Source of the DNA: Komagataeibacter melaceti | Lineage (GTDB): Bacteria; Pseudomonadota; Alphaproteobacteria; Acetobacterales; Acetobacteraceae | Reading direction: 5' to 3' | DNA length: 36,538 bases | Assembly: GCF_003403295.1 (NCBI RefSeq) | Contig: NZ_QUWV01000056.1 | Span: forward strand, 1 to 36,538 | Shown: piece by piece, positions 1 through 36,538 of the stretch | How positions within the stretch are numbered: the first letter of the stretch is position 1 | How the letters are laid out: the number at the start of each line of letters is the position of its first letter | Translations under genes and position numbers: made by a program | Notes under the pieces: generated by a model | What the model was told of the DNA's origin: nothing | Databases searched by the model: none | Seen by the model: the letters and a program-made list of their open reading frames with translations, nothing else

Positions 1-92
1 ATGATGCCGGGGAGTGTGGAGGCATGGGTCAAATCTCGATGAAAATTTCCGCCCTACCCGGGTCAGTTCTCAGTGAAAATCAACACCTATGA
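1..92. mobile_element. possible IS21-family terminal remnant
   Basis: Two related blocks lie in tandem here, at about 27-50 and 59-86. Each starts with GGGTCA and continues into a T/C-rich then GATGAAAAT- or GTGAAAATCA-like stretch. Tandem terminal repeats of this style, with GGGTCA next to a GAAAATC(A/G)AC(A) motif, are typical of the ends of IS21-type elements. No transposase gene is visible, because the window starts here, so only the outer end could be present. The call rests on the motif style alone and may be wrong. Confidence 0.3.
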
Positions 93-139
93 AACATATC
101 AAGACAGATGAGCGAGATATCTCGCCCATCCATTGAAAA

Positions 140-2344
140 TTAAGTTTTAGCCCAACCAAGTGGCATTGATTTAAAAAAACCAAGTGATTCCTTCGCTTGA
201 TCAATAAGATTCTTGATCTGTTCTGGACTTGTGCTGAAGGCTTCTTTTTCTCTTTCTTTTACCTTTTCTTCATAATTTTTTGCTGTTTTCTGCATAGCGG
301 CGCAGAAGGCAGTTTTTGTCTGATCCCAATAATCATCAGATCCTTGCACAAGGCGACTTTCAACATTTGCATTACGTAATGCTTTCTCAATCGCCTTAGC
401 AAGTCGCCGCTGCCATGAAGGGCCAAAGAGTGAGGCGACAGCAAATCCCGCGAGAACAGCCCCTGCAATTGCAATAGTGATCGGTCCACCAAGAGCAGAG
501 ACTGCGGCCATCACAGTGCCAGAACCACCGACGAGTGAGCTAATACCCAACCACCCTGCAACTTGCGCGACGAGTATATATCCGCCAAGATTGCTGCCAG
601 CCGCTGCAATAGCACTCCAAGCAGCCAGTGCTCCAAGTGCTCCAACGCCACCCAGCGCACCCGCGAATGCCGCCTGAATGTTGAAAAGACGCGAGCCGCT
701 ATCGACGCCAAGAGATAAATTAAGCTCATAGGCAAAGTCCTTCAACATCTCATCAACTTGTTGGGAAAAATCCCTTGAGCATTTCTTTATGGAGACTTCG
801 ACGCGTTCCACAAGTTCTGATTGTACCATCGTAACGGCAAGTTTCTGAGCCTCCTTTTTGTCATTAAATGACCGTTCAATTAGTTTCTCAATTGCATCTA
901 CAGCGGTAACCGTAGAGTAGATCTCCTGAACTTTTATGCGGCCAGTGGCTTTATAAGAGTCAATTAAGCCACTTCCCTTGGTTTCTTTATCGCGGAACGA
1001 TTGTAAACGTGTTGGCAGATCGGCTTTCATACGAGCAGCTTCTGCTCTGACATTTTCAATATCGTCACGGGTTCGCTCTAGAGCGGATATCCATTTCAGA
1101 CTATCGCCTGTCAGTGTTTCCTTTGCAGCCTTAAGGGTCGCTTCGTATTGCGTTTTGGAGCAATCGGGCTGCGTGTCGCAAAGAAAATCGGATAAAGTAT
1201 TCTCAAAATTTACACTGAGAGAGACGTCTTCAACTGAAAAAGTGAAGAAACGCGCCCTAAATTGATCCTCTATATCCATAGAGGTAATTCTATTTACAGA
1301 TGTTTCTCCATTACTGTCAGATGATTTTTCATAGCCGATATAACGGTTATCCAAAGCTGACCGCAATGTTTTGTAAGTTCTTGCTGAGGCTTTCTGAATA
1401 ATAGAGTTCAATTCATTTTTAGGGACCGTGTGTGATTTGGTTGCCACGATGAACAGATTAGAGAATGGCTGTCCTTCTACGGGCGGAACTTCCTTCAAAA
1501 GTCCTGAAATGTTTGCGACATCTTCATTCTTCATGAAGCCGTCTACTGTGGATATGTAGATCATAGCATCAACGATGCGAATGCTATTTTTTGCATTTGC
1601 ATCATCATCTGATCCTGAGTTGCCAAAACCTGGAGTATCAAGAAAATCAGCTACATCGAGAATAGGAGAGTCAACATAAACAAGAACGATACCTGCATTT
1701 TCGGAAATCTTAGACGCTTCAGATCCGTCATGAGTGGTATAGTCCTTCAGGCTTCCATAACTTCCGGCAAGAAGCAAATGCGCCCGACAATAGGCTTCAT
1801 TCGTGGAACGGGAAGGATCAAAGTTCTTGTCCATTACCCATACATTTTCGCTCTGCCAGTTTGGTTTGTCTTTGATGCTACGAATAAGACAAGCAAGGCT
1901 GGTCGTCGGCTGATAAGACGTGGTGAGTGTGTCTTTGCCAAGTAATGAATTAAGTAGTGTAGACTTGCCGGCATCAAAGGCACCATAGACACCAATAATT
2001 GGTTTTCGTCCTAGGCGGACAAGCGCCTCTCTGAGAAGGCCAAGAGAGGCCGAAATGTCGGGATGAGAAATTCTCGGAGCGCCATCAATGAATCCCAAGG
2101 AAAGATGAAGTTCTTGGAGTAGGCCCTCACGGGGAATGGTATTGATATTCAAATGGTGCGAATTGGAAACTTTCCCGCATATTTCGATCCATTTTATGGC
2201 TAGATTAAAAGAAATACTTTCCGGATTTGATTCATAGCGAGAAACCTGCGCCTGTTGAATTCCGAGCTGATTTGCTAGTTCTGTCTGAGATAGACCGGCT
2301 TCCTCGCGAAGACCTTTGAGGTTGCGTAATTTGTCTAATTCCAT
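140..2344 (-). CDS. XRE-type HTH fused to dynamin-like GTPase
   Basis: This 734-residue protein has an XRE/Cro-type helix-turn-helix at about residues 10-55 (LREEAGLSQTELANQLGIQQ). A dynamin-like GTPase follows, with a P-loop at 118-129 (GVYGAFDAGKST) and a G3 motif DTPGFG near 236. A TKSH in the G4 position departs from the usual TKxD. Long helical stretches follow, with two glycine/alanine-rich hydrophobic segments (about 555-640) that look like a membrane hairpin. The start at 2344 is chosen because AGGAG lies just upstream and the HTH begins there; an upstream in-frame ATG at 2467 lacks an RBS. Bacterial dynamin-like proteins remodel membranes, and some take part in phage defence. The HTH suggests self-regulation or DNA contact, which is inferred. 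The gene is clearly AT-richer than the GC-rich plasmid genes and stands alone, suggesting acquisition by transfer. Confidence 0.85.
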   Translation of the reverse strand: MELDKLRNLKGLREEAGLSQTELANQLGIQQAQVSRYESNPESISFNLAIKWIEICGKVSNSHHLNINTIPREGLLQELHLSLGFIDGAPRISHPDISASLGLLREALVRLGRKPIIGVYGAFDAGKSTLLNSLLGKDTLTTSYQPTTSLACLIRSIKDKPNWQSENVWVMDKNFDPSRSTNEAYCRAHLLLAGSYGSLKDYTTHDGSEASKISENAGIVLVYVDSPILDVADFLDTPGFGNSGSDDDANAKNSIRIVDAMIYISTVDGFMKNEDVANISGLLKEVPPVEGQPFSNLFIVATKSHTVPKNELNSIIQKASARTYKTLRSALDNRYIGYEKSSDSNGETSVNRITSMDIEDQFRARFFTFSVEDVSLSVNFENTLSDFLCDTQPDCSKTQYEATLKAAKETLTGDSLKWISALERTRDDIENVRAEAARMKADLPTRLQSFRDKETKGSGLIDSYKATGRIKVQEIYSTVTAVDAIEKLIERSFNDKKEAQKLAVTMVQSELVERVEVSIKKCSRDFSQQVDEMLKDFAYELNLSLGVDSGSRLFNIQAAFAGALGGVGALGALAAWSAIAAAGSNLGGYILVAQVAGWLGISSLVGGSGTVMAAVSALGGPITIAIAGAVLAGFAVASLFGPSWQRRLAKAIEKALRNANVESRLVQGSDDYWDQTKTAFCAAMQKTAKNYEEKVKEREKEAFSTSPEQIKNLIDQAKESLGFFKSMPLGWAKT

Positions 2345-2840
2345 GTTTGTCGCTCCTGTTCCTGCCTGCAAACTAGGCTGAAGGGAGTCTAGATGGATCA
2401 AAAATGGAAGTAAACACTCATTATGCGTTTTTAGCATGTTTATCACTAAAACGAATAAAAATAACATTTACGCATATATGTTATATAAAATATGGGCCGT
2501 GAAAATCTGTCGCGTACCTCGAAGAAAAGGCTTTGGCGGATATGGAAGTCGCAACACTTCATAGGCTGCGCAACAACAGTGGACCAAGCTGAAAGAGGTA
2601 AATCGTCCTATATTAACTATAGTCTGATTGGGACAACTCGAAGCCACGGTGCATCAAGGGCTGCAAGGTGGTTTTTCCGCGAGGGTTCAAGCAGGATAAA
2701 GCGGTCTTTGCTTCGTCTCCCCCAGATAATGTCCCTTATCAGGGATAGAGGAAAAATTTCATCAATCCGAGAAATTTCATGTTGCTATTTTTCCTAAAAA
2801 TCCTCAAATAATCGTTCTGTTGAATTTTGAGGAGAACAAA
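2345..2840. other. intergenic region between divergent genes
   Basis: This stretch separates the HTH-dynamin gene (leftward) from the RAMA-domain gene (rightward). It contains AT-rich sequence at 2455-2490 suitable for promoters and a short imperfect inverted repeat around 2728-2745 (CCCT/AGGG arms). A frame open from 2492 to 2797 has no recognisable protein features and no good RBS. I see no convincing gene here. Confidence 0.5.
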
Positions 2841-3221
2841 ATGCCGACTCTGGATGTGGATTTTGATGTTTGGAAGGCCCTGACCCTGCGCCGGGATTCC
2901 GAAGAGATGACCTATAACGATGTGCTGCGCGATCTTCTGGGGCTGGCTTCTGTCGAGGAAAACCTCGGCACGGGAACAGGTTGGACCTGGAAAGGCGTTA
3001 ACCTGCCCAATGGCACGGAATTGCGGGCGGAATACAAAGGCAAGGAATACACCGCGAAAATCATCCAGGATGCCTGGATGCAGAGCGGGGAAACCAAGAA
3101 CAGCCCCTCTCACGCCGCTTGGTCGATTACCCAAGCCGGGGTCAATGGCTGGACGTTCTGGCAGGTCAAGAAGCCCGACAGCGACCAGTGGGTCTCACTG
3201 AATGCGTTGCGGGTAAAATAA
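2841..3221 (+). CDS. SeqA-N-like plus RAMA-domain protein
   Basis: This is a 126-residue protein. Residues 1-35 (starting MPTLDVDFDVWKALTLRR) resemble the ribbon-helix-helix/oligomerisation N-terminus of SeqA (pattern I-x-V-D-x-x-L/V-Y/W then SASDILRRML-like). From about residue 45 to the end there is a RAMA-like (Restriction Adenine Methylase Associated) domain: G-T-x-L-R-A-x-Y-x-G, then a glycine turn, SPSHAAW and VNGWTFWQV, then a closing W-x-x-L. RAMA domains occur with DNA adenine methylases and are thought to sense DNA or modification. The combination suggests a small DNA-binding, possibly modification-sensing protein. AGGAG at 2829 with suitable spacing supports the ATG at 2841; an in-frame start at 2820 is less likely. 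The membrane-protein frame follows 23 bp later. The target is unknown. Confidence 0.7.
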   Translation: MPTLDVDFDVWKALTLRRDSEEMTYNDVLRDLLGLASVEENLGTGTGWTWKGVNLPNGTELRAEYKGKEYTAKIIQDAWMQSGETKNSPSHAAWSITQAGVNGWTFWQVKKPDSDQWVSLNALRVK

Positions 3222-3244
3222 TTTTTGAAAGAGGAGAAAAGTAT

Positions 3245-3454
3245 ATGGCTGACGAACAAATGAGAAAATGGATCGATATCGTATCAAAATACGATGAAGA
3301 AGGAACGGTAAGATCATATATTGAATTCGGTGTATGGTGGACAAAGCTCATTGCTTTTTTGGTTACACTGTCAGTGATCCTGGCTGGTGTTGAAGCATGT
3401 CGGAGCTTTTCATGTCACGTTGGGTGGCTCACGAGCGTGTGTATCGGGGGGTGA
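3245..3454 (+). CDS. small putative membrane protein
   Basis: This 69-residue frame begins with a charged helix (MADEQMRKWIDIVSKYDEEG). A single hydrophobic segment at about residues 33-50 (KLIAFLVTLSVILAG) looks like a transmembrane helix. A strong RBS (GAGGAG) precedes the ATG at 3245. It lies 23 bp after the SeqA-like/RAMA gene and may share its transcript. The cysteine- and serine-rich tail could be junk from a truncation, since base composition and texture change near 3400. I do not recognise a family. Confidence 0.45.
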   Translation: MADEQMRKWIDIVSKYDEEGTVRSYIEFGVWWTKLIAFLVTLSVILAGVEACRSFSCHVGWLTSVCIGG

Positions 3455-3636
3455 TACAGCGTGCCTTGTTTCTCTCGTCCCGCTTCACGTTGTCTGAACT
3501 GAGAGAGTCGGTTTAGCGAACTGCAAACATCCGGGAAAGCCACGGGCGTGTTCAAGCAGTTTTGGTATTGTGGCTCTGTTGGAGGGAATTTCCAATGCCA
3601 GAGTCATTGCCTATGATCTGGAGATAGAGGTGAAAT

Positions 3637-3716
3637 GTTACACTATATGGGTGTACGTTACCGAAGCCTCCCGCAGGGAGGGTTTGGGAGGGTACACTAT
3701 TACCTATAGTGTAACA
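3637..3716. repeat. inverted repeats, candidate recombinase or operator site
   Basis: TGTTACACTATA at 3637-3648 is repeated in inverted form at 3705-3716. Inside the right half is a tighter palindrome, TACACTAT (3693-3700), 5 bp, ATAGTGTA (3706-3713). This is the size of a tyrosine recombinase core site with two arms around a short crossover region. A further TGTTACACT lies at 3785. The cluster precedes the WGR/integrase gene pair. It may be the binding site of that recombinase or an operator. The rest of 3455-3806 holds no gene that I can support. Confidence 0.4.
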
Positions 3717-3806
3717 GGCCGGGCCTGAAACCGGCCGGCCGGTTCCGCGATCGGGGCAGTTTTCCTGTGCGGGCCAGGTGAGATGTGTTACACTTCTCAG
3801 GATATC

Positions 3807-4103
3807 ATGCCCAAACCCGTCCCGAAGGCCCCTGTCCGGCCGCCTTGCCAGCTGTCGCTGTTTCCCGAAACGGCGGCGCTGGTGCGCGTGGACCCGGCGA
3901 CCAACTGCTGGCGCTTCTATTCCCTGTCGCTGCAGCCCGACCTGTTCGGCGGCATCGTCCTGGTGCGGCAGTGGGGGCGGATCGGGACGGCGGGGCGGTA
4001 GGTCTGCGCATTGTATGATGATGCCGGGCAGGCGTGGGACGCCCTCGCCCGCCAGCTCCGTGTCAAGCGCCGGCGGGGCTATCGCGACAGGGTGGCCGGA
4101 TGA
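3807..4103 (+). pseudogene. WGR-domain protein interrupted by in-frame TAG
   Basis: The frame starting MPKPVPKAPV runs through a typical WGR domain: LSLFPETAALVRVDP, RFYSLSLQPDLFGGIVLVRQWGRIGTAGR. It then meets TAG at 3999-4001. The same frame continues with the expected end of the domain (ALYDDAGQAWDALARQL, then RGYRDRVAG) to TGA at 4101-4103. The full-length product would be about 98 residues. WGR domains bind nucleic acids, and on alphaproteobacterial plasmids such small proteins often precede an integrase. The TAG is either a disabling point mutation or is read through. The integrase ATG overlaps the terminal TGA (ATGA), so the pair was an operon. Confidence 0.7.
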
Positions 4104-4735
4104 GCGCCCCCCGAAACCCGGGACAGCGGGCGGTCCCGGCCGGTGCCCCCGGCGGGATGCAGCTGTTCGACCGCGACGGGAGCCGCAAATACCTCACCGT
4201 TGCCGAGCGGGCGCGCTTCCTGCGCGCAGCCGAGCAGGTGCCGCGCGAGGCCCGCACACTGTGCATGACCCTGGCCTGGTCAGGCTGCCGCCTGTCCGAG
4301 GCCCTCGCTTTGACAGCGGACCGGGTGGACCTCGCCGGCGGCGTACTGGTGTTCGCCACGCTCAAGAAGCGCCAGGACGGGATCTATCGCGCCGTGCCGG
4401 TGCCCCCGTCCCTGCTTGAAGCCCTGGATCTGGTGCATGGCCTCCGTGAGGCCCAGCGCCGGCGCGGCCGTGGCGCAGGCGTCCGGCTGTGGCCCTGGTC
4501 GCGCATGACCGGCTGGCGGGCCGTGCACGCGGTCATGGTCGCCGCCGGCCTGTCCGGCCCGGCCGCGTCCCCCAAAGGCCTGCGCCATGCCTTCGGCGTC
4601 GCCGCCGTCTCCAGCGGTATCCCCCTCAACATGGTGCAGAAATGGCTCGGCCACGCCCAGCTCTCCACCACCGCCATCTATGCCGATGCCGTCGGCGCCG
4701 AAGAACAGGATATCGCCCGGAAAATGTGGGGGTAA
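4100..4735 (+). CDS. small tyrosine recombinase/integrase
   Basis: This 211-residue phage-integrase-type catalytic domain shows the arginine box WSGCRLSEALAL, a lysine in the beta-hairpin (ATLKKRQDG), the second box PKGLRHAFGV and the last box WLGHAQLSTTAIYAD, which holds the nucleophilic tyrosine. The first His of the usual HxLRH is Lys here. The SAM-like core-binding N-terminal domain is largely absent, so the protein is shorter than typical integrases of 300 residues or more. The start at 4100 overlaps the stop of the WGR gene (ATGA). Such plasmid-borne short recombinases may resolve multimers or mobilise cassettes; the inverted repeats at 3637-3716 are a candidate target (inferred). Confidence 0.85.
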   Translation: MSAPRNPGQRAVPAGAPGGMQLFDRDGSRKYLTVAERARFLRAAEQVPREARTLCMTLAWSGCRLSEALALTADRVDLAGGVLVFATLKKRQDGIYRAVPVPPSLLEALDLVHGLREAQRRRGRGAGVRLWPWSRMTGWRAVHAVMVAAGLSGPAASPKGLRHAFGVAAVSSGIPLNMVQKWLGHAQLSTTAIYADAVGAEEQDIARKMWG

Positions 4736-4779
4736 TGCATTTTGTGAAGATGAAATCAGATTGCACAGATATATATAGG

Positions 4780-4797
4780 CGCTTATCATGATAAGCG
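4780..4797. promoter_or_regulatory. 18-bp perfect palindrome, TA operator
   Basis: CGCTTATCATGATAAGCG is a perfect 18-bp palindrome 26 bp upstream of the RHH antitoxin start. Ribbon-helix-helix antitoxins usually bind such sites to repress their own operon, so this is the probable operator of the 4824-5501 pair. Confidence 0.6.
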
Positions 4798-4823
4798 TAT
4801 AAGACTTTATATGGAGATATGAT

Positions 4824-5078
4824 ATGTCTACTGATATGACTCGTTGGACGGTTTCAGTCTCCCGCGAAACCGACATCACCGTACGTAGTTTTCTGGCGCA
4901 GCGCGGTATGAAGAAAGGCGACCTGTCTCGCTTCATTGAGGAAGCGGTGCGCTGGCGCGTGTTCGACAGGACGATGGCGGAAGCCCGGAGCGGGTTCGCA
5001 GATATGGAGCCGGACGCGCTGGAGGATCTGATCGACGAGGCCATCACCGCCACGCGGGCAACGGACAGGACCAGCTAA
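4824..5078 (+). CDS. ribbon-helix-helix antitoxin of RHH-PIN pair
   Basis: This 84-residue protein begins TRWTVSVSRETDITVRSFL, a beta-strand followed by an RHH-type helix pair (GDLSRFIEEAVRWRVFD). Its acidic helical C-terminal tail (MEPDALEDLIDEAI) is suited to wrapping the toxin. The N-terminal RHH would bind the palindrome at 4780. The PIN toxin starts 3 bp after its stop. It is a paralogue of the protein at 10954-11193 (shared KGDLSRFIE and tail pattern). Confidence 0.8.
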   Translation: MSTDMTRWTVSVSRETDITVRSFLAQRGMKKGDLSRFIEEAVRWRVFDRTMAEARSGFADMEPDALEDLIDEAITATRATDRTS

Positions 5079-5081
5079 GGC

Positions 5082-5501
5082 GTGCGTCTGGTCGTCGATA
5101 CCAATCTTCTCATCAGTGCCCTGCTTTCTGAAAAATCCCTGCCAGCGCATCTGCTCGGGCTATGGCGGGCAGGACAATTCGATCTGCTGACTTCTACCGA
5201 GCAGCTGGATGAGTTGCGCCGCGTGACCCGGTATCCCAAGATCCGCGCTCGTTTGTCGCCCGTCCTGGCCGGTCGTCTGGTCAATGAAGTCCGGGATCTG
5301 GCTGTTCTCATTGTAGATCTTCCTGCCGTGGTAGTCTCTCCGGATCCGGATGACGATTATCTTTTGGCGATGGCATCCGCTGGAAAAGCCGATTTTCTGT
5401 TAACGGGCGACAAACGCGATATTTTGGCCCTGCGGGTCTATGATGGTGTGAAGATCATCACAGTGCGGGCGTTTCTGGTCATGCAGGGGATCATGCCGTG
5501 A
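5082..5501 (+). CDS. PIN-domain toxin, TIGR00305-type
   Basis: This 139-residue PIN-domain protein is a likely Mg-dependent RNase of a type II TA system. Visible acidic catalytic residues are D in LVVDTNLLISALL, E in LDELRRVTRYPK, D in PDPDDDYLLAMA and the TGDKRDI motif. It starts at a GTG (5082) 3 bp after the antitoxin stop, as expected for translational coupling. The length matches the 'putative toxin-antitoxin toxin component, PIN family'. The paralogue at 11193-11615 has the same architecture. Confidence 0.85.
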   Translation: MRLVVDTNLLISALLSEKSLPAHLLGLWRAGQFDLLTSTEQLDELRRVTRYPKIRARLSPVLAGRLVNEVRDLAVLIVDLPAVVVSPDPDDDYLLAMASAGKADFLLTGDKRDILALRVYDGVKIITVRAFLVMQGIMP

Positions 5502-5777
5502 GTGTGGCAGATGGTTCTATCCCAGCAGAAGCCAAGGGCAATCGGTAGGCTGACCTTTACCGGCGTGCCGTGCTCAAGGGGGCAGATTAAGGGAACGGGC
5601 ATGCGAGTGTAGCCTGCGGTTTAAGGTGTATCTGCTGCCATCTCTTATGAATTGGTTACTCGATATAGTTGAGTGGGTGTGCTCTTTGATTAGTCTGGTC
5701 CGGCTTCATGGTTTGCGGATCGAGAGCCGTGACGTCTCCCTTGATGAAGCCGAGTGCATTAGGATGCGATATAAATT

Positions 5778-5863
5778 CTAAGCGAATATGCAACTAAGCG
5801 ACTATGCGATTAAAGTTGTTTACTATTAACCGAATAAGCTATATAAAAAGTATAGTCGCTTAG
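5778..5863. repeat. partition/operator repeats upstream of parA
   Basis: CTAAGCGAATAT (5778-5789) and CTAAGCGACTAT (5794-5805) are direct repeats. ATAGTCGCTTAG (5852-5863) is an exact inverted copy of the second, just before the parA RBS. The same 8-mer core recurs at the 3' end of parA (6479-6523). Repeats flanking a partition promoter usually serve as the operator and/or parS centromere, bound by the small DNA-binding partner. The preceding part of the gap (5502-5777) holds nothing I can identify. Confidence 0.65.
5816..5846 (+). promoter_or_regulatory. predicted parA promoter
   Basis: A -35-like TTGTTT (5816-5821), 18 bp of spacing and a -10-like TATATAA (5840-5846) lie between the CTAAGCGA repeats. 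Binding at the repeats would therefore block transcription. This is predicted from sequence only. Confidence 0.4.
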
Positions 5864-5874
5864 TGGGAGACATC

Positions 5875-6528
5875 ATGCAGACTTGGGCCGTGATTGCGCA
5901 GAAAGGTGGGCAGTCGAAAACGACGATTGCAACGGCTTTTGCTGTCGAAGCCGCCAGTGAAGGCGCAGCAGTTGTGATTCTTGATGCTGACGATCGGCAA
6001 GGATCAGCTCTCTATTGGTCTGAGAGACGAGAGGCTGATGACGTAATGGTGAAAGATAGCAGTGTTGCAGGATTGCCTTTGCATGTTTCGCGAGGACGTA
6101 AGAGTGGAAAGCTGGATCTCATCATCATTGATACGCCAGCAAACTCAAAAGACATTGCTATGTTGGCTGCAGAACAAGCTGACTTTGTAGTAATCCCAGT
6201 CGCTCCGCGTGGGTTGGATGTTCATTCTGTGCTTCAAACGATAAAGCAGGTTCAGCAAGCAGGAACACCTTTTGCTGTGATCCTCACCCAGGTTCCTTAC
6301 CAAGGTTCAGAAGGGAAAGATGCTCGAGCGGGCTTCATCGCTAAAGGCGTCACTATGTTCGATACAGAACTTCATTTTCGTAAGGATTTTTATAGAGCAA
6401 CACCGATTGGGAAAACTGCTGCCGAATTGGATCCAGATGGTAAGGCCGCAGCTGAACTACGCTCTGCTTATGCTGAGGCTAAGCGACTAAGCGATTATTC
6501 GAATAAACCATTAAGCGAGATAGTATGA
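5875..6528 (+). CDS. parA: ParA-family partition ATPase
   Basis: This 217-residue MinD/ParA-type ATPase drives plasmid segregation along the nucleoid. The deviant Walker A lies near the N-terminus but reads QKGGQSKTTIA, with Ser in place of the usual second Gly (KGGxGKT). Also visible are ILDADDRQGSALYWSERR (A') and LIIIDTPANSKD (Walker B). It lacks an N-terminal HTH, so it is the small (type Ib-like) class that depends on a separate DNA-binding partner, here the next gene. The ATG at 5875 is preferred over GTG at 5863 because GGGAG lies 5 bp upstream of it. The stop overlaps the next start (ATGA). Lower GC than the flanking TA genes links it to the parB-like and repA genes as one unit. Confidence 0.9.
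   Translation: MQTWAVIAQKGGQSKTTIATAFAVEAASEGAAVVILDADDRQGSALYWSERREADDVMVKDSSVAGLPLHVSRGRKSGKLDLIIIDTPANSKDIAMLAAEQADFVVIPVAPRGLDVHSVLQTIKQVQQAGTPFAVILTQVPYQGSEGKDARAGFIAKGVTMFDTELHFRKDFYRATPIGKTAAELDPDGKAAAELRSAYAEAKRLSDYSNKPLSEIV
6479..6523. repeat. second CTAAGCGA repeat cluster in parA 3' end
   Basis: CTAAGCGA at 6479, an overlapping AAGCGATTATTCGAATAA, and TTAAGCGAGATAG at 6511-6523 repeat the motif found upstream of parA. They sit inside the last codons of parA, immediately before the next gene. They may be extra binding sites for the partition protein or an internal operator. Confidence 0.5.
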
Positions 6529-6845
6529 TGGTGAAACCCAAGAAAGCATCGGCATTAGCCGGCATTTTTGAGGAAGAAAGTGCCCCTGTATCTCCGACGG
6601 TTGTAGCAGAAAATGTGCCTAAAGAGGCTACTACCCGATCACCTCTTGATGGGAACGCACCTTCACCACGCAAGAAAAATAGTCATCCTGGCAAAAAACC
6701 GGTTTTGATCCATATCCCAGAGGATATGCACCGTACACTCCGTCAGCTGAGTGTAGAGGAAGGTGGAGAACCTTTGACGGTTATTACCGAGCGTTTATTG
6801 CGCCAATATCTGGTGCAGCGAGGGCACACTAGGTTTGCACCATGA
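6525..6845 (+). CDS. small ParB-like DNA-binding partition protein
   Basis: This 106-residue protein has an unstructured, Pro/Ser/Lys-rich N-terminal half and a C-terminal RHH-like region (PVLIHIPEDMHRTLRQLSVE, then LTVITERLLRQYLVQ). It sits between parA and repA with ATGA overlaps on both sides. In small par systems (ParG, Omega, and ParB-like proteins of acetic acid bacterial plasmids) such proteins bind repeats, stimulate ParA and repress the operon. The CTAAGCGA repeats are the likely target. The role comes from context and fold, not from a recognised family name. Confidence 0.7.
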   Translation: MMVKPKKASALAGIFEEESAPVSPTVVAENVPKEATTRSPLDGNAPSPRKKNSHPGKKPVLIHIPEDMHRTLRQLSVEEGGEPLTVITERLLRQYLVQRGHTRFAP

Positions 6846-7792
6846 GTAAACGGCGTGATCCGAACCCCGAGTTCGACTTTTTTATTCCGTTAATGAATGA
6901 TCTTCCGTTGAAAGATCAGCGGGAAGTGATGGAGCGGCCATTTTTCTCACTTCAGAAACGTAAACGTCTTAAGCCAATTGAATATCGTAGTCCAAATGGC
7001 GAAGCATGGGTGAAAGTTGAAGCCATGCCAGCTTATGGCATGGCGACAATATGGGATGCCGACATTCTTGTGTGGGCTGCTTCCGTATTAAATCGGATGA
7101 AAGAACAGGGGATCAATGATCTTCCGCGAACGCTTACAACAACAACCTATGATTTGTTGCGCGGTATTCGACGGGGAACAGGGGGACGTGCTTATCAGGA
7201 ATTGCAAGCTGCTCTTTCGCGTCTAGAAACAACATCCATCCGTACATCATTACGGGCACCTAAGCGCCGTAATGAGGCTCAGTTTGGATGGTTGGATGGA
7301 TGGACGCTGGAAGTAGATCCAGACACAGATCAGCCGCGTGGAATGACGATCACCCTATCAAACTGGGTTTATGAAGGCATTGTAAGTGAGCGATCCTTGC
7401 TGACAATGCATCAGGATTATTTTCTTTTATCTGGTGGATTAGAGCGGGCCCTCTATCGGATCGCACGTAAACATGCTGGTCACCAGCGAGGTGGGTGGAT
7501 ATGCCGTGTCGAGGTGCTGCATGAAAAAACAGGTAGCGATGCGCAGCCTAAAGAATTTAAGCGTATGCTGCGGAAGATCATCGAAGCAGACCAACTTCCG
7601 GATTACACCATGTCGATGACTCAGACTGTTGAAGGCACACCGGCAGTGATGTTTCAGTTGCGAGGTATTGAGGCAGCGACTGAGCTGCATAGGAAGCTCG
7701 AACAAGAAAGAGAGCGCGTAGAAGCAGATCGTCGGCGTGCTGAAGAGGTGGATGGGTTGATGGATCGTTTGTCACGAGGGCGGTCTCGTTAA
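6842..7792 (+). CDS. repA: RepA-type replication initiator protein
   Basis: This 316-residue protein of the plasmid 'replication initiator protein A' family (PF10134-like) has recognisable segments FDFFIPLMNDLPLKDQRE, a central winged-helix region (TTTYDLLRGIRRGTGGRAYQEL; ALSRLETTSIRT) and a second one (GGLERALYRIARKHAG; FKRMLRKIIE). Such initiators bind iterons and melt origin DNA with DnaA. The ATG at 6842 overlaps the previous stop, making parA-parB-like-repA one operon. The iterons begin just 6 bp after its stop, the usual layout of an iteron plasmid. Confidence 0.9.
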   Translation: MSKRRDPNPEFDFFIPLMNDLPLKDQREVMERPFFSLQKRKRLKPIEYRSPNGEAWVKVEAMPAYGMATIWDADILVWAASVLNRMKEQGINDLPRTLTTTTYDLLRGIRRGTGGRAYQELQAALSRLETTSIRTSLRAPKRRNEAQFGWLDGWTLEVDPDTDQPRGMTITLSNWVYEGIVSERSLLTMHQDYFLLSGGLERALYRIARKHAGHQRGGWICRVEVLHEKTGSDAQPKEFKRMLRKIIEADQLPDYTMSMTQTVEGTPAVMFQLRGIEAATELHRKLEQERERVEADRRRAEEVDGLMDRLSRGRSR

Positions 7793-7797
7793 ACTAT

Positions 7798-7999
7798 CGT
7801 GGTTTCACCCACCCAATGAGTTCTCTCTGTAGTCAAAATGAGAGTTACTACGACTCGAAACCACTCAAGCTATAGGGAATGCTGCGTTTTCCTGTGGATA
7901 AGTATGGTCACCTGTCGTGGTTTCACCCACCCAAGCATCGTGGTTTCACCCACCCAAGCATCGTGGTTTCACCCACCTAAACACGTGGTTTCACCCACC
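7798..7999 (+). repeat. five iterons with 23-bp period
   Basis: CGTGGTTTCACCCACC occurs at 7798, 7916, 7939, 7962 and 7984. The middle three copies extend to CCAAGCAT and repeat exactly every 23 bp; the last follows after 22 bp and is shortened. The first copy is separated by about 118 bp and lies at the repA 3' edge. A spacing near two helical turns is typical of Rep binding sites. Confidence 0.85.
7893..7901 (-). promoter_or_regulatory. DnaA box
   Basis: TGTGGATAA is the reverse complement of the consensus DnaA box TTATCCACA, with no mismatch. It lies between iteron 1 and the tandem iterons, as expected for an origin that recruits host DnaA. Confidence 0.7.
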
Positions 8000-8099
8000 G
8001 CCCATACCCGTAACAGACTGTTATTAATCGTGTTTTCATAGGTTTTTTCGCGCTTAACTCTCTTAACTATATATTTTAACAAAATTCTTAACAAAAAAG

Positions 8100-8400
8100 C
8101 ACCGCCTCTTGGGATTACGCCCCCGCCGGCTCGCGGCCTACGGCCGCCCCGATCGTGCTTCGCGCGATCTCCCACCCGGCATCCCCCTGCTCGCCCTTTC
8201 AGGGCTACGCCAAACGGACACGCCTACGGCGCAAAATCGTAATCTGACGATGCGTTCACGCATCATCTCTCCACCAGCACCTTCCTCTCCTGCGTCGGCG
8301 CCTTCGACGCCCTACGGGGCTCCCGCCCCGCGCTCGCCCGACGCCTGCAACACCAGAAGAACCGGGCAAGACCGTAATTTGCTCAAGATGCACCGGAGTT
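8100..8400. repeat. GC-rich cluster of short hairpins after oriV
   Basis: After the AT-rich stretch the sequence becomes very GC-rich and full of small inverted repeats, for example GCGGCCTACGGCCGC, GATCGTGCTTCGCGCGATC, GATGCGTTCACGCATC, GGCGCCTTCGACGCC and GGGGCTCCCGCCCC. No frame has a credible protein. It could form structured single-stranded DNA or RNA (primosome site, replication terminus, counter-transcript region), which is speculative. The rest up to 8640 shows no gene. Confidence 0.5.
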
Positions 8401-8680
8401 CAGGTGATCATTCAGCAGCTCACGTGTTGCAGCATGCCCACCAGACGCCACAGGATGGCCGTACAGGCGTTCCCGTGTGTAATTGCTATGTCGGGTGGAG
8501 ATAACGGGAATTGCGCTTTGTACGGCCTCCCAGAGCGCTCTGCTGGTTTTATCAGGGATTGATGGGCCGTCCAGATATTCTCCTTCTGACTTTCAGCGGG
8601 ATGGTTCTAATTGAAAAACCCAAGCGCTAGGGATATGGTGAATTATACCGACGCTTCTACGCATCAATGGATTTCGTGTC

Positions 8681-8881
8681 GTGATTTACACGGCAGATCA
8701 TGGGCCAATGCACGTTCACGTCATAAGCGCGGATGGGGAAGCGGTGATCGAAATTGGCCAGAAAGCCCGACTGATACGGACAGGCGGCATGAAAGATAAG
8801 GCTATACAGGAAGCCCTTGTCATCGTGCAGGACCACGCTGAGATGCTGGCTGAAGCATGGGAGACGATACATGGCGAATAA
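8681..8881 (+). CDS. DUF4160 protein, start codon altered
   Basis: The frame after TGA at 8639-8641 encodes a DUF4160 protein: PTLLRINGFRVVIYTAD, then HGPMHVHV and GEAVIEIG, with a helical tail. The family normally begins Met-Pro-Thr, but here the codon before Pro is ATA (8645) and no in-frame ATG exists. The only common start is GTG at 8681, which would drop the first strand (about 12 residues). DUF4160 genes are typically followed by DUF2442, and the pair is predicted to be a type II TA or regulatory module. The next ATG (8871) overlaps this stop. The gene may use ATT/ATA poorly or be start-lost. Confidence 0.65.
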   Translation: MIYTADHGPMHVHVISADGEAVIEIGQKARLIRTGGMKDKAIQEALVIVQDHAEMLAEAWETIHGE

Positions 8882-9278
8882 CGTGGACTATCAGGCCGCT
8901 CGTGAAGCAGAGGCGCTCCATAGAGCGGCAATTCCTCATGCTGTCTCCGCACGGTTTATCCGTGCGCGCCGCGCCCTTCATGTCACGCTTTCCAACGGTG
9001 TTGAGATGAGCGTGCCTGTGGATCTGCTACAGGATCTGCAAGGCGCTTCCCTGAATGATCTGGCCAAGATCGAGATCACCCCGTTGGGTAATGGCCTTCA
9101 CTGGCCCCGTCTTGATGCCGATGTTCTGGTCGAAGGTCTGATCCACGGTATCTACGGTTCCCGAAGCTGGATGGCAGCACAGATGGGACGTGTGGGCGGA
9201 TCATCCGCCAGTCCGGCAAAGGCGGCGGCGGCACGCCGGAATGGTGCTAAAGGCGGTCGGCCAAGGAACGTCGCGTAA
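8871..9278 (+). CDS. DUF2442 protein, partner of DUF4160
   Basis: This 135-residue protein has a DUF2442 core: FIRARRALHVTLSNGVEMSV, then the bend LLQDLQGASLNDLAKIEI, then GLHWPRLDADVLVEGLIHGIYGS. A basic Ala/Gly-rich tail (AAAARRNGAKGGRPRNVA) probably binds nucleic acid. The start at 8871 overlaps the upstream gene by 11 bp. Family members pair with DUF4160 and are thought to be the antitoxin or DNA-binding partner (inferred). Its last 252 bp are duplicated at 12112-12363. Confidence 0.8.
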   Translation: MANNVDYQAAREAEALHRAAIPHAVSARFIRARRALHVTLSNGVEMSVPVDLLQDLQGASLNDLAKIEITPLGNGLHWPRLDADVLVEGLIHGIYGSRSWMAAQMGRVGGSSASPAKAAAARRNGAKGGRPRNVA

Positions 9279-9284
9279 GATCGT

Positions 9285-9303
9285 CACCGCCTTTCAGGCG
9301 GTG
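9285..9303. terminator. hairpin after DUF2442 gene
   Basis: CACCGCCT (9285-9292), 3-nt loop, AGGCGGTG (9296-9303) form a perfect 8-bp stem 7 bp after the DUF2442 stop. There is no T-run, so it may be an mRNA-stabilising end or a weak terminator. Confidence 0.45.
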
Positions 9304-9350
9304 GAGAACTGTCGTGCCACGTCTGCTCGCTGCAACGACCATTCTTGCCG

Positions 9351-9379
9351 AAAGGGTGGACCGATATGGTCCACCCTTT
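9351..9379. terminator. 12-bp perfect stem-loop
   Basis: AAAGGGTGGACC (9351-9362), GATAT loop, GGTCCACCCTTT (9368-9379) form a strong symmetrical hairpin ending in TTT. It could terminate in both directions. Between 9304 and 9568 I see no supported gene; a frame open to 9510 has no protein-like features. Confidence 0.5.
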
Positions 9380-9391
9380 GGCTGAAGGGGC

Positions 9392-9446
9392 TCGGATTTT
9401 CCAACCCCTTTGGGCATGCTCGCACCAGTGGTGCAATGGTGTATGA
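9392..9446 (+). repeat. 55-bp motif also present inverted at 26338-26392
   Basis: From about 9392 the sequence (TTTTCCAAC near 9397, then a GCACCAGTGGTGC hairpin, then AATGGTGTATGAAGA ending 9446) matches the reverse complement of 26338-26392 with scattered differences. Conservation includes the small GCACC/GGTGC hairpin and both flanks. The function is unknown. It may be an RNA element or the edge of a mobile unit. Confidence 0.45.
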
Positions 9447-9568
9447 AGAGCCTCTAGTAGGCCGGGTCCAGTACAGCCCCGAACGCAGTGTCAGTCAGGT
9501 ACCAGAATAGGGCCGAGACAGTGCCAAGAGGGGGTATGTAGTGGCTAGACAGAAGGAGATTGACCACC

Positions 9569-9769
9569 ATGAGCAGCAAAAACAGGTCCATACCCTCGCT
9601 GCATAGCGACGAAGCGGTTGAGGATTTCGTCGCAACAGCCGATCTGGCCCGGTATGACCTATCCGATTTCAAGCCCATGCGCTTTGAGATCGAACTCAAG
9701 GCGGCCACCCGCAACATGCGCCTATCGGCGTCCTTGCTAGATGCTGACGACGCTTCAACCTGGATATGA
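9569..9769 (+). CDS. truncated CopG/BrnA-like antitoxin, orphan
   Basis: This 66-residue protein starts MSSKNRSIPSLHSDEAVEDF and continues DLARYDLSDFKPMRFEIE with an RHH strand (RNMRLSASLLDA). It matches the 'CopG antitoxin of type II TA' family (PF12441-like). That family normally runs on into an RHH helix pair (VKARA...GIPYTRYIR), but here the match stops after LLDA and the frame ends seven residues later. No toxin gene precedes or follows it. An AAGGAG motif upstream supports a start at 9569. It is probably non-functional in DNA binding. Confidence 0.6.
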   Translation: MSSKNRSIPSLHSDEAVEDFVATADLARYDLSDFKPMRFEIELKAATRNMRLSASLLDADDASTWI

Positions 9770-9831
9770 TCTGGCCACATCCTCTCACGAGCTTCCTTGA
9801 ATAGGGATCAGATCGTGTGTATGATGTGTAA

Positions 9832-10011
9832 ATGAAGAGCGCCGATCTGATCCGGGAGCTGGAAAAAGCAGGCTGGAAGCTGGATCGCGTGCGCGGTGCA
9901 CACAATGTCTTCAAACACCCGTCGCGACCAGGGATCGTGGTTGTCCCTCATCCCAAAAAGGATCTGGGTACCGGTCTGGTTGCCGCCATCCGCAAACAGG
10001 CGGGTTTCTAG
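9832..10011 (+). CDS. hicA: HicA mRNA-interferase toxin
   Basis: This 59-residue protein has the compact dsRBD-like HicA fold: MKSADLIRELEKAGWKLDRV, then RGAHNVFKHP with the catalytic His region, then VVVPHPKKDLGTGLVAAIRK. HicA cleaves mRNA independently of ribosomes and is neutralised by HicB. The stop (10009-10011) lies 10 bp before the hicB ATG, and the hicB RBS (GGAGG) overlaps the end of hicA. Length and order (toxin first) are typical. Confidence 0.85.
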   Translation: MKSADLIRELEKAGWKLDRVRGAHNVFKHPSRPGIVVVPHPKKDLGTGLVAAIRKQAGF

Positions 10012-10021
10012 GAGGATCATC

Positions 10022-10438
10022 ATGCGCTATCCGGTTGTTATCGAACGGGGCAGCGAGGCAACGGCGTTTGGCGTTGTCTTTCCTGACCTTCCCGGCTGCT
10101 TTTCGGCAGGCGACACGCTCGATGAAGCCATTTCCAATGCGGAAGAGGCCGCTGCGGCATGGATCGACGCCACGCTGGATGCCGGAGAGGCTGTGCCTTC
10201 TCCCAGCACGCTCGACACCATCCAGAACAACCCGGATTATGAGGGCTGGACAGTGGGTTTTGTCACCATTGATCCGACCGTCCTCGATGATCGGGTGGAA
10301 CGGGCGAACATCTCCCTTCCCCGGCGCGTTCTGGAGCGGCTGGATGCGCTTGCCAGATCATCCCATGAAAGCCGTTCCGGCATGATTGCGACCATGACCC
10401 TGCAGGCAAGACTTACGCCGGCGGTCAGAAGCAAATGA
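10022..10438 (+). CDS. hicB: HicB antitoxin
   Basis: This 138-residue HicB has a partially degraded RNase H-like N-terminal domain (RYPVVIERGSEATAFGVVFP; DLPGCFSAGDTLDEAISNAE) that binds HicA. Its C-terminal RHH-type DNA-binding segment (ISLPRRVLERLDALARSSHE, then SRSGMIATM) represses the operon. The ATG at 10022 is preferred because an RBS lies in the hicA tail and the domain begins there. The pair looks complete and functional. Confidence 0.88.
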   Translation: MRYPVVIERGSEATAFGVVFPDLPGCFSAGDTLDEAISNAEEAAAAWIDATLDAGEAVPSPSTLDTIQNNPDYEGWTVGFVTIDPTVLDDRVERANISLPRRVLERLDALARSSHESRSGMIATMTLQARLTPAVRSK

Positions 10439-10514
10439 ACAACCAGAACAGAGGAGATCGGGCGATGTAGGTACGCCCGGAAATCACTCCGCGCGTCATG
10501 GAGGGGAAGCTCCC

Positions 10515-10769
10515 ATGTCTCGCACCTATCATCATAGTCAAAAACACGGCCGTGATCATCGCTGGGCCAATCGGCCGGATCGCTGTGGTTATGGAGGCTC
10601 ACGTGATGCCTCTGAAGCCCCCAACTGGTACAGCCATCTGCATGATATCCGTCCAGGCCGTCATCATGACAGGCATGTTGCCCGCCTGATCATCAAGGGC
10701 GACCTCGATCCTGTCGAGGCGGTCTTTCCGTATACCGGAACCCGGCGACCCCACGAATATTACTGGTAA
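10515..10769 (+). CDS. 84-residue His/Arg-rich hypothetical protein, copy A
   Basis: I do not recognise this family. The protein is rich in His, Arg and Tyr at the start (MSRTYHHSQKHGRDHRWANR), has a middle segment WYSHLHDIRPGRHHDRHVAR, and ends in LIIKGDLDPVEAVFPYTGTR with HEYYW. No membrane segment or signal peptide is seen. A GGAGG lies 17-18 bp before the ATG. The near-identical copy at 15381-15635 differs mainly by conservative changes (Q/R, P/S, D/E), which suggests the frame is translated and under selection. A classical terminator hairpin follows immediately. Confidence 0.6.
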   Translation: MSRTYHHSQKHGRDHRWANRPDRCGYGGSRDASEAPNWYSHLHDIRPGRHHDRHVARLIIKGDLDPVEAVFPYTGTRRPHEYYW

Positions 10770-10776
10770 CCTTCCG

Positions 10777-10802
10777 CGCGGGAATGAGAGATCATTCCCG
10801 CG
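10777..10802 (+). terminator. Rho-independent terminator, copy A
   Basis: CGCGGGAATGA (10777-10787), GAGA tetraloop-like spacer, TCATTCCCGCG (10792-10802), followed by TTCTGTTT. This is a perfect 11-bp stem just after the 84-residue gene. Confidence 0.75.
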
Positions 10803-10929
10803 TTCTGTTTCCGTCTGGATCTTCTGGCCAGACTGGACCTGTGCTTCCGTTTTCGGGGGCACCGTACAAGGATTTCAGTCTTCACTAGAAAGCAATATGG
10901 AAAACCAGCCGGATAGGTGTATAAGTGTT

Positions 10930-10941
10930 TATCTGCAGATA
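10930..10941. promoter_or_regulatory. palindrome upstream of second RHH-PIN pair
   Basis: TATCTGCAGATA is a perfect 12-bp palindrome 12 bp before the antitoxin ATG and abutting the GGAGG RBS. It is a probable operator for the RHH antitoxin at 10954. It differs in sequence from the operator of the paralogous pair at 4780. Confidence 0.4.
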
Positions 10942-10953
10942 TGGAGGTAAGTC

Positions 10954-11193
10954 ATGTCCACCACCCGCTGGAATATCGCGGTTTCATCTGAAGTGGATCA
11001 GTCTGTTCGCATGTTTCTCGCCGCTAATGGGGGGGGACGCAAAGGCGATCTATCCCGTTTCATTGAGGACGCCGTACGGTCCTACCTTCTGGAACAGGCT
11101 GTAGACCAGGCTAAAGCGGCGACCGAGGATATGAGCGAGGCTGAACTGGCCGATCTGGTGAATGAAGCCGTGCAATGGGCACGCGGGCACTGA
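10954..11193 (+). CDS. ribbon-helix-helix antitoxin, second RHH-PIN pair
   Basis: This 79-residue paralogue of 4824-5078 has the N-terminal RHH strand TTRWNIAVSSEVDQSVRMFL, KGDLSRFIEDAVRSYLL, and an acidic tail MSEAELADLVNEAVQWA. A GGAGG RBS precedes the ATG. Its TGA shares a base with the toxin ATG (TGATG at 11191-11195), indicating coupled translation. Confidence 0.8.
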   Translation: MSTTRWNIAVSSEVDQSVRMFLAANGGGRKGDLSRFIEDAVRSYLLEQAVDQAKAATEDMSEAELADLVNEAVQWARGH

Positions 11194-11615
11194 TGCGGGT
11201 TGTTCTGGATACCAATATCCTTGTTTCCGCTCTGATATACCCTCGTGGCGCCCCTGATACGATCTATCATGCCTGGCGGGCGCACCGGTTCGATCTGGTC
11301 ACGTCTACAACCCAGCTTGAAGAACTCAGGCGCGTCAGTCGCTATCCCAAACTCCGACCGATTCTGCCACCTCACCGGGTTGGAGCGATGATCAACAACA
11401 TGCGCAAAGCGTCTGTGGCCGAGCAACTCCCCGCCTTGCCGGCTGACGTGACCATCAACGATCCCGACGATACCTTTCTTCTGACAATGGTGTTGGCGTT
11501 TGATGCCGATTATCTCGTGACGGGCGATCATCGTGCCGGTCTGCTGGAGAAAGGCCGTTTCCAGAGAGCGCGCATCGTTACGCTCGTAGATTTCTGTGCC
11601 ATTGCCCTTGGTTGA
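11193..11615 (+). CDS. PIN-domain toxin, second RHH-PIN pair
   Basis: This 140-residue PIN RNase has MRVVLDTNILVSALIYPRG, ELRRVSRYPKLRP, DPDDTFLLTMVLAF and TGDHRAGL, matching the acidic PIN residues. It is closely similar in layout to 5082-5501 (shared TSTxQLxELRRVxRYPK). The start at 11193 fits the coupled stop; an in-frame ATG at 11175 would lengthen the overlap and lacks an RBS. Confidence 0.85.
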   Translation: MRVVLDTNILVSALIYPRGAPDTIYHAWRAHRFDLVTSTTQLEELRRVSRYPKLRPILPPHRVGAMINNMRKASVAEQLPALPADVTINDPDDTFLLTMVLAFDADYLVTGDHRAGLLEKGRFQRARIVTLVDFCAIALG

Positions 11616-11632
11616 GTATTTTCAGGCCGGTG

Positions 11633-11785
11633 CGCCTCTGGGCGGCCGGAGAACCTGAGAAACTCTCCGCTGACGGCAGGTCTCTCATGGAAAATCCGGA
11701 GAATATGCTGGTGTTCAGTGCCGCCAGTCTATGTGAAGTCACCATAAAGGGGGGCGTACATAGAACGGGCACAGATATACGCTAA
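11633..11785 (+). pseudogene. fragment of PIN/VapC toxin gene
   Basis: The frame reads RLWAAGEPEKLSADGRSLME, then NPENMLVFSAASLCEVTIKG, and then stops. This aligns with residues 11-50 of the intact VapC at 13454-13840 (LLWAAGEPNRLSARARTLME; DNVLVFSAASLWEITIKAG). The N-terminal start and the C-terminal two thirds are missing. It is a dead remnant of a Phd-VapC pair. Confidence 0.7.
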
Positions 11786-11789
11786 GGAT

Positions 11790-11922
11790 TATCGGTGATT
11801 GTGATGGCTTGCCGGAGCGGGCGGAGCCTCCCTTCGACGCCAGCCGCGATCAGCACATCGCGCTGGAGATCCACTGACTGGCGTTCGTCGGCTGAGGACA
11901 TTCGCATATAACCGACCAGTAT
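11790..11922 (-). pseudogene. N-terminal fragment of serine resolvase
   Basis: Read on the minus strand, about 40 codons give LVGYMRMSSADERQSVDLQR then DVLIAAGVEG. This is the start of a Tn3-family resolvase/invertase (pattern Y-x-R-V-S-x-D-x-Q-x-x-x-L-Q-R-x-A-L-x-x-A-G-V), without its catalytic remainder. A resolvase C-terminal HTH fragment lies at about 14450-14543. It points to a former transposon. No gene is supported in 11923-12111. Confidence 0.6.
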
Positions 11923-12111
11923 GTACGATAAACCTCACCAGAAGATTTTCCGCACAGTAATGCAAAGCGACATGGTTTGTCGTGCAGTTTTTGCTACCTT
12001 GGCGGCTATCCTTTCCCGGCAAGAAAAAATGACGAGAAACACCTGTTTCCCGTTATATACCCTCAGCATCCGGCCTTAGCGTATATCTGTGCCCGTTCTA
12101 TTTACCGACCC

Positions 12112-12363
12112 CTACAGGATCTGCACGGCGCTTCTCTGAATGATCTGGCCGAGATCGAGATCACCCCGCTGGGGAATGGCCTTCACTGGCCCCGTCTTGA
12201 TGCTGATGTTCTGGTCGAAGGTCTGATCCACGGGATCTACGGTTCCAGAAGCTGGATGGCGGCACAGATGGGACGTGTGGGCGGATCATCCGCCAGTCCC
12301 GCAAAGGCGGCAGCCGCACGTCGGAATGGTGCGAAAGGCGGTCGGCCCAGAAACGTCGCGTAA
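12112..12363 (+). pseudogene. 3' fragment of DUF2442 gene (252-bp repeat)
   Basis: This segment encodes LQDLHGASLNDLAEIEITPL and the rest of a DUF2442 C-terminus, ending at the same stop as the gene at 8871-9278. The match to 9027-9278 is co-linear with few substitutions and no indel. The 5' half of the gene and the DUF4160 partner are absent. An in-frame ATG at 11977 gives an unrelated N-terminus, so the fragment is probably not functional. Confidence 0.75.
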
Positions 12364-12429
12364 GAAAGACTGCTGATCACTGTGAGCTAGACAGGCCGGT
12401 GAGCATGGTGGTTGCTGAAACCGCAAAAG

Positions 12430-12449
12430 GTTATTACATTGGTAATAAC
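12430..12449. promoter_or_regulatory. operator palindrome of AbrB-Doc module
   Basis: GTTATTAC (12430-12437), 4 bp, GTAATAAC (12442-12449) form a perfect inverted repeat. It lies 16 bp before the antitoxin start, just ahead of the GGGGGG-type RBS. Confidence 0.6.
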
Positions 12450-12465
12450 ATTAGGGGGATACACC

Positions 12466-12693
12466 ATGGTCGAGCTGAAAGTACGAAAATTCGGGAACTC
12501 ACTCGGGGTGGTGCTGCCCAAGGAAGTGATCTCACGGCTGAACACTCAGGATGGCGCGCCCCTGTATCTGACCGAAGCACCAGACGGCGGATATCGGCTC
12601 GTGCCCTATGATCCCGACTTCGAAACCAAAATGGCGAAGGCTGAGGATATTATGCGGCGTTACCGTGATACGCTGCATGTTCTGGCCCAATGA
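12466..12693 (+). CDS. AbrB/MazE-type antitoxin of Doc
   Basis: This 75-residue SpoVT/AbrB swapped-hairpin protein reads MVELKVRKFGNSLGVVLPKE, then VISRLNTQDGAPLYLTEAPDGG, with a helical tail. The KFGNS-x-G-x-x-L-P pattern marks the DNA-binding hairpin. It precedes a Doc toxin with an ATGA overlap at 12690. An RBS (GGGGG) before 12466 and the domain boundary fix the start. It would repress through the palindrome at 12430 and neutralise Doc. Confidence 0.85.
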   Translation: MVELKVRKFGNSLGVVLPKEVISRLNTQDGAPLYLTEAPDGGYRLVPYDPDFETKMAKAEDIMRRYRDTLHVLAQ

Positions 12694-13085
12694 CAGTCTT
12701 CGTCTGGATAGACGAACGCGAAGCCCTGATTCTGCATGACCGGCTGTTGGGCGCGTATGGCGGCGCTTCCGGCGTACGGGATGCAGGTCTTCTGAAATCC
12801 GCGCTTGCCCGGCCACAGCAGCATGCGGTCTATGCGGATCCGCTGGATCCAGTGCATCTGGCGGCCGTCTATACGGCGGGTATCGTCAAAAACCATCCCT
12901 TCATCGATGGGAACAAGCGTACGGGTTTTGTGCTCGGTGTGCTGTTTCTGGAACTCAACGGCTATCGTTTCACGGCAGCCCAGGAAGATGCTGCGAATGC
13001 GGTTCTCGCGCTGGCAGCAGGTCAGATGGACGAACAGGGCTATGCGGCATTCCTGACCGCCAATGTCGCATCCGAAAGGGTATGA
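12690..13085 (+). CDS. doc: Doc-type Fic-domain toxin
   Basis: This 131-residue death-on-curing family protein has the Fic motif HPFIDGNKRTGF around residue 70 (Doc form HxFx[DN]GNKR). It is preceded by the conserved N-terminal helices (LLGAYGGASGVRDAGLLKSA). Doc phosphorylates EF-Tu and so stops translation. The antitoxin is AbrB-like rather than the Phd of phage P1. The motif is intact and the toxin is expected to be active. Confidence 0.88.
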   Translation: MTVFVWIDEREALILHDRLLGAYGGASGVRDAGLLKSALARPQQHAVYADPLDPVHLAAVYTAGIVKNHPFIDGNKRTGFVLGVLFLELNGYRFTAAQEDAANAVLALAAGQMDEQGYAAFLTANVASERV

Positions 13086-13211
13086 CGGCAGGCGAGGAAC
13101 GCGAATGAATATGCTTTTTTCGTTTCCTGAGGTGGTCCTGGCGACATTTGCCTTGATGGACCAGACTAATATGACTAAGTCTTTTTTGAGTAAACTCAGG
13201 AGGCTTTCGCC

Positions 13212-13457
13212 ATGCGCACAGTCAACATTCATGAAGCCAAGACCCATCTGTCCCGGCTGATTGACGCGGCCATGAAAGGGGAAAGCTTCATCATTGCCAA
13301 AGCCGGCCGGCCGATGGTGCGGGTCAGTCCGATTACGGCTCCTGAAGAGTTACAGCAACGGCGTCTGGGGTTTCTTGCTGGGAAAATCCGGGTGCCCGAG
13401 GATTTTGATCGCATGGGACAGGACGATATTGTGTCTCTGTTCGACGGTCAGGCATGA
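13212..13457 (+). CDS. Phd-family antitoxin
   Basis: This 81-residue Phd/YefM-fold antitoxin reads MRTVNIHEAKTHLSRLIDAA, then KGESFIIAKAGRPMVRVSPI, and a flexible tail ending DFDRMGQDDIVSLFDG that should wrap the PIN toxin. CAGGAGG lies upstream of the ATG. The stop overlaps the VapC start (ATGA at 13454). Confidence 0.88.
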   Translation: MRTVNIHEAKTHLSRLIDAAMKGESFIIAKAGRPMVRVSPITAPEELQQRRLGFLAGKIRVPEDFDRMGQDDIVSLFDGQA

Positions 13458-13840
13458 GGCTCCTTCTGGATACTCATCTGCTGCTCTGGGCAGCCGGAGA
13501 GCCTAACAGGCTGTCAGCGCGGGCGAGAACCCTGATGGAAGATCCGGACAATGTTCTGGTCTTCAGTGCGGCCAGTCTCTGGGAGATTACTATCAAGGCC
13601 GGTCTGGGACGGGCAGACTTCCAGGTCGATCCTCACCTGCTGCGACGCGGTCTGATCGAAAACGGTTATGAGGAGTTACCGATCACCAGCCAGCATGCCC
13701 TGGCAGTGGGACAACTGCCAGATGTGCATCGGGATCCCTTTGACCGGATCCTTGTGGCACAGGCTATGGTGGAAGGAGTGCTTCTGCTGACCCATGATCC
13801 GCTGGTAAAGGCTTATCCTGGTCCGATCGAAGCCGTCTGA
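13454..13840 (+). CDS. vapC: VapC-type PIN toxin with Phd partner
   Basis: This 128-residue PIN RNase has MRLLLDTHLLLWAAGEP (first Asp), SAASLWEITIKAGLGR (Glu) and HRDPFDRILVAQAMVEG with LLTHDPLVKAY (C-terminal acidic residues). It is the 'type II TA system VapC family' form with DTHxLLW, normally paired with Phd antitoxins as here. A fragment of a close relative lies at 11633-11785. Confidence 0.88.
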   Translation: MRLLLDTHLLLWAAGEPNRLSARARTLMEDPDNVLVFSAASLWEITIKAGLGRADFQVDPHLLRRGLIENGYEELPITSQHALAVGQLPDVHRDPFDRILVAQAMVEGVLLLTHDPLVKAYPGPIEAV

Positions 13841-13890
13841 AGGATGTCTGACATCTCTTGCAGATGTTTCTCAGCCTACCTCGTCATCCG

Positions 13891-14250
13891 TTACTTTTTC
13901 ACGTCCTCTGACGTGGGGTCATTCAGCGACCAGCAGCGTGATGTCGGGACATTCTGATCCGTTCCCGGTGTCGGGGCCGTCAGAACACAGAGCACGGTCT
14001 GCTTTCGCCGGGTCAGCGTGAAGAGGGCTCCTGAGCAGCCATAATCCGCTGTAGTCGTAATCTGGTAGCCTTTGGTCAACAGACTGGCCAGAGAGTCCTG
14101 CACGGGTTTGAGCGTTGTTGGTACCGACAGGGGGGCATAGGGAGATTTAACGCCTGACTGAGGCAGCCAGTCCCCTGTGTTCCGGGCAAAGCCTGATGCC
14201 GGGAAGAGGAGAAGCGGCAGGGCAGCGAAAGTCAGTATACGCTTTTTCAA
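13891..14250 (-). CDS. secreted hypothetical protein, paralogue 1
   Basis: This 119-residue protein begins with a clear signal peptide (MKKRILTFAALPLLLFPASG, cleavage probably after SGFA). The mature part is small: [59 protein letters not shown] and CWSLNDP. I recognise no family. The C-terminus resembles small exported proteins with a 'GYxI' strand pattern. Two or three cysteines could form a disulfide. A paralogue at 18343-18678 has the same plan. This copy lies alone between TA genes on the opposite strand. Confidence 0.65.
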   Translation of the reverse strand: MKKRILTFAALPLLLFPASGFARNTGDWLPQSGVKSPYAPLSVPTTLKPVQDSLASLLTKGYQITTTADYGCSGALFTLTRRKQTVLCVLTAPTPGTDQNVPTSRCWSLNDPTSEDVKK

Positions 14251-14276
14251 GACAACTCTCCTGATCAGATCCAGAG

Positions 14277-14543
14277 GTGTCGGCGGATGAGCGCACGACG
14301 GCCTTCAAGCGTGATTTCAAACGGGTGGCGAAGGGACCGCATCGAGCTGCCCTGGATACCGATCTGCGGCGGATTATCGAGCTTCTGGTGGCTGATGCGC
14401 CATTGGAAACGCCTGTACCTCTAGCGCGCTGGATTGTTCGTGTGGTGCAGTTCATCTCCGGCCGAAAATCAGGGGCAGATATGGCCCGGCTCTATGGGGT
14501 TAGCCAGTCAACCGTCTCACACATCGTCGCCGCCCACGCTTAG
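14277..14543 (+). pseudogene. chimera: YafQ toxin N-terminus plus resolvase HTH
   Basis: Residues 1-45 (TTAFKRDFKRVAKGPHRAAL, DLRRIIELLVADAPLETP) match the start of a YafQ/RelE-family mRNA interferase. The match ends where the H-x-L-x-G-x-W core should follow. From about residue 58 (SGRKSGADMARLYGVSQSTV, SHIVAAHA) the frame matches the C-terminal HTH of a Tn3-type resolvase. The join is in frame, so an 88-residue hybrid could be made, but neither part is catalytically complete. No RelB-like antitoxin precedes it. Confidence 0.65.
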
Positions 14544-14616
14544 CAGGCAATTTTTAACAGATCGTGCGGTGACCCCACGTCCGTGAACCTATGGAACCTT
14601 GCAAAATCAGACTCAT

Positions 14617-14638
14617 GTAACTACAATTACGTAACTAC
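14617..14638. promoter_or_regulatory. repeat upstream of brnT
   Basis: GTAACTAC occurs at 14617-14624 and 14631-14638 as direct repeats, and the interval also reads as an imperfect palindrome (GTAA...TTAC). It ends 11 bp before the brnT GTG and is a probable BrnA operator. Confidence 0.45.
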
Positions 14639-14649
14639 CGGAGCGGATT

Positions 14650-14946
14650 GTGACCATATGGGGATGGGATCCTGAAAAGGATGCAAAAAACAGAACGAAG
14701 CATAAGCTGCCTCTCGAAGTCGGCAGGCTCGTTCTCGATGATGATCCGCTCGCGTTGTCTGTCCCCGATCCCCACCCCGACGGGGATCGGTGGAGAACCA
14801 TAGGAAAGGTGCAAGGCGTCACAACTCTTTTCGTCGTTCATACAGAACCTGTGAAAGACGAGGATGATGGTGAGGAATACGGTCGTATTATCAGCGTAAG
14901 AAAGGCAACAGCCCATGAGCGCGAAGCATATGAAAACGGACCCTGA
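14650..14946 (+). CDS. brnT: BrnT-family ribonuclease toxin
   Basis: This 98-residue BrnT-like RelE-fold toxin reads TIWGWDPEKDAKNRTKHKLP, DRWRTIGKVQGVTTLFVVHT, GRIISVRKATAHEREAYEN. It matches the W-D-x-x-K-x-x-x-N-x-x-K-H start and the R-I-I-S-x-R-x-A-x-x-x-E-R-x-x-Y end of the family. It starts at GTG 14650 with a weak RBS. The 3' end overlaps brnA. Toxin-first order and the overlap match the known BrnT/BrnA organisation. Confidence 0.85.
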   Translation: MTIWGWDPEKDAKNRTKHKLPLEVGRLVLDDDPLALSVPDPHPDGDRWRTIGKVQGVTTLFVVHTEPVKDEDDGEEYGRIISVRKATAHEREAYENGP

Positions 14947-15256
14947 TCTGCTGAAGGCACTACGGGCTGTAGAAGCGATGCCTGACGATCAGATTGTGAC
15001 AGACGATGAAGCACCAGAAATTCACGACTGGTCACATGCGGAACGAGGACGTTTCTATCGTCCTCGTAAAATACAGAAAACGGTGCGGTTTGATGCCGAT
15101 GTCGTGGCTTTCTTCGAGAAAGGCGGACCCGGCTATCAGACACGTATGAATAACGCGCTGCGTGAAATTATGAATCGTGCCCTACGCAGCGTACCCAGCA
15201 AAACAGATTCAAAATCTGAGCGGCCTCCACGGCGCGGAAAGAGCGTGCACGTATAA
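14915..15256 (+). CDS. brnA: BrnA-family antitoxin
   Basis: This 113-residue protein has PDDQIVTDDEAPEIHDWSHA (toxin-contact region) and KIQKTVRFDADVVAFFEKGG with GYQTRMNNALREIMNRAL. The latter is the dimeric RHH-type DNA-binding part typical of BrnA ('V-x-x-R-x-D-x-D-V-x-x-x-F-K-x-x-G-x-G-Y-Q-T-R-x-N'). A second in-frame ATG at 14930 would shorten the overlap from 32 to 17 bp. The basic tail (PPRRGKSVHV) is non-conserved. Confidence 0.85.
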   Translation: MSAKHMKTDPDLLKALRAVEAMPDDQIVTDDEAPEIHDWSHAERGRFYRPRKIQKTVRFDADVVAFFEKGGPGYQTRMNNALREIMNRALRSVPSKTDSKSERPPRRGKSVHV

Positions 15257-15380
15257 GGACGGTTTCGGCTTTCCTATGCTTACTTGCGTGCTCCAGATGG
15301 CTGACAACCAGAACAGAGGAGATCGGGCGATGTAGGTACGCTCGGAAATCACTCCGCGCGTCATGGAGGGAAAGCTTCCC

Positions 15381-15635
15381 ATGTCTCGCACCTATCATCA
15401 CAGCCGCAAACACGGCCGAGATCATCGCTGGGCCAACCGGTCGGATCGCTGTGGCTATGGAGGCTCACGTGAAGCCTCTGAATCTCCAAACTGGTACAGC
15501 CATCTGCACGATATCCGTCCTGCCCGTCATCATGACAGGCATGTTGCCCGCCTGATCATCAAGGGCGACCTTGATCCTGTCGAGGCGGTCTTTCCGTATA
15601 CCGGAACCCGGCGGCCCCACGAATATTACTGGTAA
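15381..15635 (+). CDS. 84-residue His/Arg-rich hypothetical protein, copy B
   Basis: Near-identical to 10515-10769 (MSRTYHHSRKHGRDHRWANR; WYSHLHDIRPARHHDRHVAR; HEYYW at the end). Differences are few and mostly conservative, and the reading frame and stop are preserved. No known domain. The start is set by the conserved ATG in both copies; an earlier in-frame ATG at 15363 exists only in this copy. Confidence 0.6.
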   Translation: MSRTYHHSRKHGRDHRWANRSDRCGYGGSREASESPNWYSHLHDIRPARHHDRHVARLIIKGDLDPVEAVFPYTGTRRPHEYYW

Positions 15636-15642
15636 ACTTCAG

Positions 15643-15668
15643 CGCGGGAATGAGAGATCGTTCCCGCG
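15643..15668 (+). terminator. Rho-independent terminator, copy B
   Basis: CGCGGGAATGA (15643-15653), 4-nt spacer, TCGTTCCCGCG (15658-15668), then TTCTGTTT. Compared with copy A, the loop-proximal A changed to G, leaving one mismatch or G-T-like pair in an otherwise intact stem. Confidence 0.7.
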
Positions 15669-15791
15669 TTCTGTTTCCGTCTGGATTTTCAGGTCAGTTT
15701 GGATCTGCGCTTCCGTTTTCAGCTTGGTGTGGGATTTCGTTTCTTCCCCCAAATACCCCAATCCGACCTGATGATTGCAAAACTGCGAAGT

Positions 15792-15814
15792 CAATGACTA
15801 CAATGCTGTCATTG
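15792..15814. promoter_or_regulatory. operator inverted repeat before fitA
   Basis: CAATGAC (15792-15798), 9 bp, GTCATTG (15808-15814). It lies 16 bp upstream of the antitoxin start and immediately before the AGGAGG RBS. FitA-type RHH proteins bind such spaced repeats. Confidence 0.5.
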
Positions 15815-15830
15815 CTTTCAGGAGGTTTCC

Positions 15831-16076
15831 ATGGCCGTGATGACCATCCGCAATATTGACGATAGTCTCAAGCAGCGGCTTCGTCTGCGCGCAGCCCAGC
15901 ATGGGCGTTCTATGGAAGAAGAGGTGCGCGATATCCTGCGCTCGGCTCTTGCCGCTGAAGTCTCTCAGGGGGTAGATGCCGGTCAGGCCATCCACCAGCG
16001 TTTTGCCAGGCTGGGTGGGGTAGATCTGCCTGCGGTATCCCGTGAGGCCATCAGGGACGTGGATTTCGGGGCGTGA
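15831..16076 (+). CDS. FitA-type RHH antitoxin
   Basis: This 81-residue Arc/FitA-like protein reads MAVMTIRNIDDSLKQRLRLR (RHH strand and helix 1), AAQHGRSMEEEVRDILRSAL (helix 2) and a C-terminal toxin-binding tail ending SREAIRDVDFGA. AGGAGG upstream supports this start. Its stop overlaps the toxin GTG (GTGA at 16073). Confidence 0.88.
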   Translation: MAVMTIRNIDDSLKQRLRLRAAQHGRSMEEEVRDILRSALAAEVSQGVDAGQAIHQRFARLGGVDLPAVSREAIRDVDFGA

Positions 16077-16495
16077 TCGTTCTCGACACCAACATCCTCT
16101 CCGAACTGATGCGCTCCGGGCCTGACGGGTCGGTGCTGGCCTGGATGTCCCGCCAGTCCATGATGACCCTCTTCATCACGACCATTACACAGGCCGAGAT
16201 CCTGTATGGGCTGGCGCTGCTGCCGGAAGGGCGACGGCGAGAGCTTCTGATCGCAGCTGCCCGTGCCATGTTCGAAGAGGATTTCTCCGGACGTATCCTG
16301 CCTTTCGACGGAGAGGCGGCCTGTGTTTATGCTGAGATCGCCTCCCGACGCAGGCAGGCCGGAGAACCCATCAGTCAGTTTGATGCACAGATCGCGGCCA
16401 TCACGCAGTCCCGTGGCGCATTCCTTGCGACACGGAATACACGTGATTTCCTCAACTGCGGTATCACCCTCATCAATCCGTGGGACGAGGGGTAG
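16073..16495 (+). CDS. FitB-type PIN toxin
   Basis: This 140-residue PIN-domain RNase of the FitB subfamily has MIVLDTNILSELMRSGPDGS, TTITQAEILYGLALLPEGRR, SQFDAQIAAITQSRGAFLAT, RNTRDFLNCGITLINPWD. All four acidic PIN positions and the terminal 'INPW' signature are present. It is paralogous to 24559-24981 (shared LNPW ending and RRxxL pattern). It is probably active. Confidence 0.9.
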   Translation: MIVLDTNILSELMRSGPDGSVLAWMSRQSMMTLFITTITQAEILYGLALLPEGRRRELLIAAARAMFEEDFSGRILPFDGEAACVYAEIASRRRQAGEPISQFDAQIAAITQSRGAFLATRNTRDFLNCGITLINPWDEG

Positions 16496-16649
16496 GAAGG
16501 GCGTCAATGGTCGCCTGAATCCGGGCCAGATCGGCGTCCAGAAGAGCAAGGACCTGCTCGGCTGGGACTGGAGGTTTCGTGCTGTTGCGTGCCTTGCGGA
16601 TTGCAGCCCTTTTGGCAGCCCGTTCGTCGGAAAGATCCGTCATGGTCAT
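16473..16649 (-). CDS. possible small hypothetical protein
   Basis: This 58-residue frame is convergent with, and slightly overlaps, the FitB gene end. The sequence (MTMTDLSDERAAKRAAIRKA, VPAEQVLALLDADLARIQAT) looks like two amphipathic helices. No family is recognised. Ala-rich composition could also arise from a shadow frame in GC-rich DNA, so support is modest. A start at 16643 is an alternative. Confidence 0.35.
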   Translation of the reverse strand: MTMTDLSDERAAKRAAIRKARNSTKPPVPAEQVLALLDADLARIQATIDALPTPRPTD

Positions 16650-16773
16650 GTCTTCATCGCCTGATGTCCTGCGGTAACAGGTGTTGTTGCGGCGACAGGC
16701 CGTCAGCGGGAAGCACATCCTACACCATATGGTGTCTACTTTTCATGTAAGGATATCAGAGCAGGATCTGCTT

Positions 16774-16802
16774 GAATTATAGGTTCATTGAACCTATAAT
16801 TC
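16774..16802. promoter_or_regulatory. 29-bp perfect inverted repeat operator
   Basis: GAATTATAGGTTCA (16774-16787), one base, TGAACCTATAATTC (16789-16802): 14-bp perfect arms ending 3 bp before the ATG of the next gene. This is the longest perfect operator-like palindrome in the window. It covers where the RBS would be, so binding would block both transcription and initiation. The XRE protein at 17056 is the likely ligand. A separate palindrome, ACACCATATGGTGT, lies at 16722-16735. Confidence 0.7.
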
Positions 16803-16805
16803 AGT

Positions 16806-17162
16806 ATGAGGTCACGGTGGACAGTCGAAGACCTGTCGTTCGAAATGGACGATGACCAGAGCAGTGATCCGATCGCAACCCTGGTTATTCAGGCTCCCGG
16901 TGTCGTTCTGATGGTCATGGCTGAAATCAGTGTTGATCGGCCCCAGAGATTCATGAAGCTGTCCAGGGCCCACATCCACGGCGCAACAGCCAATGAGGTT
17001 GGGTTCGCCAATCTGAAAACGATCGCACAGGCCGTTCTGGAAGGAATGGATCTCGATGAAATCATCATTGAAGGCGGAATTCGCACGACTGGGGCCTGTC
17101 CGGGCCATATCCCGCGTCCGTTCCGGTTCACGCGCCAGATTCGCCCTGACCCTGACGCGTGA
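16806..17162 (+). CDS. 118-residue unknown protein, putative toxin of XRE pair
   Basis: I do not recognise a named domain. The protein has an alpha/beta look: TVEDLSFEMDDDQSSDPIAT, LVIQAPGVVLMVMAEISVDR, ATANEVGFANLKTIAQAVLE, and a Gly/Arg-rich end with IIIEGGIRTTGA, CPGHIPRPFRFTRQ. The last motif recurs, from memory, in small proteins that precede XRE regulators, as here. It starts 3 bp after the long palindrome without a clear RBS. Its last 107 bp overlap the next gene in another frame. A toxin role is inferred only from the TA-like layout. Confidence 0.6.
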   Translation: MRSRWTVEDLSFEMDDDQSSDPIATLVIQAPGVVLMVMAEISVDRPQRFMKLSRAHIHGATANEVGFANLKTIAQAVLEGMDLDEIIIEGGIRTTGACPGHIPRPFRFTRQIRPDPDA

Positions 17163-17583
17163 GGGGTGGCCTGATCTCAATTCCATTGCCGCCACGATGG
17201 CGCTGTCCAGGCGTGGACTGACGATGCTGGCCGCCAAGAAGACGGTGGAAGACCTCATCAGGCAATCCTCGGAACAGGCGGAAGGGCATGCAATCGTTCT
17301 GCTGCCCATGACTGACACGATCGAGGCGGTTATCTCCGATCTTGCAAAAGCCGGGATCAGGGCGATCTATGTTGATCACAAGGCCGATGTGGATGTGGCC
17401 CTGATCCGTCGGCGTCTGAAACTCAGTCGCCGACAGTTCGCGCTCTGGTATGGTCTGGAAGAGGAAACCATCAAAGGGTGGGAAAGCGGGGAACGTACGC
17501 CGGATACCGCTGCAAAAAGTTATCTGCGCGCTATTTCCAATCGGCCAGAAGCCGTGCGTGAAGCCTACGCCCAGACGGAATAA
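17056..17583 (+). CDS. XRE-family regulator, putative antitoxin
   Basis: This protein is up to 175 residues long. The N-terminal part (TREGWPDLNSIAATMALSRR, GLTMLAAKKTVEDLI) resembles the leading domain of HigA-like regulators. A short alpha/beta stretch (VLLPMTDTIEAVISDLAKAG) follows, then an XRE HTH near residue 115 (IRRRLKLSRRQFALWYGLEE, TIKGWESGERTPD) and SYLRAISNRPEAVREA. The start is uncertain. ATG 17056 gives a 107-bp overlap with the upstream gene; the next in-frame ATG is 17197, which would cut into the N-terminal domain. It probably binds the 16774-16802 palindrome. Confidence 0.75.
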   Translation: MKSSLKAEFARLGPVRAISRVRSGSRARFALTLTREGWPDLNSIAATMALSRRGLTMLAAKKTVEDLIRQSSEQAEGHAIVLLPMTDTIEAVISDLAKAGIRAIYVDHKADVDVALIRRRLKLSRRQFALWYGLEEETIKGWESGERTPDTAAKSYLRAISNRPEAVREAYAQTE

Positions 17584-17613
17584 ATTCCAGACAGATCCGG
17601 CCTGTCTGGACCT

Positions 17614-18117
17614 TCAGGCCAGTTTTGGCCTGCGTCCGCGTTTCTTCTCTGGCAGGCGCGTGACCGGAACTTCAGCTTCCGGTATGTGCGAAGGCTCCGG
17701 TGTCGCCCTGATGGTCCGCCCCAGTCCGCTTTCCTGTGCCAGGGTAGCCCGTTGTGCCGAATAGGATGGGGCGGTCATCGGATAGCTTTCCGGCAGGCCC
17801 CATTTTGCCCGGTATTGCTGGGGCGTCAGGCCATAGACGGTGTGAAGGTGACGCTTGAGCATCTTCATTTTTTTTCCGTCCTCCAGGCAGACAATGTAAT
17901 CTGGAAAGACCGATTTCTTCACAGGTACGGCTGGCACCAGATTCGGTGTTCCGGTCGTCGCCTGTCCCAGACTTCCGAGCGCCTGAAACACCGTGGCGAT
18001 GAGGCCGGGCAGGGTATCCGCCAGAACCGTGTGACTGCTGACATAGGCTGTGACAATCCGGGTCGTAAGCTCGCGCACTGTGTCAGCTCCGGATGATCGT
18101 GTCTCGTGGTCGGTCAT
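17614..18117 (-). CDS. MucR/Ros-family transcriptional regulator
   Basis: This 167-residue protein has the MucR core DYIVCLEDGKKMKMLKRHLH, then YGLTPQQYRAKWGLPESYPM, SAQRATLAQESGLGR and a basic RRPKLA tail. MucR proteins are H-NS-like zinc-finger silencers of alphaproteobacteria. Compared with the usual HLRTHYN, this one has HLHTVYG, so the second zinc-ligand His is displaced. The finger may be altered or rely on another His. The start at M (TDHETRSSGADTV) is chosen because the upstream part of the open frame is a duplicated traD end. As a silencer it could act on conjugation genes (inferred). Confidence 0.8.
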   Translation of the reverse strand: MTDHETRSSGADTVRELTTRIVTAYVSSHTVLADTLPGLIATVFQALGSLGQATTGTPNLVPAVPVKKSVFPDYIVCLEDGKKMKMLKRHLHTVYGLTPQQYRAKWGLPESYPMTAPSYSAQRATLAQESGLGRTIRATPEPSHIPEAEVPVTRLPEKKRGRRPKLA

Positions 18118-18339
18118 GGTCACGTCTGCCTGTGTTGTCCTGTCCTGTTTCCGGTGCCTGTCGAAGGCATGAAGCCCTGCACGTCTCCAGCGTGCTGTCA
18201 GGTCAACCGAAGCGGTATCATCGCCGCCCTGAAGCTGCCCTGCAATATCCAGGAAGGCTCCGAACAGGGTTGCGCGGTCCTCATCGGTCAGCCAGGGGAT
18301 GTCGCGTAAGACACGGTTTCTCATCTGTCCGGCCTGCAC
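18118..18339 (-). pseudogene. duplicated traD 3' end fused to mucR frame
   Basis: The frame upstream of MucR encodes LTDEDRATLFGAFLDIAGQL, QGGDDTASVDLTARWRRAGL, HAFDRHRKQD. This closely matches the C-terminus of TraD at 19365-19550 (LTDDDRATLLGAFLDIAGQL...). Unlike the true traD it has lost its stop and runs in frame into MucR. It has no TraD N-terminus. It appears to be a duplication relic flanking the acetyltransferase cassette. Confidence 0.7.
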
Positions 18340-18342
18340 AAC

Positions 18343-18678
18343 TCAGTTCAGGGCCCAGCAGCGCGATGTCGGGACGTTCTGATCCGTGCCTGGCACAGGC
18401 GCTGTCAGAACACAGATTACGGTCTGCCTTTGCCAGACCAGCGTGAAGAGGGCTCCTGAGCCGCCATAATCCGCTGTGGTCGTGATCCGATAGCCTTTGG
18501 TCAACAGGCTCGCCAGAGAATCCGGCACCGGCTTCAGTGCTGTCGGAACAGACAGGGCCGCATAGGGAGATTTAACGTCCGACCGAGGCAGCCAGTCTCC
18601 TCTGCCCTGGGCAAAGCCTGAAGCAGGCCGGAAGAGGATCGGCAGGACAACAAGGAGCGAAAACAGTTTTTGCATCAT
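18343..18678 (-). CDS. secreted hypothetical protein, paralogue 2
   Basis: This 111-residue protein starts with a signal peptide ([20 protein letters not shown], cleavage likely after GFA). The mature domain is shared with 13891-14250: [60 protein letters not shown]. Its ATG overlaps the stop of the acetyltransferase gene (18675-18678), so the two are co-translated. The function is unknown; export to the periplasm is predicted. Confidence 0.7.
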
Positions 18679-19286
18679 GATTTTTCCTGTCCGGGCTCTT
18701 CTCCAAAAGCGCGCAGGAAAGCGTCGATATCGTCGCTCATCAGGAGGGGCATCCGTTCTCGTATCAATGCTTCAGGCCAGTCCCACCAGGTTACTGCAAG
18801 CAGACGCTCGATGGTCTTTTCGGGGAAGCGGTATTTGATGACCCGGGCCGGGTTGCCGCCCACGATGGCATATGGCGGCACGTCCCTGGTCACCACGGCC
18901 GCCGTAGCGATGATCGCGCCTGATCCTATGGTGACACCCGACATGATGTTGGCCCGTGCGCCGATCCAGACGTCGTTGCCAATGACGATATCCCCCTTGG
19001 TGGAATGGTCATCGGTCGCATCCGCCGCTTCGGGCCAGAAATTGCACTGGTTCTTGAACGGGTAGGTGGTGATCGTGTCCGGTCGGTGATTGCCCAGGAT
19101 CATCAGCACCTCGCGGGCAATCGAGCAGTATTTCCCGATCTTCAGGCCGGCATATTCGGCTTCTATGATGATGGGAGAACCCTTGGCACCATATGTATGG
19201 TCGCCGATGTCCCAGCCCCACTCTTCGATCTCATGGGCAAGGGTGTAACGTAGGAGCAGAGAAAAGGCGTTCTTGCCGTAATACAT
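18675..19286 (-). CDS. CatB-related hexapeptide O-acetyltransferase
   Basis: This 203-residue left-handed beta-helix acyltransferase (xenobiotic acetyltransferase/CatB-like) shows [20 protein letters not shown], the catalytic His region [12 protein letters not shown], and hexapeptide coils ([40 protein letters not shown]). The typical ending is [17 protein letters not shown] followed by a C-terminal helix with WWDWPEALI. Relatives acetylate chloramphenicol, streptogramins or cell-surface sugars. The substrate cannot be told from sequence. It is inserted within the tra region between two copies of the traD 3' end. Confidence 0.88.
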
Positions 19287-19364
19287 GGGCCTCGGTTCTC
19301 CCGTTCTGGTTCAGGGTTTCGTTTGCATTCGATAGCAGACAGATCAGGTGATCGTGTTTCGCAG

Positions 19365-19682
19365 TCAGTCCTGTTCCCGGTCGCTGTCGAAGGCATGAAG
19401 CCCCGCACGTCTCCAGCGTGTTTTCAGGTCAACCGGAGTGGCATCATTGCCACCCTGAAGTTGTCCCGCAATGTCCAGGAAGGCCCCGAGCAGGGTAGCG
19501 CGGTCATCGTCGGTCAGATCGACCAGTCCTGCCTTCTGGACCAGGCCGCCCAGTTCGATCAGATGATGGGTGCGTTCCCGTCGCGCCTTCGCCCAGTCGC
19601 GCATGTCAGTGCGTGCCTTTCGTGCCTGATGGCGATGGATCAAGGACGCCTGCTTCCGGATCCGTCTTTCAAGCGCCAGCAG
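19365..19682 (-). CDS. traD: TraD conjugal transfer accessory protein
   Basis: Small TraD of the Ti/RSF1010-like Q-type mobilisation systems: LLALERRIRKQASLIHRHQA, RKARTDMRDWAKARRERTHH, LIELGGLVQKAGLVDLTDDD, RATLLGAFLDIAGQLQGG. It is a basic helical protein followed by the conserved LIELGGLV-x-K-A-G-L motif. It overlaps the end of traC in another frame. The start is uncertain. The conserved part begins near a CTG (about 19682), the next candidates are TTG 19643 and ATG 19604, and an in-frame ATG at 19820 lies deep inside traC. It helps the relaxosome. Confidence 0.75.
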   Translation of the reverse strand: MLALERRIRKQASLIHRHQARKARTDMRDWAKARRERTHHLIELGGLVQKAGLVDLTDDDRATLLGAFLDIAGQLQGGNDATPVDLKTRWRRAGLHAFDSDREQD

Positions 19683-19962
19683 ATCCGTTCTGATCGTTTC
19701 CGGTTCCTTTCCGGCCGCCCTTTTTTGCGCCGACCTGAAAGAACGCCGTCCCCCGTTCGGTCCACCTCGCGACGGCTTCGGGTTTGCCGTCCGCCTGTTC
19801 GACAGCCGCAAGCAGAACACCGGCCAGCGCCTCGATCGATAGGGTATCGGCTCCCGTCACCTCGACCAGTTCGCCGAGCTGGAGGGTCCGTTGCACCTTA
19901 AGCTGCTTCGCCTTTTCCTGAAGCGCCTTCAGTTCCGCATCAATGTCCCGTGGTTTGCGCAT
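19669..19962 (-). CDS. traC: TraC conjugal transfer accessory protein
   Basis: This 97-residue protein reads MRKPRDIDAELKALQEKAKQ, LKVQRTLQLGELVEVTGADT, LSIEALAGVLLAAVEQADGK, with a Lys/Gly-rich tail (AKKGGRKGTG). This matches TraC of Q-type mobilisation modules: a helical coiled-coil start, 'LGELV...TGAD.L..E.LAG.LL' and then a variable tail. AGGGGA before the ATG at 19962 fixes the start. It is divergent from traA across the putative oriT, as in Ti-like plasmids. Confidence 0.82.
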   Translation of the reverse strand: MRKPRDIDAELKALQEKAKQLKVQRTLQLGELVEVTGADTLSIEALAGVLLAAVEQADGKPEAVARWTERGTAFFQVGAKKGGRKGTGNDQNGSAGA

Positions 19963-20059
19963 TTTCGGTCCCCTGTCCTGCTGGTTTGTGCCATACTCTA
20001 TCACACAGACGAGAACCGCGTCACTCATCCAGACCAGTCAACCCTTGTGGCGCAGTAAA

Positions 20060-20105
20060 ATGTGAGTGCGCGCTTATACGTCACTTCGTGACGTGCGCTT
20101 AAGAG
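20060..20105. other. candidate oriT between traC and traA
   Basis: ATGTGAGTGCGC is followed by GCGCTTA (20070-20076), a hairpin ACGTCAC-TTC-GTGACGT (20078-20094) and a second GCGCTTA (20095-20101). Q-type relaxases nick next to an inverted repeat and a GCGC-containing core, in the gap between divergent traA and traCD genes, which is this position. The exact nick base cannot be assigned from sequence. Confidence 0.55.
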
Positions 20106-20124
20106 GTGTGATAGGATCGCGTTC

Positions 20125-23100
20125 ATGGCGATCTATCACCTGCATGCGAAGGTCATCAGCCGCGCCACCGGCCGGAGCGCGGTGGCAGCGGCGGCCTATC
20201 GCGCGGCATCCCGCCTGCATGACGTACGGCTGGATCGCGATCATGACTTTTCCAACAAGAGCGGCGTGGTGCATTCCGAGATCCTGCTGCCTGATGGCGC
20301 TCCGGAACGGTTTCTCGATCGTGCGACCCTCTGGAACGAGGTCGAGGCGATCGAGAAGCGCAAGGATGCCCAGCTTGCCCGCGAGGTGGAGTTTTCAATC
20401 CCACGCGAAATGACCCAGGCGCAGGGGATCGCGCTGGCACGGGATTTCGTGCGGGAGCAGTTCGTGGAACGCGGCATGGTGGCTGATCTCAATGTGCATT
20501 GGGATATTGGCGAAGATGGACAGGCGAAGCCCCATGCCCATGTGATGCTGTCTACACGACGGATCGAAGTCAGAACCGGGGAGGCTGTGCATGGAAGACG
20601 AGACGGAATCCCGCATCCTGAACGAGGCGGCAGGGGCGCATACGACATCACGCCGGATCCTGGACCTGATGGAGCAGAAAGGGGACGACGATCCACTCAA
20701 GCTCATGATCCGTCTGCTGACGGAAATCCGGGAGACGCAGCGTGGCATCCTGCTGAAGCTCTCGACGCTGGAGAAGCGCTTGCAGCGGCTGGAAGAACGG
20801 CGCGACTGATTGCAGCGGCACGGTTGCGGCATGAAGGCCTGGAGCAGGATCAGCCTTCCATCGGGTTCGGTGCGAAAGAGCGTTTGTGGAATGACAAGGA
20901 CCTGCTGCTGACATGGCGGGAGCGGTGGGCGTCGCTTGCCAATGAACGGTTGGCTGAACTGGACCTGGATGTGCGGATCGACCATCGGTCGTTCGCGGCA
21001 CAGGGGATCGACCTTGAGCCACAGAACAAGATCGGTCCGGCCGGGATGCGTCGGGAAGAGCGGGGCGAGGACGCGGAGCGGGTTGCCGACCATCTGGAGA
21101 TTGCGCGGCGCAATGGGGAAAGGTTACTGGCCGAGCCGCATGTGGCGCTGGAGGCGCTGACCCGGCAGCAGAGCACCTTTACCCGGCAGGATCTGGCGCG
21201 GTTCGTGGACCGGCAGACGGTAGATGCGGAACAGTTCAGTGCGGTCATGGTACGGGTGGAGGCATGTCCGGAGCTGGTTGCCCTTGGGAAAGACGGGCAC
21301 GGGCGGGAGCGGTTCTCCACGCGCGCGATGATCGGGGTCGAGCAGCGGCTGGAAGAAGCGTTGCTGGCGATGGGGCGGTCCCAGGGGCATGCGGTGCCGC
21401 TGGCGGTCAGGCGGGCGGCGATGGCGCGGGACGGGCTTGGGGACGAGCAGGCGTTGGCCGTGGGCGAGGTGACGAAGTCGCGCGACCTGTCCGTGGTGGT
21501 GGGCTATGCCGGGACGGGGAAGAGCACCATGCTGGGTGTGGCCCGTGAGGCGTGGGAGATGGCCGGGTATCGGGTGCGCGGGGCGGCGCTATCGGGGATT
21601 GCGGCGGAAGGGCTGGAAGCGGGGTCCGGGATCGAAAGCCGGACGCTGGCCTCCCTGGAACGTGCGTGGGAGCGTGGGTTCGACCAGCTGGAGCGCGGGG
21701 ACGTGCTGGTGGTGGACGAGGCCGGCATGGTGGGGTCACGCCAGATGGAGCGGGTGCTGTCAGCCGCACGGGATGCCGGGGCCAAGGTGGTGCTGGTGGG
21801 TGATCCCGAGCAGTTGCAGGCGATCGAGGCGGGTGGTGCGTTCCGGGCGGTGGCCGAGCGGGTCGGGTCGGTGGAGATCACGACCGTGCGCCGGCAGCGT
21901 GAAGACTGGCAGCAGGATGCCACGAAGGAGCTTGCTACAGGGCGAACGGGTGAGGCGCTGGGGCGCTATGAGGCGGCCGGTATGGTGCGGGGGCATGAGA
22001 CCCTGGAAGAGGCCCGTGCTGGTGTGATCGCGGGGTGGGACGAAGCCCGGCAGGCCGCGCCAGAAGAAAGCCAGATTATGCTGGCGCACCGGCGTGTCGA
22101 TGTGCGGGCGCTGAACGAGGCGGCGCGCGAGATCCGGCGGGAGGCGGGTGAGCTGGGTGACGACGTGCTGGTACCGACCGCGCAAGGCGAGCGGGTGTTC
22201 GCGGACGGGGAGCGTGTCTACTTCCTGCGCAATGACCGGGCGCTGGGGGTAAAGAACGGCACGCTAGGCACGGTGCGGGGTATTACGGGGTCGGTCGAGG
22301 CCGGGGATCTCGTGCTGTCGGTGCAGCTTGATGGGAAAGAGGGGGGTGGGCATGGCCGGGTCGTGTCCGTGTCGGTAGCGGATTATGACGCGCTGGATCA
22401 TGGCTATGCGGCCACCATCCACAAATCGCAGGGTGTGACGGTGGAGCGGGCGCATGTGCTGGCGACGGGCAGCATGGACCGGCACGGGGCGTATGTGGCG
22501 CTGTCGCGGCATCGGGAGAGCGTGTCCGTTCATTGGGGCCGGGATGACGTGGGCGACCGGGACGGGCTGGTGCGGCGGCTGTCGCGCGAGCGGCTGAAGG
22601 ATACCACGCTGGATTACCCGCATGTTCAGGATCGGGATACCGGGTTCGCGCGGCGGCGCGGACTGCATGTCCCCGAGAGCGAGATCGTGGTGGAGCGTGA
22701 GAAGGCCGCCTCTGGCCCCCCGAAGGACCGGCAGGCCGAAGCGGTCCGTAAATCAGATCCGGCACCGGCACAGCAGAAACGCGGGATGTTCGACGGACTG
22801 GACCTGTCCGTGCGGCCGGGGCGTCGCACGGCGGAAAAAGACGTGTCGGCCGGGATGGAGGCTGAGGCCGGGAAGGGGAAAAATGGGGCTGAGCGTGAGG
22901 CTCCCGCCTCGCCCTTTGCTGGTTTGAGGCTGCCCCGTGTGCAGCGTGAGCAGGTGCCGGCCGGGCTGGGTGGGTTTGTACCGGGTGGTGATCCGCTCCA
23001 CCAGGCGGTGGAGCAGTATGCGCGGGCGGTGCGGGACATCGGGCGCATGGTGGAGCAGGATCTGCCGGTGCTGGAGCACCAGAAGAAGGCATGGCTTGAC

Positions 23101-23496
23101 GCCAGCACGGCCCTGGAACGGCTAAGGCCCGGGGCGGTGATCGCTCTGGAAACTGCCGTGAAGCATGAACCGGAGATCCGGCAGGCCCTGTACGGGCTGG
23201 AAGGGCCGGCACGGGCGCGCAGGCTGGTCGAGGGGCTGGAACATGAGGACAAGGTGCGGACAAGTCCAGAACTGCGGGCCGCGCGGTTCGTGAAGGCGTG
23301 GGACGGGCTGAGCCGCGAGCAGCAGGGTGTGGCGCTCAGGGAGCTGAAGCGGGACGCGCAGCTTGAATCCCTCCTGCGGCGGAAGGGGCATGAACTGGGC
23401 ATTAAGAAGGGATCGACGCTCGATCATGGATTGCAGCCGCCGCGCACGCGCTCGCTGTCGCGCTCCAGGGGGCGGGATATGGATATGGGGATGTAG
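20125..23496 (+). CDS. traA: TraA MobQ-type relaxase-helicase
   Basis: This 1123-residue protein starts with a MobA/MobL relaxase domain (about 1-160): AIYHLHAKVISRATGRSAVA, AYRAASR, and the metal-binding HUH-like motif KPHAHVMLSTR. A TraA RecD-like helicase follows: Walker A VVVGYAGTGKSTML near 457, Walker B VLVVDEAGMVGSRQ near 527, GDPEQLQAIEAGGAFR, and the motif GYAATIHKSQGVTVERAHVL near 758 with YVALSRHRE. The C-terminal third (HQAVEQYARAVRDIGRM onward) is a helical tail. The relaxase nicks oriT and pilots the strand. Residues about 155-230 (Gly/Asp/Pro/Arg-rich) do not look like TraA and coincide with a nested ORF, whereas the sequence is normal again from GFGAKERLWNDKD. The frame remains open throughout. 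Confidence 0.9.
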   Translation: MAIYHLHAKVISRATGRSAVAAAAYRAASRLHDVRLDRDHDFSNKSGVVHSEILLPDGAPERFLDRATLWNEVEAIEKRKDAQLAREVEFSIPREMTQAQGIALARDFVREQFVERGMVADLNVHWDIGEDGQAKPHAHVMLSTRRIEVRTGEAVHGRRDGIPHPERGGRGAYDITPDPGPDGAERGRRSTQAHDPSADGNPGDAAWHPAEALDAGEALAAAGRTARLIAAARLRHEGLEQDQPSIGFGAKERLWNDKDLLLTWRERWASLANERLAELDLDVRIDHRSFAAQGIDLEPQNKIGPAGMRREERGEDAERVADHLEIARRNGERLLAEPHVALEALTRQQSTFTRQDLARFVDRQTVDAEQFSAVMVRVEACPELVALGKDGHGRERFSTRAMIGVEQRLEEALLAMGRSQGHAVPLAVRRAAMARDGLGDEQALAVGEVTKSRDLSVVVGYAGTGKSTMLGVAREAWEMAGYRVRGAALSGIAAEGLEAGSGIESRTLASLERAWERGFDQLERGDVLVVDEAGMVGSRQMERVLSAARDAGAKVVLVGDPEQLQAIEAGGAFRAVAERVGSVEITTVRRQREDWQQDATKELATGRTGEALGRYEAAGMVRGHETLEEARAGVIAGWDEARQAAPEESQIMLAHRRVDVRALNEAAREIRREAGELGDDVLVPTAQGERVFADGERVYFLRNDRALGVKNGTLGTVRGITGSVEAGDLVLSVQLDGKEGGGHGRVVSVSVADYDALDHGYAATIHKSQGVTVERAHVLATGSMDRHGAYVALSRHRESVSVHWGRDDVGDRDGLVRRLSRERLKDTTLDYPHVQDRDTGFARRRGLHVPESEIVVEREKAASGPPKDRQAEAVRKSDPAPAQQKRGMFDGLDLSVRPGRRTAEKDVSAGMEAEAGKGKNGAEREAPASPFAGLRLPRVQREQVPAGLGGFVPGGDPLHQAVEQYARAVRDIGRMVEQDLPVLEHQKKAWLDASTALERLRPGAVIALETAVKHEPEIRQALYGLEGPARARRLVEGLEHEDKVRTSPELRAARFVKAWDGLSREQQGVALRELKRDAQLESLLRRKGHELGIKKGSTLDHGLQPPRTRSLSRSRGRDMDMGM
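20591..20809 (+). CDS. nested small coiled-coil protein inside traA
   Basis: In the +1 frame of traA an ATG at 20591, preceded at 6 bp by GGGGAGG, opens a 72-residue frame. Its product looks real: MEDETESRILNEAAGAHTTS, RRILDLMEQKGDDDPLKLMI, RLLTEIRETQRGILLKLSTL, EKRLQRLEERRD. It has heptad Leu/Ile spacing, charged partners and normal codon use. The overlapping TraA residues are low-complexity and un-TraA-like. The small ORF is thus either the ancestral coding frame of an inserted segment or an overprinted gene. Function unknown; a coiled-coil partner protein is likely. Confidence 0.5.
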   Translation: MEDETESRILNEAAGAHTTSRRILDLMEQKGDDDPLKLMIRLLTEIRETQRGILLKLSTLEKRLQRLEERRD

Positions 23497-23519
23497 GAGA
23501 TTTTGATTTACGTTAACCA

Positions 23520-23541
23520 GTGACGTCATATATGATGTCAC
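23520..23541. promoter_or_regulatory. 22-bp palindrome at start of PIN-RHH pair
   Basis: GTGACGTCATA|TATGATGTCAC is a 22-bp palindrome with one mismatched pair. It ends one base before the ATG at 23543. It overlaps the translation start region and is the likely operator for the RHH protein encoded second. Confidence 0.6.
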
Positions 23542-23542
23542 T

Positions 23543-23965
23543 ATGCGCGTTGTTCTTGATACGGATGTTGTTCTTTCGGGATTTATGTCACCGGATGGAG
23601 CATCCCGCCAGCTTTTGCTGGGGGCCTTGGATGGGAATTTCAGTCTGCTGCTCTCCACGACCCTCCTGGTCGAATACGAGGCGGTGTTGCGTTGCTCAGA
23701 AAATCTTTTTCGAATGGGCGTTCAGGGGGATGAAGTTCTGGAGGTTCTTGATGGACTTGCAGGGTGTTGCGTGCCGGTTTCTTTTGATTACAGGTGGCGA
23801 CCGACAGGTGCGCATGGTGATGATGAACTTGTGGTTGAGACAGCAATCAACGGGAATGCGGATGCGATCGCCACGTTCAATCTGAAAGACATGCAGCGGG
23901 CCGTATCACGGTTCGGTATTCCAGCAGTGCGGCCAGGTGTTCTTTTGCGAAGGATGAGAGGATGA
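23543..23965 (+). CDS. PIN-domain toxin, toxin-first TA pair
   Basis: This 140-residue PIN protein has MRVVLDTDVVLSGFMSPDGA (DTD instead of the usual DTN), LLVEYEAVLRCSENLF (Glu), HGDDELVVETAINGNADAIA, TFNLKDMQRA. This is the 'putative toxin-antitoxin toxin component, PIN family', and such loci are often toxin-first. Its stop overlaps the antitoxin start (ATGA at 23962). It has no obvious RBS because the palindrome occupies that position. Confidence 0.8.
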   Translation: MRVVLDTDVVLSGFMSPDGASRQLLLGALDGNFSLLLSTTLLVEYEAVLRCSENLFRMGVQGDEVLEVLDGLAGCCVPVSFDYRWRPTGAHGDDELVVETAINGNADAIATFNLKDMQRAVSRFGIPAVRPGVLLRRMRG

Positions 23966-24225
23966 GTAGCAGTAAAATCCAGCTTCGGCTTCCGGAAGAT
24001 ATGCGGGAAGCCGCAACACGTCAGGCGGCGCTTTCAGGTGTCAGCATGAACCTTTTTGTTGCGACGGCTGTCGCGGCCCGGCTTGGTGGGCAGGCAGAAG
24101 CGGAACGGTATTTTTCCGCACGGGCGACACGGACCACGCCTGCTCGTGCCAAAGCGCTGCTGGAGCGGATTGGAACAAGGGGGCAGATCAGGGATGATGA
24201 TCGTCTGGACGTGCCGGAAAACTGA
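23962..24225 (+). CDS. RHH/HicB-like antitoxin
   Basis: This 87-residue protein starts SSSKIQLRLPEDMREAATRQ, AALSGVSMNLFVATAVAARL, the RHH pattern of toxin-linked antitoxins. The linker (YFSARATRTTPARAKALLER) and the tail IRDDDRLDVPEN probably bind the PIN toxin. The last 10 codons and the 3' flank are in a 51-bp block that recurs at 25523-25573. Confidence 0.8.
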   Translation: MSSSKIQLRLPEDMREAATRQAALSGVSMNLFVATAVAARLGGQAEAERYFSARATRTTPARAKALLERIGTRGQIRDDDRLDVPEN

Positions 24226-24242
24226 ATCTGGATGAGGGGATG
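24192..24242 (+). repeat. 51-bp direct repeat, copy 1
   Basis: The block starts at GGATGATGATCGTCTGG and ends at GGATGAGGGGATG, and recurs at 25523-25573 with one substitution (A to C, changing Asp to Ala in the encoded tail). It contains the stop codon of the antitoxin at 23962 and marks a recombination join about 1.33 kb downstream. Confidence 0.85.
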
Positions 24243-24277
24243 TAGGGTTTTTCTGGAAAGATATCGAAATTATATTT

Positions 24278-24287
24278 ATGATATCAT
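24278..24287. promoter_or_regulatory. ATGATATCAT palindrome before FitA-like antitoxin
   Basis: A perfect 10-bp palindrome, with another GATATC 8-9 bp upstream of an A/T-rich spacer (24259-24264). It ends 24 bp before the antitoxin start. Probable operator. Confidence 0.4.
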
Positions 24288-24310
24288 TCTAAGAAATGAG
24301 GAGTCCTGTC

Positions 24311-24562
24311 ATGTCCTCTGTGGTTATTCGTAATCTTCCGGAAGAGACGCATCGGGCGCTGAAGGCGCAGGCCATGCTACATGGGCGCAGTACGGAAGCG
24401 GAGATCCGGACCATTCTGGAAGCAGCCGTCCGGCCGCCGCAGCGGGTCCGGCTGGGATCGCTTCTGGCGTCCATCGGTCGGGAGGCCGGTGTGTGTGATC
24501 AAGATATCGCGGCCTTGCAGACCCGCGATCAGACTCCGGCCGAGCCGATGTCCTTCGAATGA
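24311..24562 (+). CDS. FitA-type RHH antitoxin, second FitAB pair
   Basis: This 83-residue protein reads MSSVVIRNLPEETHRALKAQ, AMLHGRSTEAEIRTILEAAV (Arc-like RHH), then a tail with RLGSLLASIGREAG that contacts the toxin. GAGGAG upstream lies closer to 24311 than to the other in-frame ATG at 24296. The stop overlaps the PIN start (ATGA). Confidence 0.85.
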   Translation: MSSVVIRNLPEETHRALKAQAMLHGRSTEAEIRTILEAAVRPPQRVRLGSLLASIGREAGVCDQDIAALQTRDQTPAEPMSFE

Positions 24563-24981
24563 TCCTGCTCGATACCAATGTGATCTCGGAGCCGTGGAAG
24601 CCCGTCCCGGAGCCGCGTGTTCTGGCCTGGATCGATGGACAGGCGATCGAGACGCTTTTTCTGTCGGCCGTCACAATAGCGGAGTTGCGTTTCGGGATCG
24701 GGGCGATGCCGGTCGGCAGGCGGCGCTCGGTACTGCATGAGCGGCTGGAACAGGAGGTATTGCCCCTGTTTGAAGGACGTGTCCTGTCGTTCGATCTGGC
24801 GGCGTCTCAGGCCTATGCCGAACTGATGGTGCGGGCCAGGTCAGAGGGTCGGGCGATTGGCCAGGCAGATGGCTATATTGCAGCAACCGCCGCATCCCGT
24901 GGTTATGTCGTGGCCAGTCGCGACGTGTCGCCTTTCAAGGCGGCTGGTGTGCGGGTTCTCAATCCGTGGGTGGATACCTGA
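24559..24981 (+). CDS. FitB-type PIN toxin, second pair
   Basis: This 140-residue PIN RNase has MILLDTNVISEPWKPVPEPR, AVTIAELRFGIGAMPVGRRR, GQADGYIAATAASRGYVVAS, RDVSPFKAAGVRVLNPW. All PIN acidic positions and the terminal LNPW are present. It is paralogous to 16073-16495 but clearly diverged, so the two pairs may have been acquired separately. Confidence 0.9.
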   Translation: MILLDTNVISEPWKPVPEPRVLAWIDGQAIETLFLSAVTIAELRFGIGAMPVGRRRSVLHERLEQEVLPLFEGRVLSFDLAASQAYAELMVRARSEGRAIGQADGYIAATAASRGYVVASRDVSPFKAAGVRVLNPWVDT

Positions 24982-25045
24982 TGTCCTGCGGCATGCCTGA
25001 GAGCGGATGATTTCATGTGTATGATTTCTATTGGAGATACACATC

Positions 25046-25240
25046 ATGCGAACCAACATCATCATTGACGATGCCCTCATGACCGATGCGCTGAAGGCGT
25101 CTGACGCCAAAACCAAGAAGGAAGCGGTCGAACTCGGGTTGCGGACGCTGATCAGGCTGAATCAGCAGCGGGAACTGCGTTCCATGCGGGGCAAGCTGGA
25201 ATGGCGGGGTGATCTTGATGCCCTGCGCTCCGACGCATGA
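25046..25240 (+). CDS. vapB: VapB antitoxin, toxin lost
   Basis: This 64-residue VapB (DUF2191-like) reads MRTNIIIDDALMTDALKASD, AKTKKEAVELGLRTLIRLNQ, QRELRSMRGKLEWRGDLDAL. It is complete, including the R-G-x-L-x-W-x-G-D-L-x-x-L tail. The start is set by the RTNIxID motif and an upstream GGAG. Its stop overlaps an ATG that opens a broken vapC. An antitoxin without its toxin can act as an anti-addiction factor against related VapC. Confidence 0.82.
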   Translation: MRTNIIIDDALMTDALKASDAKTKKEAVELGLRTLIRLNQQRELRSMRGKLEWRGDLDALRSDA

Positions 25241-25320
25241 TTCTGGGATCCGTTCGTGGACCATCTGGGGCTGGAACGGGCTGCCTGATCAAGGGGCAGA
25301 CTACCGGGGGAGGTATGTTG
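25237..25320 (+). pseudogene. vapC remnant after vapB
   Basis: The ATG overlapping the vapB stop begins MIL, where VapC would continue VDTSVWIDHLR. Here the bases for the catalytic Asp are disturbed by small indels (GGGATCCGTTC-GTGGACCATCTG), although pieces of 'VDHL' remain in another frame. Homology ends within about 60 bp. The PIN domain is gone. Confidence 0.6.
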
Positions 25321-25556
25321 TGCAGGAAAAAGAACAAGCCGTTTGTCAGGAGACAGCACATCTTCTGAGTAGTCCGCGTAATGCGGAAAGATTGCGACGG
25401 ACTATTCAGAACGCGGCTTCAGACAGTCGGCCCAACAGGCTTACGCTCCTGGCAATGGAAGAAGGGCGAAGGCGACTGCTTTTCGGAAAGCAGGAAAGGC
25501 CCGGAACGCAAGAGGCTGGTCAGGATGATGATCGTCTGGCCGTGCCGGAAAACTGA
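25320..25556 (+). CDS. chimeric YefM-tail-like ORF
   Basis: A GTG at 25320 with GGAGG at 25308 opens a 78-residue frame. The first part (EKEQAVCQETAHLLSSPRNA, ERLRRTIQNAA) matches the C-terminal part of YefM/Axe-type antitoxins ('ETA.LL.SP.NA.RL...I'). A middle of unclear origin follows, and the end DDDRLAVPEN is supplied by the 51-bp repeat shared with 24192-24242. The Phd/YefM DNA-binding N-terminus and a YoeB/Txe toxin are missing. It is probably a recombination relic, though it may be translated. Confidence 0.45.
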   Translation: MQEKEQAVCQETAHLLSSPRNAERLRRTIQNAASDSRPNRLTLLAMEEGRRRLLFGKQERPGTQEAGQDDDRLAVPEN

Positions 25557-25573
25557 ATCTGGATGAGGGGATG
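25523..25573 (+). repeat. 51-bp direct repeat, copy 2
   Basis: Second copy of 24192-24242. It supplies the last codons of the chimeric ORF and runs up to the RBS/start region of the DUF6118 gene. Since copy 1 follows a TA pair, a longer shared flank of DUF6118 was probably duplicated or split by insertion of the FitAB/VapB genes between the copies. Confidence 0.85.
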
Positions 25574-25581
25574 GTTCCATC

Positions 25582-26250
25582 ATGAGCGAGACGGATCCGG
25601 CAGCCCGTGCGTTTGAGGATCTGTGCGCCGAAATGACGGTGCTCCGGCGCAGCGTGGAAGCGCTGCCGCAGGCATGGCGGGACAACCGGCCGCCAGACTA
25701 TACGCCGGACCTGGCCAGACTGGTCAAAGCCTTGAACGACGTGGGCGCGCGCATGAAGGCGATCGAGGCCTGCCCGACGCTGAAGATGACGCCGCAGGCC
25801 TATGGGCAGGGGGTACGTCAGGCGGGGCTTTCCGTCAGTCAGGATATACAGGCCGCCTTTCATACCGCGATCCGTGCGGTTCAGGCGGAGCGGCAGCAAT
25901 TGACCGACATTGTCGGGCAGGCACGCACCCGGGACCAGCAGAGCTGGTGGGTGCTGAAGGTCGGGCTGGCCTGTCTGGTTGCAGGGATCGGGTTATCTCC
26001 TGTTCTGGCGTATCTCCTGCCGTCGTCACTGGGGACGCGGGTGTCCTCTTTTATCGTGGGCGGACAGGATCGGTGGGATTCCGGGGTGCAGATGATGGAG
26101 GCCGACAATCCCGAAAGCCTGCGGCGCATAGTCCGGGCCAACCGGCTTGTAGACGCCAGTCAGGACCGGATCGCCGCCTGCCAGAAAATGGCCAACGAGA
26201 CGAAGGTGGACCAGCCCTGCGTCCTGACCATCCGGCCGGATGGGCCATAG
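25582..26250 (+). CDS. DUF6118 membrane protein
   Basis: This 222-residue protein has SETDPAARAFEDLCAEMTVL, PDYTPDLARLVKALNDVGAR, ACPTLKMTPQAYGQGV, an amphipathic region, and a single transmembrane helix near residues 132-152 (LKVGLACLVAGIGLSPVLAY). The C-terminal periplasmic-type part has AADNPESLRR-like sequence and two cysteines. It matches my memory of DUF6118, found next to tra genes on alphaproteobacterial plasmids. The role is unknown but probably linked to transfer or plasmid biology. The 51-bp repeat lies immediately upstream. Confidence 0.75.
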   Translation: MSETDPAARAFEDLCAEMTVLRRSVEALPQAWRDNRPPDYTPDLARLVKALNDVGARMKAIEACPTLKMTPQAYGQGVRQAGLSVSQDIQAAFHTAIRAVQAERQQLTDIVGQARTRDQQSWWVLKVGLACLVAGIGLSPVLAYLLPSSLGTRVSSFIVGGQDRWDSGVQMMEADNPESLRRIVRANRLVDASQDRIAACQKMANETKVDQPCVLTIRPDGP

Positions 26251-26577
26251 GACGAACGTGGCCCTGACGGCCTTCCCAGCCACGACCCATAGACATACCC
26301 GGAACCGATATTACGCCTACCCATAAATACCTGGTCTTCATACACCATTGCACCGTTGGTGCTGGTACGCGGAAACAGGAGTTGGAAAACCCTACCCCCT
26401 TAAGCCAGAACTCGGGCTATTTGCTCGCCTGATCATCAAGGGTGACCTTGCCCCTGTTGAGGCGGAAGCTATGGTGGAAATTGGGTCCCGGATGGAACGT
26501 GTTTTCAGTGAGGTGATGACGTACCTGCCAGAGTCTTCCTGAATAGGCTGGGTGGATCCAGAAGATCCTCAGGCGCT
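26251..26577. other. remnant-rich gap after DUF6118
   Basis: This stretch holds the inverted copy of the 9392-9446 motif (26338-26392). It also holds a 52-bp fragment (26412-26463) of the 84-residue repeated gene, encoding ARLIIKGDL and PVEA. No intact gene is supported. The frame through the fragment continues to 26542 with unrelated sequence. Confidence 0.55.
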
Positions 26578-26610
26578 ACGTGTTAACGAAACCGGTTTTC
26601 GTTAACACGT
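26578..26610. repeat. 33-bp inverted repeat upstream of R-M locus
   Basis: ACGTGTTAACGAAA (26578-26591), CCGGT, TTTCGTTAACACGT (26597-26610): perfect 14-bp arms. It is too AT-rich and lacks a T-run for a standard terminator. It may be a binding site for a regulator or recombinase, or the boundary of the R-M island. No gene lies between it and the 26786 start. Confidence 0.6.
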
Positions 26611-26750
26611 TCATCTGACATGTCAGCGAAACCGCAGATTGCGATCACGTCGGGATAGTGGGGTGATGCCTGTCCGGTGGGTATGAAAGGAACACGGCGA
26701 GAAGGCGCGTCCACAAAACGCACTAATCGCGATGGTGCACTAAATACCCG

Positions 26751-26779
26751 TTGACAGGGTCAGGCTCCCTGCCCATGAT
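26751..26779 (+). promoter_or_regulatory. predicted sigma70-type promoter for R-M operon
   Basis: A consensus -35 TTGACA (26751-26756), 17 bp, and a poorer -10 CATGAT (26774-26779). Transcription would begin near the ATG at 26786, giving a leaderless message. This agrees with the absence of an RBS before that ATG. Confidence 0.35.
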
Positions 26780-26785
26780 GCCTTC

Positions 26786-27385
26786 ATGACCAACGCCATT
26801 CATGTTCAGAAAGTATCGGTTTCTGCGCTCTGCACCGTTTCGACAGGATGGTCGTTCAGGGGGCGGATTGATCCGGCCGAAGGGGCCGGGACAGTCGTCG
26901 TGCAGATGCGCGATATCTCGCTTTCCGGTGTCGACTGGGCATCGTGCGTGCGGACCGAGGTGTCGGGCCGTCGTGAACCCGACTGGCTGCGTCCGGGCGA
27001 TATCCTCTTTCCGGCCCGTGGCAATGTCTCACAGGCCGTTCTGGTCGATGGGCGCATCGGTAGCCTTCAGGCGGTGGCAGCCCCCCATTTCTTTGTGCTG
27101 CGCGTGACGCGGTCCGACGTGCTGCCCGCCTGGCTGGTCTGGTGGCTCAATCAGGAACCGGCCCAGCGGCATCTGGAGCAGAATGCCCAGAGTTCCACCC
27201 TGGTGCGCAACATTGCCCGTCCAGCGCTGGAGAGCGTGCCGGTAGCACTACCACCTCTTCCCCGACAGGAACAGATCATCGGGCTGGCCCGCGCCATGCA
27301 GCGCGAGGACGCGCTTCTGCACCGCCTGCGCCAGACCAGCCAGCAGATCATGACCGGGCTTGCCAGAGACCTTCTGGCAGGCTGA
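26786..27385 (+). CDS. half-size type I R-M specificity-like subunit
   Basis: This 199-residue protein has one target-recognition-like domain: VSVSALCTVSTGWSFRGRID, VVQMRDISLSGVDW, DWLRPGDILFPARGNVSQAV, LPAWLVWWLNQEPAQ. It ends in a conserved helix SVPVALPPLPRQEQIIGLAR, AMQREDALLHRLRQTSQQIM as in HsdS. Normal HsdS has two TRDs and two spacer helices (about 400 residues), as in the gene at 28937. The protein precedes hsdM by 35 bp. It may dimerise as a half-S, form a second specificity, or regulate the complex. Such S-like genes upstream of hsdM occur in other type I loci (from memory). Confidence 0.75.
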   Translation: MTNAIHVQKVSVSALCTVSTGWSFRGRIDPAEGAGTVVVQMRDISLSGVDWASCVRTEVSGRREPDWLRPGDILFPARGNVSQAVLVDGRIGSLQAVAAPHFFVLRVTRSDVLPAWLVWWLNQEPAQRHLEQNAQSSTLVRNIARPALESVPVALPPLPRQEQIIGLARAMQREDALLHRLRQTSQQIMTGLARDLLAG

Positions 27386-27420
27386 CGCTTTTTCTTACTT
27401 TTGAAACAGGATCTGAGTTC

Positions 27421-28947
27421 GTGACCGAGCAGATTTCACAAGACACGATTAACAAGGCGCTGTGGAGCGCCTGCGATACCTTCCGTGGCACCGTCAGCCC
27501 CGACACGTACCGGGATTACGTGCTGACCATGCTGTTCCTGAAATACATCTCCGATGTGTGGCAGGACCATTATGACGGCTACAAGAAAGAATACGGCGAC
27601 AATCCGGACCTGATCGAAGCCATGATGGCGCAGGAACGCTTCGTGCTGCCCAGGGGGGCGGATTTCTATACCCTCTACAAAGAGCGCAACGCCCCCGGCA
27701 ATGGTGAACGCATTGATAAGGCCCTGCACGCCATTGAAGAGGCCAACGGCACCAAGCTGAAGGATGCAGGCAAGAGCGTCTTCCAGGACATCAGCTTCAA
27801 CTCTGACCGGCTGGGGGACGAGAAGCAGAAGAACACCATCCTGCGCCACCTGCTGGAGGACTTCCACAAGCCGGACCTGAACCTGCGCCCCTCGCGCGTC
27901 GGCAATCTGGATGTGATCGGCAATGGCTATGAGTTCCTGATCAAGAACTTCGCCGCCAGTGGCGGGCAGAAGGCCGGGGAGTTCTACACCCCGCCGGAAG
28001 TCAGTGAACTGCTGGCCCGTATCCTGAGCCCGAAACCGGGCGAGACCATCTGCGATCCGGCCTGTGGCTCGGCGTCCCTGCTGATGAAATGCGGGCGGCA
28101 GGTGACGCAAAATCACGAGGGCAGCCGGGATTACGCCCTGTATGGGCAGGAAGCCATTGGCTCGACCTGGTCCTTTGCCAAGATGAACATGTTCCTGCAT
28201 GGTGAGGACAATCACCGCATTGAATGGGGCGACACCATCCGCAACCCCAAGCTGCTGGATGATAAAAACCATCTGATGCGCTTTGACGTGGTGACGGCCA
28301 ACCCGCCCTTCAGCCTCGATAAATGGGGCCATGAAGACGCGGCGGAAGATGTGCATCACCGCTTTGCCCGTGGTGTGCCACCGAAAACCAAGGGCGATTA
28401 CGCCTTCATCCTGCACATGATCAGCACCCTGAAAGAGCGCACCGGTCGCATGGGTGTTGTGGTGCCGCATGGCGTGCTGTTCCGGGGCAGTTCGGAAGGG
28501 AAAATCCGTCAGAAGCTGATTGAGGAAAACCTGCTGGATGCGGTGATCGGCCTGCCGGAAAAGCTGTTCTTCGGCACGGGGATTCCGGCTGCCATCCTGA
28601 TCTTCCGTAAAGACCGCAAGACGAAGGATGTGCTGTTCATTGATGCCAGCCGGGAGTTCAGGGCGGGCAAGAACCAGAATGTGCTGACCGAAGAGAACAT
28701 CTCAAAAATTGTGGACACCTACCGCGCCCGCAGGGACGTGGATAAATACGCCCACCTCGCCACGCCGGATGAAATCAGGGAAAACGACTACAACCTGAAC
28801 ATTCCGCGTTATGTCGATACGTTTGAGGAAGAAGCGGAAATCGACCTGAACGCCGTGCGCAAAGAGCGGGCGGAGATCAAGGCGGAACTGGCAAAGCTGG
28901 AAGCCCAGATGGACGCCTATCTGAAGGAGCTGGGTTATGCTTCCTGA
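27421..28947 (+). CDS. hsdM: type I R-M methyltransferase subunit HsdM
   Basis: This 508-residue N6-adenine methyltransferase has the N-terminal HsdM helical domain (INKALWSACDTFRGTVSPDT, YRDYVLTMLFLKYISDVW), the GGQKAGEFYTPPEVSELLAR box, SAM motif I DPACGSASLL near residue 212 and catalytic motif IV NPPF near 293. A C-terminal coiled coil (EEEAEIDLNAVRKERAEIKA) follows. The start is GTG 27421 (GTG ACC GAG CAG), with AGGA 10 bp upstream. The frame extends further upstream, but that sequence overlaps the S-like gene and is not HsdM. It overlaps hsdS by 11 bp. Confidence 0.95.
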   Translation: MTEQISQDTINKALWSACDTFRGTVSPDTYRDYVLTMLFLKYISDVWQDHYDGYKKEYGDNPDLIEAMMAQERFVLPRGADFYTLYKERNAPGNGERIDKALHAIEEANGTKLKDAGKSVFQDISFNSDRLGDEKQKNTILRHLLEDFHKPDLNLRPSRVGNLDVIGNGYEFLIKNFAASGGQKAGEFYTPPEVSELLARILSPKPGETICDPACGSASLLMKCGRQVTQNHEGSRDYALYGQEAIGSTWSFAKMNMFLHGEDNHRIEWGDTIRNPKLLDDKNHLMRFDVVTANPPFSLDKWGHEDAAEDVHHRFARGVPPKTKGDYAFILHMISTLKERTGRMGVVVPHGVLFRGSSEGKIRQKLIEENLLDAVIGLPEKLFFGTGIPAAILIFRKDRKTKDVLFIDASREFRAGKNQNVLTEENISKIVDTYRARRDVDKYAHLATPDEIRENDYNLNIPRYVDTFEEEAEIDLNAVRKERAEIKAELAKLEAQMDAYLKELGYAS

Positions 28948-30112
28948 GGGGTGGGAACGTAAAACAGTTGCCGACATTTGCATTTTGCAAAATGGGAATG
29001 GGTTCAAACCACATCAATGGGATACTAAAGGCTTACCAATTATCCGTATTCAAAATTTAAACGGCAGTTCCAACTTCAATTATTTTTCTGGGAAGCCACT
29101 AGAAAAATGGCTGGTAAACCCAGGACAAATTCTTTTTGCATGGGCTGGAAGCAAAGGGGTCTCATTTGGACCTTTTATATGGAACGGCCCGCAAGGTGTC
29201 CTCAATCAACATATATTTAAAGTATTTTCAAAAGATAAAATTGATAACAACTGGCTTTATCTAATATTGAGATCGATCACCGACAAAATTGAAGGACAAG
29301 CACATGGGTTTAAAGCCACGCTAGTCCATGTCAAAAAACAGGATATTGATAATCAGATCGTAAACATCCCCCCTCTTCCCGAACAAAAGAAGATCGCGGC
29401 GATCCTCTCGACGTGGGATCGTGCGATTGAGGGGACTGAGAAGCTTCTGGCCAATAGCCAGCAGCAGAAAAAAGCCCTCATGCAGCAACTCCTCACAGGC
29501 AAAAAACGCCTGCCGGGGTTCGCGGGGGAGTGGAGAATTTTCTCTCTTTCAGACGTCGCGACGGTACAAACCGCAACATCCAAAACTCAATATATCTGTG
29601 AAAATGGAGAACGATTTATTGTCGATATGGGTTCGGTAAACAGATTAGGAAATCTTGTTTGCACGAAATCGACTCAGCATAATTCCGACCTTTTACCAAA
29701 AGGTACATTGGTCATGCCAAAAGACGATATTGGAGGCGGGAATATTATAGGTCGAACATCTTACATTGATCAAGACGATCTGTATGTGCTGGGCGACCAT
29801 GTTTACGCTCTTCATATTGAAAATTGTGACAGTAAATTTCTTCACTTTATAATAAATTCATACCCAATAAATAAGAATTTACGTCGTAGGGCTAACGGTA
29901 CAGCTCAGTTGGGCTTGGGAAAAAAGGATGTTCTTAGACAAAGAATAAAGATCCCATCTGAACTGCCTGAACAGAAAGCCATAGCTACTGTCCTGACCAC
30001 AGCGGACGAAGAAATCACCTCCCTTGAATCCGACCTCTCCCGCCTGCGTCAGGAGAAGAAAGCCCTGATGCAGCAGCTTCTCACGGGCAAGCGCCGCGTG
30101 AGGGTCAATTAA
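28937..30112 (+). CDS. hsdS: type I R-M specificity subunit HsdS
   Basis: This 391-residue protein has two target-recognition domains: TRD1 about 1-150 (LPEGWERKTVADICILQNGN) and TRD2 about 200-340 (WRIFSLSDVATVQTATSK). Each is followed by a conserved coiled-coil spacer: LPEQKKIAAILSTWDRAIEG, KKALMQQLLTGKKRLPG; and LPEQKAIATVLTTADEEITS, KKALMQQLLTGKRRV. It sets the bipartite DNA target of the complex. Both TRDs are much AT-richer than hsdM/hsdR and than the spacers, the usual sign of TRD swapping. The two KKALMQQLLTGK repeats are also DNA repeats (29470 and 30058). Confidence 0.93.
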   Translation: MLPEGWERKTVADICILQNGNGFKPHQWDTKGLPIIRIQNLNGSSNFNYFSGKPLEKWLVNPGQILFAWAGSKGVSFGPFIWNGPQGVLNQHIFKVFSKDKIDNNWLYLILRSITDKIEGQAHGFKATLVHVKKQDIDNQIVNIPPLPEQKKIAAILSTWDRAIEGTEKLLANSQQQKKALMQQLLTGKKRLPGFAGEWRIFSLSDVATVQTATSKTQYICENGERFIVDMGSVNRLGNLVCTKSTQHNSDLLPKGTLVMPKDDIGGGNIIGRTSYIDQDDLYVLGDHVYALHIENCDSKFLHFIINSYPINKNLRRRANGTAQLGLGKKDVLRQRIKIPSELPEQKAIATVLTTADEEITSLESDLSRLRQEKKALMQQLLTGKRRVRVN

Positions 30113-30143
30113 GATATTTCAGCTTGCAGGATATTTGAACATT

Positions 30144-33100
30144 ATGGCTCCCGCCCCGAAATTTCAGGAAGAATACAGCGCCAAACTTCCGGCCCTGGCC
30201 CTGCTCAGCACGCTCGGCTGGCGGTTTCTGTCCCCATCCGAGGCGCTGGCGTTGCGGGGCGGCAGGCAGGACGCCGTGGTGCTGGACACGCTCCTGCGGG
30301 CGGAACTGAAAAAGCGGCGCTTTACCTTTGAAGGCGAGGCGCACGCCCTGTCCGATCAGGCCATCGACACACTGGTCTCTCACGTCACGCACCCGGACTT
30401 CGTCTCGGGCCTGCGGGACGCCAATGAAAAAATGACGACGCATCTGCTGTTCGGCATTGCGGTTAAGGAATTTATCAACGGACGTCAGGCCAACCCGACC
30501 ATCGCGCTGATCGACTGGCAGAACCCGGAGAACAACAGCTTTACCTTCACCGAGGAATTCAGCGTCCTGCGCACGGACCTGACACAGACCCGCAGGCCGG
30601 ACATCGTCTGCTTCGTCAACGGCATTCCGCTGGCGGTAATCGAGGCCAAGCGCCCCGATGGCCAGCCGGGCAAAGGCCCGACCGTGGAGGCCGGGATTTC
30701 CCAGAGCATCCGCAATCAGAACAAGGATGAAATCCCCCAGCTTTTTGCCTACAGCCAGCTTCTGCTCTCCATCACCGGGCATGACGGGCGCTATGGCACC
30801 TGTGGCACGCCCAAAAAGTTCTGGGCCAGCTGGAAGGAAGAGGACATCCCCGAAAGCCGGATGGAGGCGCTCAAGAACACGCCGCTGTCGGCTGCCCGGA
30901 AAGATGCGCTGTTTGCCGAGCGCAAGGCGTCGGACCGGGCGTGGTTCGAGGACTGGGCCTCCCGTCCCCTGCATGTCACGGATCAGGACCGGCTGCTGAT
31001 CGGCCTGCTCTCGCCCCAGCGCCTGCTGGAGATGGCGCGGTTCTTCACGCTGGTCGACCGCAAGGCAGGCAAGATCGTCGCCCGCTATCAGCAGGTCTTT
31101 GGCATCAAACGCCTGCTGGAGCGTATCAAGACCCGCCGCAGCGATGGCGGGCGCGAAGGCGGCGTGGTCTGGCACACCACGGGTTCGGGCAAGTCCTTCA
31201 CCATGGTGTTCCTCAGCCGGGCGCTGATTCTGGATGACGATCTCAAGCAATGCCGCATTCTGGTGGTGACCGACCGCAAGGATCTGGAACGCCAGTTGAG
31301 CACCACCTTCTCCACCGGCGGCGAACTGGCGGACAGGAAGGACAGGGAAGAGGCGCTGGCCACCTCAGGCCGCCGTCTGGCGCAGCAGATCGGGCATGGG
31401 CAGGAGCGGATCATCTTCTCGCTTATCAACAAGTTCCATACCGCCACCGGCTATCCCGAATGCCATAATGACAGCGCGGACATCATCGTGCTGGTGGATG
31501 AAGGCCATCGCAGCCAGGGCGGTGAGAACCATGCCCGCATGAAGCACGCTTTGCCCCATGCGGCCTTCATCGCCTTTACCGGCACGCCGCTGCTCAAGGG
31601 GAGTGAGACGACAAGCCGGTTCGGCAAAATCATCCACTCCTACACCATGCAGCAGGCCGTCGCGGACGGGACTGTGACGCCCCTGCTCTATGAAGAGCGC
31701 AAGCCGGATCTGGATGTGAATGACCGGGCCATTGATGCGTGGTTCGAGCGCATCACACAGGGGCTGACGGAAGAGCAGGTCACGGACCTCAAGAAGCGCT
31801 TCGCCCGCGCCAATCAGGTCTACAAGGCCGATGACCGTATCCGGCTGATCGCCATGGATCTGGCCACCCATTTTGACAGCAACATCGACAGCGGCCTCAA
31901 GGGCATGCTGGCCTGTGACAGCAAGCTCTCCGCCATCCGCTACAAGCAGTATCTGGACGAGGTCGGCCTGTTCGAAAGCGCCATCGTCATGAGCCCCCCC
32001 GATACGCGTGAAGGCCATACGGAAGTGGATGAACGCAGGCAGCCCGAAATCCAGGCCTGGTGGAAGGACAATGTCGGCAGCCAGAGCGAGGATGACTACA
32101 CGCGCGGGGTCATCGAGCGCTTCGAGAATGACCCGGACCTCAGGCTGATCATCGTGGTCGACAAGCTGCTGACCGGGTTTGATGAGCCGAAGAACGCGGT
32201 GCTCTATATCGACAAGCCGCTCAAGCAGCACAATCTGCTTCAGGCCATTGCGCGTGTGAACCGGCTACATGACCAGAAGAAGCACGGGCTGCTGATCGAC
32301 TATCGCGGCATTCTGGCGGAGCTGGACACCACACTGGCCAAATACGACGAACTGGCCGCCGAGAATGTCGGCGGGTATGACCCCAGGGATATTGCCGGGC
32401 TGTATAGCCAGATGAGCACGGAATACCGTGAACTCCCGGTCCTGCATAAAGCGCTGTGGGCCATCTTTGACGGCGTGAAGAACAGGAGCGATCTCCAGCA
32501 GCTTCGGTCCGTGCTCATGCCGCGTATGGTGGAGGAACACGGCCAGATGGTGGACGTGAACCTCAAGCGCCGGGATGATTTCTATGAGGCGCTGACGAAG
32601 TTTGCCGCCTGCCTGAAAGTGGCCCTGCAATCCGTGGCGTTCTTTGAAGACACCAGCTTCACGGAAAAGGACCGGGCCACCTACAGGGAAACCCTGAAGC
32701 AACTGACCAACCTGCGTCAGATGGTGTTGCAGGACACAGGCGAGACGGTGGACTTCGACCAGTATGCCGAGCAGGTCAAAAAGCTGCTCGACCGGCATGT
32801 GGCGGGCGTGAAGGTGCATGAATCCGATGGCCTGTATGCTGTCGGCAGGATGGGCCAGAAGCCGGACGACAACGAACCTGCAAACTGGAGCGAGGAGAAA
32901 ACCCGCAATGAGACGGACCTGATCCGCACCCGTGTGACGAAGATGATCGACCACGAGATGCAGGATGATCCCTATGCGAAGGAAGCGTTCTCGGCCCTTT
33001 TGCGCAAGGTGATCGAGGAGGCGGAAAGCCTGTTCGACCATCCGCTCAAGCAGTTCATGCTGTTTCAGGAGTTTGAAGAACAGGTGGCCCAGCGCAGGCT

Positions 33101-33440
33101 GGAGAACATCCCCTCTGTTTTTGACGGGCACCGGCATGCCCAGGCCTATTATGGCGTATTCCTCAAAACGCTGGCCGCCATCTTCAACCACAGGCAGACG
33201 GATGAGGAGAACCAGCGCTGGGTTGATCTGGCGTTTGAGATTGACCAGATCGTGGACAAGGCGGTGCGGGAGAACTCGCTCAGCCGCCCGGATATGGAAA
33301 GGTCAGTCCGTAAGGAACTGCTGCCGCTTCTGTTCAGCACGGGCCAGAAAGCGGGATTTGGCGTGGACAGGGCGCAGGAGATCATCGAGCAGGTCATTCA
33401 GATCATGCGGGCCGGTCCTGCTGATCCGCCGCGTGGCTGA
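30144..33440 (+). CDS. hsdR: type I restriction endonuclease subunit HsdR
   Basis: This protein of about 1098 residues has an N-terminal nuclease domain with RRPDIVCFVNGIPLAVIEAK (PD-(D/E)xK core near residues 150-166). An SF2 translocase follows: Walker A VVWHTTGSGKSFTMVF near 343, IVLVDEGHRSQ near 451 (DEAD-like), AFIAFTGTPLLKG, DKLLTGFDEP, QAIARVNRLHDQKK. The C-terminal helical region binds the M2S core. All motifs are intact. The ATG at 30144 is taken as start; a TTG at 30135 three codons upstream is nearer AGGA (30128-30131) and equally possible. It completes a functional-looking type I system. Confidence 0.95.
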   Translation: MAPAPKFQEEYSAKLPALALLSTLGWRFLSPSEALALRGGRQDAVVLDTLLRAELKKRRFTFEGEAHALSDQAIDTLVSHVTHPDFVSGLRDANEKMTTHLLFGIAVKEFINGRQANPTIALIDWQNPENNSFTFTEEFSVLRTDLTQTRRPDIVCFVNGIPLAVIEAKRPDGQPGKGPTVEAGISQSIRNQNKDEIPQLFAYSQLLLSITGHDGRYGTCGTPKKFWASWKEEDIPESRMEALKNTPLSAARKDALFAERKASDRAWFEDWASRPLHVTDQDRLLIGLLSPQRLLEMARFFTLVDRKAGKIVARYQQVFGIKRLLERIKTRRSDGGREGGVVWHTTGSGKSFTMVFLSRALILDDDLKQCRILVVTDRKDLERQLSTTFSTGGELADRKDREEALATSGRRLAQQIGHGQERIIFSLINKFHTATGYPECHNDSADIIVLVDEGHRSQGGENHARMKHALPHAAFIAFTGTPLLKGSETTSRFGKIIHSYTMQQAVADGTVTPLLYEERKPDLDVNDRAIDAWFERITQGLTEEQVTDLKKRFARANQVYKADDRIRLIAMDLATHFDSNIDSGLKGMLACDSKLSAIRYKQYLDEVGLFESAIVMSPPDTREGHTEVDERRQPEIQAWWKDNVGSQSEDDYTRGVIERFENDPDLRLIIVVDKLLTGFDEPKNAVLYIDKPLKQHNLLQAIARVNRLHDQKKHGLLIDYRGILAELDTTLAKYDELAAENVGGYDPRDIAGLYSQMSTEYRELPVLHKALWAIFDGVKNRSDLQQLRSVLMPRMVEEHGQMVDVNLKRRDDFYEALTKFAACLKVALQSVAFFEDTSFTEKDRATYRETLKQLTNLRQMVLQDTGETVDFDQYAEQVKKLLDRHVAGVKVHESDGLYAVGRMGQKPDDNEPANWSEEKTRNETDLIRTRVTKMIDHEMQDDPYAKEAFSALLRKVIEEAESLFDHPLKQFMLFQEFEEQVAQRRLENIPSVFDGHRHAQAYYGVFLKTLAAIFNHRQTDEENQRWVDLAFEIDQIVDKAVRENSLSRPDMERSVRKELLPLLFSTGQKAGFGVDRAQEIIEQVIQIMRAGPADPPRG

Positions 33441-33442
33441 GT

Positions 33443-34180
33443 ATGGGCGACGGGACACACCGCATTCTGACCTATGGGGGGGATCAGATCCGCGTGAACC
33501 TGATCCCCCGTGCGCGTCCTGGCACGACGCTGCGGATCCGGGTGCATCCTGACCTGAATGTGGAGGCTTGTGTACCAAAGGGCACGACAGGGGCTGATCT
33601 GGACAAAGCCTTACACCAGAAAACCCGCTGGATCTGGCAGAAGCTGCGGGACTTCCGGGCGGTGCAGGAACATGCCACGCCGCGTGCCTATGTCAGCGGG
33701 GAAAGCCACTTCTATCTGGGACGGCGGCATCTGCTGAAGGTGCATCATCAGCCTGAGGCTCCAGAGACCGTGCGGATGTTGCGGGGGCGGCTGGAGGTTT
33801 GCGTGCAGGAACGCAGCGCCTTACGGATAAAAAAGCTGCTGGAACTGTGGTATTTTACGCGGGCGCAGGACGTCTTCCGCCATCGCCTGTCTGCCCTTCT
33901 CCCCACAACGCTGTGGGTGACAGTCCCCCCAGCCCTGAAGCTTCAGGTGATGCAGACCCAGTGGGGCAACTGTTCACCGGGTGGGACCGTCACGCTCAAC
34001 CCGCATCTGGTGAAAGCCCCGCGTGACTGCATTGATTACGTCATCCTGCATGAGCTGTGCCATCTGAAGGAGCACAATCATGGCCCGGCCTTCTGGGCGC
34101 TCCTGGAACGCGTGATGCCGGACTGGGAGCGTCATAAGGTCCGGCTGGATGGAATGGCCGAAATGATGCTGCAAAAATAG
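33443..34180 (+). CDS. YgjP/SprT-like zinc metallopeptidase
   Basis: This 245-residue protein of the YgjP (DUF45/WLM-related) family has IRVNLIPRARPGTTLRIRVH, MQTQWGNCSPGGTVTLNPHL, the zinc motif VILHELCHLKEHNHGPAFW near residue 203 (HExxH plus downstream His) and W at PDWERHK. It starts 2 bp after the hsdR stop, so it belongs to the R-M operon. Members of this family are regularly found right after hsdR; their substrate is unknown. In this locus it could process or regulate the restriction complex (inferred). Confidence 0.88.
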   Translation: MGDGTHRILTYGGDQIRVNLIPRARPGTTLRIRVHPDLNVEACVPKGTTGADLDKALHQKTRWIWQKLRDFRAVQEHATPRAYVSGESHFYLGRRHLLKVHHQPEAPETVRMLRGRLEVCVQERSALRIKKLLELWYFTRAQDVFRHRLSALLPTTLWVTVPPALKLQVMQTQWGNCSPGGTVTLNPHLVKAPRDCIDYVILHELCHLKEHNHGPAFWALLERVMPDWERHKVRLDGMAEMMLQK

Positions 34181-34301
34181 CGCTTTTTGGCGGCAATGGG
34201 GGGATATGCGGAAGGTCAGCGTGGGGATTCCCAATGTCGAAAGCTGTCACGCCTTGCGTAGCGGCAATGACATAAATTGACTTGCTTCAAGGCCTGTACG
34301 T

Positions 34302-34326
34302 TTGTATATACCATAAGTATATACAA
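34302..34326. promoter_or_regulatory. 25-bp operator of VapBC
   Basis: TTGTATATAC (34302-34311), 5 bp, GTATATACAA (34317-34326): a perfect 10-bp inverted repeat 12 bp before the vapB ATG. It matches the TATAC-type operators seen in AbrB-like VapB systems and probably overlaps the promoter. Confidence 0.65.
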
Positions 34327-34338
34327 TTTGAGGGTGTC

Positions 34339-34563
34339 ATGCTGACCCGCACAACTCTGTTCCTGTCCAATCGATCTCAAGCTGTGCGTCTTCCCAAGGC
34401 TGTTGCATTTGAGGATAGCTTGCGAGAGGTCATAATCATTCCCGATGGTGCGCGCCGCATTATTGCACCAGCTAACGCTGCGTGGGACGATTTCTTCGCA
34501 GCCCCGGGCGTAGATCTGGGACCACGACACCAACCGGAAATGCAGGAACGCGAGAGCTTCTGA
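34339..34563 (+). CDS. vapB: VapB antitoxin (AbrB-like)
   Basis: This 74-residue protein has an AbrB swapped-hairpin start MLTRTTLFLSNRSQAVRLPK, then SLREVIIIPDGARRIIAPAN and the typical VapB tail WDDFFAAPGVDLG, QPEMQERESF. The start is set by the family N-terminus and the operator just upstream; an in-frame ATG at 34282 would precede the operator. Its TGA shares a base with the vapC ATG. Confidence 0.88.
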   Translation: MLTRTTLFLSNRSQAVRLPKAVAFEDSLREVIIIPDGARRIIAPANAAWDDFFAAPGVDLGPRHQPEMQERESF

Positions 34564-34961
34564 TGTTGCGTTACCTCCTTGATACCAATTTTTGCATACG
34601 GGTATTGCGAGATCGCCCTGCTGGCCTGAGGGAGAAATTCAACGCCAATGCAGAAGCGCTCTGCATATCTGACGTTGTGCTGTATGAACTTTTGTATGGT
34701 GCTGAAAAATCACAGGATCCCTCCAGAACCCGCCGGGCAGTGGAGCTTTTCGCGCAACGTCTTACCGTTCTTCCATTCGATGATGAGGCGGCGGCCCATA
34801 CAGCTGAAATACGTGCCGATCTGGAGAGCCGTGGATGTGTCATTGGCCCTTATGATCTGATGATCGCCGGGCAAGCGCGAAGCAAAGGTCTCCTTGTCAT
34901 AACAGGAAACCTTCGAGAGTTCACCAGAGTGGAAGGATTACGGTCTGAAGACTGGACCTAG
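34563..34961 (+). CDS. vapC: VapC PIN-domain toxin
   Basis: This 132-residue PIN RNase of the classic VapC type has MLRYLLDTNFCIRVLRDRPA, LCISDVVLYELLYGAEKSQD, SRGCVIGPYDLMIAGQARSK, GLLVITGNLREFTRVEGLRS, EDW. The four acidic residues (D in LLDTN, E in YELLYGAEK, D in GPYDLMIA and N/D in TGNLREF) match VapC enzymes that cleave initiator tRNA in enterobacteria. It is an intact pair. Confidence 0.9.
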   Translation: MLRYLLDTNFCIRVLRDRPAGLREKFNANAEALCISDVVLYELLYGAEKSQDPSRTRRAVELFAQRLTVLPFDDEAAAHTAEIRADLESRGCVIGPYDLMIAGQARSKGLLVITGNLREFTRVEGLRSEDWT

Positions 34962-35053
34962 TTAGGGGAAAGAGCGGTCTGTCCTCTTTGGAGAAAAATC
35001 AGGGCGAACCAGACCTCGTAAACACTTTGGGTTGCGGATTGGACAGATATACC

Positions 35054-35072
35054 GTATCTACTAAGTAGATAC
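35054..35072. promoter_or_regulatory. 19-bp operator of MazEF
   Basis: GTATCTAC (35054-35061), TAA, GTAGATAC (35065-35072): a perfect inverted repeat 14 bp before the mazE ATG and abutting its GGAGAC RBS. Confidence 0.65.
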
Positions 35073-35086
35073 ATGGAGACAGCCTC

Positions 35087-35329
35087 ATGCATGGAACAGT
35101 ACGCAAGTGGGGCAATAGCGCCGCCATTCGTCTGCCGACGAGCATTCTTGAAGCCGTCCAGCTTCAGATCGACCAGCCTGTCGATGTTCGAGAGGAAGAC
35201 GGGCGGATTATCATCCAGCCTCTTCGCCGGGAAAGGGTGTCTCTGGAGAGCCTGACAGCAGCAATTACGGATGAAAACCGTCATGGGGAGATGGAGTTTG
35301 GACCCTCGACCGGCGGTGAGGTCTGGTGA
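35087..35329 (+). CDS. mazE: MazE-type antitoxin
   Basis: This 80-residue AbrB-fold protein reads MHGTVRKWGNSAAIRLPTSI, LEAVQLQIDQPVDVREEDGR, IIIQPLRRERVSLESLTAAI, with an acidic tail (EMEFGPSTGGEVW) typical of MazE/PemI. It overlaps the MazF GTG start by 4 bp (GTGA). It represses through the 35054 palindrome. Confidence 0.9.
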   Translation: MHGTVRKWGNSAAIRLPTSILEAVQLQIDQPVDVREEDGRIIIQPLRRERVSLESLTAAITDENRHGEMEFGPSTGGEVW

Positions 35330-35658
35330 CGCCAGAATGGGTGCCGGATTGCGGGGATATCGTATGGTTGGAGTTTGATCCCCAGGCAGGTCGTGAGCAG
35401 GCCGGCCACCGGCCAGCCGTCGTGCTATCCCCTGCCTCCTATAACACAAAGTCAGGACTGATAGTCTGCTGTCCGACGACTACGCGCATCAAAGGCTACC
35501 CGTTCGAAGTTCCGCTCGACGGTCAGCCTGCGAGCGTTGTGCTGTCTGATCAGGTCAGAAGCCTCGACTGGCGAGCGCGCCGAGCAAAAATGAAGGGCAA
35601 GGTTACAGGGGGCGAGCTGGAAGCCGTCCGCGAGAAGGTGCGTCTCCTGGTCGGATAG
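35326..35658 (+). CDS. mazF: MazF/PemK mRNA-interferase toxin
   Basis: This 110-residue protein has VPDCGDIVWLEFDPQAGREQ, AGHRPAVVLSPASYNTKSGL, IVCCPTTTRIKGYPFEVPLD, VVLSDQVRSLDWRARRAKMK, which are the conserved strands and the RPAVVLSP and D-Q-V-R-S motifs of MazF. It cleaves mRNA at short sequence motifs. It starts at GTG and looks intact. Confidence 0.92.
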   Translation: MTPEWVPDCGDIVWLEFDPQAGREQAGHRPAVVLSPASYNTKSGLIVCCPTTTRIKGYPFEVPLDGQPASVVLSDQVRSLDWRARRAKMKGKVTGGELEAVREKVRLLVG

Positions 35659-35764
35659 GGGAAGAAAGCAGACAGGCGGTAGTCGCCTCATGTCAGCCGC
35701 TCAGGTTGCCGTCCTTGTTCCCATATAGCCGACATAATAGTTCCACCATCAGGCGATGTTCAGA

Positions 35765-35793
35765 GCAACCGTTTTAGGACCGCTGACGGTTGC
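35765..35793. terminator. stem-loop downstream of ImmA-like gene
   Basis: GCAACCGT (35765-35772), 13-nt loop, ACGGTTGC (35786-35793) lies 8 bp beyond the stop of the leftward ImmA/IrrE frame and 107 bp after mazF. No long T-run, so termination is only suggested. A smaller GGCG/CGCC hairpin lies near 35680. Confidence 0.35.
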
Positions 35794-35800
35794 AGGCTCG

Positions 35801-36450
35801 CTAACGCCCCCTAGCGAACTTCGGCTTCCAGCTCTCCTCAAGTGTGGCATCTTCGTCGTCCTCATCCGGGTCGAAATCGACGGAGAGTTTGTCTGAAGAC
35901 AGAACTGTGAGCGTGAAGCCGTAAGACCCCAGCCCGACGACCTGTTCATCGAGGGCAGGGTTTCGGTCGGTGTCGAACCAATCGCGAAGGCGACACTCAC
36001 CTGTCGCCTGGCGGCCCACAGCCACATTACTAGCGAGCGCGTTGAAACGGGCTGTCGTCGAAGATCTAGGCAGCCGGGCTCCCTTCGGCAAGTAGATGTT
36101 CTCCCCGAGATCCTTGAAGCTCTCCGAGCGAAAGGCGTAGCGCACAGCGGTGCCTTCGCTGACAATGACACAAATCGGGAAACGAGCGCACTGCGCGATG
36201 CGGATCGCCGCTGCAGTTATTGAGACCTCCGCTGAACCCGCCAGTTCGCGGATGCCCTGAAGGCCGACCTCGGACTCTTCGATGAGCTTGCGCACGAGGA
36301 AGTCCGGCATGAGCAGCCCGGCCGCGAAATGGTCGGCCTCAAGCTCGATGGAACGTACACCTTCGCTGAAGCCAGCCTTCGAGAAGTGCTGCCCACCACT
36401 CTGCATAATTTGTTCGGGATGGTTGGGTAAGCAGTAATGGCCCAGTTCAT
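35801..36450 (-). pseudogene. ImmA/IrrE-like metallopeptidase gene with frameshift
   Basis: On the minus strand the frame contains HELGHYCLPNHPEQI, then GVRSIELEADHFAAGLLMPD and a C-terminal domain ending EESWKPKFARGR. The HExxH and E-x-E-A-D-x-F-A-x-x-L-L-M-P motifs define the ImmA/IrrE family. The codon before HELGH is preceded in frame by a TGA. A single extra base in the C4 run (plus-strand GGGG at 36451-36454) explains this: removing it joins HFRVVT directly to HELGHY. The 5' part lies beyond the window. The first usable start downstream (36406) would lack the active site. It is disabled unless the frame is rescued by slippage. Confidence 0.7.
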
Positions 36451-36538
36451 GGGGTCACGACACGAAAGTGTACTTTACGTACGCTTAGAGTGAACCCAAC
36501 AAGAACGTTGAGGCTGTTCTGCTGAGAGTTCGATAGAC

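Follow-up and report, generated by a model that had tools for sequence, protein, structure and literature searches.

A rare fusion of an XRE helix-turn-helix to a dynamin-like GTPase on a Komagataeibacter plasmid contig, a candidate self-regulated and defence-associated protein

Results

The XRE–dynamin gene and its protein

The window, that is, the whole 36,538-nucleotide stretch of Komagataeibacter melaceti DNA analysed here, begins at the first base of contig C210, part of a genome of 3.49 Mb, and carries near that end, on the reverse strand, a gene (140–2344) encoding an XRE–dynamin of 734 amino acids; the coding part spans 143–2344, with the ATG at 2342–2344, the stop codon at 140–142, and a Shine-Dalgarno-like AGGAG, found by direct reading, at 2353–2357 of the same strand. 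Pfam assigns residues 9–57 (2174–2320, reverse strand) to an XRE-type helix-turn-helix (HTH_3, E 8.7e-10, 38.9 bits against a cut-off of 23), whose helices lie at residues 9–16, 20–27, 31–39, and 46–62 of an AlphaFold model, with the recognition helix at about residues 31–39 (QQAQVSRYE), and residues 117–284 (1493–1996, reverse strand) to a dynamin-type GTPase domain (Dynamin_N, E 1.4e-13, 51.7 bits against a cut-off of 27). The G1 motif or P-loop, GAFDAGKST (residues 121–129, 1958–1984), and the G3 motif, DTPG within DTPGFG (residues 236–239, 1628–1639), are also read on the reverse strand. Thus, the combination of an N-terminal HTH, a P-loop, and DTPGFG reported in the preliminary description is borne out by Pfam and motif reading, and the protein has the Dynamin_N domain and G1–G3 motifs that define a bacterial dynamin-like GTPase. 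An HTH arising from a wrongly chosen start was considered and is ruled out, as the HTH follows an ATG with a Shine-Dalgarno sequence and is carried by all 22 aligned relatives, among which the start positions of several were picked by hand and the row of one (L014) starts within its own ORF. A longer ORF, from 2467, would take in the candidate operator at 2422–2438 described below.

The AlphaFold model, built on 16 sequences (mean pLDDT 76, pTM 0.57), consists of the HTH helices, the GTPase, and long helices at residues 378–479, 496–538, and 661–704. Between the long helices lies a hydrophobic, paddle-like region (residues 554–643, 416–685, reverse strand), recognized by hydropathy and modelled as low-confidence helices. 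The membrane hairpin proposed earlier is plausible in view of two stretches above the hydropathy threshold (residues 563–582 and 609–643), both located inside the less confident part of the model (about residues 541–640), where blocks have mean pLDDT values of 32–67. Foldseek places the bacterial dynamin-like protein BDLP (2j69, 6.9e-13) first, followed by Cj-DLP1/2, IniA, mitofusin, and SynDLP and, lower, by LeoA (1.2e-6). With query-normalised whole-chain TM-scores of 0.3 or less, the domain arrangement is tentative; with its neck/trunk helices and hydrophobic paddle, the model nevertheless suggests a BDLP-like fold at TM-scores of about 0.3 and, by fold class, a BDLP/mitofusin-like GTPase, for which GTP hydrolysis and membrane remodelling are predicted.

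The canonical G4 motif of dynamins is (T/N)KxD, the last residue of which, Asp, reads the base. The window protein has TKSH at this position (residues 302–305, 1430–1441, reverse strand), an atypical G4 that had been singled out for attention; it is, in fact, usual for the family, in which seven of the 22 members have TMAR, eight have xHxH, one has SQAQ, and only five end in Asp. The idea of a special G4 as a distinguishing mark was therefore dropped. Since G4 is degenerate throughout the XRE–dynamin family, it was not used to exclude the window protein from the dynamins, and since the base-reading Asp is usually lost, a nucleotide preference cannot be assumed.

Plasmid setting and contig end

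The gene is richer in AT than the plasmid core, as had been stated, with a GC content of 44.7% vs 57.7% for 3706–36538. From about position 3631 onwards, the window resembles Acetobacter (46) and Komagataeibacter (27) plasmids among 87 matching records, and this part holds RepA-type and ParA-like genes. The impression that the gene stands alone is not secure, because contig C210 ends 139 bp beyond the stop codon; partner genes may lie beyond that end. Bases 1–85 are probably the end of an IS21-family element, judging from their recurrence in 131 plasmid records, often in multiple copies, and from an adjoining IS21-family istA in one of the two records inspected; the second record lists no istA beside its copy, in a gene table that is incomplete. 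A plasmid cargo slot was also considered, as K. nataicola pKNA02 has matches to bases 1–85 and to 3706–4735 on the two sides of other genes, and was dropped for the left side in view of the widely repeated, IS21-end-like nature of bases 1–85. In pKNA02 (L015:586–6707), other genes, including one for an IetA-like ATPase, precede the same integrase backbone.

The gene next to the XRE–dynamin (ATG at 2841, end at 3221), described previously as SeqA-like/RAMA, shows a RAMA match below the cut-off (33.3 vs 35.2 bits) and, bearing on the SeqA-like label, which stays putative, a weak MatP_C match (E 0.11). The C-terminal half of this small protein is RAMA/DUF2924-like, and relatives occur on four plasmid records. 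A putative PIN-domain toxin gene lies further on, at 5082–5501, between an integrase gene and a ParA-like gene.

Relatives and their distribution

Protein searches returned relatives on 11 plasmid records, one covering only 29%, and on four phage records. Within the same family, four of 299 genomes have an XRE–dynamin, namely the window's own and three others, in keeping with the earlier remark that the fusion is uncommon; an order-level sample overlapping with this one contained relatives in five of 299 genomes, a phylum-level sample in one of 398 (again the window's own), and a sample of another class of the same phylum in none of 369. Species genomes provided 15 long matches among 18 loci, two of them repeating family matches; the remaining three (L031–L033) matched just around the P-loop and were left out. 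A first scan of genome contigs yielded 10 stretches with no true relative among them, and, of four scans of viral contigs, three found no relative and the fourth found one match, 100% identical to the Vibrio copy.

The alignment comprises 22 representatives, outside of which remain plasmid and phage records that overlap with others or are nearly identical to them, L005 and L008 (Lactococcus), and Moraxella H11, with a query coverage of just 29%; loci fetched twice (L012 = L020 and L013 = L026) were counted once. The HTH and the GTPase align in all 22 members, with R13, E38, and G57 of the HTH region invariant in every row, and profile matches at E 0.01 are obtained for Dynamin_N in 22, HTH_3 in 18, and HTH_31 in 17 of them; no NCBIfam model matches any of the members at 1e-10. 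The fusion, hence real and conserved across phyla, is found in Pseudomonadota, in Thermodesulfobacteriota (L027), on Bacillota plasmids, and in P2-like Vibrio phages, and some relatives reside on long species-genome contigs, where they are presumably chromosomal. It is a rare yet recurrent architecture of patchy distribution. In the tree, the window protein has a branch of its own, placed with weak support close to the base of a group of 19 rows.

Several copies have particular arrangements. The Vibrio phage copy (L007:13397–17458) lies between the replication/late-control genes and the portal gene, a position that we take to be a defence hotspot. In L014 (3717–6780), the dynamin is followed by a DUF1232 gene and two more GTPase genes, one with a Dynamin_N match, and in L030 (11898–12959), a shorter dynamin-like paralogue comes after the XRE–dynamin, its match to the window protein (residues 83–394) leaving out the HTH. 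An Acinetobacter plasmid copy (L002:2187–4333) is split in two frames and adjoined by a JukA-like gene, and on a Lactococcus plasmid (L004:1191–8856), two XRE–dynamin copies, the second without most of the hydrophobic region, flank the genes M09A and M09B described below.

Partner genes and defence context

The PADLOC candidate PDC-M09A is found beside the dynamin in seven of the 22 loci (L004, L019, L020, and L022–L025), in all of them downstream of a dynamin that is encoded on the same strand, which in L004 is the second of the two copies. M09B is present in five of these loci (L004, L019 in shortened form, L022, L023, and L025), and L024 has a 46-residue M09B match. The PADLOC models themselves detected M09A in L004 and L012 (= L020) and M09B in L004, the other loci being assigned by tblastn. 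L021 ends just past the dynamin, at the end of its contig. Neither M09A nor M09B has a tblastn match in the window, which accordingly lacks PDC-M09, and a search for M09A in the window's genome, run without a positive control, gave no match. L019–L024 share a conserved ORF of 28–36 amino acids (MYKxxGCxxVxGF...) with a hydrophobic stretch, 128–139 bp upstream of the dynamin ATG, which may represent a missed small component of this M09-type clade. In the class of members with a DQRxVSR recognition helix (see below), a different small gene lies downstream in four of five loci.

Other neighbours are diverse. In L026 and L014, the dynamin is preceded by a DUF4258-like gene and followed by a DUF1232 gene; DUF4258 and JukA genes are upstream of the dynamin in L002; KAP/PifA-like, BrxHI, BrxD, and PglZ (BREX) genes are near that of L013 (= L026); SIR2-HerA is near that of L019; a type I specificity gene precedes the L008 copy; L004 includes a DUF262/HEC-06 gene; and the Vibrio phage has an NsnA-like gene. 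JukA has been described as a sensor working with diverse effectors, transcriptional regulators included (PMC13282480), and its presence beside L002 is therefore suggestive. In one scan of neighbours, seven of ten genes had no defence match (three in L029, two in L018, and one each in L017 and L022); in another, no match was obtained for two of three L007 genes, and only weak ones for the gene that follows L003. As the scanned neighbours were chosen by eye and the defence-gene counts stand without a background set, the defence role put forward in the preliminary description, of which abortive infection would be one possible form, is favoured indirectly, by defence genes or candidates beside some relatives. 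In a study on a Pseudomonas mobile element, the predicted dynamins were reported to be inactive against the phages tested (PMC12595487).

The same distribution bears on a role in plasmid maintenance, in which the HTH would restrain the membrane activity of the protein it belongs to, and the protein would become harmful, as an addiction factor, when the balance is lost. Repression of their own promoter is typical of XRE toxin–antitoxin complexes, the relatives occur on the 11 plasmid and four phage records mentioned above, and several related plasmids have annotated toxin–antitoxin genes. One such XRE complex has been shown to repress its own promoter (PMC12204516). However, a separate antitoxin gene is not seen, other relatives are on the presumably chromosomal contigs, and the partners M09A/B, JukA, and the BREX genes belong to known or candidate defence, which makes an addiction factor unlikely in our judgement.

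Inverted repeats upstream of the genes

Inspection by eye of 220 bp upstream of the 22 genes suggested inverted repeats specific to classes of recognition helix. Because a choice of motif by eye was to be avoided, 1,024 five-base half-sites with 11 gaps, namely 11,264 patterns, were scored exhaustively over 500 bp upstream. In class 1, whose helix is (S/T/Q)QxQ(V/I)(S/L)R in 13 of 15 members, discovery was carried out on ten SQSQVSR-type loci out of 15, leaving out L019, L021, L022, L024, and L025 as relatives of L023. TATGC-N7-GCATA ranked first of the 11,264 patterns, being present with at most one mismatch in six of the ten loci (equalled by one of 200 shuffled sets) and exactly in three (none of 200). 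In the second class, five loci with the helix DQRx(V/I)SR preceded by a seven-residue insertion, AGACA-N4-TGTCT came first, tied with the overlapping form TAGAC-N6-GTCTA; it occurs with at most one mismatch in all five loci (none of 200 shuffled sets), while the exact-match test was not significant (two of five loci, 12 of 200 shuffled sets). When only seven less related loci were used, the first motif was no longer significant (21/100 and 96/100 shuffled sets). L003, whose helix is a different one, contains two copies of the first repeat at a distance of 30 bp, each with a gap of 6 bases, and L004 and L006, kept out of both classes, each have their own inverted repeat upstream, seen by eye and unscored. 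In the polycistronic loci L026 and L029, the sites stand ahead of the leading gene: the DUF4258 gene in L026, at a distance of 84 bp, and the small gene in L029, at 25–85 bp. The site close to the L027 gene has two mismatches to AGACA-N4-TGTCT, and the counted one-mismatch match, at –301, may be due to chance; L020 and L014 have no site with up to two mismatches within 500 bp.

The window contains a candidate operator, CATGC-N7-GCATA, at 2422–2438 (reverse strand), 78–94 bp upstream of the ATG. When the motif was learned without the window, TATGC-N7-GCATA still ranked first (none of 100 shuffled sets), and the 145-bp leader of the window matches it with one mismatch, as do 179 of 20,000 shuffles (p about 0.009). 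Nowhere else does the window match with one mismatch or fewer, though in a scan of all 36.5 kb the site taken singly does not exceed chance (44 of 100 shuffles), and in the window's genome a looser pattern occurs near its control count (24 vs 17). A weak second half-site (TATGC..., 2460–2476, reverse strand), 38 bp from the candidate operator, has three mismatches and is unconvincing alone; a sigma-70-like promoter was not found at the leader. At the sequence level, the coexistence of an XRE HTH with an inverted repeat in its own leader (p about 0.009), together with the class-specific repeats upstream of the relatives, supports autoregulation by the protein's own HTH, as was initially supposed.

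These sites also bear on what the HTH is for. If it were a sensor of invading DNA, binding a phage or plasmid sequence and thereby triggering the GTPase, a DNA-binding head on an effector-like GTPase and the defence neighbours of some relatives would be readily understood; yet the shared targets are found upstream of the protein's own operon, with one match only in the window, and we consider such a sensor rather improbable. With regard to spacing, each of the two classes scores highest at 30 bp (z 3.5 and 4.5) among the 56 offsets from 15 to 70, with primary sites selected as best matches and the signal coming mainly from L003, L022, L023, L028, and L029, of which L022 and L023 are close relatives. 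In L029 (9247–9322), three TAGAC-type repeats exactly 30 bp apart are followed by a small glycine-rich gene and the dynamin. A second site at this distance, as some relatives have, would suit a DNA–membrane tether for partition or replication, in which the HTH holds the operators and the dynamin part anchors or polymerises; TubR/TubZ, acting on DNA, offers a loose parallel. A further one is CrfC, reported to be a dynamin-like protein coupling nascent DNA strands (PMC6104087). Against the tether, the single site of the window lacks a partner at 30 bp, its plasmid already has ParA-like and RepA-type genes, and relatives are also present in a P2-like phage and on species-genome contigs; we regard this role as very improbable.

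Discussion

The results described above are best accommodated, with somewhat better than even confidence, by a bacterial dynamin that is mobile, associated with defence, and a repressor of its own promoter. This reading draws on computed results, namely the conserved domain architecture, the fold class, the rarity and patchiness of the family, the class-specific repeats, and the defence-candidate neighbours in part of the family, from which we infer DNA binding, repression, an anti-phage effect, a trigger, and a switch. In the predicted mechanism, the N-terminal XRE domain would bind the inverted repeat in its own leader, or, in some relatives, the repeat before the first gene of the operon, and expression would be kept low. 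Upon phage infection or membrane damage, the protein may be recruited to the membrane or assemble with GTP; once bound or assembled, it would be less free for DNA, expression would rise, and more dynamin would act on the membrane. A bolder version, which we put forward tentatively and hold to be doubtful, is an immune switch in which the dynamin shuttles from DNA to membrane and back: idle, it would sit on operators, in several relatives phased by 30 bp (about three helical turns), and shut its own gene, until infection draws it into membrane assemblies driven by GTP; the operators would thereby be vacated and the cell flooded with additional dynamin. Conceivably, the array of operators could also serve as a template on which the dynamin assembles along DNA.

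Should the self-repressing dynamin prove correct, the action of a dynamin on membranes would be tied directly to gene control within one polypeptide, the activation of the dynamin in infected cells could be followed with a ready-made reporter, and the defence-associated dynamins would gain a rare, widely scattered branch with swappable partners. No description of the XRE–dynamin fusion was found among the listed open-access papers on dynamins, HTH proteins, phage defence, and autoregulation, nor did a search of the same literature return a paper on PDC-M09.

The XRE–dynamin is worth comparing with known systems. It shares with PDC-M09 the association of M09A with a dynamin in the seven loci listed above, whereas the window is without this system and its genome without an M09A match. 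With BDLP, Cj-DLP1–DLP2, and the mitofusins, its best Foldseek matches, it has in common the GTPase, the long helical bundles, and the hydrophobic region; to our knowledge, no XRE HTH occurs in proteins of these types. The main text of the Cj-DLP paper contains neither 'helix-turn-helix' nor 'DNA-binding', and Cj-DLP1 is described as having a different N-terminal domain, an assembly domain of 119 amino acids. LeoA and LeoBC, presumably dynamin defence of the Eleos type, are likewise modelled by PADLOC, and weak matches at E 0.001 are obtained for LeoBC in all 22 members and for LeoA in 18; the best stretches of the window protein are C-terminal helices (residues 414–701 and 417–718, E about 1e-16 and 1e-14), corresponding to positions 298–563 of 601 and 267–555 of 559 in the models, and a second LeoA stretch, unplaced, also passes. 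The window protein differs in having the HTH, and a paired gene is not seen, with the contig ending 139 bp downstream; in the window's genome, it is the one match at 1e-10, and also at 1e-20 with the family profile, and six other ORFs scanned in the window contained no other dynamin. DynA of Bacillus subtilis comprises two tandem dynamin units and is not known to have an HTH. It is, however, likewise a bacterial dynamin, reported to delay phage lysis and to cluster at the membrane (PMC8844932). Finally, the trifunctional PutA, an enzyme with an N-terminal DNA-binding head, is described as switching from a repressor to a membrane-associated enzyme (PMC5293562); in PutA, the head is a ribbon-helix-helix joined to a proline enzyme, and its likeness to the XRE–dynamin is one of analogy, with no kinship claimed.
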